From contig NZ_CP044427.1 in NCBI RefSeq assembly GCF_008843165.1, forward strand, positions 2,852,001-2,916,000: a DNA stretch of 64,000 bases, in the 5' to 3' direction. Below are positions 1-64,000 of this stretch, piece after piece; position 1 is the first letter of the stretch, and every line of letters starts with the position of its first letter. A program made the position numbers and the translations under genes. The notes under the pieces were generated by a model. That model did no database searches. It saw nothing but the letters and a program-made list of their open reading frames with translations, and was not told where the DNA came from. This stretch comes from Ornithinimicrobium pratense (GTDB taxonomy: Bacteria; Actinomycetota; Actinomycetes; Actinomycetales; Dermatophilaceae).

Positions 1-852
1 CATGGAAGGAAAAAGCAGCGCATTCGCTTCGGACCGGACGTGCTTTTCCAGGTGCTGCTCCAGGGCGGGGACGATGTGCGGCGGCACGCTCACCTCTCGA
101 GTCCCGGCGGCCGACTTCGGTGTGCCGACGATCGGCTGGCCCTTCACCCATGTCACCGCCCGGGTGACCTTGACGACACCACGGTTCAGGTCGAGGTCGC
201 GCCGGCGCAGCTCAAGCACCTCCCCCACCCGGAGTGCGCACCAGGCGCAGAGTAGGACAACGGCACCGAGCTGGTCCGGCATCTTCTTCACGAGCACGTC
301 CAGTTCGGGAAGCGTCGCCGGGTGGATCTCCTTCTTGGTCGGGGGGTTGGACGCGGACCGCACCCGGCAGGGGTTGCTGGCGAGGAGCTCGTCGGTGACG
401 GCGGTGCTGAGGATGGCTCGAAGCAGCGCGTAGGCGCGGGCGTTGACCGTCGGGTGCTTCGGTGACAGTCCGGCCCACCACCGACGCACGAGAGCCGGCG
501 TGAGGTCGGGGACGAGAAGCTCACCGAACGCCGGCTCCAGGTATCGCCGCAGCAGATGCTGGTAGCCCTCCCGGGTCCGCGGTTTGAGGGACCGGTCGGC
601 CAGCCACTGCCGGGCGTACTCGTCGAAGGTGGGCGGCGCCAGCCGCTTTGCAATCTCGGCCCGACGCATGGGGGCGACCCAGTCGTCACGGTTGGCCAGC
701 GCCCACTCCTGGCCCAGCCAGGCCTCGGCGTCACCCTTCGAGGAGAAGGTGTGCGGCGCGGTATGCCGCTGCAGGTCTGGCCCGGTGTAGCTCGCCTGCC
801 ACCGCTTGCTCGGCAGCCGGCGCAGTGCCCCGAAGCCTCGTCTCGTCGCCAT
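1..852 (-). CDS. Tyrosine site-specific integrase (partial, C-terminus beyond the left edge)
   Basis: The minus-strand frame from ATG 852 to base 1 is open for 284 codons with no stop, so the gene continues past the window edge. Residues 1-60 resemble the AP2-like arm-binding domain of actinobacterial element and phage integrases (GALRRLPSKRWQASYTG). Residues 75-165 form the core-binding SAM-like domain. The catalytic domain starts near 175, with the first catalytic arginine in CALRVGEVLEL (R208) and the beta-hairpin lysine in TPKSAAGTREV (K246). The HxxR and tyrosine motifs would lie outside the window. The gene starts 152 bp from the 3' end of a tRNA-Thr, the usual setting of an integrated element, which should extend leftward. 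Integrity of the active site cannot be judged here. Confidence 0.88.
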   Translation of the reverse strand, partial: MATRRGFGALRRLPSKRWQASYTGPDLQRHTAPHTFSSKGDAEAWLGQEWALANRDDWVAPMRRAEIAKRLAPPTFDEYARQWLADRSLKPRTREGYQHLLRRYLEPAFGELLVPDLTPALVRRWWAGLSPKHPTVNARAYALLRAILSTAVTDELLASNPCRVRSASNPPTKKEIHPATLPELDVLVKKMPDQLGAVVLLCAWCALRVGEVLELRRRDLDLNRGVVKVTRAVTWVKGQPIVGTPKSAAGTREVSVPPHIVPALEQHLEKHVRSEANALLFPSM

Positions 853-866
853 CGGCCACCCCATCT

Positions 867-895
867 CGTGCAACAGCGTGCAACATACGTGCAAC
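867..895. repeat. Three helically phased 8-bp direct repeats (CGTGCAAC) between integrase and tRNA
   Basis: CGTGCAAC occurs at 867-874, 877-884 and 888-895, with spacings of 10 and 11 bp, about one helical turn. The array lies just upstream of the integrase start and between it and the tRNA. By analogy with phage and ICE systems, these could be integrase arm-type sites or excisionase (recombination directionality factor) sites. That role is inference. Confidence 0.75.
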
Positions 896-1003
896 AAGAG
901 TGGGGCTTTGTGCTCACTTCTGTCAACGCGTGACCACGGCCGCGAACGCGGTGGATCCGGCATACTTGCAGGTCAGCGGCCTACAATGCCTGGTCAGAAC
1001 GAG

Positions 1004-1076
1004 AGCTGGCGAAGGGACTCGAACCCTCAACCACCTGTTTACAAGACAGGTGCGCTACCAATTGCGCCACGCCAGC
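1004..1076 (-). tRNA. tRNA-Thr, anticodon TGT
   Basis: The minus strand folds as a complete cloverleaf. The acceptor stem is GCTGGCG/CGCCAGC, the D stem GCGC/GCGC, and the anticodon stem CCTGT/ACAGG encloses loop CTTGTAA with anticodon TGT. The T arm GAGGG/CCCTT carries the TTCGAGT loop. The discriminator base is T and no CCA is encoded. The 3' end faces the integrase, so the 3' part of the tRNA is the probable attachment core. Confidence 0.95.
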
Positions 1077-1122
1077 GGAACCGACCGCAGGGCCGGCGAC
1101 TGCGATGCTACCTGCGCCGAGG

Positions 1123-1165
1123 CTGAGGCCCGGCATCCGCAACAGGAGCGGGTGCCGGGCCTCAG
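1123..1165 (-). terminator. Strong hairpin terminator downstream of the rpf-like gene
   Basis: The arms CTGAGGCCCGGCA (1123-1135) and TGCCGGGCCTCAG (1153-1165) pair perfectly over 13 bp, with a few more pairs inside. The hairpin lies 18 bp after the rpf stop. There is no clear U-tract, as is common in high-GC actinobacteria. Confidence 0.7.
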
Positions 1166-1183
1166 GCGCACGATCGGAGAGGG

Positions 1184-2299
1184 TCAGCCGACCTTGCTGA
1201 CGATCCCGCTGTAGACGAAGCCGTTGCGGTCGGCCAGCTTGATCCAGCCGTTGCTCTGCGGCGTGCCACGCAGCTGCGTGCCGTGGCCGGCGCCGCCGAT
1301 CACCGAGTGGTTGGTGCCCGGGCCGGAGCGGATGTTGGCGCCGCCGGGAGCGGAGACCCGGTAGGTGGAGGCCTCGCCGGGCGGGGCCGGGGACGGCGGC
1401 GGCGTGGGGGACCCGACGGGGGCGAGCGTGGTCAGGCTGATCCAGCCACGGCCGTCGGAGAGCTTGACCCAGCCGTTGCTGGCCGCGCCGGTGACCTGGG
1501 TGCCGCGGGCCGCGCCACCGACGACGCGATGGTTCAGGCCCGGGCCGGAGCGGATGTTGGCGCCGACGCTCGCGGACACCTGCCAGGTGCCGGTCTCCCC
1601 CGGCGGCGGGGTCGGGTCGGACGGCGGCGGGGTCGGCGGCGCCGGCGGCGGGGTCGGTGTCCCCGGGTTGCTGGTGGTCAGCGTGGTCAGGCTGACCCAG
1701 CCGCGGCCGTCAGAGATCCTGACCCAGCCGTTGCTGGCGGTGCCGACGACCTGGGTGCCGCGGGCGGCGCTGCCGACGACGGCGAAGTGGGTGCCGGGCC
1801 CGGAGCGGATGTTCGCACCGGCACCGGCGGACACCCACCAGGTGCCCGTCTCACCCGGCGGCGGGGTCGGCGGCGCCGGGTCCTCGGTGCCCGGGTAGGG
1901 CTGGCTGCCGTTCTGCAGCGTCAGTCCGGCGCGCACCGAGCACACCGGCCAGGCGCCCGGGCCCTGCACCTGCAGGACCCGCTGGGCGACCTGGATCTGC
2001 TGCAGCTTGGTGGCCTGGTGGGCGTAGGCCGCGAACTCCTGGCCGCCGAAGCCGACCCAGGTGGGCTGGTAGAACTGCAGGCCCCCGTAGTAGCCGTTTC
2101 CGGTGTTGATGTGCCAGTTGCCAGTGGACTCACACTGGGCGACGCGGTCCCACACATTGTGGTTGTGGGCCGAGGCGGCAGGGGCGGTCAGGCCCACGGT
2201 GGCGAGGGAGGCAGCGCTGGCCAGGCCGAGATAGCCTGCCCGGCGGACGACGGAACGGGCGCGGGTCGCAGGGGCGCGATGTTGAGCGGGGCGGGCCAT
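1184..2299 (-). CDS. Secreted Rpf-like transglycosylase with three SH3 repeats
   Basis: This 371-aa secreted protein should cleave peptidoglycan, as resuscitation-promoting factors do. A basic N-terminus and hydrophobic stretch end at an AxA site (ASA, about residue 44). The Rpf/transglycosylase-like domain follows at about 47-125 (WDRVAQCESTGNWHINTGNG), with the catalytic Glu in CES and paired cysteines. Three bacterial SH3 modules then follow, each with an ANIRSGPGTxxxVVG core, separated by Pro/Thr-rich linkers at about 150-210, 235-295 and 310-370. They probably bind the cell wall. A Crp-type palindrome lies about 95-110 bp upstream. A weak -10 (TAGTTT) is at 2359-2364. The ATG at 2299 has an AGGACC-like ribosome site. 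Confidence 0.9.
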   Translation of the reverse strand: MARPAQHRAPATRARSVVRRAGYLGLASAASLATVGLTAPAASAHNHNVWDRVAQCESTGNWHINTGNGYYGGLQFYQPTWVGFGGQEFAAYAHQATKLQQIQVAQRVLQVQGPGAWPVCSVRAGLTLQNGSQPYPGTEDPAPPTPPPGETGTWWVSAGAGANIRSGPGTHFAVVGSAARGTQVVGTASNGWVRISDGRGWVSLTTLTTSNPGTPTPPPAPPTPPPSDPTPPPGETGTWQVSASVGANIRSGPGLNHRVVGGAARGTQVTGAASNGWVKLSDGRGWISLTTLAPVGSPTPPPSPAPPGEASTYRVSAPGGANIRSGPGTNHSVIGGAGHGTQLRGTPQSNGWIKLADRNGFVYSGIVSKVG

Positions 2300-2393
2300 G
2301 GAGGTCCTTCCGGCGAAGATGTGTGATGCGTGAGGCGTCTGGGACTGACGCCCGCACCAAACTAGGCCATCACCGCCGCTGCGGGGAAGCGAA

Positions 2394-2409
2394 TGTGACC
2401 AGGGTCACG
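2394..2409. promoter_or_regulatory. Crp/GlxR-type binding site upstream of the rpf-like gene
   Basis: TGTGACCAGGGTCACG matches the TGTGA-N6-TCACA consensus at 9 of 10 positions. It lies about 40 bp upstream of a weak -10 for the rpf-like gene. Control of rpfA by the Crp homologue Rv3676 is established in M. tuberculosis. Conservation of that control here is inference. Confidence 0.65.
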
Positions 2410-2471
2410 TCGCGCCTTCCCCCAGATCATCACTTGGGTGCGCTATCGGCGGTATACCGTGCCCGCCTCGG

Positions 2472-2488
2472 CGGTGCCATGGGCACCG
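2472..2488 (-). terminator. Short hairpin after the kinase gene
   Basis: CGGTGCC and GGCACCG form a 7-bp stem with a 3-nt loop immediately downstream of the kinase stop at 2493. There is no U-tract, so termination is only possible. Confidence 0.4.
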
Positions 2489-2492
2489 GTGG

Positions 2493-4430
2493 TCAGGGCA
2501 GGGTGAAGGGGACCAGGTCGAGCAGTGTGGTGCCCGGAGGGAGCGGCCACCAGGAGACGCGGTCACCACCCTGGTAGGCAGCGAACCCCAGCACGGCGGC
2601 ACCGACCAGGCACCCCACCACCAGGACGACCGTGGCCGCACCCTCGGGGACGGTGGCGCGGACCGTGGTGCGCGATCCGCGGCGCAGTGAGGTGCTGGCC
2701 AGGCCCCACCAGCTCAGCCCACCACCGACGAGTGCCCCGACGGCCATCGACAGGGGCTGCTCCGGCCCGACGCCGGCGAGCAGCTCCGTGCTCGTCACCA
2801 ACCCGGAGAAGACGAGCGCGACGACCGCAGCCATGGCCACCGGCAGCAGGAGCGAGAACGCGGTGGACACCGTGGCCACCACCAGGTGGACCGGGGAGGC
2901 CAGCACGGTGACCGGCACGTCGGTCGCTCGCTTGCCTGCCCGGTGGCGGCGCAGGACCAGCCCGGTCACGGTGCGGTCCACGGTGCGGGCGCCCACGGCC
3001 CACAGGGCATATAACCCCCACGCCACCAGCGGGACCACGGCGGCCAGCCCGACGAAGGCCGCAAGCATCGCCGTCAACGTCCCGGTCCGGGCCCGCCGCC
3101 CGATGCGCGGGTCGAGCTCAGGCTGCTCCGGGCCGTAGGGATCCTCCGCAAAGCCGTAGGGATCCTCGGCATACCCGTCGTGATACCCCTCGTGTCCGGC
3201 CGGGCCATAGTGCTCCGGCCGTGGTGCGGGTTCGCGCCAGCCGGGGCCGGGGTCCTGTGCCCGGGATTCCTCCTCGTACGGCCGCGACACCGGGGTCCTC
3301 CGGGTCCGGGCGACGGTCCGCTGCGGCGCGACTTGGGTCGGGTCGGTCAGCTCGTGCAGGTGGGTCTGGTCCGCACCGGCCCCCCACTCGGGATCCGGGG
3401 GGAGGACCGGCAACGCCCCGGTCACGTCCTCGTGCCGGGCATACCGCTCCAGGCCATCCAGCACCTGGTCCTCCGTGGGGCGCCGGGCCGGGTCCGGGTC
3501 CAGGGCCGCGGCGAGCAGGGGACGCAACCCCGGGTCGACACCGTCCAGCTGCAGCCGCCCGCGGGACACGCGGTCCAGGACAACGGTGATCGGCCCCCGA
3601 CCGAAGGGCGGGTGGCCCGAGGCGGCATACGCCAAGGTGGCCGCCCAGCCCCACCAGTCGGTAGCCCGGCTGACCGCTCCCCCCTCGGCGATCTCCGGCG
3701 ACAGGTAGCCCGGGGTGCCCATGACCAGCCCCGTCGAGGTCAGCCGCACGTCGTCGGCGAGCTGGGCGATGCCGAAGTCGATGACGACCGGCTCCCGCGC
3801 CCCGGGCTCCCCCACGAGCAGCACATTGCCGGGCTTGAGGTCGCGGTGCACGATCCCCACCTCGTGGATCGCGTGCAGCGCGCTGGCCAGCCCCCGGGCC
3901 ACACCCAGCAGCTCCTCGCCGTGCAGCGGGCCCTCCTCGTCCACCACTGCGTCCAGGGGCGGGCCGGGCACGAAGTCGGTGACGATGTAGGGCGCGGGCC
4001 CGTCCACGTCGGCGTCGAGGACTGCCGCGACCTGTGGGTGATGCACCCGGGCCAGCGTGTGCACCTCCCGGCGCAACCGCTCACGAGCCCCCTCGTCGTG
4101 GGCGATGTGCGGCCGCAGCACCTTGATCGCGACCTCGCGGCCGGGGTGGCGCCGGTCCGCGGCCCGCCAGACCACTCCCATGCCTCCCTCACCGACTCGC
4201 TCGAGCAGTTCATAGCGGCCCAGCCGGCGCGGCACCACGACCGACACCGGCTCGGTGGGGTGCTGGGTGGGTTGCTCGGTGGGGCGCTCCCTGGCGTACT
4301 CAGCGGCCGCGCGCCCGTCCGCGGCGTACTGCCCCTCCCCCGGCTCACCCGTCCCCGGCATGGGCACCGGCCGGGTCCCGCCCACTGCCGGGCGGGAGGA
4401 TCGGGGCAGCTCGGTGGTCACGGGCTCCAC
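2493..4430 (-). CDS. Membrane-anchored Ser/Thr protein kinase (PknB-like catalytic domain)
   Basis: This 645-aa eukaryote-type kinase has a disordered N-terminus (1-65) and a catalytic domain at about 70-335. The glycine-rich loop is GEGGMG, the ATP lysine is K103 (AIK), HRDLKPGN starts near 195, DFG is at 218-220, and GTPGYLSPE is the activation segment. A Pro/Arg-rich linker contains a 21-bp duplicated segment (3132-3173) that repeats an AEDPYG peptide. The last about 190 residues hold four predicted membrane helices. No PASTA or other sensor domain is visible, so any signal must come through the membrane part. The stated start is GTG 4430. A GTG at 4421 has a TACCGT box 7 nt upstream and fits a leaderless start better. 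The gene is divergent from otsA. Confidence 0.9.
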   Translation of the reverse strand: MEPVTTELPRSSRPAVGGTRPVPMPGTGEPGEGQYAADGRAAAEYARERPTEQPTQHPTEPVSVVVPRRLGRYELLERVGEGGMGVVWRAADRRHPGREVAIKVLRPHIAHDEGARERLRREVHTLARVHHPQVAAVLDADVDGPAPYIVTDFVPGPPLDAVVDEEGPLHGEELLGVARGLASALHAIHEVGIVHRDLKPGNVLLVGEPGAREPVVIDFGIAQLADDVRLTSTGLVMGTPGYLSPEIAEGGAVSRATDWWGWAATLAYAASGHPPFGRGPITVVLDRVSRGRLQLDGVDPGLRPLLAAALDPDPARRPTEDQVLDGLERYARHEDVTGALPVLPPDPEWGAGADQTHLHELTDPTQVAPQRTVARTRRTPVSRPYEEESRAQDPGPGWREPAPRPEHYGPAGHEGYHDGYAEDPYGFAEDPYGPEQPELDPRIGRRARTGTLTAMLAAFVGLAAVVPLVAWGLYALWAVGARTVDRTVTGLVLRRHRAGKRATDVPVTVLASPVHLVVATVSTAFSLLLPVAMAAVVALVFSGLVTSTELLAGVGPEQPLSMAVGALVGGGLSWWGLASTSLRRGSRTTVRATVPEGAATVVLVVGCLVGAAVLGFAAYQGGDRVSWWPLPPGTTLLDLVPFTLP

Positions 4431-4462
4431 GGTATGCGCTCTCCATGAGTCGGGGGTGAGAA

Positions 4463-4483
4463 GGTGACGGGCGAGCCGTCACC
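4463..4483. repeat. Inverted repeat between the kinase and otsA
   Basis: GGTGACGG (4463-4470) and CCGTCACC (4476-4483) form a perfect 8-bp inverted repeat with a 5-nt spacer in the divergent intergenic region. It could be an operator or a leader hairpin. No specific regulator is identified. Confidence 0.5.
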
Positions 4484-4550
4484 CGGAGCGGCCTACCTCT
4501 AGGGTGGGCAAGGCAGATTCGCTCCAGAGCCTGACGAACGAAGGGGTCAG

Positions 4551-6025
<1,475 letters not shown>

Positions 6026-6026
<1 letters not shown>

Positions 6027-6808
6027 TGCCCCTCTCCCCCGATCTGCTCGCCGCCGTGGAGGCCTTCGCCGGCCGTCCGACGCTGCTGGTCGCCACCGAC
6101 TTCGACGGAGCCCTGGCCCCGCTGGTGCCGGACCCCAGCGACTCCCGCCCGGTCGAGGGGGGTATGGAGCGCCTCACCGAGCTCGCCGCCCTGCCCGGGG
6201 TGACGGTCTCCCTGGTGAGCGGACGTGCGCTGCGCGACCTCGCCGTGCTCTCCGGCGCGACGCCGGAGATGGTGCTGCTCGGCTCGCACGGCGCGGAAGA
6301 CTCCCGGCACCGCGAAGGGCTCGCGCTCACCGAGGCGCAGCAGGCGTTGCTGGCCGCGCTCGATGACGAGCTGGCCACCCTGGTCGAGGACCACCCCGGC
6401 GCCTGGGTCGAGCACAAGCCCGCCGGCCGGGTGGTGCACACCCGCCGGATGGACCCCGTGGCCGGACCCGCCGCCCTGGACGCGGCGTCCGCCCTGGGGG
6501 CACGGCATACCGCGCTGGTGGCCACCCCCGGCAAGGAGGTCGTCGAGCTCGCCGTCGCCCACGTCGGCAAGGGCGCGGCGCTGCTCGGGCTGGCCGAGGA
6601 CCTCGGGGTGGACGCCGTCTTCTACGCCGGGGACGACGTCACCGACGAGCACGGTTTCGCCGCGCTGGCCGCCAACGACCGCGAGGAGCGGGCCGCCCGC
6701 CGGCTGACCGTCCGGGTCGGCGACGGCGAGACCGCCGCGCAGCACCGGGTCGCCGACGAGCACGAGCTGGTGGAGGTCTTCCAGGCGCTGCTGGACGCCC
6801 GCCGTTGA
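6026..6808 (+). CDS. otsB: Trehalose-6-phosphate phosphatase
   Basis: This 260-aa HAD-superfamily phosphatase converts trehalose 6-phosphate to trehalose. HAD motif I is near the N-terminus (VATDFDGALAPL), motif II is SLVSGR, and motif IV is in YAGDDVTDEHGF. ATG 6026 overlaps the otsA TGA. The frame stays open further upstream inside otsA, but the coupled ATG gives the family's expected N-terminus. It is convergent with lacI. Confidence 0.94.
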
Positions 6809-6813
6809 GCGGG

Positions 6814-6845
6814 CCCGCGCCGGCGGTTACCCGCGCCGGCGGTTG
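6814..6845. repeat. 16-bp tandem duplication between otsB and lacI
   Basis: CCCGCGCCGGCGGTTA at 6814-6829 is repeated with one change at 6830-6845, in the 49-bp gap between convergent otsB and lacI. Each unit contains the palindrome GCCGGC, so it may also work as a weak bidirectional terminator. Confidence 0.55.
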
Positions 6846-6857
6846 CCCGCGACGGCC

Positions 6858-7880
6858 TCAACCCGGCGGGGCCGTCGAGCCGCGGAGGATGAGCTCTGGG
6901 GCGAAGAGGTACTCCCGGTGCTCGACCTCCTCGCCCGCGATCTCGCCGAGCACCGCCCCCACCGCAACCTCCGCCATCGCGTTGACGTTCATCCGCAGGG
7001 TGGTCAGCGGCGGGTCGACGAACCCGATGAAGGGCACGTCGTCGCTGCCGATGACGGACAGCTCGCCGGGGACGGCGCAGCCGAGCTGGTCCGCGGCGCG
7101 CAGCACGCCCAGCGCCATCACGTCCGAGCCGGCGATGATCGCGGTCGCGCCCGCCTCGATGAGCTGCTTGCCGGCAGCGGCGCCGCCCTCGACGGTGAAC
7201 AGCGTGGTGCTGACCATCTCGTCACCGTCGAAGCCAGGCACGTCGGCCATCAGCTCATGGAAGGCTTCGGCGCGCCGCTGTACCGGGACGTAGCGGGCCG
7301 GGCCGGTGGCGAAGCCGACCCGGGTGTGCCCCAGGTCACGCAGGTGGCGCACCGCCAGTTGCATCGCGGCCCGGTCGTCATGGCTGACGAAGGTCGCGTC
7401 GACGTCCTCCCGGTAGCCGTTGATGAGCACCATCGGCAGGCCGCGCTCACGCAGCTCGGCATACCGCTGGGTGCCGGCGCGGGTGTCGGCGTGCTGGCCG
7501 CTGACGAAGACGATCCCGGAGACGCCCCGGTCCAGGAGCATCTGGACGTACTCGTCCTCGTGCACCCCGCCCGGGGTCTGCGTGCACAGCACCGGGGTGT
7601 AACCAGCTCCGGCGAGCTGGGTCTCGACGATCTGGGCGAACATCGGGAAGACCGGGTTGGTCAGCTCGGGCACGACCAGCCCGATGAGGCCGGCGCTGCT
7701 GCGCCGCAGCTTGCTGGGCCGCTCGTAGCCCAGCACGTCGATGGCGGTGAGCACCGACTGCCGGGTGGCGGCCGCGACCCCGGGCTTGTCGTTGAGCACC
7801 CTGCTCACGGTCGCCTCGCTGACCCCGGCATAGGACGCGAGGTCGGCCAGCCGGGGTGTGGCAGCGCTCACGGTGCTCAC
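6858..7880 (-). CDS. LacI-family regulator of the maltose-type transport operon
   Basis: This 340-aa protein has an N-terminal LacI helix-turn-helix (RLADLASYAGVSEATVSRVLN, about 9-29) and a periplasmic-binding-protein-like effector domain (LIGLVVPELTNPVFPMFAQI onward). It is the last gene of malE-malF-malG-lacI. GTG 7880 overlaps the malG stop (GTGA). The likely operator is the array of TTGCA motifs upstream of malE at 12105-12142. Assignment as the MalR-type repressor rests on position. The inducer (maltose, trehalose or another sugar) cannot be read from sequence. Confidence 0.9.
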   Translation of the reverse strand: MSTVSAATPRLADLASYAGVSEATVSRVLNDKPGVAAATRQSVLTAIDVLGYERPSKLRRSSAGLIGLVVPELTNPVFPMFAQIVETQLAGAGYTPVLCTQTPGGVHEDEYVQMLLDRGVSGIVFVSGQHADTRAGTQRYAELRERGLPMVLINGYREDVDATFVSHDDRAAMQLAVRHLRDLGHTRVGFATGPARYVPVQRRAEAFHELMADVPGFDGDEMVSTTLFTVEGGAAAGKQLIEAGATAIIAGSDVMALGVLRAADQLGCAVPGELSVIGSDDVPFIGFVDPPLTTLRMNVNAMAEVAVGAVLGEIAGEEVEHREYLFAPELILRGSTAPPG

Positions 7881-8812
7881 TTCACCGAGCCGGAGGTGAG
7901 CCCGCCGATGAGCTGCCTCTGCAGGCTCAGGTAGACCAGCACCGGCGGGATCGAGGCGATGAGCGCGCCTGCAGCGAACATCCCGAAGTAGGTGTTGCGG
8001 TCGGCCATGTTCAGCGAGTACAGGCCGATGCCGAGGGTGCGCTGGTCCTGGTCGAGCAGGAAGATGCTGGCCAGCATGAACTCGCCCCAGAGGGTGACGA
8101 AGGCCAGGATCCCGACGGTGGCCAGGATCGGCGCGACCAGGCGCAGGGTCATGGTGAAGAAGATTCGCGCGTGCCCCGCGCCGTCCATCTTGGCCGCCTC
8201 GTCCATCTCCTTGGGCACCGTGTCGAAGTAGCCCTTGAGCAGCCAGACGTTGGAGCCCATCGCGCCGCCCAGGTAGACCAGCAGCAGGCCCCAGATGGTG
8301 TTCAGGCCGATCTGCGGGATGACGTCACCGATGCGCAGGAACATGATGTAGAGCGCCGGGAAGGCCAGCATCACCGGGAACATCTGGGCCAGCAGCAGGG
8401 CCATCAGACCGGGGCGTCGACCGGCCCACCGCAGCCGGGAGAAGGCGTAGGCAGCCATCGCCCCGATGAAGACCTGGAAGATTGTGCCCACGCCGGCGAC
8501 GATGAGGCTGTTGCGGAACCAGGTCCAGAACGGGAACGTCCCGGAGTTGAACAGGTCGGTGAAGTTCTTGGTCGAGAAGGTCTGCGGCAGCGGCGAGGTC
8601 GCGCTGAGGGTGCCGACCGGGTTCAGCGCGGCGGACAGGATGTAGAGCACCGGGAACAGCGCCCAGGCCACCGCGACCAGCGCGAGCGCGTGCCGCCACC
8701 ACACGCCGGACCGGGGCCTGGTCACGGTCGAGGTGCTGGTGTGCCGCTTCGGCCGGCGCGGGCGGGGGGCCATCGCGGCGGCGGTGTTGGCGGCGGTCGT
8801 GGACTGAGTCAT
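7877..8812 (-). CDS. malG: Maltose-type ABC transporter permease MalG
   Basis: This 311-aa inner-membrane permease has six predicted helices. Near residue 205 it carries the EAA loop EMDEAAKMDGAGHARIF, which contacts the ATPase. The N-terminal about 35 residues are Thr/Arg-rich and variable. ATG 8812 follows the malF stop by 1 bp, and the gene overlaps lacI at the other end. With MalE and MalF it forms an ABC importer for maltose or related alpha-glucosides. The likely ATPase is the MsiK-type protein encoded divergently at 12292. Exact substrate is inference. Confidence 0.92.
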   Translation of the reverse strand: MTQSTTAANTAAAMAPRPRRPKRHTSTSTVTRPRSGVWWRHALALVAVAWALFPVLYILSAALNPVGTLSATSPLPQTFSTKNFTDLFNSGTFPFWTWFRNSLIVAGVGTIFQVFIGAMAAYAFSRLRWAGRRPGLMALLLAQMFPVMLAFPALYIMFLRIGDVIPQIGLNTIWGLLLVYLGGAMGSNVWLLKGYFDTVPKEMDEAAKMDGAGHARIFFTMTLRLVAPILATVGILAFVTLWGEFMLASIFLLDQDQRTLGIGLYSLNMADRNTYFGMFAAGALIASIPPVLVYLSLQRQLIGGLTSGSVK

Positions 8813-8813
8813 G

Positions 8814-10502
8814 TCAGTTCACCTCTTCCAGAGCCTTGGACTGGCGGAAGCCGACGTAGCTGATGGCGCCGACCAGCATGAAGATCACGATGCTGACCGC
8901 CGAGGCGAGCCCGATGTTGGGGTTGCCCGACTCCAACGCGATCCGGTAGGAGAAGTTGATTAGCAGGTCGGTGCTGCCCACCAGGCTGTTGCCGTCGACG
9001 AACGGCCCACCGTCGGTGACCAGGTAGATCAGCGTGAAGTTGTTGAAGTTGAAGGCGAAGCTGGCGATGAGCAACGGCCCGACCGCGACCAGCAGCAGCG
9101 GCATGGTCACCGAGACCAGCGTCCGCAGCGGCCCGGCGCCGTCCACCGCGGCCGCCTCCTTGACGTCCGTGGGGATCGACTGGAGCGCCCCTGTGCAGAT
9201 CAAGAACATGTAGGGAAAGCCCAGCCACAGGTTGGTGATGATCAGCGCCAGCCGGGCCGCCCACGGGTCACCGAGCCAGTTCACGTTGAGCCCGGTCATG
9301 TCGTTGATCAGCCCGAACTGCTGGTTGAACATGGCGGCCCAGATCAGACCGGTCACGAAGACCGGCAACGCGTAGGGCAGCACCAGCAGCGAGCGGTAGA
9401 TGCCCTTGCCCTTCAACCTCGGGTCGTTGAACAGGATCGCCAGCAGCATGCCCAAGACGAAGGTGCTCGCCACCGAGATGATCGGGAAGGCCAGGTTCCA
9501 GGCGAAGATCTTCAGGAAGCCGCCCCGGAAGGCGGGGTCGGTGAAGATGGTGAGGAAGTTGTCGAAGCCGACGTTGACGGTCCAGCCGGCCGGCAACGCT
9601 GCGCCCTCACCGTCTTCGGGCACGAAGTTGCCGGTCTCGCTGGCGACATAGACCTTGCCCTCGGCGTTGGTCATCGTGTCGGCCTCTTCGTCGTAGACCA
9701 TCGTCGGCTGCCCGACGAAGGCCTGCGAGGTGGTGGCGGCCTTGACAGCCGAGCCGCTCTCTCCGACGGGCACCGCGAGGTCGGTGACCTCCCGGGAGCG
9801 CTGGTTGGCCTCCAGCAGGTTGAGCACCCGGTAGCCGGGCGCGGTCTCGACCGTGCCGTTGGCCCGCACGCTGACCCCCTCGGCGGCGAGCGGCTCCAGG
9901 CCCTCCTCGGTGCCGACGAACAGCTGGTAGCCGTCGGCGGTGACGTTCTCCCCCGTGTCACCGGTCTCCTCGGCGCCCTCCTCCAGCTCCTCCGCGTCGG
10001 CGGTGGGGGTGGCGGTGAGCAGGAAGGACAGCTCGCCGGTCTCGATCGGCTCCCCCTCCGGCACGGCCACCGACATCCCGTAGCGCGGTGCGTCGGGGTC
10101 CTGGCGCACGGACTGCGCCTGGGCGGCCACGATTGCCTCGTCCTTGGACAGGGTGTGCCCGTCGCCGTAGTTGGTGAAGGCGGTGGCGGCGGTGTAGACG
10201 ATCGGCCAGATCTGGAAGAGCACCAGCAGGATCAGGCCGGGCAGCAGGTACTTGGCGGGGATGAACCGCTGGGTGGAGTAGACCACCAGGATCGACATCG
10301 CGATGAAGGCCACCACGGTGACGATCAGCCAGGAGCCGGCCTCGATGGCCTGCTGCGCGGCATACCCCAGGCCCAGCAGGGCGGCGGCAATCAGCGCCCA
10401 CCTGGCGGCGTGCACCCCGGCGGGTGTGCGGACCCCGTCGCCGGTGCCGGGAGCCGGGGGCTCGCCGGTGCTGCCCGGTGGGTCGATGACGGACTGTGAC
10501 AT
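8814..10502 (-). CDS. malF: Maltose-type ABC transporter permease MalF
   Basis: This 562-aa permease has two or three N-terminal helices, then a large extracytoplasmic insertion (about 100-300) rich in Glu/Asp/Thr, as in MalF's P2 region. The conserved permease core follows, with the EAA loop KEAAAVDGAGPLRTLVSV near residue 465. The long insertion separates MalF from generic sugar permeases. The downstream malG start is 1 bp away. Between malE and malF lies a perfect 18-bp hairpin that may set the malE:malFG ratio. Confidence 0.92.
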   Translation of the reverse strand: MSQSVIDPPGSTGEPPAPGTGDGVRTPAGVHAARWALIAAALLGLGYAAQQAIEAGSWLIVTVVAFIAMSILVVYSTQRFIPAKYLLPGLILLVLFQIWPIVYTAATAFTNYGDGHTLSKDEAIVAAQAQSVRQDPDAPRYGMSVAVPEGEPIETGELSFLLTATPTADAEELEEGAEETGDTGENVTADGYQLFVGTEEGLEPLAAEGVSVRANGTVETAPGYRVLNLLEANQRSREVTDLAVPVGESGSAVKAATTSQAFVGQPTMVYDEEADTMTNAEGKVYVASETGNFVPEDGEGAALPAGWTVNVGFDNFLTIFTDPAFRGGFLKIFAWNLAFPIISVASTFVLGMLLAILFNDPRLKGKGIYRSLLVLPYALPVFVTGLIWAAMFNQQFGLINDMTGLNVNWLGDPWAARLALIITNLWLGFPYMFLICTGALQSIPTDVKEAAAVDGAGPLRTLVSVTMPLLLVAVGPLLIASFAFNFNNFTLIYLVTDGGPFVDGNSLVGSTDLLINFSYRIALESGNPNIGLASAVSIVIFMLVGAISYVGFRQSKALEEVN

Positions 10503-10548
10503 CGATGTCTCCTGATGAGGAAGGAAGCAGGTATGCCGGGGCAGACCG

Positions 10549-10589
10549 GCGGGCGGGTGGGCACCCGGGGTGGGTGCCCACCCGCCCGC
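10549..10589 (-). other. Perfect 18-bp hairpin in the malE-malF gap
   Basis: GCGGGCGGGTGGGCACCC (10549-10566) pairs perfectly with 10572-10589 around a 5-nt loop. It lies 25 bp after the malE stop and about 45 bp before malF. It has no U-tract. It could stabilise the malE 3' end or attenuate malFG transcription. The function is inferred. Confidence 0.75.
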
Positions 10590-10614
10590 TGCGGTCAGCG
10601 GTCCAGCTCGAAGC

Positions 10615-12000
10615 TCAGAGCGCCGTCTCGACCTCGGCCTGCGCGGTGTCCATCTGCTCGGCCGGGTCCTGGCCGTTGACGATGGCGGCGGTGGCGATGC
10701 CCAGCGGGCCCCACACGGCGTTCATCGCGGGGATGTTCGGCATCGGGGTGCCACCCTCGGCAGCCAGTCCCCAGGCCTCGATGTCCTCGTTGGCCGCCGC
10801 GACCTCGTCGTAGGCTGCGGTCAGCGCCGGCGGGCGGTCGCCAGCCTCGAACAGCGCAACCTGGACGTCCACGCGGGAGACGTACTCCTGCACGAAGGTC
10901 TGGGCAATCTGCGGGTTCTGCGAGTTGGCCGAGACGTAGAAGCCGTTGACGCCCAGGAACGGGGAGGGGTCGCCGCCGTCCTCGAAGTCGGGCAGGGGGC
11001 TGATCGCGTAGTCGATCCCGGCGTCGGTGGCCTGCTGGATCGCCCACGGGCCGGAGACGAGGAAGGCGGTGTTGCCCTCGACGAACTGCGGGATGGTGTT
11101 GGACCCGTCCAGGTTGACGGTCAGGGCGTCCTGCTCGGCCAGCCAGGCGATCTTCTCCGCGCCCTGCAGGGTCTCCTCGCTGTCCAGGATGGCCTGGCTG
11201 CCGTCGAAACCACCCTCGTCCAGCAGCGGGAAAATGCCGCCGCCGTAGGCCGCCAGGTAGGGGTACATGTTGTAGGCGTTGCCCTCCTGGCCCACTTCCT
11301 GTGCCATGACCAGCTCGGCCTCACCGTCCTCGACCAGCTGCTGACCGGTCGCGACGAGCTCCTCGAAGGTCGCCGGCTCCTCCGGCGCCATCTCCACGTT
11401 GCGGATCAGGGCGAGGGACTCCACGGAGTAGGGGACGCCGTAGGTCTGACCCTCGAAGGTGAAGCCCTCGACGCTCTCCGGGGAGAACTGACCGACCAGG
11501 TCGGAGGACAGCTGGACCGGGGCGACGACGTTGTTCTGGACCAGCTCGCCGAGCCAGTCGTGGGCACCGACGGCGATGTCCGGGCCGGCACCGGCGCTGA
11601 CCGCGTCGCCGAACTGCTCGCGCAGGTTCTCGTTGGCCACGACCTGCAGGGTGACCGGCACGCCGGTCTCCTCCTCGAAGGTCGCGGCGACGTCCTCGAG
11701 CGCGGCGGACCGCAGGTCGTCGGCCCAGATCACCAGGCTGGTGCCGTCGCTGGCGGCCGGCTCCTCACCCGCGTCCTCGGTGGTCGCCTCATCCTCAGGA
11801 GCCGCGTCCTCGGTGGTCTCCTCGTCCTCGGCGGCGGGGGCCTCGGTCTCGGTGGCCTCGTTCTCAGTGGCCTCGGTCTCGGTGGCCGTCTCCTCGGCTG
11901 CGGCCGGAGTCTCCTCCGTGTCCGTGTCCGTGTCGCCGCAGGCGGCCAGCAGCAGGGCTGCGACGGCAGCTGAGGCGATCACGCCGGTGGTGCGCTTCAT
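10615..12000 (-). CDS. malE: Maltose-type substrate-binding lipoprotein MalE
   Basis: This 461-aa family-1 solute-binding lipoprotein has a Lys/Arg start, a hydrophobic stretch and the lipobox LLLAAC (Cys about 21). An unusually long Thr/Glu/Ala-rich acidic linker runs from about 23 to 75. The binding fold starts at SLVIWADD. Family segments include TGVPVTLQVV, GPDIAVGAHDWLGEL, GVPYSVESLALIRN and AFLVSGPWAI. ATG 12000 has an AAGGAG ribosome site 7 nt upstream. An upstream in-frame start would lack a signal. The promoter (TTGCAA-N17-CATACT) overlaps the operator-like repeats. Confidence 0.93.
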   Translation of the reverse strand: MKRTTGVIASAAVAALLLAACGDTDTDTEETPAAAEETATETEATENEATETEAPAAEDEETTEDAAPEDEATTEDAGEEPAASDGTSLVIWADDLRSAALEDVAATFEEETGVPVTLQVVANENLREQFGDAVSAGAGPDIAVGAHDWLGELVQNNVVAPVQLSSDLVGQFSPESVEGFTFEGQTYGVPYSVESLALIRNVEMAPEEPATFEELVATGQQLVEDGEAELVMAQEVGQEGNAYNMYPYLAAYGGGIFPLLDEGGFDGSQAILDSEETLQGAEKIAWLAEQDALTVNLDGSNTIPQFVEGNTAFLVSGPWAIQQATDAGIDYAISPLPDFEDGGDPSPFLGVNGFYVSANSQNPQIAQTFVQEYVSRVDVQVALFEAGDRPPALTAAYDEVAAANEDIEAWGLAAEGGTPMPNIPAMNAVWGPLGIATAAIVNGQDPAEQMDTAQAEVETAL

Positions 12001-12092
12001 GCGTTCTCCTTCGAACCGGGGGCGGCACCCGATGGTGCAGGGGGCCCCGCTGAGCAACCGATCCTTACTGCCGGTTGCCGGATGATTGCCTC

Positions 12093-12121
12093 AGTATGGA
12101 CGTGGTTGCAGTCTCTTGCAA
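12093..12121 (-). promoter_or_regulatory. malE promoter
   Basis: On the minus strand a -35 TTGCAA (12116-12121) is followed by a 17-bp spacer and a -10 CATACT (12093-12098). The -35 lies inside the TTGCA repeat array, so repressor binding there would block transcription. Confidence 0.65.
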
Positions 12122-12142
12122 GTTCTTGCAACGCCTCTTGCG
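12105..12142. promoter_or_regulatory. Repeat-array operator between malE and the msiK-type gene
   Basis: TTGCA occurs at 12106, 12116 and 12126, and TTGCG at 12138, spaced 10, 10 and 12 bp. The middle copy lies in the palindrome CTTGCAAG. The array covers the malE -35 and the probable -35 of the divergent ATPase gene. It is the best candidate for the target of the LacI-family regulator encoded at 6858-7880. That pairing is inference. Confidence 0.65.
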
Positions 12143-12153
12143 GTGGGTGCTAC

Positions 12154-12169
12154 GGTGAGATCCGTCACC
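12154..12169. promoter_or_regulatory. Crp-like palindrome in the malE/msiK control region
   Basis: GGTGAGATCCGTCACC has the GTGA-N6-TCAC core of Crp/GlxR sites and matches 8 of 10 consensus positions. It sits next to the operator array, upstream of malE and over the likely start region of the divergent ATPase gene. Confidence 0.45.
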
Positions 12170-12200
12170 TGCAACGGCGCCGGGAACGCCATACCTCGAC

Positions 12201-12276
12201 GTCGCCGCAAGCGACACCTCCACGCGCACCCGCGGGTGGGTCCTTTACGACGGATCGTCCGGCACGTACCTGCCGG
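12201..12276 (+). other. Structured 5' leader of the msiK-type gene
   Basis: Three hairpins occur in a row: GTCGC/GCGAC (12201-12215), the palindrome CACCCGCGGGTG (12227-12238) and CCGGCA/TGCCGG (12259-12276). The last ends 2 nt before the AAGGAG ribosome site. A cis-regulatory 'msiK' RNA motif is known upstream of msiK genes in Actinobacteria. I could not verify a match to its consensus. Confidence 0.4.
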
Positions 12277-12291
12277 TGAAGGAGATGGATC

Positions 12292-13374
12292 ATGGCAACG
12301 GTGACCTTCGATGAGGCCACACGCATCTACCCCGGGGCCGAGACCCCCTCGGTGGACAAGCTCAACATCGAGATCGCGGACGGGGAGTTCCTCGTGCTCG
12401 TCGGGCCCTCGGGCTGCGGCAAGTCGACCTCGCTGCGCATGCTCGCCGGGCTGGAGGAGGTGAACGACGGTCGCATCCTCATCGGCGACCGCGACGTCAC
12501 CCACATGCCGCCCAAGGACCGCGACGTGGCCATGGTCTTCCAGAACTACGCGCTCTACCCGCACATGAGCGTGGCCGACAACATGGGCTTCGCGCTGAAG
12601 ATCGCCGGCAAGCCCAAGTCCGAGATCCGCGAGCGGGTCGAGGAGGCAGCCAAGATCCTGGACCTGACCGACTACCTGGAGCGCAAGCCCAAGGCCCTCT
12701 CCGGTGGTCAGCGCCAGCGCGTGGCCATGGGCCGCGCCATCGTCCGCCAGCCGCAGGTCTTCCTGATGGACGAGCCGCTGTCCAACCTGGACGCCAAGCT
12801 GCGGGTGCAGACCCGCACCCAGATCGCCTCGCTGCAGCGCCGGCTCGGGGTCACCACCGTCTACGTCACCCACGACCAGGTCGAGGCGATGACGATGGGT
12901 GACCGCGTGGCGGTGCTCAAGGACGGCATCCTGCAGCAGGTCGACAGCCCGCGCCGGATGTACGACCACCCCAACAACGTCTTCGTCGCCGGCTTCATCG
13001 GCTCCCCCGCGATGAACCTCATGACGGTGCCGGTCACCGACGGCGGCCTCAAGCTCGGTGACTACACCCACCCGGTCCAGCGCGACTGGCTGGTCGACGC
13101 CGGCGGCGACGTGGTCCTGGGCGTGCGGCCCGAGGACGTCGAGCTCTCCGACTCCGGCCGCGGCCTGCCGATCGAGATCGACGTGGTCGAGGAGCTGGGC
13201 GCCGACGCCTACATCTACGGCCAGCTGCCTGGTCACGGCGCCGTGGACAAGCCGTTCATCGCGCGCGTCGACGGCCGCACCCCGCCGAAGAAGGGCGAGG
13301 TCGTCCACTTCCAGCCCAAGGGTGACCACATCCACGTCTTCCACGCCGAGACCGGCGAGCGCCTGAGCAACTGA
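12292..13374 (+). CDS. msiK: Multiple-sugar-import ABC ATPase (MsiK/UgpC type)
   Basis: This 360-aa CUT1-family ATPase shows Walker A GPSGCGKST at 38-46, the Q-loop in VFQNYALYPHM, signature LSGGQRQRVAMGRA near 135, Walker B VFLMDEPLSNLDAKLR near 155 and the H-loop in VYVTHDQ. A C-terminal MalK-like TOBE/OB domain includes VRPEDVEL. In Streptomyces, MsiK serves several sugar importers. The divergent position to malEFG here suggests it energises that importer and perhaps others. ATG 12292 has an AAGGAG site. Which sugar systems share it is not shown by the sequence. Confidence 0.93.
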   Translation: MATVTFDEATRIYPGAETPSVDKLNIEIADGEFLVLVGPSGCGKSTSLRMLAGLEEVNDGRILIGDRDVTHMPPKDRDVAMVFQNYALYPHMSVADNMGFALKIAGKPKSEIRERVEEAAKILDLTDYLERKPKALSGGQRQRVAMGRAIVRQPQVFLMDEPLSNLDAKLRVQTRTQIASLQRRLGVTTVYVTHDQVEAMTMGDRVAVLKDGILQQVDSPRRMYDHPNNVFVAGFIGSPAMNLMTVPVTDGGLKLGDYTHPVQRDWLVDAGGDVVLGVRPEDVELSDSGRGLPIEIDVVEELGADAYIYGQLPGHGAVDKPFIARVDGRTPPKKGEVVHFQPKGDHIHVFHAETGERLSN

Positions 13375-13390
13375 TCCCAGACCGGCTCAA

Positions 13391-13457
13391 CTCACCGGCC
13401 GACATCGTGCTGCCCCCGTGATCTTTCCTGGGGCAGAGCACGATCTCGGCCGGTGAG
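13391..13457 (+). terminator. Long inverted repeat after the msiK-type gene
   Basis: CTCACCGGCCGA (13391-13402) pairs with TCGGCCGGTGAG (13446-13457). Inner segments ATCGTGCT and GCCCC continue the pairing to give about 25 bp with small bulges. It begins 17 bp after the stop codon and ends 4 bp before an alternative GTG of the next gene. Confidence 0.65.
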
Positions 13458-13471
13458 TGCGTGAACGGACC

Positions 13472-13477
13472 TACTCT
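13472..13477 (+). promoter_or_regulatory. Leaderless -10 box for the DUF4032 gene
   Basis: TACTCT ends 7 nt before ATG 13485, which places the transcript start at the start codon. Confidence 0.5.
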
Positions 13478-13484
13478 GGTCTGT

Positions 13485-14735
13485 ATGCCGCTTGACATCA
13501 GCGCCATCAACCCCGACCCGGCGATGCTGGACCTGCCCTGGAGCCAGCCGCTGGAGGACTGGCCGGACAGCCATCTGGCCGCGTTGCCCCGCGGCATCAG
13601 CCGGCACGTGGTCCGCTTCGTGCGGCTCTCGGGCAGGGTGGTCGCGATCAAGGAGATCACCGAGCACCTGGCCCGGCGCGAGTTCCAGACCCTGCGCACG
13701 CTGCGCCGCATGGACCTGCCCGCCGTCAAGCCCCTGGCGGTGGTCTCCGGGCGCACCGGTGCCGCCGGACAACCGCTGGACTCCTGCCTGGTCACCCAGC
13801 ACCTGCGCTTCTCCCTGCCCTACCGCGCGGTCTTCAGCCAGCGGATGCGCCCCGACACCGCCCGCCGCACCCTGGACGCGCTGGCGGTGCTGCTGGTGCG
13901 ACTGCACCTGGCCGGCTGCTTCTGGGGGGATGTCTCGCTGTCCAACACCCTCTTCCGCCGCGACGCCGGCGACTTCGCTGCCTACCTCGTCGACGCCGAG
14001 ACCGCGGAGATCCACCCCCAGCTCTCCGACGGCCAGCGCCAGCACGACCTGACCATCGCGCACGGCAACATCGCCGGGGAGCTGATGGACCTGGAGGCCG
14101 CCGGGCTGCTCGACGAGGGTGAGGACCCGGTGGAGATCGCCAACCGGATCATGTTCCGCTACGACCTGCTCTGGCGGGAGCTGACCAGCGAGGAGCGCTT
14201 CGAGCAGGGCGACCGGTGGCGCGTGGAGGAACGGATCCGGCGCCTCAACAACCTCGGCTTCGACGTCGATGAGCTGGAGATGACGACCGACGTGGACGGT
14301 GCCTCCCTGCGCATCCAGCCCCGCATCGTCGACGCCGGGCACCACTCCCGCAGGCTCATGCGCCTCACCGGCCTGGACGTGGAGGAGAACCAGGCCCGGC
14401 GCCTGCTCAACGACCTCGACTCCTACCGGGCCGCCACCGAGCGCCAGGGGGACGACGAGAGCCTGGTCGCCCACGACTGGGTGACCCAGATCTACGAGCC
14501 GGTCACCAGGTCGGTGCCCCCTGAGCTGCGGGGCAAGCTTGAGCCGGCCGAGTTCTTCCACGAGATCCTCGAGCACCGGTGGTACCTGTCCGAGCGGGCC
14601 GGCCACGACACCCTGATCGAGGACGCGGTGCAGGACTACGTGCAGACCGTGCTGCCGGGCAAGCCGGACGAGGCCGCCGTGCTCGGCGTGGACACCGAGG
14701 AGATCCCGATCCGGGCGCGGCCTGTGCGTCCCTGA
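13485..14735 (+). CDS. DUF4032 family protein with kinase-like fold features
   Basis: This 416-aa protein begins PLDISAINPDPAMLDLPW, typical of actinobacterial DUF4032 proteins. Residues about 110-170 hold FWGDVSLSNTLF and AYLVDAETAE, which look like the catalytic loop and metal-binding aspartate of LPS-kinase/aminoglycoside-phosphotransferase folds. The C-terminal half is the DUF4032 region. Catalytic activity and substrate are unknown. ATG 13485 is preferred because a TACTCT box lies 7 nt upstream. GTG 13461 is in frame but falls directly behind the terminator hairpin. Confidence 0.82.
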   Translation: MPLDISAINPDPAMLDLPWSQPLEDWPDSHLAALPRGISRHVVRFVRLSGRVVAIKEITEHLARREFQTLRTLRRMDLPAVKPLAVVSGRTGAAGQPLDSCLVTQHLRFSLPYRAVFSQRMRPDTARRTLDALAVLLVRLHLAGCFWGDVSLSNTLFRRDAGDFAAYLVDAETAEIHPQLSDGQRQHDLTIAHGNIAGELMDLEAAGLLDEGEDPVEIANRIMFRYDLLWRELTSEERFEQGDRWRVEERIRRLNNLGFDVDELEMTTDVDGASLRIQPRIVDAGHHSRRLMRLTGLDVEENQARRLLNDLDSYRAATERQGDDESLVAHDWVTQIYEPVTRSVPPELRGKLEPAEFFHEILEHRWYLSERAGHDTLIEDAVQDYVQTVLPGKPDEAAVLGVDTEEIPIRARPVRP

Positions 14736-14833
14736 CCAGCAAAGGTATGCCGTCCGACCCCTGCCGGGGCGCACCGGGTGCACCCTTTGGGGGGAGTGTG
14801 CGCAGGAGGTGACCCTCGGGTCATACTGCCGCC

Positions 14834-15316
14834 ATGTCCGCGCGAAGCACCTCCCTCGTGTCGACCCTGCTTGGCCCGCTGTTGCTGGCCGGCTGTGCCC
14901 TCGACATCCCGGCCGATCCCGACGGCACGCTGGAATCCATCCGCTCCTCCGGCGAGCTGAGCGTGGGCGTCTCGCCCCAGCCGCCGTTCACGACGCTGCC
15001 GGACGGGATCGACGAGCCCCCGGCCGGGACTGAGATCGACCTGGTCACCGGCTTCGCACAGTCACTGTCCGCCGAGCCGACCTGGGTGGTCGGGGGCGAG
15101 GAGAGCCTGATGCGGGCGCTGGAGGAAGGTGAGCTGGATGTCGTTGTTGGCGGGCTCACCGCGGAGTCGCCATGGGGGACCGACGTGGCCCTGACCAGGC
15201 CCTACCTGGTGACCGTCGAGGATGGGGAGGAGACCGACCACGTCATGGCGGTCGTCCCGGGGGAGAATGCCCTGCTCAGCGCATTGGAGCGCTACCTGGA
15301 CGGGGAGCAGCCGTGA
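14834..15316 (+). CDS. Short one-lobe substrate-binding-like lipoprotein
   Basis: This 160-aa protein has a lipobox-type signal (LLLAGC) and an SBP_bac_3-like fold start (SSGELSVGVSPQPPF). Further family segments are EIDLVTGFAQSL, LMRALEEGELDVVVGGLTAE and the C-terminal PGENALLSALERYL. Full-length family members are about 230-270 aa. The segment after LTRPYLVTV that would form lobe II is missing, so normal clamshell ligand binding is unlikely. A CATACT box lies 6 nt before ATG 14834 (leaderless). The stop overlaps the GTG of the cation transporter gene, so the two are co-translated. Confidence 0.75.
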   Translation: MSARSTSLVSTLLGPLLLAGCALDIPADPDGTLESIRSSGELSVGVSPQPPFTTLPDGIDEPPAGTEIDLVTGFAQSLSAEPTWVVGGEESLMRALEEGELDVVVGGLTAESPWGTDVALTRPYLVTVEDGEETDHVMAVVPGENALLSALERYLDGEQP

Positions 15317-16296
15317 GCGCCGGCGGCACCCGCCACGGCACCTTCTTCGGCGGCACCGAACTGCCCGAGGAGCAACAGCGGATCCTGCGCAGGGCCCGAC
15401 GGCTGGAGATCTTCACCATCGGCTACATGCTCTCGGTGGTGACGGTCATCTACCTGGTCATGGGCAACTCGCAGGCGATGCGGGCCGCCTGGGTGGAGGA
15501 CCTGCTGGCCCTCATCCCGCCCCTGTGCTTCCTGGTCGGGGCCCGCGTGGCGGCCCGCAAGCCGGACCGCAAGCATCCCTACGGCCGGCACCGCGCCGTG
15601 GCCGTCGGCCACCTCGTCTCGGCCGTCGCCCTGCTCTTCATGGGGCTGCTGTTGTCCTGGGAGTCCGCCTCCGGGCTGCTGAGCCGGGAGCACCCCCCTG
15701 TGGGCACCATGCAGGTCCTGGGCCACACGGTGTGGGCCGGCTGGCTGATGATCGCGGCGCTGGCCTACAGCGGCATCGGCCCGATCATCCTGGGCAGGAT
15801 GAAGAAGCCGCTTGCCGAGCAGCTGCACGACAAGGTCCTGCATGCCGACGCTGACATGAACAAGGCGGACTGGATGACGGCCGGCGCCGGCATCGTCGGG
15901 ATCCTCGGCATCGGTGTGGGGCTGTGGTGGGCCGATGCCGCCGCGGCTCTGGTGATCTCGATGTCGATCCTCAAGGACGGCGTGACCAACGTCCGGGCCG
16001 CGGTCGCCGGGCTCACCGACACCACCGCCCGCACCGTCGACGACACCCAGGAGCACCCGCTGGTCCACAGGATCGAGGACTACCTCGACTCCCGACCCTG
16101 GGTCGCCGCGCACCGCACCCGGGTGCGGGACATGGGCCACGTCTTCCACGTGGAGGTGCGGGTCATCCCCCGCGGCGGGGAGGTCGACCTCGCCCAGTTG
16201 CACCAGGTCACCGAGGACATCCGCGACCTGGACTGGAAGCTGGACGACGTCACCGTCGCCGCCGTGGCGGACCTCGCCCCGACCTACCCCGACTGA
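15313..16296 (+). CDS. Cation diffusion facilitator-type transporter
   Basis: This 327-aa protein has about six membrane helices and a cytoplasmic C-terminal domain, as in CDF exporters of divalent metals. Visible features are the helix-5-type motif HADADMNKADWMTAG, RKPDRKHPYGRHRA after helix 2, and a C-terminal segment with VRDMGHVFHVEVRV. GTG 15313 overlaps the upstream stop (GTGA), and upstream in-frame starts lie inside the binding-protein gene. The metal cannot be read from the sequence. The coupled one-lobe lipoprotein may be an accessory subunit, which is inference. Confidence 0.82.
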   Translation: MSAGGTRHGTFFGGTELPEEQQRILRRARRLEIFTIGYMLSVVTVIYLVMGNSQAMRAAWVEDLLALIPPLCFLVGARVAARKPDRKHPYGRHRAVAVGHLVSAVALLFMGLLLSWESASGLLSREHPPVGTMQVLGHTVWAGWLMIAALAYSGIGPIILGRMKKPLAEQLHDKVLHADADMNKADWMTAGAGIVGILGIGVGLWWADAAAALVISMSILKDGVTNVRAAVAGLTDTTARTVDDTQEHPLVHRIEDYLDSRPWVAAHRTRVRDMGHVFHVEVRVIPRGGEVDLAQLHQVTEDIRDLDWKLDDVTVAAVADLAPTYPD

Positions 16297-16318
16297 GCGA
16301 CCCGGTCGCGCTGCTACC

Positions 16319-16352
16319 ACGGGACGGGCAGCGCCTCCCGCCGCGGTCCCGT
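16319..16352. terminator. Inverted repeat between the transporter and rlmB
   Basis: ACGGGAC (16319-16325) and GTCCCGT (16346-16352) can pair around a 20-nt loop in the convergent gap. There is no U-tract. Confidence 0.35.
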
Positions 16353-16378
16353 CGACTGACGTCGCAGACCCGCGTTCG

Positions 16379-17335
16379 TCAGCGCCGAGCCCGAGCCCGG
16401 GCGATCTCGTAGAGCGTCACGGCCGCGGCGATCCCGGCGTTGAGTGACTCGGTCACGCCGGCCATCGGGATCGAGACGATTTGGTCGCAGGTCTCCCGCA
16501 CCAGGCGGGACAGGCCCTTGCCCTCGGAGCCGATGACGACGACCAGCGGCTGGTCGGCCAGCGCCAGACCGGGCAATTCCACGTCGCCGTCGGCGTCCAA
16601 GCCGATGACGAAGAAGCCGGCCTTGCGGTAGTCCTCCAAGGTCCGGGTCAGGTTGGTCGCCTGCGCCACTCGGATCCGGGCCGCGGCGCCGGCGGAGGTC
16701 TTCCAGGCCGCCGCGGTCACGCCGGCCGAGCGGCGGGCCGGCACCACCACGCCGTGTCCGCCGAAGGCGCCGGCCGACCGGATGATGGCGCCCAGGTTGC
16801 GCGGGTCGGTGATGCCGTCGAGCGCGACGATGAGCGGCACCCCGGGCAGCTGCTGGGAGAGCAGGTCATCGGGGTGGGCGTAGTCGTAGGGCGGCACGGT
16901 CAGCGCGAGCCCCTGGTGCACCGCGCCGTCGGTGATCCGGTCCAGCTCCCCGCGCGGGGTCTCCAGCAGCGCGATCCCGGCCTCGGTCGCCAGCGTGATC
17001 GCCTCCTTGACCCGGTCGTCGCTCTCCATCCGGGTGCCGACGTGCAACGCCGTGCCCGGGACACCGGTCCGCAGCGCCTCGAGCACGCTGTTGCGTCCCA
17101 CGACCACCTCGGTCGCCGCGCCGCGGCCCGGCCCGGAGCGTCGGGCCGGCTGCCGCCCCCCGCCGTCCTTCGTGGTCCGCGCTGCCCGGCGGGCGGCCGG
17201 ATGCCCCACCCGCTCCTCGGCCTTGGGCGTCGGGCCCCGGCCCTTGAGCTGCTTGCGGCGCTGCCCGCCGGAGCCGACGGTCATGCCCTTCTTGTTGCTC
17301 GTGCGTGCCGCACGTCGCTGCTGGTTGCCTGCCAT
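16379..17335 (-). CDS. rlmB: TrmH/SpoU-family 23S rRNA 2'-O-methyltransferase (RlmB-like)
   Basis: This 318-aa protein has a basic extension of about 75 residues, then the substrate-binding domain ([15 protein letters not shown]) and a SpoU methyltransferase knot. Knot motifs are [39 protein letters not shown] and [15 protein letters not shown]. It should methylate a 2'-OH in 23S rRNA (G2251 in E. coli numbering for RlmB). It follows cysS by 15 bp on the same strand, as in M. tuberculosis (Rv3580c-Rv3579c). Confidence 0.92.
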
Positions 17336-17350
17336 GTCGCTTCCGTCTCC

Positions 17351-18796
17351 TCAGCCCAGCGACCAGCGGGCGCCGGCCGGGGTGTCCTCGATGACCACGC
17401 CGAGCGCGGTCAGCTGGTCGCGAATGGCGTCCGCCGCCGCGAAGTCCTTGTCGGCCCGCGCCTGTGTCCGCGCCGCGAGCCGCTCCTGCACCAGGGCGGC
17501 CAGCACCTCGCCCGCCTGGCCTCCCTCGTCCGCGCCGCCCCACCGCGGGTCCAGGGGGTTGACGCCGAGCACGTCGAGCATGGCGACCAGCTGCTGCAGC
17601 GTATGCCGCACCGCAGCCTGCTCCCCGCCGCTCTCCAGCGCCTTGTTCCCCTCGCGCACCGCGCCGAAGACTACGGCCAGTGCCTCAGGCACGTTGACGT
17701 CATCGTCCAGCGCCGCCCGGAACTGCGCCGGGAAGGCCTCCTCCACCGGGAGCGCATGCGCCTCCTGCACCACCTGCTCCGCCGAGGCCCCGGCGACCTC
17801 CAGGGCGCGCGCCACATACCCCTCGATCCGTTCCACCGCCGCGAGCGCCTCGTCGAGCGAGCCCTCGCCATACTCGATCGTGGAGCGGTAGTGCGCGGCG
17901 CCGAGGTAGTAGCGCAGCACCAGTGGGCGGACGGTCTTGGTCAGCTCGGTCACCGCGAGCGCGTTGCCGAGCGACTTGCCCATCTTGGCGCCCTTGACCG
18001 TGACCCAGGCGTTGTGCAGCCAGAAGCCCGCGAAGTCGAGGCCGGCGGCACGCGACTGGGCCTGCTCGTTCTCGTGGTGCGGGAAGCGCAGGTCGACGCC
18101 GCCGCCGTGGATGTCGAAGGCGTCCCCGAGGTACTTGCGCGCCATCGCCGAGCACTCCAGGTGCCAGCCGGGGCGGCCGCGGCCGTAGGGGGTCGGCCAG
18201 GACGCGGTCTCCGGCTCGCCCGCCTTGTGCCCCTTCCAGAGGGCGAAGTCGCGCGGGTCGCGCTTGCCACGCGGGTCGGCGTCACCGGCTGGCTCCATGT
18301 CGTCGAGCCTCTGCCGGGTCAGCTCGCCATAGGCCGGCCAGGAGCGGACGTCGAAGTAGACGTCGCCAGAGCCGTCCTCGGCGGCGTAGGCGTGGCCCTT
18401 CTCGATCAGGACCTGGATGAGCTCGACCTGCTCGGTGATGTGGCCGGTCGCCCGCGGCTCGTAGGTCGGCGGCAGGACGCCGAGCAGCTCCAGCGCGCGC
18501 GTGGTCTCCCGCTCGTGCAGGTAGGACCAGGCCCACCAGGGCTGGCCGGCCTCTTCGGACTTGGCCAGGATCTTGTCGTCGATGTCGGTGACATTGCGGA
18601 CCAGGGTCACGTCGTAGCCGTGTCCCCGCTCCAGCCAGCGGCGCAGGATGTCGAAGGCGACCGCGAACCGGACGTGCCCGATGTGCGGGCTGCCCTGGGT
18701 GGTGAGGCCACAGATGTAGATCCCGACGCGACCGGGCTCGAGCGGCTCGAAGGGCCGCAGCTCGCGGGAGGCGGTGTCATACAGGTGCAGGCTCAC
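17351..18796 (-). CDS. cysS: Cysteinyl-tRNA synthetase
   Basis: This 481-aa class I synthetase carries the HIGH motif in [13 protein letters not shown], the KMSKS loop as AKMGKSLGN, the zinc-site cysteines (ICGLTT and HLECSAM), and [15 protein letters not shown]. MshC is a paralogue in actinobacteria, but the adjacent rlmB and full length favour CysS. Start GTG 18796 gives [20 protein letters not shown] box (18804-18809) 7 nt upstream makes it a leaderless candidate. The conserved neighbour ispF is displaced to 30325 by an 11.5-kb block. Confidence 0.94.
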
Positions 18797-18866
18797 CCGG
18801 TCAAGGCTACCGGGGGTATGCCGCGCCGCCCGCCACCCCGCAGATCGCCCCTCTCCCCGGGACGGG

Positions 18867-18928
18867 CAAGGTCCTGCACCACAGACCACGTCGTCAACGC
18901 TGCAGGCGGTGCAGAACGTTGCCTGTCC
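18867..18928. repeat. Left copy of a 62-bp repeat bordering the first AbiEi-like gene
   Basis: This 62-bp segment aligns without gaps to 20160-20221 with 13 mismatches, about 79% identity. It contains TGCACC and GGTGCA as partial inverted arms. It lies between cysS and the AbiEi-like gene, and the other copy lies after that gene. Confidence 0.7.
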
Positions 18929-18932
18929 TGGC

Positions 18933-18957
18933 TGTGGACAATCCTGGCTGTGGACAA
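18933..18957. promoter_or_regulatory. Two DnaA-box-like 9-mers upstream of the first AbiEi-like gene
   Basis: TGTGGACAA occurs at 18933-18941 and 18949-18957 in the same orientation, 16 bp apart. Its complement TTGTCCACA is the DnaA box consensus of high-GC actinobacteria. A further copy lies upstream of the second AbiEi-like gene (27107-27115). DnaA control is inference. Confidence 0.5.
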
Positions 18958-18996
18958 GCTCGGACCCCGGGCTGCGCGCCCCGGCAGACTCGAACC

Positions 18997-20004
18997 ATGT
19001 CTGCGGAGGGGATCATCTCGTTGCTCGAGGCGCAGGGCGGGGCAGGTAGCCGACGCCAGCTGCAGGAAGCCGGGTTCTCGCGCCGGACTGTGGAGGCGAT
19101 GGTGCGTCGCCGAGAGCTGGTCAGCGTCCGCAGGGACGCCGTGGTCCTGGCTGCCGAACTGGTCGATGCCACGCCGTGGGCCAGGCGGGCGCTGGAGGCG
19201 AGGGCGGTCGGGTTCAGCCTCGCCCCGGCGACCGACGGAGCCCGGGACGCAGCGGTCCATGCGCTCAGCCACGAGAGCGCCCTCATGGTCCATGGGCTCC
19301 CCTATTTCGGTGAGGACGGGCTGGTCCATCTCGTCCGGACCGACGGGCTGCGAGGTCGCCGTGACGACACGGTCTGGGTGCACAGCCCGGTCGATCCCAG
19401 CTGGGTCGTGGCCGTCGAGGGCCTCCGGGTGATGCGGCCGGTGCTGGCTGCCCTGCAGGTCGCGGCCACGCATGGTGAGGAGGCCGGTCTGGTCGCCCTC
19501 GACGGCGTGCTGCACGAGGCACGGCTGCGGGACAAGGACGAGGTCGGCCGCTCGGACGGGCCCGCGACGGCAGCGGCCCACCGACAGATCGCGTCGGCGC
19601 TGACCCTCACCTGGGGACCAGGCACTCCGGTGGTCCGGCTCGTCGCCGAGTTCTCGGACGGCCGCAGCGAGTCTGCCGGTGAGAGCCGGAGCCGTTGGCT
19701 GCTGCGCCTCCTCGGGTTCGGCCCGACCACCCTCCAGTTCCCCGTGCGCGACGGTGCGGTCCTGGTGGGTCTGGCGGACCTGAAGCTGGACCGCTGGGAC
19801 GTGCTGATCGAGTTCGACGGGACCGGGAAGTACACCGGCCCCGGCACGCTGCTGGCCGAGAAGGACCGCGAGGACCGGATGCGGGCACTGGGCTATGAGG
19901 TGGTCAGACTCCGGTGGGCGGACCTGGCCAGACCGCACCTGGTCCGTCAGCGCATCCTGGCCGCCATCGCCCGCGCGGAGGCCCGGGCCGCCACGACGGG
20001 GTGA
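18997..20004 (+). CDS. AbiEi-like winged-helix protein with C-terminal nuclease-like domain (first copy)
   Basis: This 335-aa protein begins with a winged-helix type IV antitoxin/AbiEi-like domain ([21 protein letters not shown], about 17-40). A middle domain contains [15 protein letters not shown]. The C-terminal region, about 255-330, is DUF559/Vsr-like: [15 protein letters not shown], an [20 protein letters not shown] segment and a final helical tail. The D, E and K positions suggest a PD-(D/E)XK fold. No AbiEii toxin gene is adjacent. A CAGACT box 6 nt before ATG 18997 suggests a leaderless start. Function is unknown. Confidence 0.75.
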
Positions 20005-20171
20005 CGTGCAGTTGGTCGGGGTGTCCCCACCGGCTGCAGCAGTCAGACAACGTCCCTGCACGTGCAGTTGGTCGCGGTGTCCCCACCGGCTGCAGCAGAC
20101 AGACAACGTCCCTGCACGTGCAGTTGGTCGCGGCGTCCCCAGCGGCTGCAGCAGACAGACAACGTCCTGCA
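20005..20171. repeat. Three tandem 56-bp repeats after the first AbiEi-like gene
   Basis: Units start at 20005, 20061 and 20117, each opening CGTGCAGTTGGTCG. They differ by a few substitutions, and the third has one base missing. Each contains the short hairpin CGGTG-TCCC-CACCG or a variant, and ends CAACGTCCCTGCA. The array starts immediately after the stop codon. There are no spacers of the CRISPR kind. Confidence 0.85.
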
Positions 20172-20221
20172 CCGCACACCGCGTTGACGAGGCTGCATGC
20201 GGTGCAAGACCCTGCCTGTCC
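20160..20221. repeat. Right copy of the 62-bp repeat bordering the first AbiEi-like gene
   Basis: This is the homologue of 18867-18928. It contains the near-perfect inverted arms TGCACCGCA and TGCGGTGCA separated by about 20 nt, so it can form a hairpin. It overlaps the end of the third 56-bp repeat. Confidence 0.7.
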
Positions 20222-20277
20222 CAGCACGCCGCCTCAGGTGAGGGGCGGGGGCCGGTGCCACGGCCTACCCTGTGGGT

Positions 20278-20934
20278 ATGCATATCGCCCAGGAACTGGT
20301 GCTCGTCGGGACGAGCGTGGAGGGGCGCAACCTGCTGGGCACCAGCCGCAACCTGGTCCTGGCAGGGGCCTTCCTCACCGAGCTGGCGGTCCTGGAGCGC
20401 CTGGCCGTCGATGGCAAGAAGCTCCGGGTGCACGACCCCGGGCCGACCGGTGACTACCTCCTCGACGACGCCCTGGTCCGCTTCGCCAAGCTCGAGGGCA
20501 AGAAACCGAAGGACGTCCTCGACAAGGTCGGCAAGCACCTCCTCGAGCCCGTCCTGGAGAGCCTGGCCACCCAGGAGCTCATCCGGCCCGAGCCGGTCTC
20601 GGTCATCGGCCTGACCCTGTGGACCCGCTGGCCGGTGGTCGTCGACGGCCCGAGGCAGGCCGTGCTGATCGACCTGGCCCAGGTGCTGACCGGGGCCCGG
20701 GACGCGGACTCCCGCACCGGGGCGTTGATCTCCCTGCTGCACGCCGTAGGCGCCCTGCACACCGTGGTGCCCGAGGACCTGCGACCGGGCATGACCAACC
20801 GGGATGTCAAGCGTCGGGGCAAGGAGGTCCTCAAGGGCCGCTGGGCCCCCGAGGCGGTCGCCAAGGCCGTCGAGGAGGCTGCAGCCGCCGCCATGGTGGC
20901 GGTCACCGCTGCGGCAGGCGCCGGCTCCAGCTGA
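20278..20934 (+). CDS. GPP34-family (Golgi phosphoprotein 3-like) protein
   Basis: This 218-aa protein opens MHIAQELVLVGTSVEG and continues through LRVHDPGPTGDYLLDDALVRF and SLLHAVGALHTVV, a layout typical of bacterial GPP34 proteins. The family's eukaryotic members bind phosphatidylinositol 4-phosphate. The bacterial role is unknown. ATG 20278 has a TACCCT box 6 nt upstream (20266-20271), a leaderless arrangement. The C-terminus is Ala-rich. Confidence 0.85.
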   Translation: MHIAQELVLVGTSVEGRNLLGTSRNLVLAGAFLTELAVLERLAVDGKKLRVHDPGPTGDYLLDDALVRFAKLEGKKPKDVLDKVGKHLLEPVLESLATQELIRPEPVSVIGLTLWTRWPVVVDGPRQAVLIDLAQVLTGARDADSRTGALISLLHAVGALHTVVPEDLRPGMTNRDVKRRGKEVLKGRWAPEAVAKAVEEAAAAAMVAVTAAAGAGSS

Positions 20935-21006
20935 GCCACCCGGCCAGGCGGTCGCACCGTCTCCTTGCACTGCGGCCCGTGCCCCGGGCCGCCTAGCGTG
21001 GTGGGC

Positions 21007-23304
21007 ATGCCCGTCGTCCACGAGTCCGACCATGCCCGCCTGAGCGTCCTCACCCCTCACCTGGTGCGCTTGGAGTGGTCGCCGTCCGGCGCCTTCACCG
21101 ACGAGCCGACACAGGTGGTCCTCGACCGTGACTTGGGGCCGGTGCCGGCCACGGTAACCCCGGTGGGCAGCGGCGTAGAGGTCGTCACCGACGGCTTCGA
21201 GCTGGTCTACGACGGCGGGCCACCAACCCCCTCCGGCCTCTCGCTGCAGGTCAGGGGCGGCGTGACCACCTACCACTCGGTGTGGCGGTATGGCGTGCCC
21301 GTGCGCCCCAAGAGCCGGCTGGGCGGCACCGCCCGCACCCTGGACGAGGTCGACGGGCGCAGCCCGCTGGAGCCGGGCGTGATCTCCCGGGACGGTTACG
21401 AGGTGCTGGACGACTCGGCCAGCCTGGTCCGCACCGGTCCCGGAGTCGCCGACCTGAAGCCCCGGGAGGAGGGTGCGGTCGACCTCTACGTCTTTGCCCA
21501 CGGGCTGGACTTCCGCGGCGCGCTCCGCGACTTCTACCGATTGACCGGCCCCGTGCCGCGGGTGCCGCGCTACGTGCTGGGCAACTGGTGGAGCCGCTAC
21601 CACCCCTACTCCGCGCAGGAGTACTCCGCCCTGCTGGACCGGTTCGCCGCCGACCGGCTGCCGTTCTCGGTCGCGGTGCTGGACATGGACTGGCACATCA
21701 CCGACAGCCAGTTCGACAGCCGGTTCGGCAGCGGCTGGACCGGCTACACCTGGGACCCCCGGCTTTTCCCGGACCCCGGGGCGTTCCTGGCCGAGCTGCA
21801 CGACCGCGGCTTGAAGGTCACCCTCAACGACCACCCGGCGGACGGGGTGCGGGCGTTCGAGACCGCATACCCGACGATGGCGCGGGCCCTCGGCGTGGAC
21901 CCGGCCACCGAGGCGCCCTTGGCCTTCGACGTCACCGACCCCGCCTGGCTGCGGGCCTTCTTCGACCACGTGGCGCACCCGCTGGAGGAGCAGGGGGTGG
22001 ACTTCTGGTGGATCGACTGGCAGTCCGGCCCCTACTCCCGGCTGCCGGGCCTGGACCCGCTGCGGGCGCTCAACGAGGTGCACTTCGCCGAGCTCGCCGC
22101 GACCGGCCGCCGACCGGTGGTCTTCAGCCGTTATGCCGGGCCGGGCAGCCACCGCACGCCGATCGGCTTCTCCGGCGACACGGTGATCAGCTGGGACAGC
22201 CTGCGCTTCCAGCCCGAGTTCACCGCCACCGCGGCGAACATCGGCTACGGCTGGTGGAGCCACGACATCGGCGGGCACTGGGGCGGGGTCAAGGACGTGG
22301 AGCTGGCGGTGCGCTGGGGGCAGCTCGGGGTGTGGTCGCCGGTCAACCGGCTGCACGCGACGGCCAGCCCCTTCCAGGGCAAGGAGCCGTGGCGGTTCGG
22401 CCCGGAGGCCGAGGCCTTGATGGGTGCGGCGCTGCGGCTGCGGCATCGGCTGCTGCCCTACCTGGCCACGATGGCCGAACGGGCCAGCGCCGAGGGCGTC
22501 CCGCTCGTCGAGCCGGTCTACCACCGCCATCCCGCACGCGAGGAGGCCTACGCGCACCGCGCCACCTACTTCTTCGGCGCCGACCTGCTCTGCGCGCCGG
22601 TCGTGCAGCCCCGCGACCGGCGCACCGGCCTGGCCCGGGTCGACCTGTGGCTGCCGCCGGGCGCCTGGTTCGACCTGGAGACCGGCCGGCGCTACGAGGC
22701 TGGGGACCACGGGCGCACGGTGGCGGCCTACCGGGACCTGGCGCACACCGCGGTCTTCGCCGCCGCCGGCACCGTGCTGCCGCTGGTCGCGGAGGACGAG
22801 GTCGGCAACGGCGTCCCGCTACCGATCGCGCTGGACCTGCAGGTCTACCCCGGCGCCGACGGCGAGCACCTGCTGGTCGAGGACGACGACGGACCCGAAC
22901 CGACCCGGCGGGTGGCCCGGACGCCGCTGCGGCTGCGCGGCGGGACCCTGACGGTTGGCCCCGCCGAGGGTGACCTGACCGCGCTGCCGGCGAAGCGGAC
23001 CTGGACCGTGCGGGTGGCCGGCTCTGGCTCTCCCGCGAGCGTCCACGCGGACATCCCCGTCGGTGAGCAGGTGAGCATCGACCTGAGGGGGTCCGAGCCC
23101 GAGCAGCATGAGCTCAGCACCTGCTTCGCCATCCTCGACGCCGCGGAGGTCGAGCACGCCACCAAGGACGAGGTATGGCGTCTGCTCACCCGGTCCGACC
23201 TGTCGGCCCCCCGCGCCGGGTTGGTGGGCGAGCTGACCTCACTCCCTCTCGACCCGTCCTTGCTGGGTGCGCTGGTGGAGGTGCTGACCGCCGAGGGGCG
23301 GTGA
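21007..23304 (+). CDS. Glycoside hydrolase family 31 alpha-glycosidase
   Basis: This 765-aa enzyme has an N-terminal beta-sandwich and a GH31 barrel. LDMDWHITDSQFDSRFG is near 225. The likely nucleophile Asp337 is in DFWWIDWQSGPYS and the likely acid/base Asp391 is in GFSGDT. Distal beta-domains follow. About 90 extra C-terminal residues (TCFAILDAAEVEHATKDEVW) look like a small helical appendage. No signal peptide is seen, so it is probably cytoplasmic and may act on maltose-type or other alpha-glycosides. A TAGCGT box lies 7 nt before ATG 21007. Exact specificity is not readable. Confidence 0.9.
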   Translation: MPVVHESDHARLSVLTPHLVRLEWSPSGAFTDEPTQVVLDRDLGPVPATVTPVGSGVEVVTDGFELVYDGGPPTPSGLSLQVRGGVTTYHSVWRYGVPVRPKSRLGGTARTLDEVDGRSPLEPGVISRDGYEVLDDSASLVRTGPGVADLKPREEGAVDLYVFAHGLDFRGALRDFYRLTGPVPRVPRYVLGNWWSRYHPYSAQEYSALLDRFAADRLPFSVAVLDMDWHITDSQFDSRFGSGWTGYTWDPRLFPDPGAFLAELHDRGLKVTLNDHPADGVRAFETAYPTMARALGVDPATEAPLAFDVTDPAWLRAFFDHVAHPLEEQGVDFWWIDWQSGPYSRLPGLDPLRALNEVHFAELAATGRRPVVFSRYAGPGSHRTPIGFSGDTVISWDSLRFQPEFTATAANIGYGWWSHDIGGHWGGVKDVELAVRWGQLGVWSPVNRLHATASPFQGKEPWRFGPEAEALMGAALRLRHRLLPYLATMAERASAEGVPLVEPVYHRHPAREEAYAHRATYFFGADLLCAPVVQPRDRRTGLARVDLWLPPGAWFDLETGRRYEAGDHGRTVAAYRDLAHTAVFAAAGTVLPLVAEDEVGNGVPLPIALDLQVYPGADGEHLLVEDDDGPEPTRRVARTPLRLRGGTLTVGPAEGDLTALPAKRTWTVRVAGSGSPASVHADIPVGEQVSIDLRGSEPEQHELSTCFAILDAAEVEHATKDEVWRLLTRSDLSAPRAGLVGELTSLPLDPSLLGALVEVLTAEGR

Positions 23305-23441
23305 GCCTGTGCCCTCACGCCATCTCCGCCTCTTCCACGCCCGACCGCCGCCTCAGCCCGGCCCGCCTTCACCTGGCAGCCCACCTGCGGCCCGCCTAGC
23401 GTGGTGGACGTCCCCACCCCTGCAGCAGAGAGGCGAGATCG

Positions 23442-24341
23442 ATGACCGAGTCGACCGTCGGCCAGCGCGCCGAGAGCATGACGAACGACCAGGGTGGCTT
23501 CCCCGCACAGGAGCAGGAGCCGCCCGGCAGCACGAGCGCGATGGACCCTGTGCCCGACCACGGGGAGGAGACCTACAAGGGCAGCGGCAAGCTCGAGGGC
23601 CTGCGCGCCCTGGTCACCGGTGGCGACTCCGGTATCGGCCGCGCGGTCGCGATCGCCTTCGCCCGTGAGGGTGCGGATGTCGCCCTGTCCTACCTGCCGG
23701 ATGAGCAGGAGGACGCCGAGTCCACCGCCGAGCTGGTCCGCGCGGCCGGGCGCACCGCGGTGCTGTGCCCCGGTGACCTCACGGCGGAGGCAACCTGCGA
23801 GCAGGTTGTCGAGAAGTCGGTGCAGGAGCTGGGTGGGCTGGACGTGCTGGTCAACAACGCTGGCGCCCAGTGGGCCCGGGACGAGGGCCTGGAGCAGATG
23901 AGCTCGGAGCGGATGGACCGGATCTTCAAGACCAACCTCTACGCGCTGATGTGGATGACCCGAGCCGCCCTGCCGCACCTCGGCAAGGGCGCCAGCATCA
24001 TCAACGTCAGCTCGATCCAGGCCTGGGAGCCCTCGACCACGCTGCTGGACTACGCGGCGACCAAGGCGGCCATCAACAACTTCACCGTCAACCTCGCGGC
24101 CGAGGTCGGCCCCAGGGGCATCCGGGTGAACGCGGTCGCCCCTGGACCGATCTGGACGCCCCTGCAGCCGGCCACCAAGCCCGCCGAGGCGATGGAGGAG
24201 TTCGGCGCCGACACCCCGCTGGGGCGGGCCGGCCAACCCTCGGAGGTGGCCCCAGCCTTTGTCTTCCTGGCCTCGCCGCGCGACGCCAGCTATGTCTCCG
24301 GCACGGTGCTCGGGGTGACCGGCGGCAAGCCGGTCTTCTAG
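23442..24341 (+). CDS. Short-chain dehydrogenase/reductase (YghA-like extended N-terminus)
   Basis: This 299-aa SDR has an N-terminal extension of about 50 residues, as in YghA/YhdF-type proteins. The cofactor motif is TGGDSGIGRA, followed by NNAG in VLVNNAGAQW, Ser in NVSSIQAWEP, and YAATKAA (Tyr and Lys of the active site). The C-terminal segment is VSGTVLGVTGGKPVF. Many relatives use NADP on sugar alcohols or aldehydes, but the substrate here is unknown. A GAGAGGCGAG ribosome site precedes ATG 23442. The gene is convergent with the AMIN-like gene and shares its terminator. Confidence 0.9.
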   Translation: MTESTVGQRAESMTNDQGGFPAQEQEPPGSTSAMDPVPDHGEETYKGSGKLEGLRALVTGGDSGIGRAVAIAFAREGADVALSYLPDEQEDAESTAELVRAAGRTAVLCPGDLTAEATCEQVVEKSVQELGGLDVLVNNAGAQWARDEGLEQMSSERMDRIFKTNLYALMWMTRAALPHLGKGASIINVSSIQAWEPSTTLLDYAATKAAINNFTVNLAAEVGPRGIRVNAVAPGPIWTPLQPATKPAEAMEEFGADTPLGRAGQPSEVAPAFVFLASPRDASYVSGTVLGVTGGKPVF

Positions 24342-24352
24342 GCCCCGGACCA

Positions 24353-24383
24353 CCGGCGGCGGCGGACGATCCGCCGCCGCCGG
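24353..24383. terminator. Bidirectional terminator between SDR and AMIN-like genes
   Basis: CCGGCGGCGGCGGA (24353-24366) and TCCGCCGCCGCCGG (24370-24383) form a perfect 14-bp stem with a 3-nt loop, 11 bp after the SDR stop. It can serve both convergent genes. Confidence 0.8.
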
Positions 24384-24406
24384 GATCCTGGCTCAGCTGC
24401 GCGCCG

Positions 24407-25015
24407 TCACCACTTGTGCGCGACGTCGATGACCAGGCGCGAGCCGCTCCCGGGGCCATCGAGCACGAAGACCCGCATCGGCAGCCGGGCGCGCACGCCC
24501 ACACCGAAGGTGGTCTGGCCCTCGAACGACCCGGCGACCGCGACCTGCCGCAGCGTGTCGTAGCCGGTGACGTCGACCACCTTGCTCCGGTCCTTGGGTG
24601 AGTAGGTCGGGCGGCCGGAGGAGTCGTAGGCCGGCACGGTCACATCCACCTGCAGCCGCGCCCCACCGGCCAGCGGCACGGGCTGGCCGGACCCAGGCTG
24701 CGTGACCGTGTCGACGTAGCGCACCCGGTGGCCGACCTTGCCGGCCGCGATCCCGGCGATATCCACGACCACGCGGTCGAAACAGGCATGCCGCCCCGAG
24801 CGGACGTTGCTGATCGTCCCGTCGCCGACATGGCTGTCGCTGCGCGCCTTCTCCAGTGACCCCCAGGTCACCCCGCAGCTGATGCCCGCTGCGCCGACCG
24901 AGGCGCTCGCCGCACCGGTCGGCACCGCGGCCGCGGCGGGCACGGCCCCGCCCAGCATGACGAGCGCAGTCAGCGTGGCCGCCGCCCTCCGGGTCGTCCC
25001 CACGGTCTTTCTCAT
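24407..25015 (-). CDS. Secreted AMIN-like domain protein
   Basis: This 202-aa protein has a twin-Arg-containing basic start, a hydrophobic core (LTALVMLGGAVPAAAAV) and an AxA cleavage region. The mature part matches actinobacterial AMIN-like proteins: CGVTWGSLEKA, SNVRSGRHACFDRVVVDIAG, and the closing VFVLDGPGSGSRLVIDVAHKW. AMIN-type domains are associated with cell-wall localisation, and no enzyme domain is attached. ATG 25015 gives the compact signal peptide and has a weak GGGGAAG site. Role unknown. Confidence 0.8.
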   Translation of the reverse strand: MRKTVGTTRRAAATLTALVMLGGAVPAAAAVPTGAASASVGAAGISCGVTWGSLEKARSDSHVGDGTISNVRSGRHACFDRVVVDIAGIAAGKVGHRVRYVDTVTQPGSGQPVPLAGGARLQVDVTVPAYDSSGRPTYSPKDRSKVVDVTGYDTLRQVAVAGSFEGQTTFGVGVRARLPMRVFVLDGPGSGSRLVIDVAHKW

Positions 25016-25103
25016 GATCTTCCCCTGCCCTTCTGGGGCGCTCCGGCGGAGCACCTTCGTCAGGTAGTCGCGCCATGGTCGGAGAAGGTTCAGGAGACGG
25101 GAA

Positions 25104-25127
25104 GGGGGCGGGTGATCACCCGCCCCC
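25104..25127 (-). terminator. Palindromic terminator after the MBL hydrolase gene
   Basis: GGGGGCGGGTGA and its complement form a continuous 24-bp palindrome just downstream of the MBL gene stop (25145). It has no U-tract. Confidence 0.6.
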
Positions 25128-25144
25128 GTCCTACGGCATACCGG

Positions 25145-25774
25145 TCAGCTGCCCCGGTCGATCCACTCCTGACGCTGCGGCGCCTCGTCCCCGATCGTGG
25201 TGCTGCCGCCGTGGCCGGTGCGCACCACCGTCTCCTCGGGCAGGGCCAGCAGCTTGTCGGTGATCGACTCGATGATGGTGTCGAAGTTGCTGAACGAGCG
25301 GCCGGTCGCGCCCGGCCCGCCCTCGAAGAGGGTGTCACCGGTGAACACCGTCGCCATGCCCGGGACGTAGAAGGAGCAGGCACCCGGGGAGTGACCGGGG
25401 GTATGCAGCACGTGCAGGCTCTGCCCCGCGACCTCGATCGTCATCCCGTCGGCCAGGTCCTCGTCCCAGGTGCGGCCCGGGTGGGTGAGCTCCCAGACCG
25501 GCTTGTCGTCGGGGTGCAGGTAGATGGGGCCGTCCACCCACTCCTGCAGGTCGAAGACCGCGTCGACGTGGTCGCTGTGGGCGTGGGTGAGCAGGATCCC
25601 GACCACCTTGCGGTCCGCAGCGATGTCGGCGATCTTCTGCGCGTCATGGGGAGCGTCGATGATCACGCACTCCTCGTCGTTGCCCAGCACCCAGATGTTG
25701 TTGTCCACCTCCCAGGTGCCGCCGTCCAGCTCGAAGGCGCCGGTGGTGATGCCATGGTCGATCCGCACGTTCAT
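25145..25774 (-). CDS. MBL-fold hydrolase paired with mycothiol-dependent formaldehyde dehydrogenase
   Basis: This 209-aa metallo-beta-lactamase-fold protein has the HxHxDH zinc motif ([15 protein letters not shown]), [12 protein letters not shown], and [10 protein letters not shown]. It is glyoxalase-II-like. Its ATG overlaps the mscR stop, and the same pair occurs in M. tuberculosis (Rv2259-Rv2260). The likely role is hydrolysis of S-formylmycothiol or a related mycothiol thioester made by MscR. The role follows from pairing, not from a substrate signature. Confidence 0.88.
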
Positions 25775-26925
25775 GCCTTGCTCTCCTCCGTCTCGGGAGC
25801 GCCCGCGGGCGCCTCGGTCTGGCTGTCGATAACCACGACGCTACGCAGCACGTCGCCGCCGTGCATCTTCGTGAAGGCCGACTCGACGTCGCCGAGCCCG
25901 ATTGTCTCGGTGACGAAGCCGTCGAGATCGAACCGGCCCTGGCGGTAGAGGTCGATGAGCATCGGGAAGTCGCGGGAAGGCAGGCAGTCGCCGTACCAGC
26001 TGGACTTCAGCGCCCCGCCGCGGCCGAAGACGTCGGCCAGGGGCAGGGTGACCTCCAGGTCGGGGGTCGGCACCCCGACGAGCACGACGGTGCCGGCCAG
26101 GTCGCGGGCGTAGAAGGCCTGCTTGTAGGTCTCCGGGCGGCCTACCGCCTCGACCACGACGTCGGCGCCGTGCCCACCGGTGAGGGCCTGGATGGCCTCG
26201 ACCGGGTCGTTCTCCTTGCTGTTGACGGTGTGGGTGGCGCCAAAGCGCTTGGCCGTCTCCAGCTTCCGGTCGTCGATGTCGACGGCGATGATCGTCGTGG
26301 CACCGGCGATCGCGGCCCCGGCCACGGCGGCGTCGCCGACCCCGCCGCAGCCGATGACGGCCACCGAGTCGCCGCGGGTGACGGCGCCGGTGTTGACTGC
26401 TGCACCGAAGCCGGCCATCACGCCGCAGCCGAGGAGGCCAGCCGCGACGGCGGAGGCCTCACGGTCGACCTTGGTGCACTGGCCGGCGGCGACCAGCGTC
26501 TTCTCGATGAACGCGCCGATCCCCAGGGCCGGGCTCAGCTCGGCCCCGGCCATCGGGTCGCCCTCGGCCAGGGTCATCTTCTGGGTGGCGTTGTGGGTGG
26601 CGAAGCAGTACCACGGCTTGCCCTTGGCACAGGCCCGGCACTGGCCGCACACGGCGCGCCAGTTGAGGATGACGAAGTCACCGGGCTCGACCTCCGTCAC
26701 GCCCTCCCCCACGGCCTCGACCGTCCCTGCGGCCTCGTGGCCGAGGAGGAAGGGGAACTCGTCGTTGATGCCGCCCTGACGGTAGTGCAGGTCGGTGTGG
26801 CAGACGCCGCAGGCCTCGACCTTGACCACCGCCTCCCCCGGACCAGGGGCTGGCACGACGATGTCGACGACCTCGACGTCGGCATCCTTGCTGCGGGCGA
26901 TGACGCCCTTGACGATCTGGGACAT
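25771..26925 (-). CDS. mscR: S-(hydroxymethyl)mycothiol dehydrogenase
   Basis: This 384-aa zinc-dependent class III-type alcohol dehydrogenase oxidises the formaldehyde-mycothiol adduct. It has the catalytic zinc ligands in [12 protein letters not shown] and [14 protein letters not shown], the structural zinc cysteines ([15 protein letters not shown]), and the NAD fold [17 protein letters not shown]. MscR-type features are [12 protein letters not shown] and [19 protein letters not shown] 26925 has an AGGAGGG site. It is translationally coupled to the MBL hydrolase. Together with mshA and mshD it shows a mycothiol-using host. Confidence 0.92.
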
Positions 26926-27036
26926 GAAGGACCCTCCTGGGCAGGTGTGCAGGTGTTGCCTCCACCGTAGGCGGACCGTTCCCTCCAGGCGCGTGGGGGT
27001 GCGCTCCAGGGGGGTCCAGGCTCTCTGACCACGCAT

Positions 27037-27098
27037 GTGCAGAAGCGGGGTGTCACATCCGTCGCCAGCGTGACCTATGTGTCACTCCGTTCCTGCAC
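27037..27098. repeat. Palindromic element upstream of the second AbiEi-like gene
   Basis: The 21-nt arms at 27037-27057 and 27078-27098 are complementary at 17 positions, with GTGCAG and CTGCAC at the outer ends. The same design recurs downstream of the gene at 28288-28349, including the GGGGxGTCACATCCGT core. Confidence 0.7.
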
Positions 27099-27106
27099 CA
27101 CCGTCG

Positions 27107-27115
27107 TTGTCCACA
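27107..27115. promoter_or_regulatory. DnaA-box-like 9-mer upstream of the second AbiEi-like gene
   Basis: TTGTCCACA is identical to the actinobacterial DnaA box consensus. It lies 53 bp before ATG 27169. The first AbiEi-like gene has two copies in its upstream region. Confidence 0.5.
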
Positions 27116-27168
27116 GGGCAGCCCCTGGATCAGGGCGAGGAGCAAGCCACCTGCAGGACGCTGGGGGC

Positions 27169-28206
27169 ATGAGCGATCTGCTGGGCACTGCGCCACGCAC
27201 CTCCCACGGTGGGGCCCCGCAGCCGCGACCCGACTTCCCCAGCATCGTGGGCCAGCACGGTCTGGCCACCTATCGCCAGCTGCGCCAGGCGGGATGGAGC
27301 GAGGGGCAGATCCGGCACGCGAGGAGCACCGTCTGGCAGTGCCCCTTCCCGTCTGTCGTCGCCGCGCACCGTGGGCCCGTGGACGCCACGACCCAGCTCA
27401 TCGCGGCGACGCTGTGGGCTGGACCGCGGGCGATCCTGTCCGGGACCTCGGCTCTGCGGCTGCTCGGACTTCGCGTGCCGGGCAGGCTGCGCTTCGTCTA
27501 CGTTGTCCCGGCGACCGGCCGAGCCAGACGTCACGGGATCGCCAGCGTGGTCCGTTCGGCCCGGGAGGTCCCCGGGGTCCAGAAAATGGGGATCGTCCAG
27601 GCGGCCCCGGCAGCACGGGCCCTCGCCGATGCCGCGGTCTACGAGGCAGTGGCGGCCCAGGATCTGGAGGCCCTGGCGATCGCGGTGCTTCAGCGGGGGC
27701 TCTGCACCGCCCAGGAGATGGAGCTGGAGCTGTGGCAGCGGCCGCACCGCAAGGTGGCCGGGATCGGCGTGGGCCTGGCGGGGTTTCTGGGTGGGGCGTG
27801 GTCACGCCCCGAGGCGGCGTTGCGACGGGTCGTGGACCTCGAGCCGGACCTGCCGCAGATGCTCACGAACATCCGGTTGGAACGGGTCTCGGACAGAGAG
27901 CTCGTCGGATACCCGGACGGCTTCTTCCCCGATCTTGGGCTGGTGATCCAGGTGCACTCCCGGCAGCACCACCAGGGGGTTGACGACCAGGGTGGTGACC
28001 GCTGGGCCGGCACGGTGGAGAAGGACTCGGCCTACGTGGCAGTGGGCGCACGGCTGCTCGGCGTCACCCCCTGGACGCTGTACTCCCAGCCCCGCCGCTT
28101 CCTGACCCGGCTCCGCCAGACGGTGGCACTGGGCCCCGCGTCCCCCATGCCCGCCGTCCGGGTCGTCCCGGCGCCTCCCCGCGGTCCTGCCCAGAGCGGG
28201 CAGTGA
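27169..28206 (+). CDS. AbiEi-like winged-helix protein with C-terminal nuclease-like domain (second copy)
   Basis: This 345-aa protein has the same plan as 18997-20004. The N-terminal winged helix is GLATYRQLRQAGWSEGQIRHA (about 32-52). A middle region carries AILSGTSALRLLGLRVPGRLRF, and a C-terminal region has PDLGLVIQVHSRQHH and YVAVGARLLGVTPWTLYSQP. The expected acidic positions of DUF559 are altered here (IQVHSRQHH where IE(F/V)DG is usual), so nuclease activity is doubtful. ATG 27169 follows the DnaA-like box. Tandem repeats follow the gene. No partner toxin gene is adjacent. Confidence 0.7.
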   Translation: MSDLLGTAPRTSHGGAPQPRPDFPSIVGQHGLATYRQLRQAGWSEGQIRHARSTVWQCPFPSVVAAHRGPVDATTQLIAATLWAGPRAILSGTSALRLLGLRVPGRLRFVYVVPATGRARRHGIASVVRSAREVPGVQKMGIVQAAPAARALADAAVYEAVAAQDLEALAIAVLQRGLCTAQEMELELWQRPHRKVAGIGVGLAGFLGGAWSRPEAALRRVVDLEPDLPQMLTNIRLERVSDRELVGYPDGFFPDLGLVIQVHSRQHHQGVDDQGGDRWAGTVEKDSAYVAVGARLLGVTPWTLYSQPRRFLTRLRQTVALGPASPMPAVRVVPAPPRGPAQSGQ

Positions 28207-28287
28207 TGCCCCGACCGATCCTGAAGGGCCTGGAGGGCATGGAGGGCAGGGAGGGCAGGGAGGGCATCCCACATGGTCGGCACTCTG

Positions 28288-28430
28288 GTGCACGAACGGG
28301 GCGTCACATCCGTGAGTGGGAGCACGCAGGTGACACACCGTTCCTGCACATCCGTGAGTGGGAGCACGCAGGTGACACACCGTTCCTGCACATGCGTGAG
28401 TGGGAGCACACCTGTGACATACCCGGTCGC
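28288..28430. repeat. Palindrome plus three tandem 42-bp repeats after the second AbiEi-like gene
   Basis: A hairpin with 21-nt arms (28288-28308 and 28329-28349, 17 pairs) leads into units starting at 28305, 28347 and 28389, an exact 42-bp period. Units contain CCGTGAGTGGGAGCACGCAG and GTGACACACCGTTCCTGCAC. The third is degenerate at its end. The array lies just upstream of the acyl-CoA ligase promoter. Confidence 0.85.
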
Positions 28431-28461
28431 CCACGAACCTACGGCAGCGTAGGTTGGGGAG

Positions 28462-30297
28462 GTGACGAGCGCAGAGCCCCTCATCCCGTTGACCGTGACG
28501 CCAGCCGGGTCGACCACCGAGCTGTTGTCCCACGCTGCCCGACGCTGGCCGGACCGGGTCGCGATCGACTTCCTGGGTGCCGAGCTGACCTACGCCGAGC
28601 TCGCGGCACAGGTCAGCGCCGCGGCCCAGGTCCTGCGCGAGCACGGGGTCGGGCCAGGCGACCGGGTGGCGGTCATCCTGCCCAACAGCCCCCAGCACGT
28701 CGTCGCCTTCTACGCGATCACCTCCCTGGGAGCTACCGTCGCCGAGCACAACCCGCTCGCGGCCCCGGAGGAGATCCGCGCCCAGCTGCGGATGCACGGG
28801 GCCAGGGTGGTGCTCGCCTGGGAACACTCGCTGGCCGCCGTGCTGGAGGGCGGAGGCGGGGGCAGCGGCTCTACCGTGCTCGCCGTCGACCTGACCGCGG
28901 GTATGCCGCGCCGAACCCGCCTGCTGCTGCGGCTGCCGCTCAAGGCTGCCCGGGCCAAGCGGGCCCAGCTGCGCGCAACCGTCCCGCCGGGCGTGGGTTC
29001 ATGGGACCGCAGCGTCGCCGCGGCGAGCCGGTCGACGAGCAGGCCAAGGGTGAACCGTGCGACGGCAAGGCTCTCGACGACTCGGTCCGAGCCAGCGGCG
29101 AGGACAGCAGAGGACGTGCTGCATACCCCCTCCCCCGGCGACGTGGCGGTCCTGCTGCCCACGGGCGGCACCACCGGCACCCCCAAGCTGGTGCCGCTGA
29201 CCCAGGCCAACCTCATGGCCAACGTCGCCCAGGGCCAGCAGTGGGTGCCAGGCCTGAGGGAGGGCGAGGAGACCTTCGGTGCGGTCCTGCCCTTCTTCCA
29301 CGCCTTCGGGATGACGCTCTCGCTGACCTTTGCCGTGTCCAAGGGCGCCACCCAGGTGGTGCTGCCCAACTTCGACGTGGACATGGTGGTGGCCTCGATC
29401 CGGCGTCGGCCCTGGACCTTCCTCGCCGGCGTCCCGCCGATGCTGGACCGGCTCGCCGCAGCGGCCACCGCGGCGGACCCCACGCTCCTGCGCCCCCTGC
29501 GCTACGCGATCTCGGGGGCGATGTCGCTCGACCCGAAGGTCGCCCAGCGCTGGGAGGAGGCGACGGGCGGCCTGGTGATCGAGGGCTACGGCATGACCGA
29601 GTGCTCTCCCGTGGCACTGGGCAACCCGTTCGGGCCCGAGCGTCGACCTGGCACGCTCGGCGTCCCGTTCCCCGGCACCCGGATCCGCGTCGTCGATCCC
29701 GACCTGGTCGAGGAGGACCCCGACGCGCCCGACGTGCCCGACGGGGAGGTGGGCGAGCTGCTCGTCCACGGCCCGCAGGTGTTCGGCGGCTACCTCGACG
29801 CGCCGGAGGAGAGCGCGGAGGTCCTGCTGCCCGGTGGCTGGCTGCGTACGGGTGACCTGGTCCGGCGTGACCCGGACGACGGCTTCGTGGCCCTGGCCGA
29901 CCGCCGCAAGGAGCTGATCATCTCCGGCGGTTTCAACATCTACCCTACCCAGGTCGAGGAGGCTGTCCGGGGCATGCCCGGCGTTGTTGACGTGGCCGTG
30001 GTCGGGCTGCCGGACACCTCGCTGGGCGAGCACGTCGTCGCCGCTCTTGTCCTCGAGCAGGGGGCAGCGGTGGACCTGGCTGCGCTGCGCGAGTGGCTGC
30101 ACGGGCGCGTCTCCCGGTATGCCGTGCCCCGCGCCGTGCACCTGCTGGAGGACCTGCCCCGCAGCCAGCTGGGCAAGGTGCTGCGCCGGCGCGTCCGCGA
30201 GCGGCTTCTGGGCCCGCAGGCAGGCCAGCCGCAGGAGGGCCAGCCGCAGGAGAGCCAGCCGCAGGAGGGCCAGCCGCAGGAGGGCCAGCCGGAGTAG
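28462..30297 (+). CDS. AMP-forming acyl-CoA ligase (long-chain fatty acid type)
   Basis: This 611-aa ANL-superfamily enzyme should activate a fatty or other carboxylic acid as acyl-AMP and then acyl-CoA. Motifs are VAVLLPTGGTTGTPKLVPLTQ (P-loop A3), VIEGYGMTECSPVALGNPFG (A5), GWLRTGDLVRRDPDDGFVAL (A7-A8) and the A10 lysine in LPRSQLGKVLRRRVRE. A basic Ser/Arg-rich linker sits at about 160-215. The last 25 residues are five copies of (G/S)QPQE from a 15-bp tandem repeat (30223-30297), probably dispensable. A TAGGTT box lies 6 nt before GTG 28462. The natural substrate is unknown. Confidence 0.9.
   Translation: MTSAEPLIPLTVTPAGSTTELLSHAARRWPDRVAIDFLGAELTYAELAAQVSAAAQVLREHGVGPGDRVAVILPNSPQHVVAFYAITSLGATVAEHNPLAAPEEIRAQLRMHGARVVLAWEHSLAAVLEGGGGGSGSTVLAVDLTAGMPRRTRLLLRLPLKAARAKRAQLRATVPPGVGSWDRSVAAASRSTSRPRVNRATARLSTTRSEPAARTAEDVLHTPSPGDVAVLLPTGGTTGTPKLVPLTQANLMANVAQGQQWVPGLREGEETFGAVLPFFHAFGMTLSLTFAVSKGATQVVLPNFDVDMVVASIRRRPWTFLAGVPPMLDRLAAAATAADPTLLRPLRYAISGAMSLDPKVAQRWEEATGGLVIEGYGMTECSPVALGNPFGPERRPGTLGVPFPGTRIRVVDPDLVEEDPDAPDVPDGEVGELLVHGPQVFGGYLDAPEESAEVLLPGGWLRTGDLVRRDPDDGFVALADRRKELIISGGFNIYPTQVEEAVRGMPGVVDVAVVGLPDTSLGEHVVAALVLEQGAAVDLAALREWLHGRVSRYAVPRAVHLLEDLPRSQLGKVLRRRVRERLLGPQAGQPQEGQPQESQPQEGQPQEGQPE
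30223..30297 (+). repeat. 15-bp tandem repeat forming the acyl-CoA ligase C-terminus
   Basis: Five in-frame units of GGCCAGCCGCAGGAG (one begins AGC, the last is shortened into the stop codon) encode GQPQE repeats at 30223, 30238, 30253, 30268 and 30283. Confidence 0.9.
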
Positions 30298-30324
30298 GGC
30301 GAAGGGGTTGCGGCCCGGCGAGAC

Positions 30325-30813
30325 TCAGCTGCGCGCGACCAGCGCCGTCGCCAGGCCGGCCAGCCCTTCGACGCGGCCGACAAACCCCAGGCTGTCGGTG
30401 GTAGCGGCGCTGACCGAGACGGCTGCACCCCCGAGGGCAGCGGACATCGCCGCCTCCATCTCCCCGCGGCGCGGCCCGATCTTGGGCCGGGGCGCCACCA
30501 CCTGCACTGCGACGTTGCCGATCGTCCAGCCCTGCGCCTGCAGCAGGCTGGCGACGTGCTCGAGCAGCCGCGACCCGGAGGCGCCGGCCAGCTCGGGTCG
30601 TCCGGTGCCGAAGACCGCGCCCAGGTCACCGAGCCCGGCTGCGGACAGCAGGGCGTTGCAGGCGGCGTGCGCGGCGACATCGCCGTCGGAGTGACCCTCG
30701 ATCCCACGCTCTCCCGGCCACTCCAGGCAGCCGAGCCAGAGTGCGCGACTGTCCCCCTCGGGCGCCCAGGCGTGGACGTCGACACCGATCCCGGTGCGGG
30801 GCAGATCGGTCAT
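30325..30813 (-). CDS. ispF: 2-C-methyl-D-erythritol 2,4-cyclodiphosphate synthase
   Basis: This 162-aa enzyme of the MEP isoprenoid pathway forms the cyclodiphosphate from CDP-ME-2P. The metal ligands are in GIGVDVHAW (Asp and His) and [12 protein letters not shown] (His). The terminal motif SVSATTTDSLGF-like [13 protein letters not shown] and the trimer-core segment [13 protein letters not shown] are present. ATG 30813 overlaps the ispD stop. A longer in-frame extension upstream lies inside ispD and lacks homology. Confidence 0.95.
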
Positions 30814-31901
30814 GACGAGACCTCCTCGCCGTCGGGGGCGGCGGCGGCCGTCCCGGCCGCGCTCGTGGACGCGGCCTGCGCCAGCCAACCCGCGGCCTGC
30901 TCGAGGTCGTGGGGGGTGGTGATCTTCAGCGCCCGCGGCGAGCCTTCGACCACGGTGACCTGGCCGCCGCACGCTTCGACCAAGCTGCAGTCGTCGGTGG
31001 CGTTCGCGACACCACCCACCCCCGGACCCGACCGCTCGAACTCCTCATGGGCCCGCTCCAGCGTCGGGCGGGAAAAGCCCTGCGGGGTCTGGACGGCGCG
31101 CAACGTGAACCGGTCGAGGGTGGTCACGACCGTGGCCAGGCCGTCAGGGCCGAGGACGACCTGCTTGACGGTGTCACTGACCGGCAGCGCCGGGGTGACG
31201 GCGGCGCGGCCGGAGCGCACGGCTTCGACCACCCGGTCGAAGACCCCGACGGGGGTCAGCGCGCGGGCCGCGTCGTGGACGAGCACGACCGACACCCCGA
31301 GGGGCAATGCGCGAAGGCCCAGGCGCACGGAGTCGGAGCGTTCCGCTCCACCGGCGACGACCTGGATGCTGACCCCCGGCGTGTCCCGTGGGTGCCTTTC
31401 GCGTGTCCGGTCGGGACTTTCTACGTGTCCTGTCGAACCTGTTGGCGTGTCCTGTCGGGCCTTGTCGCGTGTCCTGTCGGGGAAGGCTGCGGCGACCGCA
31501 GCGCGGACGGCCGTGGTGAGCTGCTGCATACCCTCGGGGTCCGGTGGGGCGACCACCACCACCGACGTCAACGCCCTGCAGGCCAGGGCGGCGTGCAGGG
31601 CGTGGACGACGATCGGTGCCTGCTGCGGGCCGTGGCCCAGGGGCACGAGCGCCTTGGGCAAGCCAGCACCCAGACGGGTGCCCTGGCCCGCGGCGACGAG
31701 GACCAGCCCGACACCCGACGAGGACGTGGCGGGCGGCGCCGGTTCCGTGCTCAGGAGGCGAGGACCTCGTCCAGGGTGGCCTCGGCGGTGTCCTCGTTGG
31801 TCTTCTCGGCGAGCGCGAGCTCGGAGACCAGGATCTGCCGGGCCTTGGACAGCAGGCGCTTCTCGCCGGTGGACAGACCACGGTCCTTGTCCCGGCGCCA
31901 C
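30810..31901 (-). CDS. ispD: 2-C-methyl-D-erythritol 4-phosphate cytidylyltransferase with an internal repeat insertion
   Basis: This MEP-pathway enzyme couples CTP to MEP. The nucleotide loop is [20 protein letters not shown], with [16 protein letters not shown] and [13 protein letters not shown]. Two features are odd. First, five 22-bp repeats (31380-31489) insert about 35 Arg/Asp/Thr/Pro-rich residues after AAVAAAFP, before the conserved [19 protein letters not shown]. Second, the only standard start before the catalytic loop is GTG 31901, which would overlap carD by 151 bp. A CTG at 31754 overlapping the carD TGA would give the family's normal N-terminus. The true start is unresolved. Confidence 0.85.
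31380..31489. repeat. Five 22-bp tandem repeats inside ispD
   Basis: CGTGTCC recurs at 31380, 31402, 31424, 31446 and 31468, an exact 22-bp period. Most units read CGTGTCCTGTCGG or a close variant. Since 22 is not a multiple of three, successive units are translated in different frames, and all three frames stay open. Confidence 0.92.
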
Positions 31902-32233
31902 AGGTCACGCACCACCTCGGCCACCTTGATGACATCGCCGGAGGCGAGCTTCTCCAGGTTGGCCTTGTACCGGCGCGACCAGTTGGTCGGCTCCTCGGTG
32001 TGCTCGGCGCGCAGCACGGCGAAGACCTTGTCCAGGCCCTCCTTGCCCACGACGTCACGCACACCGACCAGGTCGCAGTTCTCAGCGGGCACCTCGATGG
32101 TGAGATCTCCCTGGGCGACCTTGAGCTTGAGGTAGAGCTTCTCCTCGCCCTTGATGGTCCGGGTCTTCATTTCTTCGATGAGAGCGGCCCCGTGGTGGGG
32201 GTACACAACCGTCTCTCCGACCTTGAACATCAT
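31751..32233 (-). CDS. carD: CarD-family RNA polymerase-binding regulator
   Basis: This 160-aa protein has the N-terminal RNAP-interaction domain ([20 protein letters not shown]) and a C-terminal helical DNA-binding domain with the conserved tryptophan in [13 protein letters not shown]. In mycobacteria CarD binds the beta subunit and stabilises open complexes, notably at rRNA promoters. ATG 32233 is chosen because family members begin (M)[14 protein letters not shown] longer frame to 32272 adds an unrelated peptide. Downstream genes ispD and ispF overlap on the same strand. The lpqE-like gene is divergent, as in M. tuberculosis Rv3583c/Rv3584. Confidence 0.95.
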
Positions 32234-32453
32234 CTTGTTAATTGCCCCTTTCGCGGACCTCGAGTTTACCACGCGTGGCGCAGGTCACGGAATAACACGA
32301 TTGACATTTGTGCAGGTCAGGGGCTTGACAAAGGGTTTCCGGTATGCCGTGCACCGCCCGGGCACGCATCTCGGCTCCTCGCCCGGAGCCCGCCCCGTCG
32401 CAGGTCAGAGGGCTCGCCGACGCCTCCGCGAAGCCTCCGGCAGGCCCGCCCGG

Positions 32454-32459
32454 TAGGCT
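32454..32459 (+). promoter_or_regulatory. Leaderless -10 box for the LpqE-like lipoprotein
   Basis: TAGGCT ends 7 nt before GTG 32467. Confidence 0.45.
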
Positions 32460-32466
32460 GTGCCCC

Positions 32467-33003
32467 GTGACGACTGCACCCGCCTCCCGCGCCCGCCGCC
32501 GTGCCGCTGTGCTGACCGCCGCCTTCGCCGCACTGGGGCTGTCCGCCTGCTCGCTGACCTCCCCCACCACGTCCATGATCCGCTACTCCCCGGCCGACGG
32601 GGTGGAGATCGACGGGGAGTCCGTGGACGTGCGCAACCTGCTGGTGATCAGCCACGGAGAAGGCGCACCCGGCGTCGTGCTCGGCTCGGTGTCCAACCGC
32701 ACCGCTGAGCCGGTGACCGTCACGATCACCGCCGCCGGCAACGACCTCAGCCCGCAGGTGGAGATCGACCCGGGCGGCGTGGTCCGCCTGGACGGCTACA
32801 CCACCGAGGGTCCCGGCGAGCCCGTCACCATCCCGGCGGTGGACGGCCCCTCCGGCCAGGGCATGGAGATCCGCATCGTCACCACCGGGGAGACGTTGAC
32901 CGCCCACGCCCCCGTGCTGCTGCCCCAGGGCCCGTACGAGCAGTTCGCCGACGACGCGGGCGGCACCGTGGAGCCGCGTCCCGCCGGCGAAGCCGACCAC
33001 TGA
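32467..33003 (+). CDS. LpqE-like lipoprotein
   Basis: This 178-aa lipoprotein has an Arg-rich start, a hydrophobic stretch and the lipobox ALGLSAC. The mature part (MIRYSPADGVEIDGESVDVRN, then VVLGSVSNRTAEPVTVTI) looks like an immunoglobulin-like or DUF461/copper-chaperone-like beta-fold. Its place divergent to carD is that of LpqE (Rv3584). Function is unknown. GTG 32467 gives a proper signal and is preceded by a -10 box. Upstream in-frame starts would add 41 residues before the signal. Confidence 0.78.
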   Translation: MTTAPASRARRRAAVLTAAFAALGLSACSLTSPTTSMIRYSPADGVEIDGESVDVRNLLVISHGEGAPGVVLGSVSNRTAEPVTVTITAAGNDLSPQVEIDPGGVVRLDGYTTEGPGEPVTIPAVDGPSGQGMEIRIVTTGETLTAHAPVLLPQGPYEQFADDAGGTVEPRPAGEADH

Positions 33004-33028
33004 GCCAGCGACGCGGGGCGTAGCCGGG

Positions 33029-33058
33029 CGGGCGGCGACAACTCGATTCCGCCGCCCG
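33029..33058. terminator. Terminator between the LpqE-like gene and phoU
   Basis: CGGGCGGCG (33029-33037) and CGCCGCCCG (33050-33058) pair perfectly over 9 bp in the convergent gap. Confidence 0.65.
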
Positions 33059-33065
33059 CGGCCGC

Positions 33066-33770
33066 CTAGTGGTGTGGCCGGGGGACGTCGCTGAGGAAGT
33101 GCTCGTGCGCCCCGGGCAGCTGCTCGTCGGCCCAGACCCCCGTCACCAGGTAGACCACGCGCAGTGCGACCGAGACCGCATGGTCGGCGAAGCGCTCGTA
33201 GTAGCGCGAAAGCAGGGTGGCGTCGACGGTCGCCTGCGCCGACATCGAGGTCGAGGGGTCCAGCAGGATCCGGAACACCTCCCGGTGCAGCCGGTCCATC
33301 GTGTCGTCCGCGCCCATCAGCTCGGCCGCGCCGTGCGCATCGCTGGCTGCGACGATCTCGCCGGCCCGGCGCACCATCTGGATGGCGATGGTCGACATCT
33401 CCACGAAGATCGGGCGCAGCTGCTCGTCCAGGGCAGGGGCGGGGTAGCGCAGCCGCGCCAGCTTGGCCACGTGCCGGGCCAGGTCCCCCGCTCGCTCCAG
33501 GTCCGAGCTCATCCGCAGGGTGGTCACCATCTGTCGCAGGTCGGTGGCGACCGGCTGCTGACGGGCCAGCATGTCGATCGCGCGGTTGTCGACATCGCGG
33601 CGCAGCGCGTCCAGGAAGGCGTCGTCGGAGATGACCGCCTGGGCCAGGTCGAGGTCAGCGTCCATGAGCGAGCGAGTCGCCCGCTCCAGGGCGGTGGCCG
33701 CCAGGCCACTCATCTGCACCAGCTGCTCGTTGATGTGTCCGAGCTCTTCCTGGTAGTGACTGCGCAACAC
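33066..33770 (-). CDS. phoU: Phosphate-specific transport system accessory protein PhoU
   Basis: This 234-aa all-helical protein has the two PhoU repeats. Metal-cluster motifs are in TLRMSSDLERAGDLARHVAKL and LLSRYYERFADHAVSVALR. PhoU links phosphate transporter state to the sensor kinase. Here it lies divergent from senX3-regX3, as in Streptomyces. GTG 33770 (or TTG 33767) starts the conserved LRSHYQEELGHIN. The frame upstream to 33884 is not conserved and covers the PHO box, so it is rejected. Confidence 0.9.
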   Translation of the reverse strand: MLRSHYQEELGHINEQLVQMSGLAATALERATRSLMDADLDLAQAVISDDAFLDALRRDVDNRAIDMLARQQPVATDLRQMVTTLRMSSDLERAGDLARHVAKLARLRYPAPALDEQLRPIFVEMSTIAIQMVRRAGEIVAASDAHGAAELMGADDTMDRLHREVFRILLDPSTSMSAQATVDATLLSRYYERFADHAVSVALRVVYLVTGVWADEQLPGAHEHFLSDVPRPHH

Positions 33771-33841
33771 GCCTGCTTCCCCTCCGGGGTCGATCTGGGT
33801 CGCACCCGGGGCAGGGGACGCCAGTCTCAGAGAGTCCCAGG

Positions 33842-33874
33842 CTCTCATGAACGTGAGGCGACGGTGGGATGAAC
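33842..33874 (-). promoter_or_regulatory. Candidate PHO box in the phoU/senX3 divergent region
   Basis: On the minus strand three 11-bp units follow one another: GTTCATCCCAC (33864-33874), CGTCGCCTCAC (33853-33863) and GTTCATGAGAG (33842-33852). The outer units fit the GTTCAYC-type direct repeats of actinobacterial PhoP/RegX3 PHO boxes. The middle one is degenerate. The box lies about 72 bp upstream of phoU. Confidence 0.6.
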
Positions 33875-33946
33875 TTCGCGCCACCTGCGCCGCACCTCGC
33901 GTCCACCTGCACCGGACCGGCGTTCCCCGCGGCCTAGGCTATCCCC

Positions 33947-35209
33947 GTGACCCCCTTCGCTGCAGGCCTCCTGGGTGGCGTCCTGGGGGCCCTCCTGACC
34001 GGCCTGGCGTGGTGGCTGTCGCACCGCCTCGGCAGGACGGCGTCCGCGCCGGCGGCGGAGGAAGAGCCGTCCGAGGCCGGGCCGCGCGTGCCCGAGGGGG
34101 TTGAGGACGTCCTCACCGTGCTGCGGTCCGGCGGCGTCGTGCTGGACCGGGAGGGGCGGGTCCAGACCGTCAGCTCCAACGCCCTGGCCTACGGCCTGGT
34201 GCGCCGCGACCGGCTGGCGCACGAGCAGCTGCGCCGACTCGCGGCCCAGACTCTGCGCGACGGCATCATCCGGCAGGCCGAGTTCGAGCTCCCGCTCAGC
34301 CCCATCGCGGGCGGGCGAATCCTGCTGGCCGTTCGGGTCGCCCCCCTCGCCGAGGAGCACGTGCTCCTGCTGGTCGAGGACCGCACGCAGGCGCGGCGCG
34401 TCGAGGAGGTCCGCCGCGACTTCGTGGTCAACGTCAGCCATGAGCTCAAGACCCCCGTCGGCGGGCTGCAGCTGCTGGCCGAGGCCGTGCAGGACGCTGC
34501 CGACGACCCGCAGGCGGTGGCCCGGTTCGCCGGTCGGATGACCTTGGAGACCGAGCGGCTGACCCGCCTGGTCAGCGAGATCATCGACCTGTCCCGGCTG
34601 CAGACCACCGACCCGCTGGCGGACATGGTCATCGTCGACGTCGCGGCCTGCGCCGCTGAGGCGGTCGAGCACACGCGCCTCGTCGCGGGCCTGCGCGAGG
34701 TGGTCGCCACCCCGACCGGTGACCCGGCGCAGCTGCGGGTCTACGGCGACCCAGAGTTGGTGACCACCGCCATCCGCAACCTGGTGACTAACGCCATCAA
34801 CTACTCCGAGGACGGCACCAAGGTCGGGGTGGTGACCCGGCGTGTGGACGACGTGGTCGAGGTCTCGGTCTCCGACGAGGGGCGCGGCATCTCCGCGGAA
34901 GACCAGGAACGGGTCTTCGAGCGCTTCTACCGGGTCGACACAGCCCGCTCCCGCCTCACCGGCGGCACGGGGCTGGGTTTGTCCATCGTCAAGCACATCT
35001 GCGCCAACCACGGCGGTGAGGTCACCCTTTGGAGCCAAGAGGGCCAGGGCTCGACCTTCACCCTGCGCCTGCCCGCGGTCGTCGGCGACGACCGGCCGAT
35101 CGGCTCCCCCGCCGACGGCCCGGGCCGACACCTGACCCTCGCCCCCGACATCATCACCGAGCCCCTGACCCTGCACGACAACAGCCCTGCCCGAAAGGTG
35201 AGCCCATGA
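33947..35209 (+). CDS. senX3: Phosphate-responsive sensor histidine kinase SenX3/PhoR
   Basis: This 420-aa kinase has one clear membrane helix at about 5-25, then a PAS-like region (VLRSGGVVLDREGRVQTVSSN). The HisKA domain carries His165 in VNVSHELKTPVGGL. The ATPase domain shows N-box NLVTNAINYS, DEGRGIS and GGTGLGLSIVKHI. Only one N-terminal helix is obvious, where SenX3 of M. tuberculosis is described with two. A TAGGCT box (33935-33940) ends 6 nt before GTG 33947. The stop overlaps the regX3 ATG. Confidence 0.93.
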   Translation: MTPFAAGLLGGVLGALLTGLAWWLSHRLGRTASAPAAEEEPSEAGPRVPEGVEDVLTVLRSGGVVLDREGRVQTVSSNALAYGLVRRDRLAHEQLRRLAAQTLRDGIIRQAEFELPLSPIAGGRILLAVRVAPLAEEHVLLLVEDRTQARRVEEVRRDFVVNVSHELKTPVGGLQLLAEAVQDAADDPQAVARFAGRMTLETERLTRLVSEIIDLSRLQTTDPLADMVIVDVAACAAEAVEHTRLVAGLREVVATPTGDPAQLRVYGDPELVTTAIRNLVTNAINYSEDGTKVGVVTRRVDDVVEVSVSDEGRGISAEDQERVFERFYRVDTARSRLTGGTGLGLSIVKHICANHGGEVTLWSQEGQGSTFTLRLPAVVGDDRPIGSPADGPGRHLTLAPDIITEPLTLHDNSPARKVSP

Positions 35210-35889
35210 CCCGCATCCTGGTCGTCGAGGACGAGGAGTCCTTCTCCGACCCCTTGTCCTACCTGCTGGAGAAGGAGGGATATGACGTCGCCGTCACCGC
35301 CACCGGGCCCGACGCGCTCGCCGAGTTCGACCGCAACGGCGCCGACCTGGTCCTGCTGGACCTGATGCTGCCGGGCCTGTCGGGGGTCGACGTCTGCCGA
35401 GCCCTGCGTCAGCGCTCCAACGTCCCGGTCATCATGCTGACCGCCAAGGACTCCGAGGTCGACAAGGTGGTCGGGCTGGAGATCGGCGCCGACGACTACG
35501 TCACCAAGCCCTACTCCGGTCGTGAGCTCCTGGCCCGGATCAAGGCGGTACTACGCCGGCTGGCCGAGCCCGAGGAGCTGTTGCCCTCCACGATCGAGTC
35601 CGGCCCTGTCCGGATGGACGTTGAACGGCATACCGTCCGGGTCGACGGGGTGCCGGTCACCCTGCCGCTGAAGGAGTTCGAGCTGCTGGAGATGCTGCTG
35701 CGCAACACCGGCCGGGTGCTGACCCGCGGCCAGCTCATCGACCGCGTCTGGGGCAGCGACTACGTCGGCGACACCAAGACCCTCGACGTGCACATCAAGC
35801 GGCTGCGCGCCAAGGTCGAGCCGCACCCGTCCAAGCCGCAGCACATCGTCACCGTGCGCGGCCTGGGCTACAAGTTCGAGGCCGTCTAA
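35206..35889 (+). CDS. regX3: Phosphate response regulator RegX3/PhoP
   Basis: This 227-aa OmpR-family regulator has a receiver domain with the phospho-acceptor Asp52 in LVLLDLMLPG, Thr in IMLTAKD and Lys in YVTKPYSGREL. The winged helix contains RVLTRGQLIDRVWGSDYVGDT and VRGLGYKFE. ATG 35206 overlaps the senX3 stop (ATGA). The expected target is the PHO box upstream of phoU. Confidence 0.95.
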   Translation: MTRILVVEDEESFSDPLSYLLEKEGYDVAVTATGPDALAEFDRNGADLVLLDLMLPGLSGVDVCRALRQRSNVPVIMLTAKDSEVDKVVGLEIGADDYVTKPYSGRELLARIKAVLRRLAEPEELLPSTIESGPVRMDVERHTVRVDGVPVTLPLKEFELLEMLLRNTGRVLTRGQLIDRVWGSDYVGDTKTLDVHIKRLRAKVEPHPSKPQHIVTVRGLGYKFEAV

Positions 35890-35891
35890 GC

Positions 35892-35920
35892 CCGCGCCGG
35901 CGGCTGCTGCGCCGGCGCGG
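35892..35920. terminator. Terminator between regX3 and gpmA
   Basis: CCGCGCCGGCG (35892-35902) and CGCCGGCGCGG (35910-35920) form an 11-bp perfect stem with a 7-nt loop, just after the regX3 stop. It can serve both convergent genes. Confidence 0.75.
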
Positions 35921-35957
35921 CTGACGCAGCACCCACCGCAACCCCCAGGGCGGGGCG

Positions 35958-36713
35958 CTACTTCTTGCCCTGGTTGGCCACCTGCTGGATCGCCTCGGCG
36001 GCGGCCTCGGGGTCAAGGTAGCGCCCGCCGCGCTCCACGGGGCGCAGGTCGGCGTCGAGCTCGTAGAGCAGCGGGATGCCGGTGGGGATGTTCAACCCGA
36101 CGATGTCCTCGTCGCTGACGCCGTCCAGGTGCTTGACCAGGGCCCGCAGGCTGTTGCCGTGGGCGGCGACCAGCACCGTGCTCCCGGCCTGCAGGTCGGG
36201 CACGATGTCGCTGTCCCAGTAGGGCAGCATCCGAGCGATGACGTCCTTGAGGCACTCGGTGCGCGGCAGGTCCTCGCCGAGTTCGGCGTAGCGCGGGTCG
36301 CCCGCCTCGGAGTACTCGCTGTCGTCCTCGATCTCCGGCGGCGGGGTGTCGAAGGAACGGCGCCACAGCATGAACTGGTCCTCGCCGTACTTCTCCCGGG
36401 TCTCGGCCTTGTCCAGACCCTGCAGCGCGCCGTAGTGCCGCTCGTTGAGACGCCAGGACCGCTTCACCGGGATCCAGTGCCGGTCGGCCACGTCCAGGGC
36501 GCTGTTGGCGGTGGTGATCGCCCGTCGGAGCAGAGAGGTGTGCAGCACGTCCGGCGCCAACCCCTCCTGGGTGAGCAGCTCGCCGGCCCGCCGTGCCTCG
36601 GCGTGACCCTTCTCCGTCAGGTCGACGTCCACCCAACCGGTGAACAGGTTCTTCTGGTTCCACTCGCTCTCGCCGTGGCGGAGCAGGATGAGGGTGTAGG
36701 CAGCCGTGCTCAT
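35958..36713 (-). CDS. gpmA: 2,3-bisphosphoglycerate-dependent phosphoglycerate mutase
   Basis: This 251-aa glycolytic enzyme interconverts 3- and 2-phosphoglycerate. The phospho-histidine is His13 in [10 protein letters not shown], with [12 protein letters not shown] and [22 protein letters not shown] 36713 overlaps the ybjN-like stop (ATGA). A TAGTGT box 6 nt upstream could also give a separate leaderless transcript. Gene order mshA-ybjN-gpm next to senX3-regX3 matches M. tuberculosis Rv0486-Rv0491 apart from local inversions. Confidence 0.95.
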
Positions 36714-37240
36714 GGCTTCACACTATCGGGTGCCCCGGAAGGCGTCTGCTCCTCCAGCTCGGCGCGGAAGACCTCCAGGTTGGCGGTGGTCTCGCCCCGG
36801 TCGACCCGCCAGGCCCATTCGCGCTGGATCGAGGTCCAGAAGCCCAGGCGCAACAGGTCGTTGAACGGCTCGTCGCAGGCGGTCAGCACCCCGCCGAGCA
36901 GCTCGTCCAGGCTCATCTCGTTCAGCCCCGCCAGCGGCACCCGGCCGGTGAGGTAGACGTCGCCGCTGGCGTCGACGGCATACCCCAGCCCGGGCAGCCG
37001 CAGGGTCCGCCGCAGCAGGTGGCGGTAGAACGCCTCGTGGTTCTCGTCCGGGTTGCGGATGACGAAGGCGCGCAGCTCCAGCGCCCGCTCCCCCAGCAGC
37101 AGGGAGACCACGGTGCGCAGCTTGCGCTCCCCCGGCAGCGTCGCCACCGTCTCCCCCTCGTGCGCGCCCTGCTCCCAGGGCACCTCGAGCGCGTCCAGGT
37201 GCTCGCGCAGCCGGGCCAGGTATGTGGTGTGTGAGCTCAT
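36710..37240 (-). CDS. YbjN-domain protein
   Basis: This 176-aa protein belongs to the YbjN/type III secretion chaperone-like fold, with [55 protein letters not shown] and [15 protein letters not shown] homologue (Rv0487) occupies the same place between mshA and gpm in mycobacteria. ATG 37240 lies 8 bp after the mshA stop. Its role is unknown. Confidence 0.88.
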
Positions 37241-37248
37241 CAGTGCTC

Positions 37249-38586
37249 CTAGGGCAGGCGGTCGGGCAGAGGATGGTCGGGCAGAGGGTGGTCGGGCAGA
37301 GGGTGGTCGGGATGATGCCGGGCAGAGGCCGCGGTGCGGTAGACGTCGAGCAGTCCGTCGACGGTGCGCTCCCAGGAGAAGCCCTGCGCGTGCTCGACCG
37401 CCCGGGCCGGCCAGCGCGCACCCTCCACCTCCAGGCGGGCCAGCGCCGCAGCCAGGGCATCCGCCCAGTCGTGGGGGTCGTGCCCGTCCACGAGCACCCC
37501 GACCTCGCCGACGGCGTGCGGCAGACCGCCGACACGGGCCGCGACCACGGGCGTCCCGCTGGCGAGCGCCTCGATCGCGACCAGGCCGAAGGACTCGTGG
37601 TGGGAGGGGACCACGAGCAGGTCGGCGGCGCGGTACCACCGGGCGAGCTCCGCGCGCGGCAGGGTCTCGCCGAAGCGCACGACCCCTCCCAGGCCCTCCT
37701 CCTCCGCCAGCGCGGCGAGCGCTCTCGGGCGGGCCAGGCCCGAGCCGGACGGCCCGCCCAGGACGCTGACCAGCAGCCGGTTCCGCAGCTGGGGGTCACG
37801 GCGGACCAGCTCGCCGGCGGCCCGCAGCAGCACGTCCGGGGCCTTGAGCGGCTGGATCCGGCCGACGAAGAGCAGCAGGAGCGCCTCGGCCGGCAGGCCG
37901 AGCTCGGCGCGGGCCGACTCCTGCGGGCCAGGCCGGAAGGTCTCCAGGTCCACGCCCGGGGGGACGATCCGCACCCGGCCGGGGTCGGCGCCGTGCAGGG
38001 CCACGAGAGCGTCCCTCTCGTCGGCGGTGTTGACCACGAGCAGGTCCGCGCGCGTGACCAGCTCGTCCTCGCCGCGGACCCGCGCCGCAGGCTCGGGCCG
38101 CTCACCCTGCGCCAGTCGCTGGTTCTTCACCCGGGCCATCGTGTGCATGGTGTGCACGAGCGGCGGGCGCCTCTCGACGGCGGTGAGCTCGGCGGCGCGC
38201 AGGGCCGCCGCCCCCGAGAGCCAGTAGTGGCTGTGCACCACTCCACCGTCAGCCGCCACCCGGGCGCGGAGCGGGGCCAGTTCCTCGGCGAAGGCGTCGA
38301 CGTGCGCGGACAGGTCCTGCTTCGGGACCGGGGCGAGGGGACCGGCTGGGAGGTGGTGGACCTCGACGCCTGGGGCGGGGCGGACCGTGCCGACCTCCTC
38401 CGGTGCGGTGGCCCGGGTCGCGACGTCCACGGCCACCCCCCGCCGGGCGAGGTGCAGGGCGGTCTGCAGGACGTAGACGTTCAGCCCACCGGCGTCTCCC
38501 GTCCCGGGCGTCAGCAACGGCGAGGTGTGCAGCGAGACCATGAGGACCCGGACCGGGAGCCCTGCACGGCGGTCGTTGCTGCTCAT
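37249..38586 (-). CDS. mshA: D-inositol-3-phosphate glycosyltransferase (mycothiol step 1)
   Basis: This 445-aa GT4 enzyme transfers GlcNAc from UDP-GlcNAc to inositol 3-phosphate. Family motifs are LLTPGTGDAGGLNVYV, HSHYWLSG, FVGRIQPLKAPDVLL and the catalytic HESFGLVAIEALASGTPVV. The last about 20 residues are a PDHPL repeat encoded by a 15-bp tandem array and are not part of the fold. A CAGACT box lies 6 nt before ATG 38586. Upstream in-frame starts are not conserved. It leads the mshA-ybjN-gpmA operon. Confidence 0.94.
   Translation of the reverse strand: MSSNDRRAGLPVRVLMVSLHTSPLLTPGTGDAGGLNVYVLQTALHLARRGVAVDVATRATAPEEVGTVRPAPGVEVHHLPAGPLAPVPKQDLSAHVDAFAEELAPLRARVAADGGVVHSHYWLSGAAALRAAELTAVERRPPLVHTMHTMARVKNQRLAQGERPEPAARVRGEDELVTRADLLVVNTADERDALVALHGADPGRVRIVPPGVDLETFRPGPQESARAELGLPAEALLLLFVGRIQPLKAPDVLLRAAGELVRRDPQLRNRLLVSVLGGPSGSGLARPRALAALAEEEGLGGVVRFGETLPRAELARWYRAADLLVVPSHHESFGLVAIEALASGTPVVAARVGGLPHAVGEVGVLVDGHDPHDWADALAAALARLEVEGARWPARAVEHAQGFSWERTVDGLLDVYRTAASARHHPDHPLPDHPLPDHPLPDRLP
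37260..37319 (-). repeat. 15-bp tandem repeat at the 3' end of mshA
   Basis: Four units of GGTCGGGCAGAGGGT (plus-strand view) start at 37260, 37275, 37290 and 37305. The last is degenerate. They encode repeated PDHPL in the MshA tail. Confidence 0.88.
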
Positions 38587-38631
38587 CCGGCCAGTCTGGC
38601 ACGGTGGCCAGGACCGCCCGCCGGGTCGGCA

Positions 38632-38679
38632 CCTCATACCCTGCGGGCGTGCCAGCCTCATACCCTGGAGGCGTGCCCA
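38632..38679 (+). repeat. 24-bp tandem duplication of a leaderless promoter and start codon
   Basis: CCTCATACCCTGCGGGCGTG (38632-38651) recurs with small changes from 38656. Each 24-bp copy contains TACCCT, a 6-nt gap and an in-frame GTG (38649 and 38673). Confidence 0.85.
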
Positions 38680-39518
38680 GCCCCGCCCCGCGCCGCCGCT
38701 TCGCCCCGGTCGGCGAGATCACCCGCGGCACCACCAACCCCAACCGGCTGAGGCGCGTCGACCGGTGGATCGCGGCGGCCCTGCGCCACGAGCTGCGGGC
38801 CCCGGCCGAGCCGCCCGTGGTGATCGACCTGGGCTACGGCGCCTCGCCCGTGACCGTCCTGGAGCTGGCTCAGCGGCTGCGCGCGGTGCGCGAGGACATC
38901 CGCGTCGTCGGCGTGGAGATCGACCCCGAGCGGGTCGCCCGCGGACTGCCCTACGCCGACCCGCCGCGCGTGGACTTCGTGCTCGGGGGGTTCGAGGTGC
39001 CGCTGCCTGCCGGCAGCGGCGGGGCACCCACGGTGGTACGGGCTTTCAACGTGCTGCGGCAGTATGCCGAGGACGACGTGCCCGCGGCGTGGGCCCGGGT
39101 GGTGTCTCGGCTCGCGCCCGGCGGCGCGCTGGTCGAGGGCACCTGCGACGAGCCCGGGCGGCTGGCGGCGTGGGTCGACGTCCGCCGGGGGCCGGACGCC
39201 GCACCGGCCCCGCGCTCGCTCACCCTGGCCTGGCGGCTGGCCGGCCTGAACACCCCCTCCGTGGTCGCCGAGCGCCTGCCCAAGGTGCTGATCCACCGCA
39301 ATGTGCCCGGCGAGCGGGTGCACGAGCTGATGCGGGCCCTGGACGACGCCTGGGCACGCAACGCCCCGCTCGCCTCCTACGGCGCGCGCCAACGCTTCGT
39401 CGCGACCGCGCGTGATCTGCGCTCCGCCGGCTGGCCGGTGCGGGGTGGGCCGGCCCGGTGGCGCTTCGGGGAGCTGACCCTCGACTGGGCCGCCGTCGCG
39501 CCGCACGGCCTGACCTGA
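38673..39518 (+). CDS. Class I SAM-dependent methyltransferase-like protein
   Basis: This protein (281 aa from GTG 38673, 289 aa from GTG 38649) has a Rossmann-type motif I (VVIDLGYGASPVTVLELA) and motif II (VVGVEIDPERVARGL), plus VVRAFNVLRQY and LAPGGALVEGTC. A homologous gene lies beside mshA in other actinobacteria. The methyl acceptor is unknown. Both starts have a TACCCT box 6 nt upstream, so two transcripts and two N-termini are possible. The downstream one is chosen because the conserved RRRFAPVGEITRGTTNPNRL follows it closely. Confidence 0.78.
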   Translation: MPSPAPRRRFAPVGEITRGTTNPNRLRRVDRWIAAALRHELRAPAEPPVVIDLGYGASPVTVLELAQRLRAVREDIRVVGVEIDPERVARGLPYADPPRVDFVLGGFEVPLPAGSGGAPTVVRAFNVLRQYAEDDVPAAWARVVSRLAPGGALVEGTCDEPGRLAAWVDVRRGPDAAPAPRSLTLAWRLAGLNTPSVVAERLPKVLIHRNVPGERVHELMRALDDAWARNAPLASYGARQRFVATARDLRSAGWPVRGGPARWRFGELTLDWAAVAPHGLT

Positions 39519-39569
39519 CTCCCGCCGGTTCCCGAGGAGACGCCCAGGCTCGGCACGTACGCTGGTGGG

Positions 39570-39899
39570 ATGTCGCCGGTCCTGATCTCCGCCCAGAACA
39601 CCGTGACGCTCGTGCTGGGCGTCGTCGCCTTCGCGCTCATGGCCTGGGCGCTGGTCGACTGCCTCCGGGTGCGGGCCGATGCCTTTCCCGCGGCCAGCAA
39701 GCGCAGCAAGCAGTTCTGGCTGCTGCTCACCGGGGTGGCGACCGCGATCGGCTTCGTCTCGATCTTCGCGCCGCTGAACATCTTCAACCTCGCCGCCATC
39801 ATCGCCGCGGCGGTCTACCACACCGACGTCAAGCCCGCGGTGCGCGCGGTGCAGGGCCGCGGCGGGGGGAGCCACATGGGTCCGTACGGGCCCTGGTGA
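39570..39899 (+). CDS. DUF2516 family membrane protein
   Basis: This 109-aa protein has two or three hydrophobic helices (VTLVLGVVAFALMAWALVDC, FWLLLTGVATAIGFVSIF, IFNLAAIIAAAVYHTDVKPA) and matches actinobacterial DUF2516 proteins. Role unknown. A TACGCT box ends 6 nt before ATG 39570, a leaderless pattern. Confidence 0.82.
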   Translation: MSPVLISAQNTVTLVLGVVAFALMAWALVDCLRVRADAFPAASKRSKQFWLLLTGVATAIGFVSIFAPLNIFNLAAIIAAAVYHTDVKPAVRAVQGRGGGSHMGPYGPW

Positions 39900-40071
39900 A
39901 CCGACCGCGGCCCACGCGTGCACGGGGGCGGGCTCACGTCGCCACGCCCCGACAGGACCGCCCCCGGATGGCATAGTGGGGCGCGCAGCGCCCCCGCGCC
40001 GCCGTGACCCGCGCACCATCGAGCGGGCGCGCCCCGCGTCAGCAGCGACAGGACCAGCCGAGAGAGGGACC

Positions 40072-40458
40072 ATGGCGACCAACACGGAACCGGTGGTTGA
40101 GCAGGACCGCCGTGAGCAGGCCGTCGTCGTCGAGCGTCCCTGGGGCCGGTTCGAGCGGTTCTGCCTCAACGAGCCGACCACCGTCAAGGTCATCACCATC
40201 GCGCCCGGTCAGCGGCTCTCCCTGCAGCGCCACGAGCACCGGGCGGAGCTGTGGCAGGCCCTGGACGAGGGCGTGCAGGCGAGCGTCGACGGGCTCACCT
40301 GGACGATGCGCCGGGGCGAGGTGGCCTGGGTGCCGCTGGGTGCCCCTCACCGGCTGACCAACCCGGGCGGGTCGAGCGTGCGCGTCCTGGAGCTGGGGTT
40401 CGGGCACTTTGACGAGGACGACATCGAGCGTCTGCAGGACGACTACGCCAGAGGCTGA
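40072..40458 (+). CDS. Cupin protein, mannose-6-phosphate isomerase type II C-terminal-like
   Basis: This 128-aa single-domain cupin has VVVERPWGRFERFCL, the metal motif RLSLQRHEHRAELWQAL and VPLGAPHRLTNPG. It matches the isomerase half of ManC/type II PMI without the guanylyltransferase half. It may isomerise a hexose phosphate or act as a small cupin of unknown use. ATG 40072 has a GAGAGGGA site. Its stop is 18 bp from the convergent dtd stop. Confidence 0.82.
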   Translation: MATNTEPVVEQDRREQAVVVERPWGRFERFCLNEPTTVKVITIAPGQRLSLQRHEHRAELWQALDEGVQASVDGLTWTMRRGEVAWVPLGAPHRLTNPGGSSVRVLELGFGHFDEDDIERLQDDYARG

Positions 40459-40476
40459 GCTCGACGACCGCGAGCC

Positions 40477-40902
40477 TCAGGTGTCGACGATCACCGTGAA
40501 CGGCCCGTCGTTGACCAGTTCCACCTGCATCATCGCGCCGAACACACCGGTCGCGACCTCGATCCCGCGGCCGCGCAGGTCGGCGACGACCGCGTCGACC
40601 AGCGGCTCAGCCACCTCGCCAGGGGCGGCCGCGGTCCAGGACGGCCGGCGGCCCTTGCGGGTGCTGCCGTAGAGGGTGAACTGGCTGACGACGAGCACCG
40701 CACCCTCCGCCTCGGCGACCGACCGCTCCTCGGGCAGGATGCGCAGCTCGGCGATCTTGCGGGCCATGGTCGCCACGTCGCTCGGGCCGTCGTCGTGGGT
40801 GGCCGCCACCAGGGCGAGCAGGCCGGGCCGGTCGATTGCTCCCACGACCTCACCCTCGACGCTCACGCTGGCGCGGATGACGCGCTGCAGGACCGCCCTC
40901 AC
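40477..40902 (-). CDS. dtd: D-aminoacyl-tRNA deacylase
   Basis: This 141-aa proofreading enzyme removes D-amino acids from tRNA. Signature motifs are [39 protein letters not shown] and the cis-proline motif [11 protein letters not shown] (Phe in place of the usual Val). GTG 40902 overlaps the asparaginase stop (GTGA). The frame runs much further upstream but only as an antisense-like shadow. Confidence 0.94.
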
Positions 40903-41930
40903 GGGCAGCCTGCCGACGGCATACCCGCCAGGCCCGGCACGACGGCGCGCACCGCGCCGACCGGCTGGCCGTGTCCGCGCACGACGGCGCGGGCGTCGAG
41001 CTGGTCGAGCGCGTCGGCGACGCCCGGGGCCAGGGTCTCCACCCCGGCCGCGCGGAGGGTTGCCGTGGTGACGACCACCCGGGCCCGCTCGGCGCCGTCG
41101 GTGATCTTCACCGCCAGCCCGCGACCGTCGGCCAGGCCGACCGCGTAGACCGACTCCGCCCCGTCCTTGGCGATCAGGCCCGGCACGGCCTGGATGAGCG
41201 CGGTGACGTCGCGGCCGGTGCCGCCCAGCCAGGCCGGGTGCGCGTGGACCGCTGCGGCGACCCGGCCCTCGGGGGTGTCGGGGTCCGCGGCGGCCAGGGT
41301 GCCGAAGGCGCGCGCCAGCCCGGCCGTGGAGACGCCCAGCGCGGGGGCACCACAGCCGTCGACGGTCAGTGCGCTGACCCGGTCGCCGGTCAGCTCCTCG
41401 ACCACCTCGATGATGAGCCGCTGCAGGGGATGCTCGGGGTCCAGGTAGGTCGTGGTGTCCCAACCGGCGGCGCGACAGGCGGCGAGCATGCCGGCGTGCT
41501 TGCCGGAACAGTTCTGGCCCAGGCTGGAGTCGGTCCGACCCTCGCGCACCCACCGGGCGCGCTCGACGTCGTCGATCGGGCTGCTGGGGGTGTTCTGCAG
41601 CGCGGAGTCCGCCAGCCCGACCGAAGCCAGGATGCGGCGGGCGCCCTCCAGGTGGAAGGGCTCGCCCGAGTGGCTGGCGCAGGCCAGGGCGAGCAGCTCT
41701 CCCTCCAGCTGGGCACCGGCGCGCAGCATCGCGACCGCCTGGAGCGGCTTGAGCGAGGAGCGGGGCAACACCGGCGCGTCGACCGGCCCCACCGCCAGGG
41801 AGGTGCTGCCGTCGGCCGCGGTCAGGGCGAGCACGCCGTGGTGGACGGACTCCACGAAACCGTTGCGGACCACCTCGGCGACGACTGGGGCCTGCGTCAG
41901 CGGGGAGTGCGACATCGTCTGCTCGCTCAT
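40899..41930 (-). CDS. Asparaginase, Rhizobium-type (PF06089-like)
   Basis: This 343-aa protein matches the thermolabile asparaginase II family, not the E. coli type. Motifs are [46 protein letters not shown] and [12 protein letters not shown]. It should hydrolyse L-asparagine, although substrate scope in this family is not settled. It overlaps the BKACE gene upstream (ATGA) and dtd downstream, forming one coupled operon. Confidence 0.9.
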
Positions 41931-42769
41931 CGGGTCCTCCGGTCCTTGACCCCGAGCAGCGCGCGGACGCCCTGCGTCGACATCGGCGGGCGCTGCATAG
42001 TCGTGGCCAAGCCGGCCGCCCGCTCCACGAGCTCGGCGTTGTGCTGCACCTGCTGCCCGCGGGCATACATCAGGTTGTCCTCCATCCCCACCCGCAGGTG
42101 GCCCCCCATCGCCAGCGCGGCGGCGGCGATCGGCAGGTGCGCGCGTCCGATCCCGGTGGCCGACCAGCTGGTGACCTCCTCGGGCAGGGCCTGCACGCCC
42201 GCCGCCAGCGCCGCGACGGTGCCAGGCATGCCGCCGGGCATGCCGGTGACGAAGTCGACGTGGACCTGGCCGCCGTAGGGCAGGCCGTGCTGGTCGATGA
42301 GCCGGCGCAGGGCGGCGACGTGGCCGAGGTCGAAGAGCTCGAACTCGGGCACGACCTCCCGCTCCTGGGCCTGCACGTAGAGGTCGCTCATGAACGGGTA
42401 GGGGTTGAGGAAGACGTCGTCGCCGAAGTTGACCGTCCCGCAGGTCAGGGAGCAGGAGTCGGGCTCGGCGTCGAGCACGGTGAGCCGAGACTCCAGCGGA
42501 TCGCGCACCGAGCCGCCGGTGGAGAGCTGGATGACCAGGTCGGTCGCCTCCCGCAGTGCCTGGACCGTGTCCTTCAGGCGTGTCGGGTCCAGCGTGGGCG
42601 TGTGACCCGCCTCCGGGTCACGCACATGCACGTGGATGAGGCCGGCCCCGGCCTGCTCGCACGCGACCGCCGTCTCGACGACCTCCTCGAGGGTGGTCGG
42701 CAGCTGGGGGAAGTCGGTCTTGGCCGTCTCCGCCCCGGTGGGCGCGACGGTGATCAACGTGGATGCCAT
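41927..42769 (-). CDS. BKACE family (3-keto-5-aminohexanoate cleavage-like) enzyme
   Basis: This 280-aa zinc-dependent TIM-barrel protein has the metal motif [20 protein letters not shown]-type [10 protein letters not shown], and [18 protein letters not shown]. The family condenses a beta-keto acid with acetyl-CoA. The substrate varies between subfamilies, and lysine fermentation is not implied here. ATG 42769 gives the conserved [14 protein letters not shown]. Coupling to asparaginase suggests amino-acid catabolism, which is inference. Confidence 0.88.
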
Positions 42770-42821
42770 GTCCGGAATCCTGCCAGTCCGAGCCGGCCCC
42801 GCCGCACCGAGGGCCGGTGGC

Positions 42822-43880
42822 TCAGGCGCGGGGGATGCGGGGACGCTGGGCGGGTCGCTCGGCGCTGACCGGCACGATCGTCGTCTGGGAGGCCGACACG
42901 TCACCGGCGAGCAGCACGGCGGACGGGTCCGTGGTGAACTTCACCAGCGCCAGGGCGATCGGGCCGTCCTCGTAGTGGCGGGCGACGCTCCTCAGCGTGC
43001 CGACCGCGCGACCACCGTCCGAGGGGACCAGCTCGGTGCCGGGCTCGGGGCTGACGTGCCCGGACCCGTCGAGGTGGAGGAAGACGACGCGGCGCGGCGG
43101 GCGGCCGAGGTTCTTGACCCGGGCGACGGTCTCCTGGCCGCGGTAGCACCCCTTCTGCAGGTGCACGGCCGTGCGCAGCCAGTCGAGCTCGTGCGGGATC
43201 GAGCGGTGGTCGGTGTCCACGTCGCCGCGGGGCCGCCAGGCGGCGACGCGCAGCGCCTCGGCGGCCCAGGTGCCGGCCAGCGGACGGTCACCGACCGCGG
43301 CCTCCAGGTCCGACCGGGGCACGATCAGCTCGCGCCAGGCCCGGCCGTGCCCGGGGTGCGCCTCACCCTGGGGTCCGTAGGCGTGCGTGTCCCCGACGGT
43401 CCGGGGCCACGGGTCGACCCAGGCGAGGGGTTCGCCCTCGACGGACTCGGCGGCGATCGGCTCACCCAGCACCGCGTACTCCGAAGAGACGTCGGCCACC
43501 TCGACCCGCAGCATGAACCGCATCGAGTCCAGCCAGCCGCTGACCACCTCGGCCGCTCCCGGCTCGGTCGTCAGCCAGGTGGTGGTGCCGTCGTCGACGA
43601 CGTGGAGCGCGTGCTCCACGTGCCCCTTGGGCGAGAGGATGAGCGTCTCCACCCCGGTGCGGGGCGGCAAGTCGGTCAGGTGCTGGGTGGTCAGCGAGTG
43701 CAGCCAGTTCAACCGATCCGGGCCGGTGATCGTGACCACGCCCCGGTGGGAGAGGTCGACGACGGCCAGGCCCTCCTGCAGCAGGCGCTGCTCGCGGTGC
43801 GGATTGCCGTAGTGGGCCGCGACACCGGCGTCGATCCCGCTGCCGTCGACGGCCCCGGGGCGATCCAGCAGGGTGCTCAT
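42822..43880 (-). CDS. ygfZ: Folate-binding YgfZ-like protein
   Basis: This 352-aa protein has the aminomethyltransferase-like fold (VDLSHRGVVTITGPDRLNWL near 40-62) and the YgfZ signature KGCYRGQETVARVKNLGRPP. YgfZ/IBA57 proteins help maintain certain Fe-S enzymes in a folate-dependent way. It is 52 bp upstream of the BKACE gene on the same strand and divergent from the LCP gene, with starts 100 bp apart. Confidence 0.92.
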   Translation of the reverse strand: MSTLLDRPGAVDGSGIDAGVAAHYGNPHREQRLLQEGLAVVDLSHRGVVTITGPDRLNWLHSLTTQHLTDLPPRTGVETLILSPKGHVEHALHVVDDGTTTWLTTEPGAAEVVSGWLDSMRFMLRVEVADVSSEYAVLGEPIAAESVEGEPLAWVDPWPRTVGDTHAYGPQGEAHPGHGRAWRELIVPRSDLEAAVGDRPLAGTWAAEALRVAAWRPRGDVDTDHRSIPHELDWLRTAVHLQKGCYRGQETVARVKNLGRPPRRVVFLHLDGSGHVSPEPGTELVPSDGGRAVGTLRSVARHYEDGPIALALVKFTTDPSAVLLAGDVSASQTTIVPVSAERPAQRPRIPRA

Positions 43881-43979
43881 GGCGTCCTCTCTCGGTGGTC
43901 CTTGAGGTGGTGCGTGGTTTCATCCCACGGTAGCCCGCGTGCAGGGAACGCCCACCATCCGACCGTAGAATCGCTGATT

Positions 43980-45170
43980 ATGGCGCATCAAGACCAGGAC
44001 AGCCGCACCGACCGGCCTGCAGACACCCGTCGGCGGCGACCGTTGCGGACCCTGGTGGTCGGTGTGGCTGTCCTGGCTCTTCTCGGGGTCGCCAGTCTGG
44101 TCGGCTTCGCCTTTTTCCTGCAGCGCACCGTGGAGAACAACATCGTCCACGAGGAGCTCAAGGCCGACGACAACTCCCAGATCACCCTCTCCCCCGACCA
44201 GTTCGGCGGACACCGGCCTGGTGACGAGGACGCCGGGCAGGACGGAGGGGTCGAGGTCGAGGACGGGGTCGAGAACGACGAGGGCCTCCCGCCGATCGTC
44301 GGCGAGGACGGCGAAGAGCTGTCGGTCGAGGACGGAAGCACGGTCCCCACCACCAACCCGGCCCGCCCCGAGACCGCCGGGGACGCCTTGAACTTCCTCA
44401 TCATCGGCACCGACAGCCGTGACCTGGCCCTCGAGCGGGGTCGCTCGGACGTCATCATCCTGGCCCACGTCAACCACGACCGGACACGGGTGGACCTGGT
44501 CCACTTCCCCCGCGACCTGTTCGTGCCGATCGCCGGGACCGGCGGCTCCTCCAAGATCAACGCCGCCTACGCCTACGGCGGGGCACCGCTGCTGGTGCAG
44601 ACCATCCAGCCCCTCGTCGGCGTGCCGATCGACCACGTCGCGATCACCGACTTCGAGAGTTTCAAGGAGATGACGGACTCGATCGGCGGGGTGCAGGTGC
44701 AGGTCACCGAGGCCGGCGGCGGGTTCGACGTCGGCACCCACCGGATGGACGGCGAGCAGGGTCTGCGCTTCGTGCGCGAGCGCTACAGCCTGTCCCAGGG
44801 TGACATCTCCCGCGGCGAGCGGCAGATGCAGTTCGTCAAGGGGGTGATGAACAAGGCCCTGTCCCGCGAGACCCTGACCAACCCGGGCCGGCTGGCCGGT
44901 TTCGTCGACGCCGCCACCACCAACCTCACCGTCGATGCGGACCTGCGGGTCGGCGACATGCGCGACCTGGCCTTCGCCATGCGCAATGTGCGCGGCGACG
45001 ACATCCACTTCTGGACCGGGCCGTGGAGCGGCATCGACATGCACCCGGTGGCCGGCTCGATCGTGGTCATGGCACCCGAGCAGATGCAGGTGCTTGCCCA
45101 GCACCTGCAGAACGACACGATGGACTCCTACGTCGACGACGTTTCGCCGCGGCAGGGTTTCGGCGGCTGA
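43980..45170 (+). CDS. LytR-CpsA-Psr (LCP) family cell-wall glycopolymer ligase
   Basis: This 396-aa protein has a basic cytoplasmic start and one membrane helix (about 22-45). An unusually acidic linker of about 75 residues follows, then the LCP domain: FLIIGTDSRD, RSDVIILAHVN, LVHFPRDLFVPI, KINAAYAYGG and GLRFVRERYSLSQGDISRG. LCP enzymes transfer undecaprenyl-linked polymers to peptidoglycan. A TAGAAT box lies 8 nt before ATG 43980. No ribosome site is apparent. Confidence 0.92.
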   Translation: MAHQDQDSRTDRPADTRRRRPLRTLVVGVAVLALLGVASLVGFAFFLQRTVENNIVHEELKADDNSQITLSPDQFGGHRPGDEDAGQDGGVEVEDGVENDEGLPPIVGEDGEELSVEDGSTVPTTNPARPETAGDALNFLIIGTDSRDLALERGRSDVIILAHVNHDRTRVDLVHFPRDLFVPIAGTGGSSKINAAYAYGGAPLLVQTIQPLVGVPIDHVAITDFESFKEMTDSIGGVQVQVTEAGGGFDVGTHRMDGEQGLRFVRERYSLSQGDISRGERQMQFVKGVMNKALSRETLTNPGRLAGFVDAATTNLTVDADLRVGDMRDLAFAMRNVRGDDIHFWTGPWSGIDMHPVAGSIVVMAPEQMQVLAQHLQNDTMDSYVDDVSPRQGFGG

Positions 45171-45184
45171 CCACCCTTGGGCAT

Positions 45185-45207
45185 GCCGCCCCGCCCGGCG
45201 GGGTGGC
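45185..45207. terminator. Terminator after the LCP gene
   Basis: GCCGCCCCGCC and GGCGGGGTGGC form a near-perfect 11-bp inverted repeat, 14 bp after the LCP stop and before the convergent nitrobindin stop. Confidence 0.6.
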
Positions 45208-45257
45208 GCGAGTGAACCCCGGCGGGTGCCCGAGGTCAGACCCGGCTGCGACCCGGG

Positions 45258-45752
45258 TTAGACCCGGCGCAGCTCGGCGGAGAGGTGGGACTGCATGGCG
45301 TGGCCGGTGGCGGCCATGTCCATCACCCACATCATGTTGCCGTTGACGTAGCCATAGAGCCGGGACGCGGCGTTGTACTCCTTGGCGTGCGGGCTGCGGA
45401 TCACCCCGTCGGTCGCCACCTCGACCTTGGCCGGGCTGGTCCGCCCGTAGTACATCTCCACGATGCCGGTCGGGTGGGTCAGCAGCAGCTCGACCTCACC
45501 GTCGGGTTGGGGCCGCCAGAAGCCCGTCTCCACCGCGGCCGGCCGCTCCTTGTTGCCCTGCGCGTCCAGGATCCAGGCGCGGGAGGTCCACATGAAGAAC
45601 GGCCGCCCGTCATGGGTGACGTCGATCTCCTGGCCAAAGTTGCGCGACTCGATCGAGGGGTAGCCGACCACCCCCGCGCCGGCCCAGGAGCCGAGCATCC
45701 AGGCCAGGGGGGCGCAGTCGGGGTGCATGGTGGGGTCGATCTCGATAGGCAC
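45258..45752 (-). CDS. Nitrobindin-like heme/fatty-acid-binding-fold protein
   Basis: This 164-aa beta-barrel protein has LAWMLGSWAGAGVVGYP at the N-terminus, FWRPQPDGEVELLLTHPTG in the middle and HAMQSHLSAELRRV at the C-terminus, which supplies the conserved heme His. Related mycobacterial nitrobindins isomerise peroxynitrite. GTG 45752 has a TACCAT box (45759-45764) 6 nt upstream, a leaderless start. Longer upstream frames are not conserved. Confidence 0.85.
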   Translation of the reverse strand: MPIEIDPTMHPDCAPLAWMLGSWAGAGVVGYPSIESRNFGQEIDVTHDGRPFFMWTSRAWILDAQGNKERPAAVETGFWRPQPDGEVELLLTHPTGIVEMYYGRTSPAKVEVATDGVIRSPHAKEYNAASRLYGYVNGNMMWVMDMAATGHAMQSHLSAELRRV

Positions 45753-45846
45753 CGCCCCATGGTAGGCGCACCGGCAGCCGCAGGCATGCGGCCACGGGGT
45801 CCGGCTGCGCAGCCGAGTGCAGGACGACCGGTGCTCAGCGGCCGGC

Positions 45847-46617
45847 TCAGCCGGGCAGCGCCCCCGGCACGAAGGTGAGGGCCACCAGGTAGGGCACGAG
45901 CCCGACAGCCAGCACCGAGGCAATCGCCGCCACCAGACGCGGCCGGGGGTGGGCCATCGTCGGCAGGTGCCCCAGCACGGCCCGGGCCGCGTGGCTGAGC
46001 GCGGCGCTGGCCACGCCGACCAGGACCCAGACCAGCACGGGGGCCCCCAGCAGCCAGGCGGCAGCGGAGGCCGCCCCGGCCCCGGCGAGGAGCGCCACCG
46101 GCGTCAGCCACGGGCGGGCAGCGGGCAGCGAGCCGAGCAGGTCGGTGAGGGCGGATGCGGCCGCCGCGGCCAGGGCGCCCACCACCAGTGCGATCCCGAG
46201 GTCGGTGCGACTGGCGGGAACCAGCAACACCCCCGTGCCGACGACCGCCAGGGCCAGCACCACCGCGCTGACCGACTCCACCACGCGCGGCCGGCCGTCC
46301 CGCCGCAACAGCTGGTGCAGGAAGGCAGCGATCATCGACAGCGCCGCCGCGGCCGGAAGCCAGCCCAGCCACGGGGAGGCGTCGCGGCCCACCACCGCCG
46401 CGAGCAGCGCGAGGCCGCCCAGGGCCAGCACCCCGAAGGTGCCCCTCGGCGTGGGCAGCGCCAACGCCCCCGCCCAACCCCAGGCGATGACACTCGCACA
46501 GGCCGCCAGACCGACCGCCAGCAGCACGGGGGACGCCGCCGCGGCGATCCCGAGCGTCAGCGCCACGGCCAGCACCTCCAGCGTCAGCTGGACACGGTGA
46601 CGGGTGGCGTGCGGCAT
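45847..46617 (-). CDS. Polytopic membrane protein of unknown function
   Basis: This 256-aa protein is almost entirely hydrophobic, with seven or eight predicted helices (for example LTLEVLAVALTLGIAAAASP and ASVLAVGLVPYLVALTFVP). No family motif is recognised. ATG 46617 has a GGAGG site 2 nt away and is 51 bp from the divergent glnR start. Most of it is Ala/Leu/Val/Gly, so remote homology is hard to judge by eye. Confidence 0.65.
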   Translation of the reverse strand: MPHATRHRVQLTLEVLAVALTLGIAAAASPVLLAVGLAACASVIAWGWAGALALPTPRGTFGVLALGGLALLAAVVGRDASPWLGWLPAAAALSMIAAFLHQLLRRDGRPRVVESVSAVVLALAVVGTGVLLVPASRTDLGIALVVGALAAAAASALTDLLGSLPAARPWLTPVALLAGAGAASAAAWLLGAPVLVWVLVGVASAALSHAARAVLGHLPTMAHPRPRLVAAIASVLAVGLVPYLVALTFVPGALPG

Positions 46618-46668
46618 ACCTCCATCTTGCCCCACCGACTGCGGGCAGGCGTCTGTCACACTTTTGTC

Positions 46669-47388
46669 GTGGCCGACCTGGTCCTGCTCACCCCACGCAC
46701 GGCCGAGGACACCTCGGCCATCGAGGTGCTGCCCGGGCTCGCCCTCCTGCCGCACCGGGTCAGCGTGGTGGGACCCGACCCGGCCGTGCTGCTCTCCCGC
46801 CCCGCCTGCCAGCTGGTGCTCGTGGACGCTGTGCACGATCTGGTCCGGGCCCGGGCCACGCTGCGCACCGTGGCCGCCATGGAGCTGGGCCTGCCGGTGG
46901 TGGCGGTCGTGGGTGAGGGTGCGCTGGCCGTGGTGGACGAGCAGTGGCCGATGGAGGATCTGGTCCTCGCGGGTGCTGCACCGGCCGAGGTCGCGGCCCG
47001 CCTGCGGCTCGCCCTCTCCCGGGGCAGCCGGGCCGGTGGATCAGCGCCGGCCGCGCAGCCAGAAGCGGATGAGCCCGAGACCATCCGGGTCGCTGACATC
47101 GTCGTGGACGAGGCCAGCTGGACCGTGCGGGCCGGCGGTCGGGTGCTGGACCTGACGTTCAAGGAGTTCGAGCTGCTGCGCTACCTCGTCAGCCACCCGG
47201 GTCGGGTGCTGACCCGGCACCAGCTCCTGCAGCACGTGTGGGGGTCGGACTACTACGGCGGCACCCGCACGGTGGACGTGCACGTCCGCAGGCTGCGGGC
47301 CAAGCTCGGACCGGAGCGCGAGACGCTCATCGGCACCATCCGCGGCGTCGGCTATCGGTTCAGCCCGCCACGCGGCGCGCCGCGGTGA
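46669..47388 (+). CDS. glnR: GlnR-type winged-helix response regulator
   Basis: This 239-aa protein has an atypical receiver domain (QLVLVDAVHDLV keeps one Asp, while the other acidic-pocket residues are absent). The C-terminal OmpR-type winged helix carries FKEFELLRYLVSHPGRVLTR, HVWGSDYYGG and RGVGYRFSPP. GlnR controls nitrogen assimilation in actinobacteria without a cognate kinase. Adjacency to mshD is conserved (Rv0818-Rv0819). A CACACT box lies 6 nt before GTG 46669. It could be another orphan OmpR regulator, but synteny favours GlnR. Confidence 0.82.
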   Translation: MADLVLLTPRTAEDTSAIEVLPGLALLPHRVSVVGPDPAVLLSRPACQLVLVDAVHDLVRARATLRTVAAMELGLPVVAVVGEGALAVVDEQWPMEDLVLAGAAPAEVAARLRLALSRGSRAGGSAPAAQPEADEPETIRVADIVVDEASWTVRAGGRVLDLTFKEFELLRYLVSHPGRVLTRHQLLQHVWGSDYYGGTRTVDVHVRRLRAKLGPERETLIGTIRGVGYRFSPPRGAPR

Positions 47389-47409
47389 CCTGCATGCCAG
47401 ACTGGCACC

Positions 47410-48417
47410 ATGCCCGGCCCCAACATCGTCGTCGAAGAGTTGTCTGCGCTCCCTGGGAACCTGTCTGGGAACGTGCTCGCCCTTGCGGTGCGGGCCAGCC
47501 ACCACGACGGCGTCCGGCCGCTGTCTGAACAGACCATCCTGCAGGCCCAGCGGTTGCCCGAGGACCACGACCGCTCGCCCAGCGGGGTCCACCTGCTCGT
47601 CATCGAGGCAGACCCACGCTCTAGCGGCAGCCCGCTGGAGCCCGGCCCCGGTGAGAACCCGGTCGTGCTCGGCTACGGCTACGTCGACCTCGGTGACCCG
47701 CAGGCACCTTCCGCCGAGCTGGTGATCGACCCCGCACATCGCCGGCAGGGCCTCGGTGGTGCGCTGCTGGATCACGTCCTGCTGCGTTGGCCACAGGCGC
47801 GCCTGTGGTCGCATGGCGACCTCCAGGACGCCCGCCGGCTCTACACCTCGCGTCAGCTGTCCGTGGTCCGCGAGCTGTGGCAGATGTCGCGCCCGCTGGC
47901 CGGGGAATGGTCTGACCTGCCCGAGCAGGTAGCACTGCCCGAGGGCTTCGCGGTCCGCCCCTTCCAGGTCGGGGCGGACGAAGGGACCTGGCTGGGGGTC
48001 AACGCCCGGGCCTTCGCCGACCACGCCGAGCAGGGCCGGATGACCCAGTCCGACCTCGCCGACCGGCAGCGCGAGCCGTGGTTCGACCCGCACGGCTTCC
48101 TCATCATCGAGGACACCACCGCGCCCGAGCCCGACGGGCGGGCCCGCATCGCCGCCTTCCACTGGACCAAGGTCGAGCCCGAGGACCCCTCGACCGGGGA
48201 GGTCTACGTGGTCGGCGTGGACCCGGACTACCAGGGCCGCGGGCTCGGCAAGGCGGTCACCCTGCTCGGCCTGCAGCACCTGCGTGCCTGCGGTGTCCGG
48301 ACCGCGACCCTCTACGTCGACGGGGACAACCCGGCCGCGATCGCCACCTACCACCGGCTGGGCTTCGAGCGCTCAGCGGTGGACGTCATGTACGCCGCTG
48401 GGATCACGGAGGCGTGA
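47410..48417 (+). CDS. mshD: Mycothiol synthase (acetyltransferase, last step)
   Basis: This 335-aa protein has two GNAT domains. Acetyl-CoA loops are visible in AHRRQGLGGALLDHVLLRW and PDYQGRGLGKAVTLLGLQHL. The substrate-binding HWTKVEPEDPSTGEVYVVGV is typical of MshD, which acetylates Cys-GlcN-Ins. A CAGACT box ends 6 nt before ATG 47410. The stop overlaps the next gene's GTG. Confidence 0.94.
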   Translation: MPGPNIVVEELSALPGNLSGNVLALAVRASHHDGVRPLSEQTILQAQRLPEDHDRSPSGVHLLVIEADPRSSGSPLEPGPGENPVVLGYGYVDLGDPQAPSAELVIDPAHRRQGLGGALLDHVLLRWPQARLWSHGDLQDARRLYTSRQLSVVRELWQMSRPLAGEWSDLPEQVALPEGFAVRPFQVGADEGTWLGVNARAFADHAEQGRMTQSDLADRQREPWFDPHGFLIIEDTTAPEPDGRARIAAFHWTKVEPEDPSTGEVYVVGVDPDYQGRGLGKAVTLLGLQHLRACGVRTATLYVDGDNPAAIATYHRLGFERSAVDVMYAAGITEA

Positions 48418-49358
48418 GCCCCCGGGGGGAGGTGCGTGCGGCCGGGGTGATCCCGGTACGGCTGCGCCCGGGCACCCTGGAGGTGGCCGTGGTGCACCGG
48501 CCCAAGTACGACGACTGGTCCTGGCCCAAGGGCAAGCTGGACCACGGCGAGGACTTCGTCTCCGCTGCCGTGCGGGAGACGTGGGAGGAGACCGGGCTGC
48601 GGGTCCGTCTCGTGGCACCCCTGCCCCAGGTGCGTTACCCCCTCCGCAGCGGGGGCACCAAGCTGGTCAGCTACTGGACGGCGGAAGTGGCCGGGGGCAC
48701 GGGCCAGCTGGAGCACGAGGTCGACCAGGTGGAATGGCTCACGCCCGAGCGCGCAGCCGCACGGCTGACCTACCAGCGCGACCGGGAGCTGCTCGAGCGG
48801 GTCGTCGCCCGCCATACGGCCGGTCTGCTGGACGCCTGGCCCCTGCTTGTCGTCCGCCACGCGCACGCCCTCTCCCGCGACGACTGGTCCGGGCCTGACG
48901 AGCTGCGGCCACTGAGCAAGTCCGGCACCCGCCGGGCCCAGGGTCGCATGGCCGCCGTCCTGGCCGCCTACGCACCCCAGCTGGTCCTGTCCAGCCCTGC
49001 CGTGCGCTGCACCGACAGCGTGCTGCCTTTCAGCAGGGAGACGGGCGTCGAGGTGAGCACCAGGAAGGGCCTGTCCGAAGAAGGCTTCGCGGCCGACCGC
49101 AGCAAGGTCGACAAGCACCTGGACAGGGTGCTGGCCCGCGGCGAGGCCACAGCCCTGTGCACCCACGGCCCGGTGCTGCCCACGCTGCTCACCCGGCTGG
49201 CCGACCGCGCCCACGTGCACCTCGACAACAGCGAGCACCGGATGCTGCGGCGGTTGCGGGACGCGGCGATGGACAAGGGCGAGATTTTGGCGTGCACCAT
49301 GGCCGGCCGGGGCGAGGACGCCCGCGTCGTCGCGGTCGAGCGGCACCGTCCCAGCTGA
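48414..49358 (+). CDS. NUDIX hydrolase-histidine phosphatase fusion (MutT1-like)
   Basis: This 314-aa protein joins an N-terminal NUDIX domain and a C-terminal histidine-phosphatase domain. The Nudix box is GEDFVSAAVRETWEETGLRV, preceded by RPKYDDWSWPKGKLDHGE. The second domain has LLVVRHAHALSRDDW and LCTHGPVLPTLL. This is the layout of mycobacterial MutT1, which hydrolyses oxidised nucleotides and diadenosine polyphosphates. GTG 48414 overlaps the mshD stop (GTGA). Confidence 0.9.
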   Translation: MSPRGEVRAAGVIPVRLRPGTLEVAVVHRPKYDDWSWPKGKLDHGEDFVSAAVRETWEETGLRVRLVAPLPQVRYPLRSGGTKLVSYWTAEVAGGTGQLEHEVDQVEWLTPERAAARLTYQRDRELLERVVARHTAGLLDAWPLLVVRHAHALSRDDWSGPDELRPLSKSGTRRAQGRMAAVLAAYAPQLVLSSPAVRCTDSVLPFSRETGVEVSTRKGLSEEGFAADRSKVDKHLDRVLARGEATALCTHGPVLPTLLTRLADRAHVHLDNSEHRMLRRLRDAAMDKGEILACTMAGRGEDARVVAVERHRPS

Positions 49359-49395
49359 GGCGGTCGGCCCCGGTCCTGGTGAGCCGGAGCAGGGC

Positions 49396-49469
49396 GATCA
49401 CGATGGCGCCGATCACGATGGCGCCGATCATGATGGCGCCGATCACGATGGCGCCGTCATGATGGCGCC
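49396..49469. repeat. 15-bp tandem repeat downstream of the MutT1-like gene
   Basis: GATCACGATGGCGCC occurs at 49396, 49411 and 49441. A variant GATCATGATGGCGCC is at 49426, and a final 14-bp copy is at 49456. It starts 38 bp after the stop codon. No gene covers it. Confidence 0.9.
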
Positions 49470-49498
49470 GGGGCGAACGGCACGGCCTGGGGAAAGAA

Positions 49499-49589
49499 AG
49501 TGCGTGCCGGACCGGGAGCGCCTCTCGGCGCGAGGCCGCTCGTAGCGGCGTATTTTGGAGCCCGGGGCTGCCGCGGCCCGGCACGCACT
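49499..49589. other. Branched structured element in the 380-bp convergent gap
   Basis: The gap from 49359 to 49738 has no supported gene. AGTGCGTGCCGG (49499-49510) pairs perfectly with 49578-49589 and encloses two hairpins: GCGCC-TCTC-GGCGC (49518-49531) and GCCGCT-CGT-AGCGGC (49535-49549). The second hairpin is followed by GTATTTT on the plus strand. Beyond the outer arm the minus strand reads TTTCTTTCC. The simplest reading is a bidirectional terminator for the mutT1 and treYZ operons. A structured small RNA is possible. Confidence 0.55.
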
Positions 49590-49738
49590 GGGAGTTAACC
49601 AGAACCTCCCGGAAGGTATTCCCCCGGCCTGCCGCGTCAGTCCGCCCACGCGGGGTGGCGGCGTGCTCAGATCCCGCGGTGACGCCCGGTCAGTAGGGGG
49701 TGCCTGCGGGCGTGCTCAGCGCCGGCTGCGGCGGGCGC

Positions 49739-50368
49739 TCAGTGCAGCTCGCCCAGGCGCCAGAGCCGGGCGCAGGCGGTGAGGTCGTCGGCGGTGTCAC
49801 GCAGCCGGGCGGCCCGCCTAACCTGGTCGTGGGCCACCTCGGCGGCCGAGGGGTCGACCAGACCCACCGCCATCACTTGGCAGAAGGCCGAGGCACGTTC
49901 GAGCGCGATCGCCAGGTCGCCGGTGAAGACCCCGCTGAGGATCTCCTCGGTGAGCCGGCGCAGGTCCTCCGGCTGCGGGGGCTCGACGAGACCCGCGATC
50001 GCGCGGTAGACCTCCGCGTGTGCGGCGCCGGAGGAGAACTGCCGGCCGACGTCCTCGGGCTGGCGCCGGACCCACTCGTGCAGCAGGTAGAGCCGCCAGA
50101 GGGCGCCGGGCAATGTGCGGGCCGGCCGGTCGGCCCACATCTCGGCCACGGTGGATAACCCGAGCTCCTCGACCAGTCGGATCAACCGCCGGGTCAGCTC
50201 GGGGTCATCACGTCCCTCCTCGCGGCCGCGTCCGATCACCAGCTCGGCGGTGCGGTGCGCCGTCTCCGCCGCCTCCAGCGGGTCCACCCCGCCGGCGACG
50301 CCCTCGAGCAGCTCGGTCGGCCGCAGGGTCGGCCGGTGAAAGGGACGACGGCGGTGCTCCTCGCTCAT
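49739..50368 (-). CDS. Conserved actinobacterial protein of unknown function
   Basis: This 209-aa soluble, mostly helical, Arg/Glu-rich protein includes RPTELLEGVAGGVDPLEAAE, GALWRLYLLHEWVRRQPEDV and FTGDLAIALERASAFCQVMA. I do not recognise a family. No signal peptide or membrane segment is seen. It lies 72 bp after treZ on the same strand and may be the last gene of that operon. Confidence 0.7.
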   Translation of the reverse strand: MSEEHRRRPFHRPTLRPTELLEGVAGGVDPLEAAETAHRTAELVIGRGREEGRDDPELTRRLIRLVEELGLSTVAEMWADRPARTLPGALWRLYLLHEWVRRQPEDVGRQFSSGAAHAEVYRAIAGLVEPPQPEDLRRLTEEILSGVFTGDLAIALERASAFCQVMAVGLVDPSAAEVAHDQVRRAARLRDTADDLTACARLWRLGELH

Positions 50369-50440
50369 GCTGCACCTCCCGCGTGCTGGGTGTCGTCGTG
50401 GCTCTCCTGGTGGACCTGGTGGTGGGCCGCGGTCATCGTG

Positions 50441-52264
50441 TCATCTCTCACCCACGCGCAGCACGGCGACGCTGTCTGGCGGCAGCCGCAGAGCGCCGGA
50501 CGCCTGCTCGACGCCACCGAAGCTGGCCAGGACCCGTGCCCCGGGACCGTGCGCGACCTCGTGCGTGTTCCCACCCCCGAGCAGGGCCACCATCTGCACC
50601 TCGCCCCGGGTCACGGTCAGCAGCTCCCCGCCCTCGGCACCGTCCCCTCCGGTGAGGGCCTCCCTGGTCAGCGAGCCCTGGCCCAACGGGGTGGACCGGA
50701 GGCCGGGCTCCTCGCGCCGCAGGCGAAGCAGGTCGCGGTAGAACGCCAGCACCTCGGCATGCCCCGGTGAGTCGACCTCCGCCCAGCGCAGGGTGGAGGC
50801 CTCGACGGTGGCCGAGTCCTGCGGGTCTGGCACCGTTCCTCCCCAGCCGTGCTCGGCGAACTCGGCCTGCCGACCCTTCCGGATCGACTCAGCCAGCTCC
50901 TCCTCCTCGTGGTCGGTGAAGTACTGCCACGGCGTGCTGGCTCCCCACTCCTCACCCATGAAGAGCATGGGCGTGTAGGGCGAGGTGAGTAGCAGCGCCG
51001 CCCCGACGGCGTGCCGGCCGGCGCTGCTCCCGTGGTGGAGGCGGTCGCCCATGGCCCGGTTGCCGACCTGGTCGTGGGTCTGGAGGGAGACGACATACCG
51101 CCACCCGGGCGTGGTCGCCGGGTCCACCGACCGCCCGTGGACCCGCCCGCGGAAGGTGGAGAAGGTCCCGTCGTGGAAGAACGGGGTGCGGGCCAGCACC
51201 TTGCCCAGCGCGTCGGGGTCGGCGAAGTCGGCGTAGTAGCCCTGGGTCTCACCGGTGAGCAGGACGTGCAGCGCGTGGTGCACGTCGTCGGCCCACTGCC
51301 CGTGCAGCCCCAGGCCACCCGATCCCCCCTGGCCGCGCGGGGCCACCGTGGCGGGGTCGTTGCGGTCGGACTCGGCCACCAGGGTGCGGGGTATGCCGGT
51401 GCGCTCACCGATCTCGTCGGCCAGCGCGGACATCTCCTCCAGGACATGGGTGGCGCGGTCGTCGCGCAGCGCGTGCACGGCGTCCAGGCGCAGGCCGTCC
51501 AGGTGGAAGTCCTCCAGCCAGTGTCGGACGTTGCCGAGCAGGAAGGCACGCACACCGTCGCTGTGCGGGGCGTCGAGGTTGACCGCCTGGCCCCAGGGCG
51601 TGTGGTGCTGGTCGGTGAAATAGGGCCCGACCAGACCCAGGTAGTTACCGCTGGGCCCCAGGTGGTTGTGCACCACGTCGAGCCAGACGGCCAGACCCTT
51701 GGCGTGGGCGGCGTCGACGAAGCGGGCCAGGCCCTCGGGGCCGCCGTAGGGCTCGTGGACGGCGTAGAGCGCGACACCGTCGTAACCCCAGCCGTGCTCG
51801 CCCGGGAAGGCGGCGACGGGCATCAGCTCGACGACGCTGACCCCCAGGTCGACCAGGTGGTCCAGCCGCTCGATGGCCGCCTCGAAGGTCCCCTCCTGGG
51901 TGAAGGTCCCGACGTGCAGCTCGTAGACCGCGGCACCCTCCAGCGTGACCCCGGCCCAGTCCTGGTCGCTCCAGGTGAAGGCGGCGGTGTCTACCAGCTG
52001 GCTGGGGGCGTGCACCCCGTCGGGCTGGCGGCGTGAGCGCGGGTCCGGCACGGGGATGCCGCCGTCCACGCTGTAGGCGTAGCGCCCGTCGTGCGGCGTG
52101 GGGTCCGCCTCGACCGCCCACCACCCGCCCTCGGTCCGGGACATCGCGATGTGCTCTGCTGCCTCCGGATCGGCGCCCAGCAGCAGGTCGACCGCCTCGG
52201 CCTCCGGCGCCCAGAGGGTGAACCGGTGGCTGCCCGCCCCGGCGTGAACGGATCCGTGGCTCAT
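50441..52264 (-). CDS. treZ: Malto-oligosyltrehalose trehalohydrolase
   Basis: This 607-aa GH13 enzyme releases trehalose from maltooligosyltrehalose. It has an N-terminal beta-domain (SHRFTLWAPEAEAVDLLL), VYELHVGTFT, the nucleophile Asp in DGLRLDAVHALRDD, the acid/base Glu in LVAESDRNDPA and LQTHDQVGNRA. FMGEEWGASTPWQYFTDHEE is typical of TreZ. The start overlaps the treY stop (ATGA). The debranching partner TreX is not in the window. Confidence 0.95.
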   Translation of the reverse strand: MSHGSVHAGAGSHRFTLWAPEAEAVDLLLGADPEAAEHIAMSRTEGGWWAVEADPTPHDGRYAYSVDGGIPVPDPRSRRQPDGVHAPSQLVDTAAFTWSDQDWAGVTLEGAAVYELHVGTFTQEGTFEAAIERLDHLVDLGVSVVELMPVAAFPGEHGWGYDGVALYAVHEPYGGPEGLARFVDAAHAKGLAVWLDVVHNHLGPSGNYLGLVGPYFTDQHHTPWGQAVNLDAPHSDGVRAFLLGNVRHWLEDFHLDGLRLDAVHALRDDRATHVLEEMSALADEIGERTGIPRTLVAESDRNDPATVAPRGQGGSGGLGLHGQWADDVHHALHVLLTGETQGYYADFADPDALGKVLARTPFFHDGTFSTFRGRVHGRSVDPATTPGWRYVVSLQTHDQVGNRAMGDRLHHGSSAGRHAVGAALLLTSPYTPMLFMGEEWGASTPWQYFTDHEEEELAESIRKGRQAEFAEHGWGGTVPDPQDSATVEASTLRWAEVDSPGHAEVLAFYRDLLRLRREEPGLRSTPLGQGSLTREALTGGDGAEGGELLTVTRGEVQMVALLGGGNTHEVAHGPGARVLASFGGVEQASGALRLPPDSVAVLRVGER

Positions 52265-54774
52265 CGTCCACCCTCCCGAAGGTCGTGGGCCCGCACCAGC
52301 AGGGCGACGGGGCGGTCGGTGAAGACGTCGGCGGCCAGCACCGAGCCGGTGCCGCCGCCCTCGTCCTGGATGTGGTGCTCGGCGCCGGTGAGGGCATCGA
52401 TCCAGGTGTCCGCGGGCAGCGGGACCCGGGTCTCGCCCAGCCCGCCCGCCGCGCCCAGCGCGCGCGGGGCCCGGATCGTCAAGGTGGCGGCGACCCCGCC
52501 CCGCACGAAGCCCAGGACGTGCGGGCCGGCTTCAACGGGCTGATAGTCGGCGCCGGGGCCGTAGGCCTGCGGCAACCACGACCGCAGCCGCAGGGCCCGG
52601 GTCGTGACCCAGAGCACCTCGTCGTCCAGGTCCGTCGGCCACCCGGTCGAGTCGAGCCGCTCCAGCCGCTCCACCATCTCGTCATAGTCGACGGGGCGGC
52701 GGTTGTCCGGGTCGACCAGCGACAGGTCGACCCGGCCGGCGCTCTGGTAGGTGTCGGGCACGCCGGGCAGGGTGAGCTGGAGCAACTTCTGCGCCAGCAT
52801 GAGGGTGCGGATGGTCAGCTCGTTGTCCCGGATCGCCGCCCCGATGGCCTCAGCCACCTCACCCTCGGAGACCATCTCGCCGGCCAGGGCAAGCACCCGT
52901 GCCTCGTAGTCCACGTCCGGTTCCACCCAGGTGCTGTGCTGCTTGGCCTCCCGCATCGCCTTGGTGAGGTAGTCACCCAGCCGTTCCTCGCTGACCCGGC
53001 CGGCACCGACCAGGGTCTGCCAGATGAGGTGCGCCGTGGGCGGGTCGACCCCATGCTGCTCCGCGGCGTCCCGACCGAGGTTGGCCAGCCTGCTCCAGGC
53101 CTCCCAGTCACCGGCCACGGCCAGGATCCGGGCCCGTACCCCCTCGCTGCGCTTGGTGTCGTGGGTGGACAAGGTGGTCATCCCCAGCGGCCAGTGCTCC
53201 GCCTGGTGCCGGGCCCAGGCGTGCAGGAGGTCCACGCCGCCGTCCGGGGTGAGCCCCACCGAAGGGTCTGCCCCGACCTCGTTCAGGGCGACGAGCCGGT
53301 GCCAGCGGTAGAAGGCGGTGTCCTCGATCCCCTTGGCCATGACCGGGCCGGTCGTCTGCTGGAAGCGGACGCACAGGTCGATCGCCGCGGCGGGGTCGCT
53401 CACGCAGCCCTGGGGGTAGAGCAGCACGCCGACCAGCGCCTCCAGCTCGGGCCGCAGGTCCTCCCGGGCGGCGACCGCCCGGGCCAGCCCCTCGCGCAGT
53501 GGGGCCGCCATCGCCTCGTCGTGGGCGGAGGGCGGGGCGCCGGGGCGGACGTAGGCGCGGTAGGCGTGGACCGAGACCAGCAGCTCGGTCAGCGCCTCGC
53601 ACAGCCGGTCTGGGTCGTGGTGGGGCAGCGCCTCGCGCGCCCTGCGCATGAGCCGGCTGACCTCGGGCACGAGCAGCCGGTCGACGGCCAGCCGCTTGCA
53701 CCGCTCGATCTCCACGTGGATGTCCGGCTCACCGCCCGTGGCCACCCAGGCGTTGGTGACGACGTCGGTCGTCGTCGGGTCGACCAGTGCGGCGGACAGG
53801 GCTGCGTTCGCGTCATACCCCGTCGTGCCCTCGCATGCCCACCCCTTGGGCAGCCGCTCGTTACCCTCGAGGATCTTCTCCACCCACACCGGCGTGCCGG
53901 CCCGCAGGTGGGCACGCAGCTGCTCCAGGTAGCCGGTCGGGTCGGCGAGGCCGTCGGGGTGGTCGATGCGGAAGCCGTCGACGACGCCGCGGTGGTGCAG
54001 GTCGAGCAACAGCTCGTGGGTCTCGGCGAAGACGTCGGGCTCCTCCACCCGCACCCCGATCAGTCCGTCGACCTCGAAGAAGCGGCGGTAGTTGAGCAGC
54101 TCACCCCCCTCGAGCCAGGACCCGAGCAGCCAGTGCTGAGCGTCGAGCACAACGGTGAGGGCGGCCCGGCTCTCCGGCCCGTCCGGGTGCTCCTGCGCGA
54201 GTTGCTCGGTCCCGGGAGCCAGCGGCAGCACGTGCTCGTGGTAGCGCACCACCGGCTTTCCGGCGGCGGGGCCCTCGTCCTCCCGGCCGGTGTCGAGGCT
54301 GATCTCCCCGCGGGCGACCACCTCGGTCAGGGTGTCCCCGAGCACGGGCAGCCCCAGGCGGCCGGACAGGTGGTCCCAGTCGATGTCGAACCAGTGCGCC
54401 CGGGGCGCGGTGCGGCCCTCCCGCAGCACCTCCCACAGCGGGGCGTTGCGCCAGAACGGCGCGACCATCGCCATGTGGTTGGGCACGACGTCGACGATCA
54501 GGCCCATCCCGCGCTCGTGGCAGGCGGCGGCCAGCTCCTCCAGCGCCTCCTGGCCCCCGATCTCGGGGTTGATCTCGGTGTGGTCGACCACGTCGTAGCC
54601 GTGCTCGGAGCCGGGGACGGCCGTCAGCACCGGGGAGAGATAGACGTGGCTGACCCCCAGGGCGTGGATGTAGGGCACGACCTCCAGCGCGTCGGCGCAG
54701 GTGAATTCGGCGTGCAGCTGCAGCCGGTAGGTGGCGGTGAGGGGACGGGGCTCGGCGGTGTCGGCGTTCGTCAT
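52261..54774 (-). CDS. treY: Maltooligosyl trehalose synthase
   Basis: This 837-aa GH13 enzyme rearranges the reducing end of maltodextrin to an alpha,alpha-1,1 link. Motifs are ATYRLQLHAEFTCADALEVV, HGYDVVDHTEINPEIGG, DVVPNHMA, the catalytic Asp in GFRIDHPDGLADP, Glu in VEKILEGNERLP and STHDTKRSEGVRAR. ATG 54774 starts close to the first conserved segment. Earlier in-frame starts are not conserved. It is coupled to treZ. Confidence 0.95.
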   Translation of the reverse strand: MTNADTAEPRPLTATYRLQLHAEFTCADALEVVPYIHALGVSHVYLSPVLTAVPGSEHGYDVVDHTEINPEIGGQEALEELAAACHERGMGLIVDVVPNHMAMVAPFWRNAPLWEVLREGRTAPRAHWFDIDWDHLSGRLGLPVLGDTLTEVVARGEISLDTGREDEGPAAGKPVVRYHEHVLPLAPGTEQLAQEHPDGPESRAALTVVLDAQHWLLGSWLEGGELLNYRRFFEVDGLIGVRVEEPDVFAETHELLLDLHHRGVVDGFRIDHPDGLADPTGYLEQLRAHLRAGTPVWVEKILEGNERLPKGWACEGTTGYDANAALSAALVDPTTTDVVTNAWVATGGEPDIHVEIERCKRLAVDRLLVPEVSRLMRRAREALPHHDPDRLCEALTELLVSVHAYRAYVRPGAPPSAHDEAMAAPLREGLARAVAAREDLRPELEALVGVLLYPQGCVSDPAAAIDLCVRFQQTTGPVMAKGIEDTAFYRWHRLVALNEVGADPSVGLTPDGGVDLLHAWARHQAEHWPLGMTTLSTHDTKRSEGVRARILAVAGDWEAWSRLANLGRDAAEQHGVDPPTAHLIWQTLVGAGRVSEERLGDYLTKAMREAKQHSTWVEPDVDYEARVLALAGEMVSEGEVAEAIGAAIRDNELTIRTLMLAQKLLQLTLPGVPDTYQSAGRVDLSLVDPDNRRPVDYDEMVERLERLDSTGWPTDLDDEVLWVTTRALRLRSWLPQAYGPGADYQPVEAGPHVLGFVRGGVAATLTIRAPRALGAAGGLGETRVPLPADTWIDALTGAEHHIQDEGGGTGSVLAADVFTDRPVALLVRAHDLREGGR

Positions 54775-54896
54775 GTCCGGATCAGTGTCCCAGCAGGATC
54801 GTCCCTCGACCACTCCGAGAAGCCCGCCGCCATCCGGCAGGGGGGCCCGCGGCCGTCCCGGACCTAGCATGGGCCCACCGGCACCCAGGAGGCATC

Positions 54897-55766
54897 ATGA
54901 GCGAGGGCGGCTCCCGTCCGACCGACGACGTCGTTGCGCAAGATCGGGACGGCCACGTCGACCCGGCTGCCGACCGGCCCGAGCCCGAGGTCGTGGAGTC
55001 CTTCGAGGGCAGCGCCGAGAAGGGTGCGGACCGGCTGCACCGCACCTGGCGGGCGCTGCTGACAACCGGTATTTTTGGCGGGCTCGAGATCGGGCTGGGC
55101 ATCCTGGCCTACCTGGCGGTGCTGCACGGGACCGGCAGCCACCTGCTGGCCGGGCTGGCCTTCGGCATCGGCTTCGTCGCCCTCTACCTCGCGCACAGCG
55201 AGCTGTTCACCGAGGGCTTCCTGCTGCCGATCATGGCCATCTTCGCTGGCCGTGGCACCGTGCTGCAGCTGATGCGGCTATGGGGGGTGACCCTGCTGAC
55301 CAACCTTGCCGGTGGGTGGGTCTTCATGTGGTTGGTGGTCCAGGCCTTCCCCGAGTTCTCCGACCTGCTGGCCGAGACCGCCCGGCACTTCGTCGACGCA
55401 CCCCTGGACCTGCAGGCCGTCGCCCTGTCGCTTCTCGGCGGTTTCGTCATCACCGTGCTGACGAGGATGCAGCAGGGCACCGACTCCGACGGGGTCAAGG
55501 TCGTGGCCGCCTTCTCCGCCGGCTTCCTCCTGGCCGGGCTGAGCCTCTTCCACTCGGTGCTGGACTCCATCCTCATCTTTGGCGCCATCCACGCCGGGGC
55601 CGCGGTGAGCTATGCCGACTGGCTGGGCTGGTTCTGGTACGTCGTCCCGCTGAATGTCCTGGGCGGCCTGGTCTTCGTCACCTCCCTGCGGCTGGTCCGG
55701 GCCAGCGAGCTGCCCGAGGCGCCCGGTCCGGACGGCGGCCTCGAGCAGGACACACCCGGTCGCTGA
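54897..55766 (+). CDS. Formate/nitrite transporter family channel (YfdC-like)
   Basis: This 289-aa protein has a long charged N-terminus (1-50) and six membrane helices. The FNT-type segments are [20 protein letters not shown] and [19 protein letters not shown], with the family's broken-helix regions. FNT channels pass small anions such as formate or nitrite. The extended N-terminus and helix content fit the YfdC-like subgroup, whose substrate is not established. ATG 54897 has an AGGAGG site. Confidence 0.85.
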
Positions 55767-55803
55767 ACCCACCGCGCAGATTGGTGCCGATCAGCTCGCC
55801 ACC

Positions 55804-55809
55804 TACAGT
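55804..55809 (+). promoter_or_regulatory. Leaderless -10 box for metH
   Basis: TACAGT ends 6 nt before GTG 55816. No cobalamin riboswitch fits in the 49-bp gap after the FNT gene. Confidence 0.5.
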
Positions 55810-55815
55810 GGACGG

Positions 55816-58800
55816 GTGCCGCCTGTGACCGCCCCTGCCGAAGCATCTTCCTCGGAGCATGCGCTGCGTGCCGCAGCACACCGAAGGATCCTCGTCCTGG
55901 ACGGCGGGTACGGGTCAATGCTGCAGCAGGAGGGGCTGACCGAGGAAGACTTCCACGGCGAGGGGCCGCAGTGGGAGGCGCACCGGGGCACCGCGCTGCG
56001 GGGCAACTTCGACCTGCTCGGGCTGACCCGGCCCGAGGTCATCGCGGGGGTGCATCGGGCCTACCTGGAGGCCGGCGCCGACATCCTCACCACCAACTCC
56101 TTCTCGGCCACCTCGATCGCCCAGGCCGACTACGGCACCGAGGCGCTGGTGCGGGAGATGAACCTGGCCGCAGCCCGGGTCGCGCGGCAGGTGGCCGACG
56201 AGGTCGCCGCCGCCACCGGCCGCCCGCGCTGGGTGGCCGGATCGCTGGGCCCGACCAACCGCACCGCCTCCCTCTCCCCCGACGTCGAGCGCCCGGAGCT
56301 GCGGACCGTCACCTACGAGCAGCTGCGGGAGGCGTACGCCGAGCAGACCGAGGCCCTGCTGGAGGGCGGCGCCGACCTGCTCCTGGTCGAGACGGTCTTC
56401 GACACGCTCAACGCCAAGGCGGCCCTGCACGCGATCGCCGACGTGCAGCAGCGGCGGGCCGGCACCGGCGCGACTCCGGTCCCGGTGCTGCTCTCCGGCA
56501 CCATCACCGACGCCTCCGGGCGGACCCTGTCGGGACAGACGCCTGAGGCCTTCGCCGTCTCCACCGAGCACGCCCCCCTGCTCTCGGTGGGGCTGAACTG
56601 CGCACTGGGCGCCGAGGCCATGCGCCCGCACCTGCGCGAGCTCGGGGCAGCCGCGACCGCCGGCACGCTCACCTCGGTGCATCCCAACGCAGGGCTGCCC
56701 AACGCCTTCGGGGGTATGACGACACACCGGAGGAGATGGCGCAGGTCCTGAGTGAGATGGCCCGGGAAGGGCTGCTCAACATTGTCGGCGGCTGCTGCGG
56801 CACCACCCCCGAGCACATCCGGGCCATCGCCGAGGCCGTGGAGACGGTGGCCCCGCGTGTCCCCGTGGAGCCCACCCCATATCTGCGTACCTCGGGGCTG
56901 GAGGCCTTCACCCTCACCCCCGACGTCAACTTCGTCAACATCGGTGAACGCACCAACATCACCGGCAGCCCCCGCTTCTCCCGGGCCGTGCTGGAGGGCG
57001 ACTGGGACGCCGCCGTGGCGATCGCGCGCCAGCAGGTGGAGGCCGGGGCGCAGCTGGTCGACGTCAACGTCGACGAAGGGATGCTGGACGGGCCGGCGAC
57101 GATGACCCACTTCCTCAACCTGCTGGCGGTCGAGCCGGACGTCGCCCGGGTGCCGGTGATGGTCGACTCCTCCCGGTGGGAGGTGCTCGAGGCCGGGCTG
57201 CGCTGTCTGCAGGGCAAGGGCGTGGTGAACTCGCTGTCGCTCAAGGACGGCGAGGAGGAGTTCCTGCGCCGGGCGGCGGTGGTGCGCCGTTACGGCGCGG
57301 CTGTGGTCGTCATGGCCTTCGACGAGACCGGCCAGGCCGACACCTACGAGCGGCGGATCACGGTGTGCGAGAGGGCTTTCCGCCTGCTGACCGAGGCCTC
57401 GACCCGGCTGCCTGACCCCTTCCCCGCCCACGACGTCATCTTCGACCCCAACGTCCTGACCGTGGCGACCGGGATGAGCGAGCACGACCGCTACGCCCTG
57501 GACTTCATCCAAGCCACCCGGTGGATCAAGGAGCACCTGCCGGGCGCGCTGGTCTCCGGCGGGATCTCCAACGTCTCCTTCTCCTTCCGCGGCAACAACA
57601 CCGTGCGGGAGGCGATGCACACCGTCTTCCTCCTGCACGCGATCCGTGCCGGGCTGGACATGGGCATCGTCAACGCCGGCATGCTGGGCGTCTACGAGGA
57701 CATCGAGCCCGAGCTGCGGCAGGCCGTCGAGGACGTCATCCTGGCCCGCCGAGAGGATGCGACCGAGCGGCTGATCGAGCTGGCAGAGCGGATCAAGGCC
57801 GCCGGCGACTCCTCCGGCGGCTCGGCCGCCGGGGCCGCCGCTGCTGCGGCCAAGCTCACCTGGCGCGAGGCCCCGGTCACCGAGCGGCTGCGGCACGCGC
57901 TGGTCCACGGCATCGACGCCTATGTCGTCGAGGACGCCGAGCAGGCCTACCAGGAGCTGGGCTCCCCGCTACAGGTCATCGAGGGCCCTCTCATGGCCGG
58001 GATGGACGTGGTCGGCGACCTCTTCGGCGCCGGGAAGATGTTCCTGCCCCAGGTGGTGAAGTCGGCGCGGGTGATGAAGAAGGCGGTCGCCCACCTGACG
58101 CCCTACCTGGAGGCCGACGCCGCCGCCACCGGAGGGCGGACCAAGGGACGGATCGTCCTGGCCACCGTCAAGGGCGACGTCCATGACATCGGCAAGAACA
58201 TCGTCGGGGTCGTGCTGGGTTGCAACGGTTATGAGGTCACCGACCTAGGCGTCATGGTCCCGGCAGAGAAGCTGCTGGAGGCCGCCGACCAGCTGGGCGC
58301 GGACATCGTCGGGGTGTCCGGGCTGATCACCCCGAGCCTGGACGAGATGGTCACCCTGGCCAGCGAGATGCAGCGGCGCGGGCTGCGCACCCCGTTGCTC
58401 ATCGGTGGCGCGACCACGTCAGCCGCGCACACCGCGGTCAAGATCGACCCGGCCTACGAGGGCACGGTGGTGCACGTCGTCGACGCCTCTCGCGCCGTCG
58501 GGGTCGTCTCCGACGCCATCCACCACGAGGAGAAGCTGCGCGACCGCGTCACCGGGACCTACGCCGAGCTGCGCAAGCGGCACGGCGCCAAGGAGGTGCA
58601 GCTGGTGCCCCTGGAGCAGGCCCGCCAGGACAGCCGCGCAGTGGCCGAGCCGGTGGCGACATCTCCGGCGCTGCTGGGCACGCAGGTCCTGGAGCCCACG
58701 CTAAGCGAGCTGGTTGGGGTTGTGGACTGGACCCCGTTCTTCTCCGCGTGGGAGCTGCGCGGGTCCTACCCGCGGATCCTGGAGGACCCGAAGGTCGGTG

Positions 58801-59552
58801 AGCAGGCACGCGCGACCTGGGAGGACGGGCAGCGCTGGCTGGGGCGGATCTTGGACGAGCAGCTGCTCCGGGCCCGGGGCGTGGTGGGGCTGTGGCCCGC
58901 CCGGCGCGAAGGGGACGACATCGTCCTGGAGGTAGAGGGCACGGCGACCGTGCTGCATACCCTCCGGCAGCAGCGGGAGCGCCGCCAGGGCGGGTATGCG
59001 GCGCTGGCCGACTTCGTGGCCGCGCCGGACGAGCAGGGGCGGGCCCGCGACCACGTCGGGGCGTTCGCGGTCTCGATTCACGGCGCGGAGGAGCTGGCCG
59101 ACGGGCTGCGAGCCGAGCACGACGACTACGGCGCGATCATGGTCCAGGTGTTGGCGGACCGCCTGGCTGAGGCCTTCGCCGAGTGGGCGCACCGCGAGGT
59201 GCGCACACGGCTGTGGGGCTACGCCCCGCAGGAGGACCTGCCGATGGCGGACCTGATCAAGGAACGCTATGACGGCATCCGGCCCGCGCCGGGATACCCC
59301 GCGCAGCCGGACCACACGGAGAAGTTCACCCTGTGGCAGCTGCTGGACGCGGAGGCGTCGGCTGCCCTGCGGCTGACCGAGCACGGCGCGATGTGGCCCA
59401 ACAGCGCGGTCTCCGGGCTGATCATCGGCCACCCGGAGGCGCGCTACTTCGCGGTGGGCCGGATCGGTCAGGACCAGGTCGAGGACTATGCCCGGCGCAA
59501 GGGCTGGACGGTGCCGGAGGCCGAGCGCTGGCTGGGGCCGTTACTGCGTTGA
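55816..59552 (+). pseudogene. metH: Cobalamin-dependent methionine synthase, interrupted by a one-base frameshift
   Basis: The first frame (55816-56751) encodes the homocysteine-binding domain ([47 protein letters not shown]). The second (from about 56715 to 59552) encodes the rest: the zinc motif [11 protein letters not shown], the pterin domain INIGERTN-like [15 protein letters not shown], the B12 motif [13 protein letters not shown] and the activation domain [15 protein letters not shown]. Frames join if one base is restored between 56714 and 56715 (GG-TAT), which gives 1245 codons, the normal MetH length. It is either a sequencing error or a recent inactivation. All domains are otherwise intact. 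Confidence 0.9.
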
Positions 59553-60236
59553 GGTCTGCGACCTCGGCCACTCCCAGGCACCGGACAACGCGTAGCGCCG
59601 GCCTTCCAGCACGACCGCCTCGAAGTCCAGAGGCACGTCCAGCACGACGACACCGCTGGCCTCCTCCCCCGGCCCGAGCGCCTCCGGGAGGCGCTCGTCC
59701 TCCGGGAGGCAGTCGGCGGCGTTGCCGAGCAGCCCCTCCACCAGGCCCCCGTCGCGCAGCCGGACCTGGAAGTCCTGGGCGGTCAGGGGGAACTGGGCCA
59801 GGCCCTGTTCCTCCATGTCCGCGCCGGTCTCGGCCGCGATCTGCAGTGCGAGGAAGTAGCCGTTCTCCGGCTCGGCACGGTCGTTCGGGCAGTCCCCCAG
59901 CAGCTCCATCTCCTCGATGACGAACGCCGCGACGAGCTGGCTGTCGAGGTAGATCCCGGTCCACTCACCGACGTTCTGGCTCACGTAGCCCTCCAGGCCC
60001 GGGCTCATGATCTGGGCCCCCCACTCACGGTCTGCCTCCGCGTCGTCGGGCCCCGGGGGGTCGGTCTCGTCGGCCGTGTCCTCCCCCGTCTCGGCGGGAG
60101 ACCGGTCAGGTGTCGGCTCCTGGGTCCCGGACGGTGCGGTCTGGTCCGCGGGAACCTCTGCGGCCTCCTGTCCCGTGCACCCCACCAGGAGCGCGGCCGC
60201 GAGCGCAGCGATCGGTGTCGTCCTCAGTCGTCCCGT
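59541..60236 (-). CDS. Lipoprotein of a small paralogous pair (upstream member by coordinate)
   Basis: This 231-aa protein has a signal with lipobox ALLVGC, then an acidic Pro/Thr/Glu-rich linker (about 22-65). The globular part ends [21 protein letters not shown], closely like the end of the neighbour at 60328-60963 (GMIVLDVPEGTRAVVLEGQPF). The folded part, with two disulfide-capable cysteines, resembles DUF4352-type immunoglobulin-like extracytoplasmic domains. Role unknown. GTG 60236 gives the proper signal. Its 3' end overlaps the metH 3' end by 12 bp in convergent orientation. Confidence 0.75.
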
Positions 60237-60327
60237 CACGAGAGCCCCTTCGTCGGTGTCGGCTCCGTCCACCGTAAGCCAGCGGGGCGCGGCGGTGCAG
60301 AGGCTGGGACGGGGCGAGCGCCGACGG

Positions 60328-60963
60328 TCAGGGCAGGCTCCACTCCCAGCCGTGCACGCTGCGGAAGGGCTGACCCTCCAGCACCACGGCCCGGGTCCCC
60401 TCCGGCACGTCCAGCACGATCATCCCGGTGACGCTCAGCCCGGCCGAGACGGCGTCGGGCAGGTACTCCTCGCGCGGGAGGCAGGTGCGCCCCTCGCCCA
60501 GCAGCCGGCCCTGGGGCTCCCCCTCAGGCAACACCGCGATGAACTGCTCCGGGTGCAGGTTGAAGGTGGCTCGCGAGCCCGTCTCCCCCAGCTGGGGGCT
60601 GGTCTGCACCTCGACCTCGAGGCCGATGAACCGGCCGTTGACCGGCTCCACCGCGTCCTCCGCGGTGCAGCGCAGGTCGGGATCGATCCGGGTGATGCGG
60701 AAGACGGCGTCCGTCAGCTGGTCCTCGTCGTCGCGCAGACCCGCCCATTGGCCGGTGCGCTTCAGCAGGGTGCCCCGCTCATCGTGGACGGCCGAGGAAC
60801 CGAAGTCCTTGCCGGCGGTGATGTCGACCGGCCCCGTGGTCTCCCGCGCCGCGTCCACTGCGGAGATCTCTTCCTCCGAGATCGCCCCGTTGCCATCCCC
60901 GACACACCCCGCGCCCAGGAGGGCAGCCAGACTGGTCGTCAGCAGCGGCCCGGCACGGCGCAT
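60328..60963 (-). CDS. Lipoprotein of a small paralogous pair (second member)
   Basis: This 211-aa protein has the lipobox ALLGAGC, a short charged linker and a domain with VFRITRIDPDLRCTAEDA, GRFIGLEVEVQTSPQ and SVTGMIVLDVPEGTRAVVLE. The last 40 residues align with the preceding lipoprotein gene, pointing to a tandem duplication with divergence. ATG 60963 is preferred, since longer frames upstream add a non-signal peptide. It is 91 bp upstream of its paralogue on the same strand. Confidence 0.75.
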   Translation of the reverse strand: MRRAGPLLTTSLAALLGAGCVGDGNGAISEEEISAVDAARETTGPVDITAGKDFGSSAVHDERGTLLKRTGQWAGLRDDEDQLTDAVFRITRIDPDLRCTAEDAVEPVNGRFIGLEVEVQTSPQLGETGSRATFNLHPEQFIAVLPEGEPQGRLLGEGRTCLPREEYLPDAVSAGLSVTGMIVLDVPEGTRAVVLEGQPFRSVHGWEWSLP

Positions 60964-61073
60964 GGTCCGGGTCTCCCTCCGTCGGTGTCCAGTGATCCTA
61001 CCGAGAGCACCTGCCCCGACCTGTCCGAACCTGCACGGACCCCGGCCGGACCGCCTTGCCAGACTGGCCTGCA

Positions 61074-61850
61074 ATGACCAGCACCCAGTCCCGCATCTCC
61101 GTCGAGCTCGTCCCCCGCAGCGTGGAGTCCGTCCGCACGGAGATGGCGCAGGTTCGTGCGCACCTGCCCTGGGTGGACACCATCAACATCCCGGACCTGC
61201 TCAAGTTCGAGCTGCGCAGCTGGGAGGCGACCCGGGTCGCCGGGCAGGCCGTGCGGCGCCCGGACGGCACGGCATACCGCCGTATCCCGCACATCCGGGC
61301 CACGGACGTCAACCCGGACGCGCCGCTGCCGATGGGCCAGGACCTGCTCGACCAGGGTGTGGACGAGGTGCTGGTGGTCTCCGGCGACCACGGTGACTAC
61401 TTCACCCACCAGACCTATCCGGTGGACGCGGTCGACGTCATCCGCAGGTTCCGCGCCGAGCTGCCGCAGCTGAGGGTCTACGCGGGCCTGGACCCCTACC
61501 GGACGGGCATTGCGCAGGAGATGCGCTACCTGGAGCGCAAGCTGGCAGCCGGGGCAACCGGGATCTTCACCCAGCCGTTCTTCGACACCCACCTCATGGC
61601 CGCGTGGGCGGGGATCTTGCCGCGCGGCGTGGAGGTCTGGTGGGGTGCCACGACGGTGACCACGAAAGGCGCCGCGGGGTACTGGCGCCGGCGCAACCTC
61701 GTCGCCTTCCCGACCAGCTTCGCGCCGACGATCGAGTGGCAGCGCGACTTCGCCCGTCGCGCCATCGACTTCGCTCGCGAGCGCGACCAGCACATCTACC
61801 TCATGCCGGTCCGCACCTCGGTGACGGACTACCTGGCCGGCGTCCTCTGA
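61074..61850 (+). CDS. MetF-like methylenetetrahydrofolate reductase-family protein
   Basis: This 258-aa TIM-barrel protein carries ISVELVPRSVESVRTEM near the N-terminus, VDEVLVVSGDHGDYF, AGLDPYRTGIAQEMRYLERK and GATGIFTQPFFDTHLMAAW, a FAD-enzyme barrel pattern like MetF. It is about 40 residues shorter than typical MetF, and several FAD contacts are not obvious. It may be a divergent reductase or a related enzyme. Location near metH suggests a link to 5-methyl-THF supply. A CAGACT box lies 8 nt before ATG 61074. Confidence 0.7.
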   Translation: MTSTQSRISVELVPRSVESVRTEMAQVRAHLPWVDTINIPDLLKFELRSWEATRVAGQAVRRPDGTAYRRIPHIRATDVNPDAPLPMGQDLLDQGVDEVLVVSGDHGDYFTHQTYPVDAVDVIRRFRAELPQLRVYAGLDPYRTGIAQEMRYLERKLAAGATGIFTQPFFDTHLMAAWAGILPRGVEVWWGATTVTTKGAAGYWRRRNLVAFPTSFAPTIEWQRDFARRAIDFARERDQHIYLMPVRTSVTDYLAGVL

Positions 61851-61870
61851 CCCCGACAGAACACCTCCTG

Positions 61871-64000
61871 TCAGAGGCGGCGGAAGGCGGTCGCCAGCAG
61901 GACCGGCTCTCCGGCCAGGTCGCTGGCGTCCAGGTCGCACTCCGCCTCGATGACCCAGTCCAGGTCGCCCTCAGGGTCGGCCACGGTCTGCACGACCCGC
62001 CAGACCCGGGCGCCCTGACCGTCGCCGATCTGGGCCTGCTCGGCGGGCACCGGCTCCATCCGCAGGTGCTGGGGCCCGCGGGCGTCGGCATCCAGGACCA
62101 CCTGGTCGTGCGCGTCGTAGTAGCCCCCCACGGCGCCGTCCCAGTCCTCCCGGGTCATCAGCGGCTCCACGGCCGGCTCGGGCAGGGCCGCGACCTGGGC
62201 CTCAAGGTCGCCCAACGCCTCCCAGGCGTCGTGGGCGACCAGTTCCACACGCCGCCACATCGCCTTGCGGAGCATGACCCGGAAGGCCCGCTCGTTGCCG
62301 GTGACCGGACGCACCGGCACTGGCGGCGCACCGGCGGCCTCGCGTGCAGCGGCGGCGGCGACCAGCTCCGGGTCGGTCAGCGCCTCCCACTCCTCCAGCA
62401 GCGAGGAGTCGGTCTGCCGGATCGTCTCCCCCAGCCAGTGCACGAGGTCGTGCAGCTCCTCGGTGTAGGCCGACTCGGGCACCGTCTGCCGCAGGGTGCG
62501 GTAGGCGTCGGTGAGGTAGCGCAGCACCACGCCCTCGGACCGGGCCAGCTGGTAGTAGCCGACGAACTCGGTGAAGCTCATCGCCCGTTCCCACATGTCG
62601 CGGACGATGGCCTTGGGTGACAGCGCGTCCTCGCGGACCCAGGGGTGGGACTGCCGGTACATCGCCAGCGTGCCCTCCAGCAGCTCGGCCAGGGGGCGGG
62701 GCCAGGTGACCTCGTCCAGCAGGGCCATCCGCTCGTCGTACTCGATCCCGTCGGCCTTCATCTGGGCCACCGCCTCGCCGCGAGCCTTGTAGCGCTGCGC
62801 GGTGAGGATCGGCATCGGGTCATCCAGCACGGACTCGACCACCGAGAGCACGTCGAGGGCATAGGAGGGCGAGTCGCGGTCGAAGAGCTCCAGTGCGGCC
62901 AGGGCGAAGGGGGCCAACGGCTGGTTGAGCGCGAAGTTGTCCGCCACGCCGGGGGCCAGGTCGAGGGTCCGTCCGTCGGGCCCAGGGCTCTGGCGGCGCA
63001 CCAGCACCCCGGTGTCAAGCATCGAGCGGCCCAGCGCGATCGCCCGCCGCTGCAGCCGCGCCTGCGCCGCCGGCGTCTCGTGGTTGTCCCGCAGCAGCCG
63101 GGCCAGGTTGGTCACGGGGTCCCCCTGCCGGGCGACGACGTTGAGGATCGTGGAGTGGTCGACCTTCATCCGGGACTGCAGCGACTCGGGGGCCGCACCG
63201 ACGAGCTTGGCGTAGGTCTGCTCGGACCACGAGATGAACCCCTCCGGGGGCTTCCTGCGCTGCACCTTCTTCAGCTTCTTGGGGTCGTCGCCGGCCTTGG
63301 CCAGGTTGCGGGCGTTCTCGACGGCGTGCTCGGGCGCCTGGACCACGACATACCCAGCCGTGTCGTAGCCCGCCCGCCCGGCCCGGCCCGCGATCTGGTG
63401 GAACTCGCGGGCGCGCAGCACCCGGGAGCGCGAGCCGTCGTACTTGGCCAGCCCGGTGAACAGCACCGTGCGGATGGGCACGTTGATCCCCACCCCGAGG
63501 GTGTCTGTGCCGCAGATGACCTTCAGCAGCCCGTCCTGGGCCAGCTGCTCGACCAGGCGGCGGTAGCGCGGCAGCATCCCCGCGTGGTGCACCCCGATCC
63601 CGGCGCGCACCAGCTGGGACAGGGTGCGCCCGAAGCCGGCGGTGAATCTGAAGGCCCCGATCCGCTCGCGGATCGCCTCCTTCTCCTCGGCGCTGACCAG
63701 CCGGGGCAGCGAAAGCAGCGACTGGGCCCGCTCCAGCGTCTCCCGCTGGGTGAAGTGCACGACGTAGATCGGGGCCTGGCGCTCCTCCAGCAGGGTCTGG
63801 ATGGTGTCCGGGAGCGGCGTCATCGCCATCTCCTCGCCGAAGTGCAGCGGCACCGGCCGCTCGGCGCCGGCCACCAGCGCGGTCTCCCTCCCGGTCCGCC
63901 GGGCCAGGTCCTCCTCGAAGCGGGCGGTCTCGCCCAGCGTGGCCGACATCAGCACGAACTGCGCCTGCGTCAGGGTGAGCAGCGGCACCTGCCAGGCCCA
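61871..64000 (-). CDS. DEAD/DEAH-box helicase, DUF3516 type (partial, N-terminus beyond the right edge)
   Basis: The frame is open from 64000 to the stop at 61871, so 709 C-terminal residues are present. The first seen is motif III (LMSATLGETARFEEDL). The helicase C-terminal domain follows, with YVVHFTQRETLERAQSLL, CGTDTLGVGINVPIRTVLFT and motif VI HQIAGRAGRAGYDTAGYVV. About 450 residues of DUF3516-type C-terminal region come after it. Walker A and DEAD boxes lie outside the window. Such Ski2-like proteins are probably RNA or DNA helicases. Substrate unknown. Confidence 0.88.
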   Translation of the reverse strand, partial: WAWQVPLLTLTQAQFVLMSATLGETARFEEDLARRTGRETALVAGAERPVPLHFGEEMAMTPLPDTIQTLLEERQAPIYVVHFTQRETLERAQSLLSLPRLVSAEEKEAIRERIGAFRFTAGFGRTLSQLVRAGIGVHHAGMLPRYRRLVEQLAQDGLLKVICGTDTLGVGINVPIRTVLFTGLAKYDGSRSRVLRAREFHQIAGRAGRAGYDTAGYVVVQAPEHAVENARNLAKAGDDPKKLKKVQRRKPPEGFISWSEQTYAKLVGAAPESLQSRMKVDHSTILNVVARQGDPVTNLARLLRDNHETPAAQARLQRRAIALGRSMLDTGVLVRRQSPGPDGRTLDLAPGVADNFALNQPLAPFALAALELFDRDSPSYALDVLSVVESVLDDPMPILTAQRYKARGEAVAQMKADGIEYDERMALLDEVTWPRPLAELLEGTLAMYRQSHPWVREDALSPKAIVRDMWERAMSFTEFVGYYQLARSEGVVLRYLTDAYRTLRQTVPESAYTEELHDLVHWLGETIRQTDSSLLEEWEALTDPELVAAAAAREAAGAPPVPVRPVTGNERAFRVMLRKAMWRRVELVAHDAWEALGDLEAQVAALPEPAVEPLMTREDWDGAVGGYYDAHDQVVLDADARGPQHLRMEPVPAEQAQIGDGQGARVWRVVQTVADPEGDLDWVIEAECDLDASDLAGEPVLLATAFRRL

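Follow-up and report, generated by a model that had tools for sequence, protein, structure and literature searches.

Two AbiEi-like genes and their flanking repeats

The window analysed here, a stretch of 64,000 nucleotides from the complete 3.54 Mb genome of Ornithinimicrobium pratense, contains two genes coding for AbiEi-like proteins, genes A and B, each bordered by palindromic repeats and followed by a tandem array (Table 1). Both reading frames are open as the original prediction, made from the sequence alone, had given them. This prediction had placed gene A between 62-bp repeats; repeats do flank it on both sides, but their length is 68–69 nt. Both copies are palindromes in their own right, so that they are 78% identical to each other whether aligned in the direct or the inverted register. 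The three tandem units described 3′ of gene A were recovered. Similarly, palindromes were found on both sides of gene B, with arms of 33 nt (27030–27062 and 28366–28398, 85% complementary), and its 42-bp tandem array (28305–28423, 93% matches) is present at 2.8 copies. The GTGCA/TGCAC ends said to be common to the repeats of both genes are visible in the sequence. Gene A lies beside genes for CysS and GPP34, and gene B beside those for a zinc-binding alcohol dehydrogenase and an AMP-binding enzyme; the AbiEii nucleotidyltransferase partner is absent from the window neighbours of these two loci, as had been noted, the adjacent genes belonging to other families. No sigma-70 match and no T-tailed terminator match were found around gene A.

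Table 1. Coordinates of the two genes and their repeats within the window
Feature	Position	Strand	Remarks
Palindromic repeat 5′ of gene A	18861..18928	.	outer TGCACC...GGTGCA arms
Gene A	18997..20004	+	335 aa; AbiEi-type N-terminal part and Vsr/DUF559-like nuclease part, EFDG motif intact
Tandem units 3′ of gene A	20004..20172	.	three of 56 bp, 95% matches
Palindromic repeat 3′ of gene A	20154..20221	.	overlaps array end; 78% identical to 5′ copy
Palindromic unit 5′ of gene B	27014..27113	.	
Gene B	27169..28206	+	345 aa; AbiEi-type N-terminal part and nuclease-like part, E and D ligands replaced by Q and H
Palindromic repeats 3′ of gene B	28280..28423	.	include the 42-bp array

Protein family and domain composition

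Seven genes of the family were found in the host genome at E ≤ 1e-10 with a profile built from six. The family profile matched 95 of the 118 sampled genomes and 64 of the 73 sampled genera of the class Actinomycetes; the family is thus very common, and it has so far been named just AbiEi/DUF559. The AbiEi models of PADLOC matched the first ~190 residues encoded by gene A (E 1.6e-5) and gene B (E 5.7e-11), and hit the N-terminal part of six proteins. With Pfam, AbiEi_4 was obtained for gene B below the cut-off and nothing for gene A; among 38 family members, AbiEi_4 was present in 31 (E ≤ 0.01). For the C-terminal part, Pfam gave weak matches to DUF559 in nine of the 38 members and to REase_MTES_1575 in nine. 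These matches, together with a D, E-x-D motif, constitute its likeness to Vsr-type nucleases (REase_MTES_1575, PMC3710099; DUF559). The MTES_1575 protein described differs in being a large helicase-HEPN fusion, and palindromes are not mentioned in the available part of that source (PMC3710099).

Over 125 aligned members, the first D of the nuclease ligands was preserved in 125, the E of E-x-D in 118 and its D in 119. In gene B and five orthologues, Q and H replace the canonical E and D and the repeats are kept, which suggests that the nuclease-like part may be dispensable in at least one lineage, that of gene B, and that cleavage may not be needed. A profile search of solved structures returned weak matches only (AbaSI, E 0.27), and no reading was drawn from a structure prediction made from three sequences, with a mean pLDDT of 44.

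Similarity of each gene's own flanks in the genus and beyond

For each gene, the 400 bp upstream were aligned to the 400 bp downstream and the score was compared with those of mismatched gene pairs, the null within the genus consisting of flank pairs of proteins <45% identical. The genus set comprised 31 genomes with 264 family matches, from which 96 genes were taken. They were the seven of the host genome, one top match per genome from 29 others, and 60 hand-picked among the matches listed for being high-scoring, near full length and free of stops. Short flanks led to the removal of three of these 96 (L044, L062, L104) and of one of 29 genes from other genera (L214). The own flanks scored above the 95th percentile in 71 of the 93 genus genes tested, above the 99th in 66 and above the 99.9th in 61. 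Flanking palindromes had been predicted for related genomes, and own repeats lie on both sides of the gene in most of the relatives tested. Their absence from orthologues, named in advance as evidence against the prediction, was not found as a rule; yet 32 of the 93 genus genes, including two of the host genome (L002 and L004), stayed below the 99.9th-percentile cut-off.

Gene A scored 63 and gene B 50, against a null mean of 25.5 and a 99.9th percentile of 47. Three further genes of the host genome also exceeded the 95th percentile of 33 (L003, 39; L006, 44; L041, 48), and L002 (32) and L004 (26) fell under it, the repeats of both recurring elsewhere. When 47 genes called in the window served as controls, gene A alone reached a score of at least 40; gene B, for which a longer start had been called there, stayed below this value.

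In other genera, 23 of the 28 genes tested scored above the 95th percentile, 17 above the 99th and none above the 99.9th, because 8 of the 696 null pairs scored >60. These scores were bimodal, with 23 genes at 66–145 and five at 24–30. The flank repeats were mostly inverted there, delimiting elements of ~1.1–1.4 kb with terminal inverted repeats of 50–140 nt. It was also observed that in ten of the 28 genes (L206, L217, L223, L227, L228, L229, L201, L213, L221 and L222) both ends of the element bear (T/C)GAYCAYGT as a common outer motif, whereas the inner palindromes are gene-specific.

Scattered copies of the repeats

Solitary repeats with no adjacent gene are a prediction of a REP-like system, and such repeats were found, as anticipated, in the host genome, in its relatives within the genus and in other genera. 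The flank repeats of six host genes, the seventh (L041) being left out, identified 19 other sites in the host genome (three for gene A, five for gene B, three for L002, six for L006 and one each for L004 and L003). Matches above E 0.01 were counted as chance; E ≤ 1e-3 was reached by 18 of the 19 sites, the exception being the L003 site (E 0.006). The further copies of the gene A repeat are located at G000:C1:609286, 171837 and 2315615. The 5′ unit of gene B has a copy at G000:C1:2968800-2968895, 89 kb away, which is 96% identical over 96 bp and, judged by its sequence, is recent; the alignment can be prolonged to 114 columns, one end being weaker, in a region where a different 22-bp repeat is clustered. 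A control stretch of host DNA, 1000 nt next to gene A, gave only the self-match in its own genome at E ≤ 1e-10, a level at which the repeats have seven scattered sites.

Moreover, scattered copies in intergenic DNA were found for eight genes of eight genomes from six other genera. Twenty copies of the G093 repeat were fetched, and they form a near-invariant double palindrome, in some cases with a third module. Of 58 scattered sites, 28 were placed between convergent genes, 23 between tandem genes, three between divergent genes and four inside a called gene, the reference of window intergenic regions being 8 convergent, 16 tandem and 7 divergent. The sites were therefore rich in convergent (p 0.024) and poor in divergent positions (p 0.032), values that depend on a crude gene caller and on sites some of which are orthologous.

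Co-divergence of repeat and protein

The gene-specific matching of repeats that had been proposed was borne out by the dependence of flank similarity on protein identity. When upstream and downstream flanks of different genes were paired, scores of at least 40 were reached by 0.5% of the pairs below 35% protein identity, by 2%, 9.7% and 38.5% in the rising intermediate bins, and by 75.5% above 75% identity; repeat and protein co-diverge. Likewise, when eight repeats were cross-searched in eight genomes from six other genera as joined sequences, with 379 matches of which ~150 were listed, every match listed was to the repeat of its own genome.

Repeat similarity correlated with the similarity of the winged helix (0.65), of the middle part (0.62) and of the nuclease part (0.67), and the partial rank correlations were 0.41 for the helix given the nuclease part and 0.47 for the nuclease part given the helix. 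The idea that specificity is due to the winged helix alone was rejected, the nuclease part tracking the repeats equally closely. Among orthologues with different palindromes it is the helix that diverges most, for example in the L091/L092 pair, with 35% identity in the helix versus 69% in the nuclease part.

In most, though not all, pairs the neighbours are better conserved than the family gene. The gene shows 58% identity versus 85% and 85% for the neighbours in L091/L092, and 68% versus 94% for the neighbour between gene A and L047. Exceptions are L054/L055, with 100% for the gene versus 98% and 90%, and L097/L118, with 88% versus 86% and 85%.

A 68-bp repeat family and the gain and loss of sites

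The repeat of locus L091 has a 68-bp consensus that is a perfect palindrome. Across 42 copies, the outer 13 bp were 93–99% conserved with little covariation inside, in a set limited to copies with at least 44 of 68 matches, which favours conservation. In the 31 genomes searched, full-length copies were found in G003, G004, G016, G020, G027 and G028, a 29-bp match was the only one in G012, and the family was absent from the others. Counting the matches gives about 10 sites for G003, 13 for G004 and 6 for G028. Of the six genomes with full-length copies, all but G028 carry the L091-family gene (76–91% identity); in G028 the gene is missing from that locus, where a single palindrome separates the two host genes, and no L091-family gene was present among the five G028 genes compared, out of ten G028 matches. 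Across the 31 genomes, full-length copies of this family occurred only with the gene variant or in one close relative.

G013 and G019 carry a gene 56–60% identical at the same locus, accompanied by a different palindrome. A dispersed palindrome type of its own is present in G019; G013 has few copies, one of them at an intergenic site where G003 and G028 have the 68-bp type. A comparable case was noted for L160 (G004) and L179 (G019), where one intergenic site bears palindromes of two gene families in two species.

Presence and absence were compared at three aligned sites of four chosen as unshared, which is a non-random sample (L156 was not aligned). The first was occupied in G004, G020 and G027 and bare in G003 and G028, the second occupied in G003, G004, G020 and G027 and bare in G028, and the third occupied in G003, G020 and G027 and bare in G016 and G028. 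Other sites are common to G003, G004 and G028; since sites are mostly common to related species, spread appears to be slow or old. Around the elements, it was observed that homology of the host DNA stops at the repeats: the upstream flank is common to L099 and L101, the downstream flank to L099, L102 and L107.

A probable REP-like system built on a different protein

To our knowledge, the REP/RAYT association is the one established example in which a bacterial gene is accompanied by a population of extragenic palindromes that belong to it. The resemblance to it that had been suggested for genes A and B is supported by the comparative tests, from which we infer binding and spreading. As far as the accessible parts of the literature describe them, RAYT genes are likewise flanked by their own palindromes, often inverted, with repeat–protein co-divergence, scattered extragenic copies, a gene that often evolves faster than its neighbours and a gene presence that tracks repeat presence, here in the one family tested (PMC2817692, PMC3116915). 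REPs differ in being 20–40 bp long with >100 copies per genome, as those parts give them, whereas the units found here are of 50–90 bp and number in the tens. RAYTs are Y1/HUH transposases, in contrast with the AbiEi-type winged helix and Vsr/DUF559-like part of this family; the Pfam matches of the 38 members (E ≤ 0.01) included no Y1/HUH transposase family, and to judge from these matches the protein is not a RAYT. It is likely, however, that the system works like RAYT/REP, and each gene and its palindromes probably form one co-evolving unit of this kind, with a non-homologous protein.

Paired inverted repeats of 23 bp are the binding sites of AbiEi and Rv2827c, according to the portion of the source available (PMC7319586), and this fits palindrome units of 50–90 bp. 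These type IV AbiE antitoxins, including Rv2827c, correspond to the N-terminal ~190 residues and have paired inverted repeats upstream alike (PMC7319586, in the same portion); they differ from the genes studied here, which have an extra C-terminal nuclease-like part, no AbiEii beside genes A and B, and repeats that are also downstream and scattered. Because of this known binding, the AbiEi-type winged helix would most likely bind the two arms of its own palindrome, and the upstream copy would autoregulate the gene. A nick or cut made at the palindrome by the Vsr/DUF559-like part would be followed by repair that copies the palindrome to other sites, and the copies would persist in intergenic DNA where no promoter is disturbed. 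Binding, cleavage and mobilisation by the family protein are putative activities, deduced from sequence comparisons. We put forward tentatively that, in Actinomycetes, an antitoxin-derived binder joined to a Vsr-like nuclease may mobilise its own operator as selfish extragenic DNA through nuclease-provoked repair, in a REP-type system in which a nuclease replaces the HUH transposase and specificity re-evolves gene by gene. Covariation in 24 G093 copies was modest, with a score of 0.057 versus 0.036 when shuffled, with five double-change pairs versus 3.3 and 59 of 500 shuffles as high; covariation, slight also in the 68-bp family, does not separate recognition of a hairpin (RNA or single-stranded DNA) from that of a duplex.

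It is conceivable, though unlikely, that the palindromes serve an autoregulated DNA-binding protein as operators, the scattered copies making up its regulon. AbiEi-family antitoxins do autoregulate via paired inverted repeats (PMC7319586, available portion), the conserved outer 13 bp of the 68-bp family with little inner covariation is what a double-stranded binding site would be expected to show, and gene B retains its repeats without the nuclease ligands. A regulon, however, hardly accounts for copies that prefer convergent over divergent positions (28 versus 3 of 58), for repeats and tandem arrays also 3′ of the genes, or for the 96% copy of the gene B unit, which indicates duplication of a whole unit. 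Rather more improbable is a single-gene insertion sequence, in which gene and terminal inverted repeats move as a whole and the scattered palindromes are leftovers or miniature derivatives. Terminal inverted repeats, a feature of insertion sequences, were found mostly in the other genera, where the size of the elements and the outer motif at both ends of ten of them would suit such mobility, as would the element of G018, which is inverted relative to its flanks. Moreover, G004, G013 and G028 showed no family ORF at the cysS site that gene A occupies; there cysS is close to GPP34 and the repeats are absent too, as read by eye from DNA and coordinates. Against it, no convincing target-site duplication was found in 21 elements, the host genome has no near-identical second gene copy (the best paralogue of gene A is 61% identical), and orthologues keep their loci.

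The original prediction had held that the genes could equally be defence-related, for which the AbiEi ancestry of the N-terminal part, seen in the PADLOC matches, was the only positive support. A defence or toxin–antitoxin module in which the repeats, as DNA or RNA, restrain a nuclease toxin in a type III-like manner would agree with tandem arrays adjoining a nuclease gene, but it is very improbable given the lack of a partner gene beside A or B, the occurrence of repeats to either side of the genes and throughout the genome, the absence of Rfam matches from seven repeat loci, and the absence of tblastn matches of A in phages and of B in plasmids.

A search of the open literature, with subscription papers and preprints outside its scope, showed, among the papers listed, none joining this family to palindromes. 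If the REP/RAYT-like reading is true, this would be a second, unrelated protein family with the hallmarks of REP/RAYT, implying that such systems arise repeatedly, and a function would be given to a family known only by its domain names. The spread of REPs and the reasons for their retention by hosts would also become testable with a different enzyme, and the many gene–palindrome pairs constitute a natural data set for winged-helix specificity.

Other tandem repeats

A 9-bp tandem repeat, AGGGCATGG, lies directly 3′ of gene B in 4.8 copies (28225–28267), and the window holds three 15-bp tandem arrays (30214–30300, 37260–37311 and 49395–49470). A 22-bp unit, GCGTGTCCTGTCGGGCCTTTC, forms a tandem array at window positions 31379–31481 and also surrounds the solitary B-type palindrome (L022, in the G000:C1:2968800 region), near tRNA-like genes.
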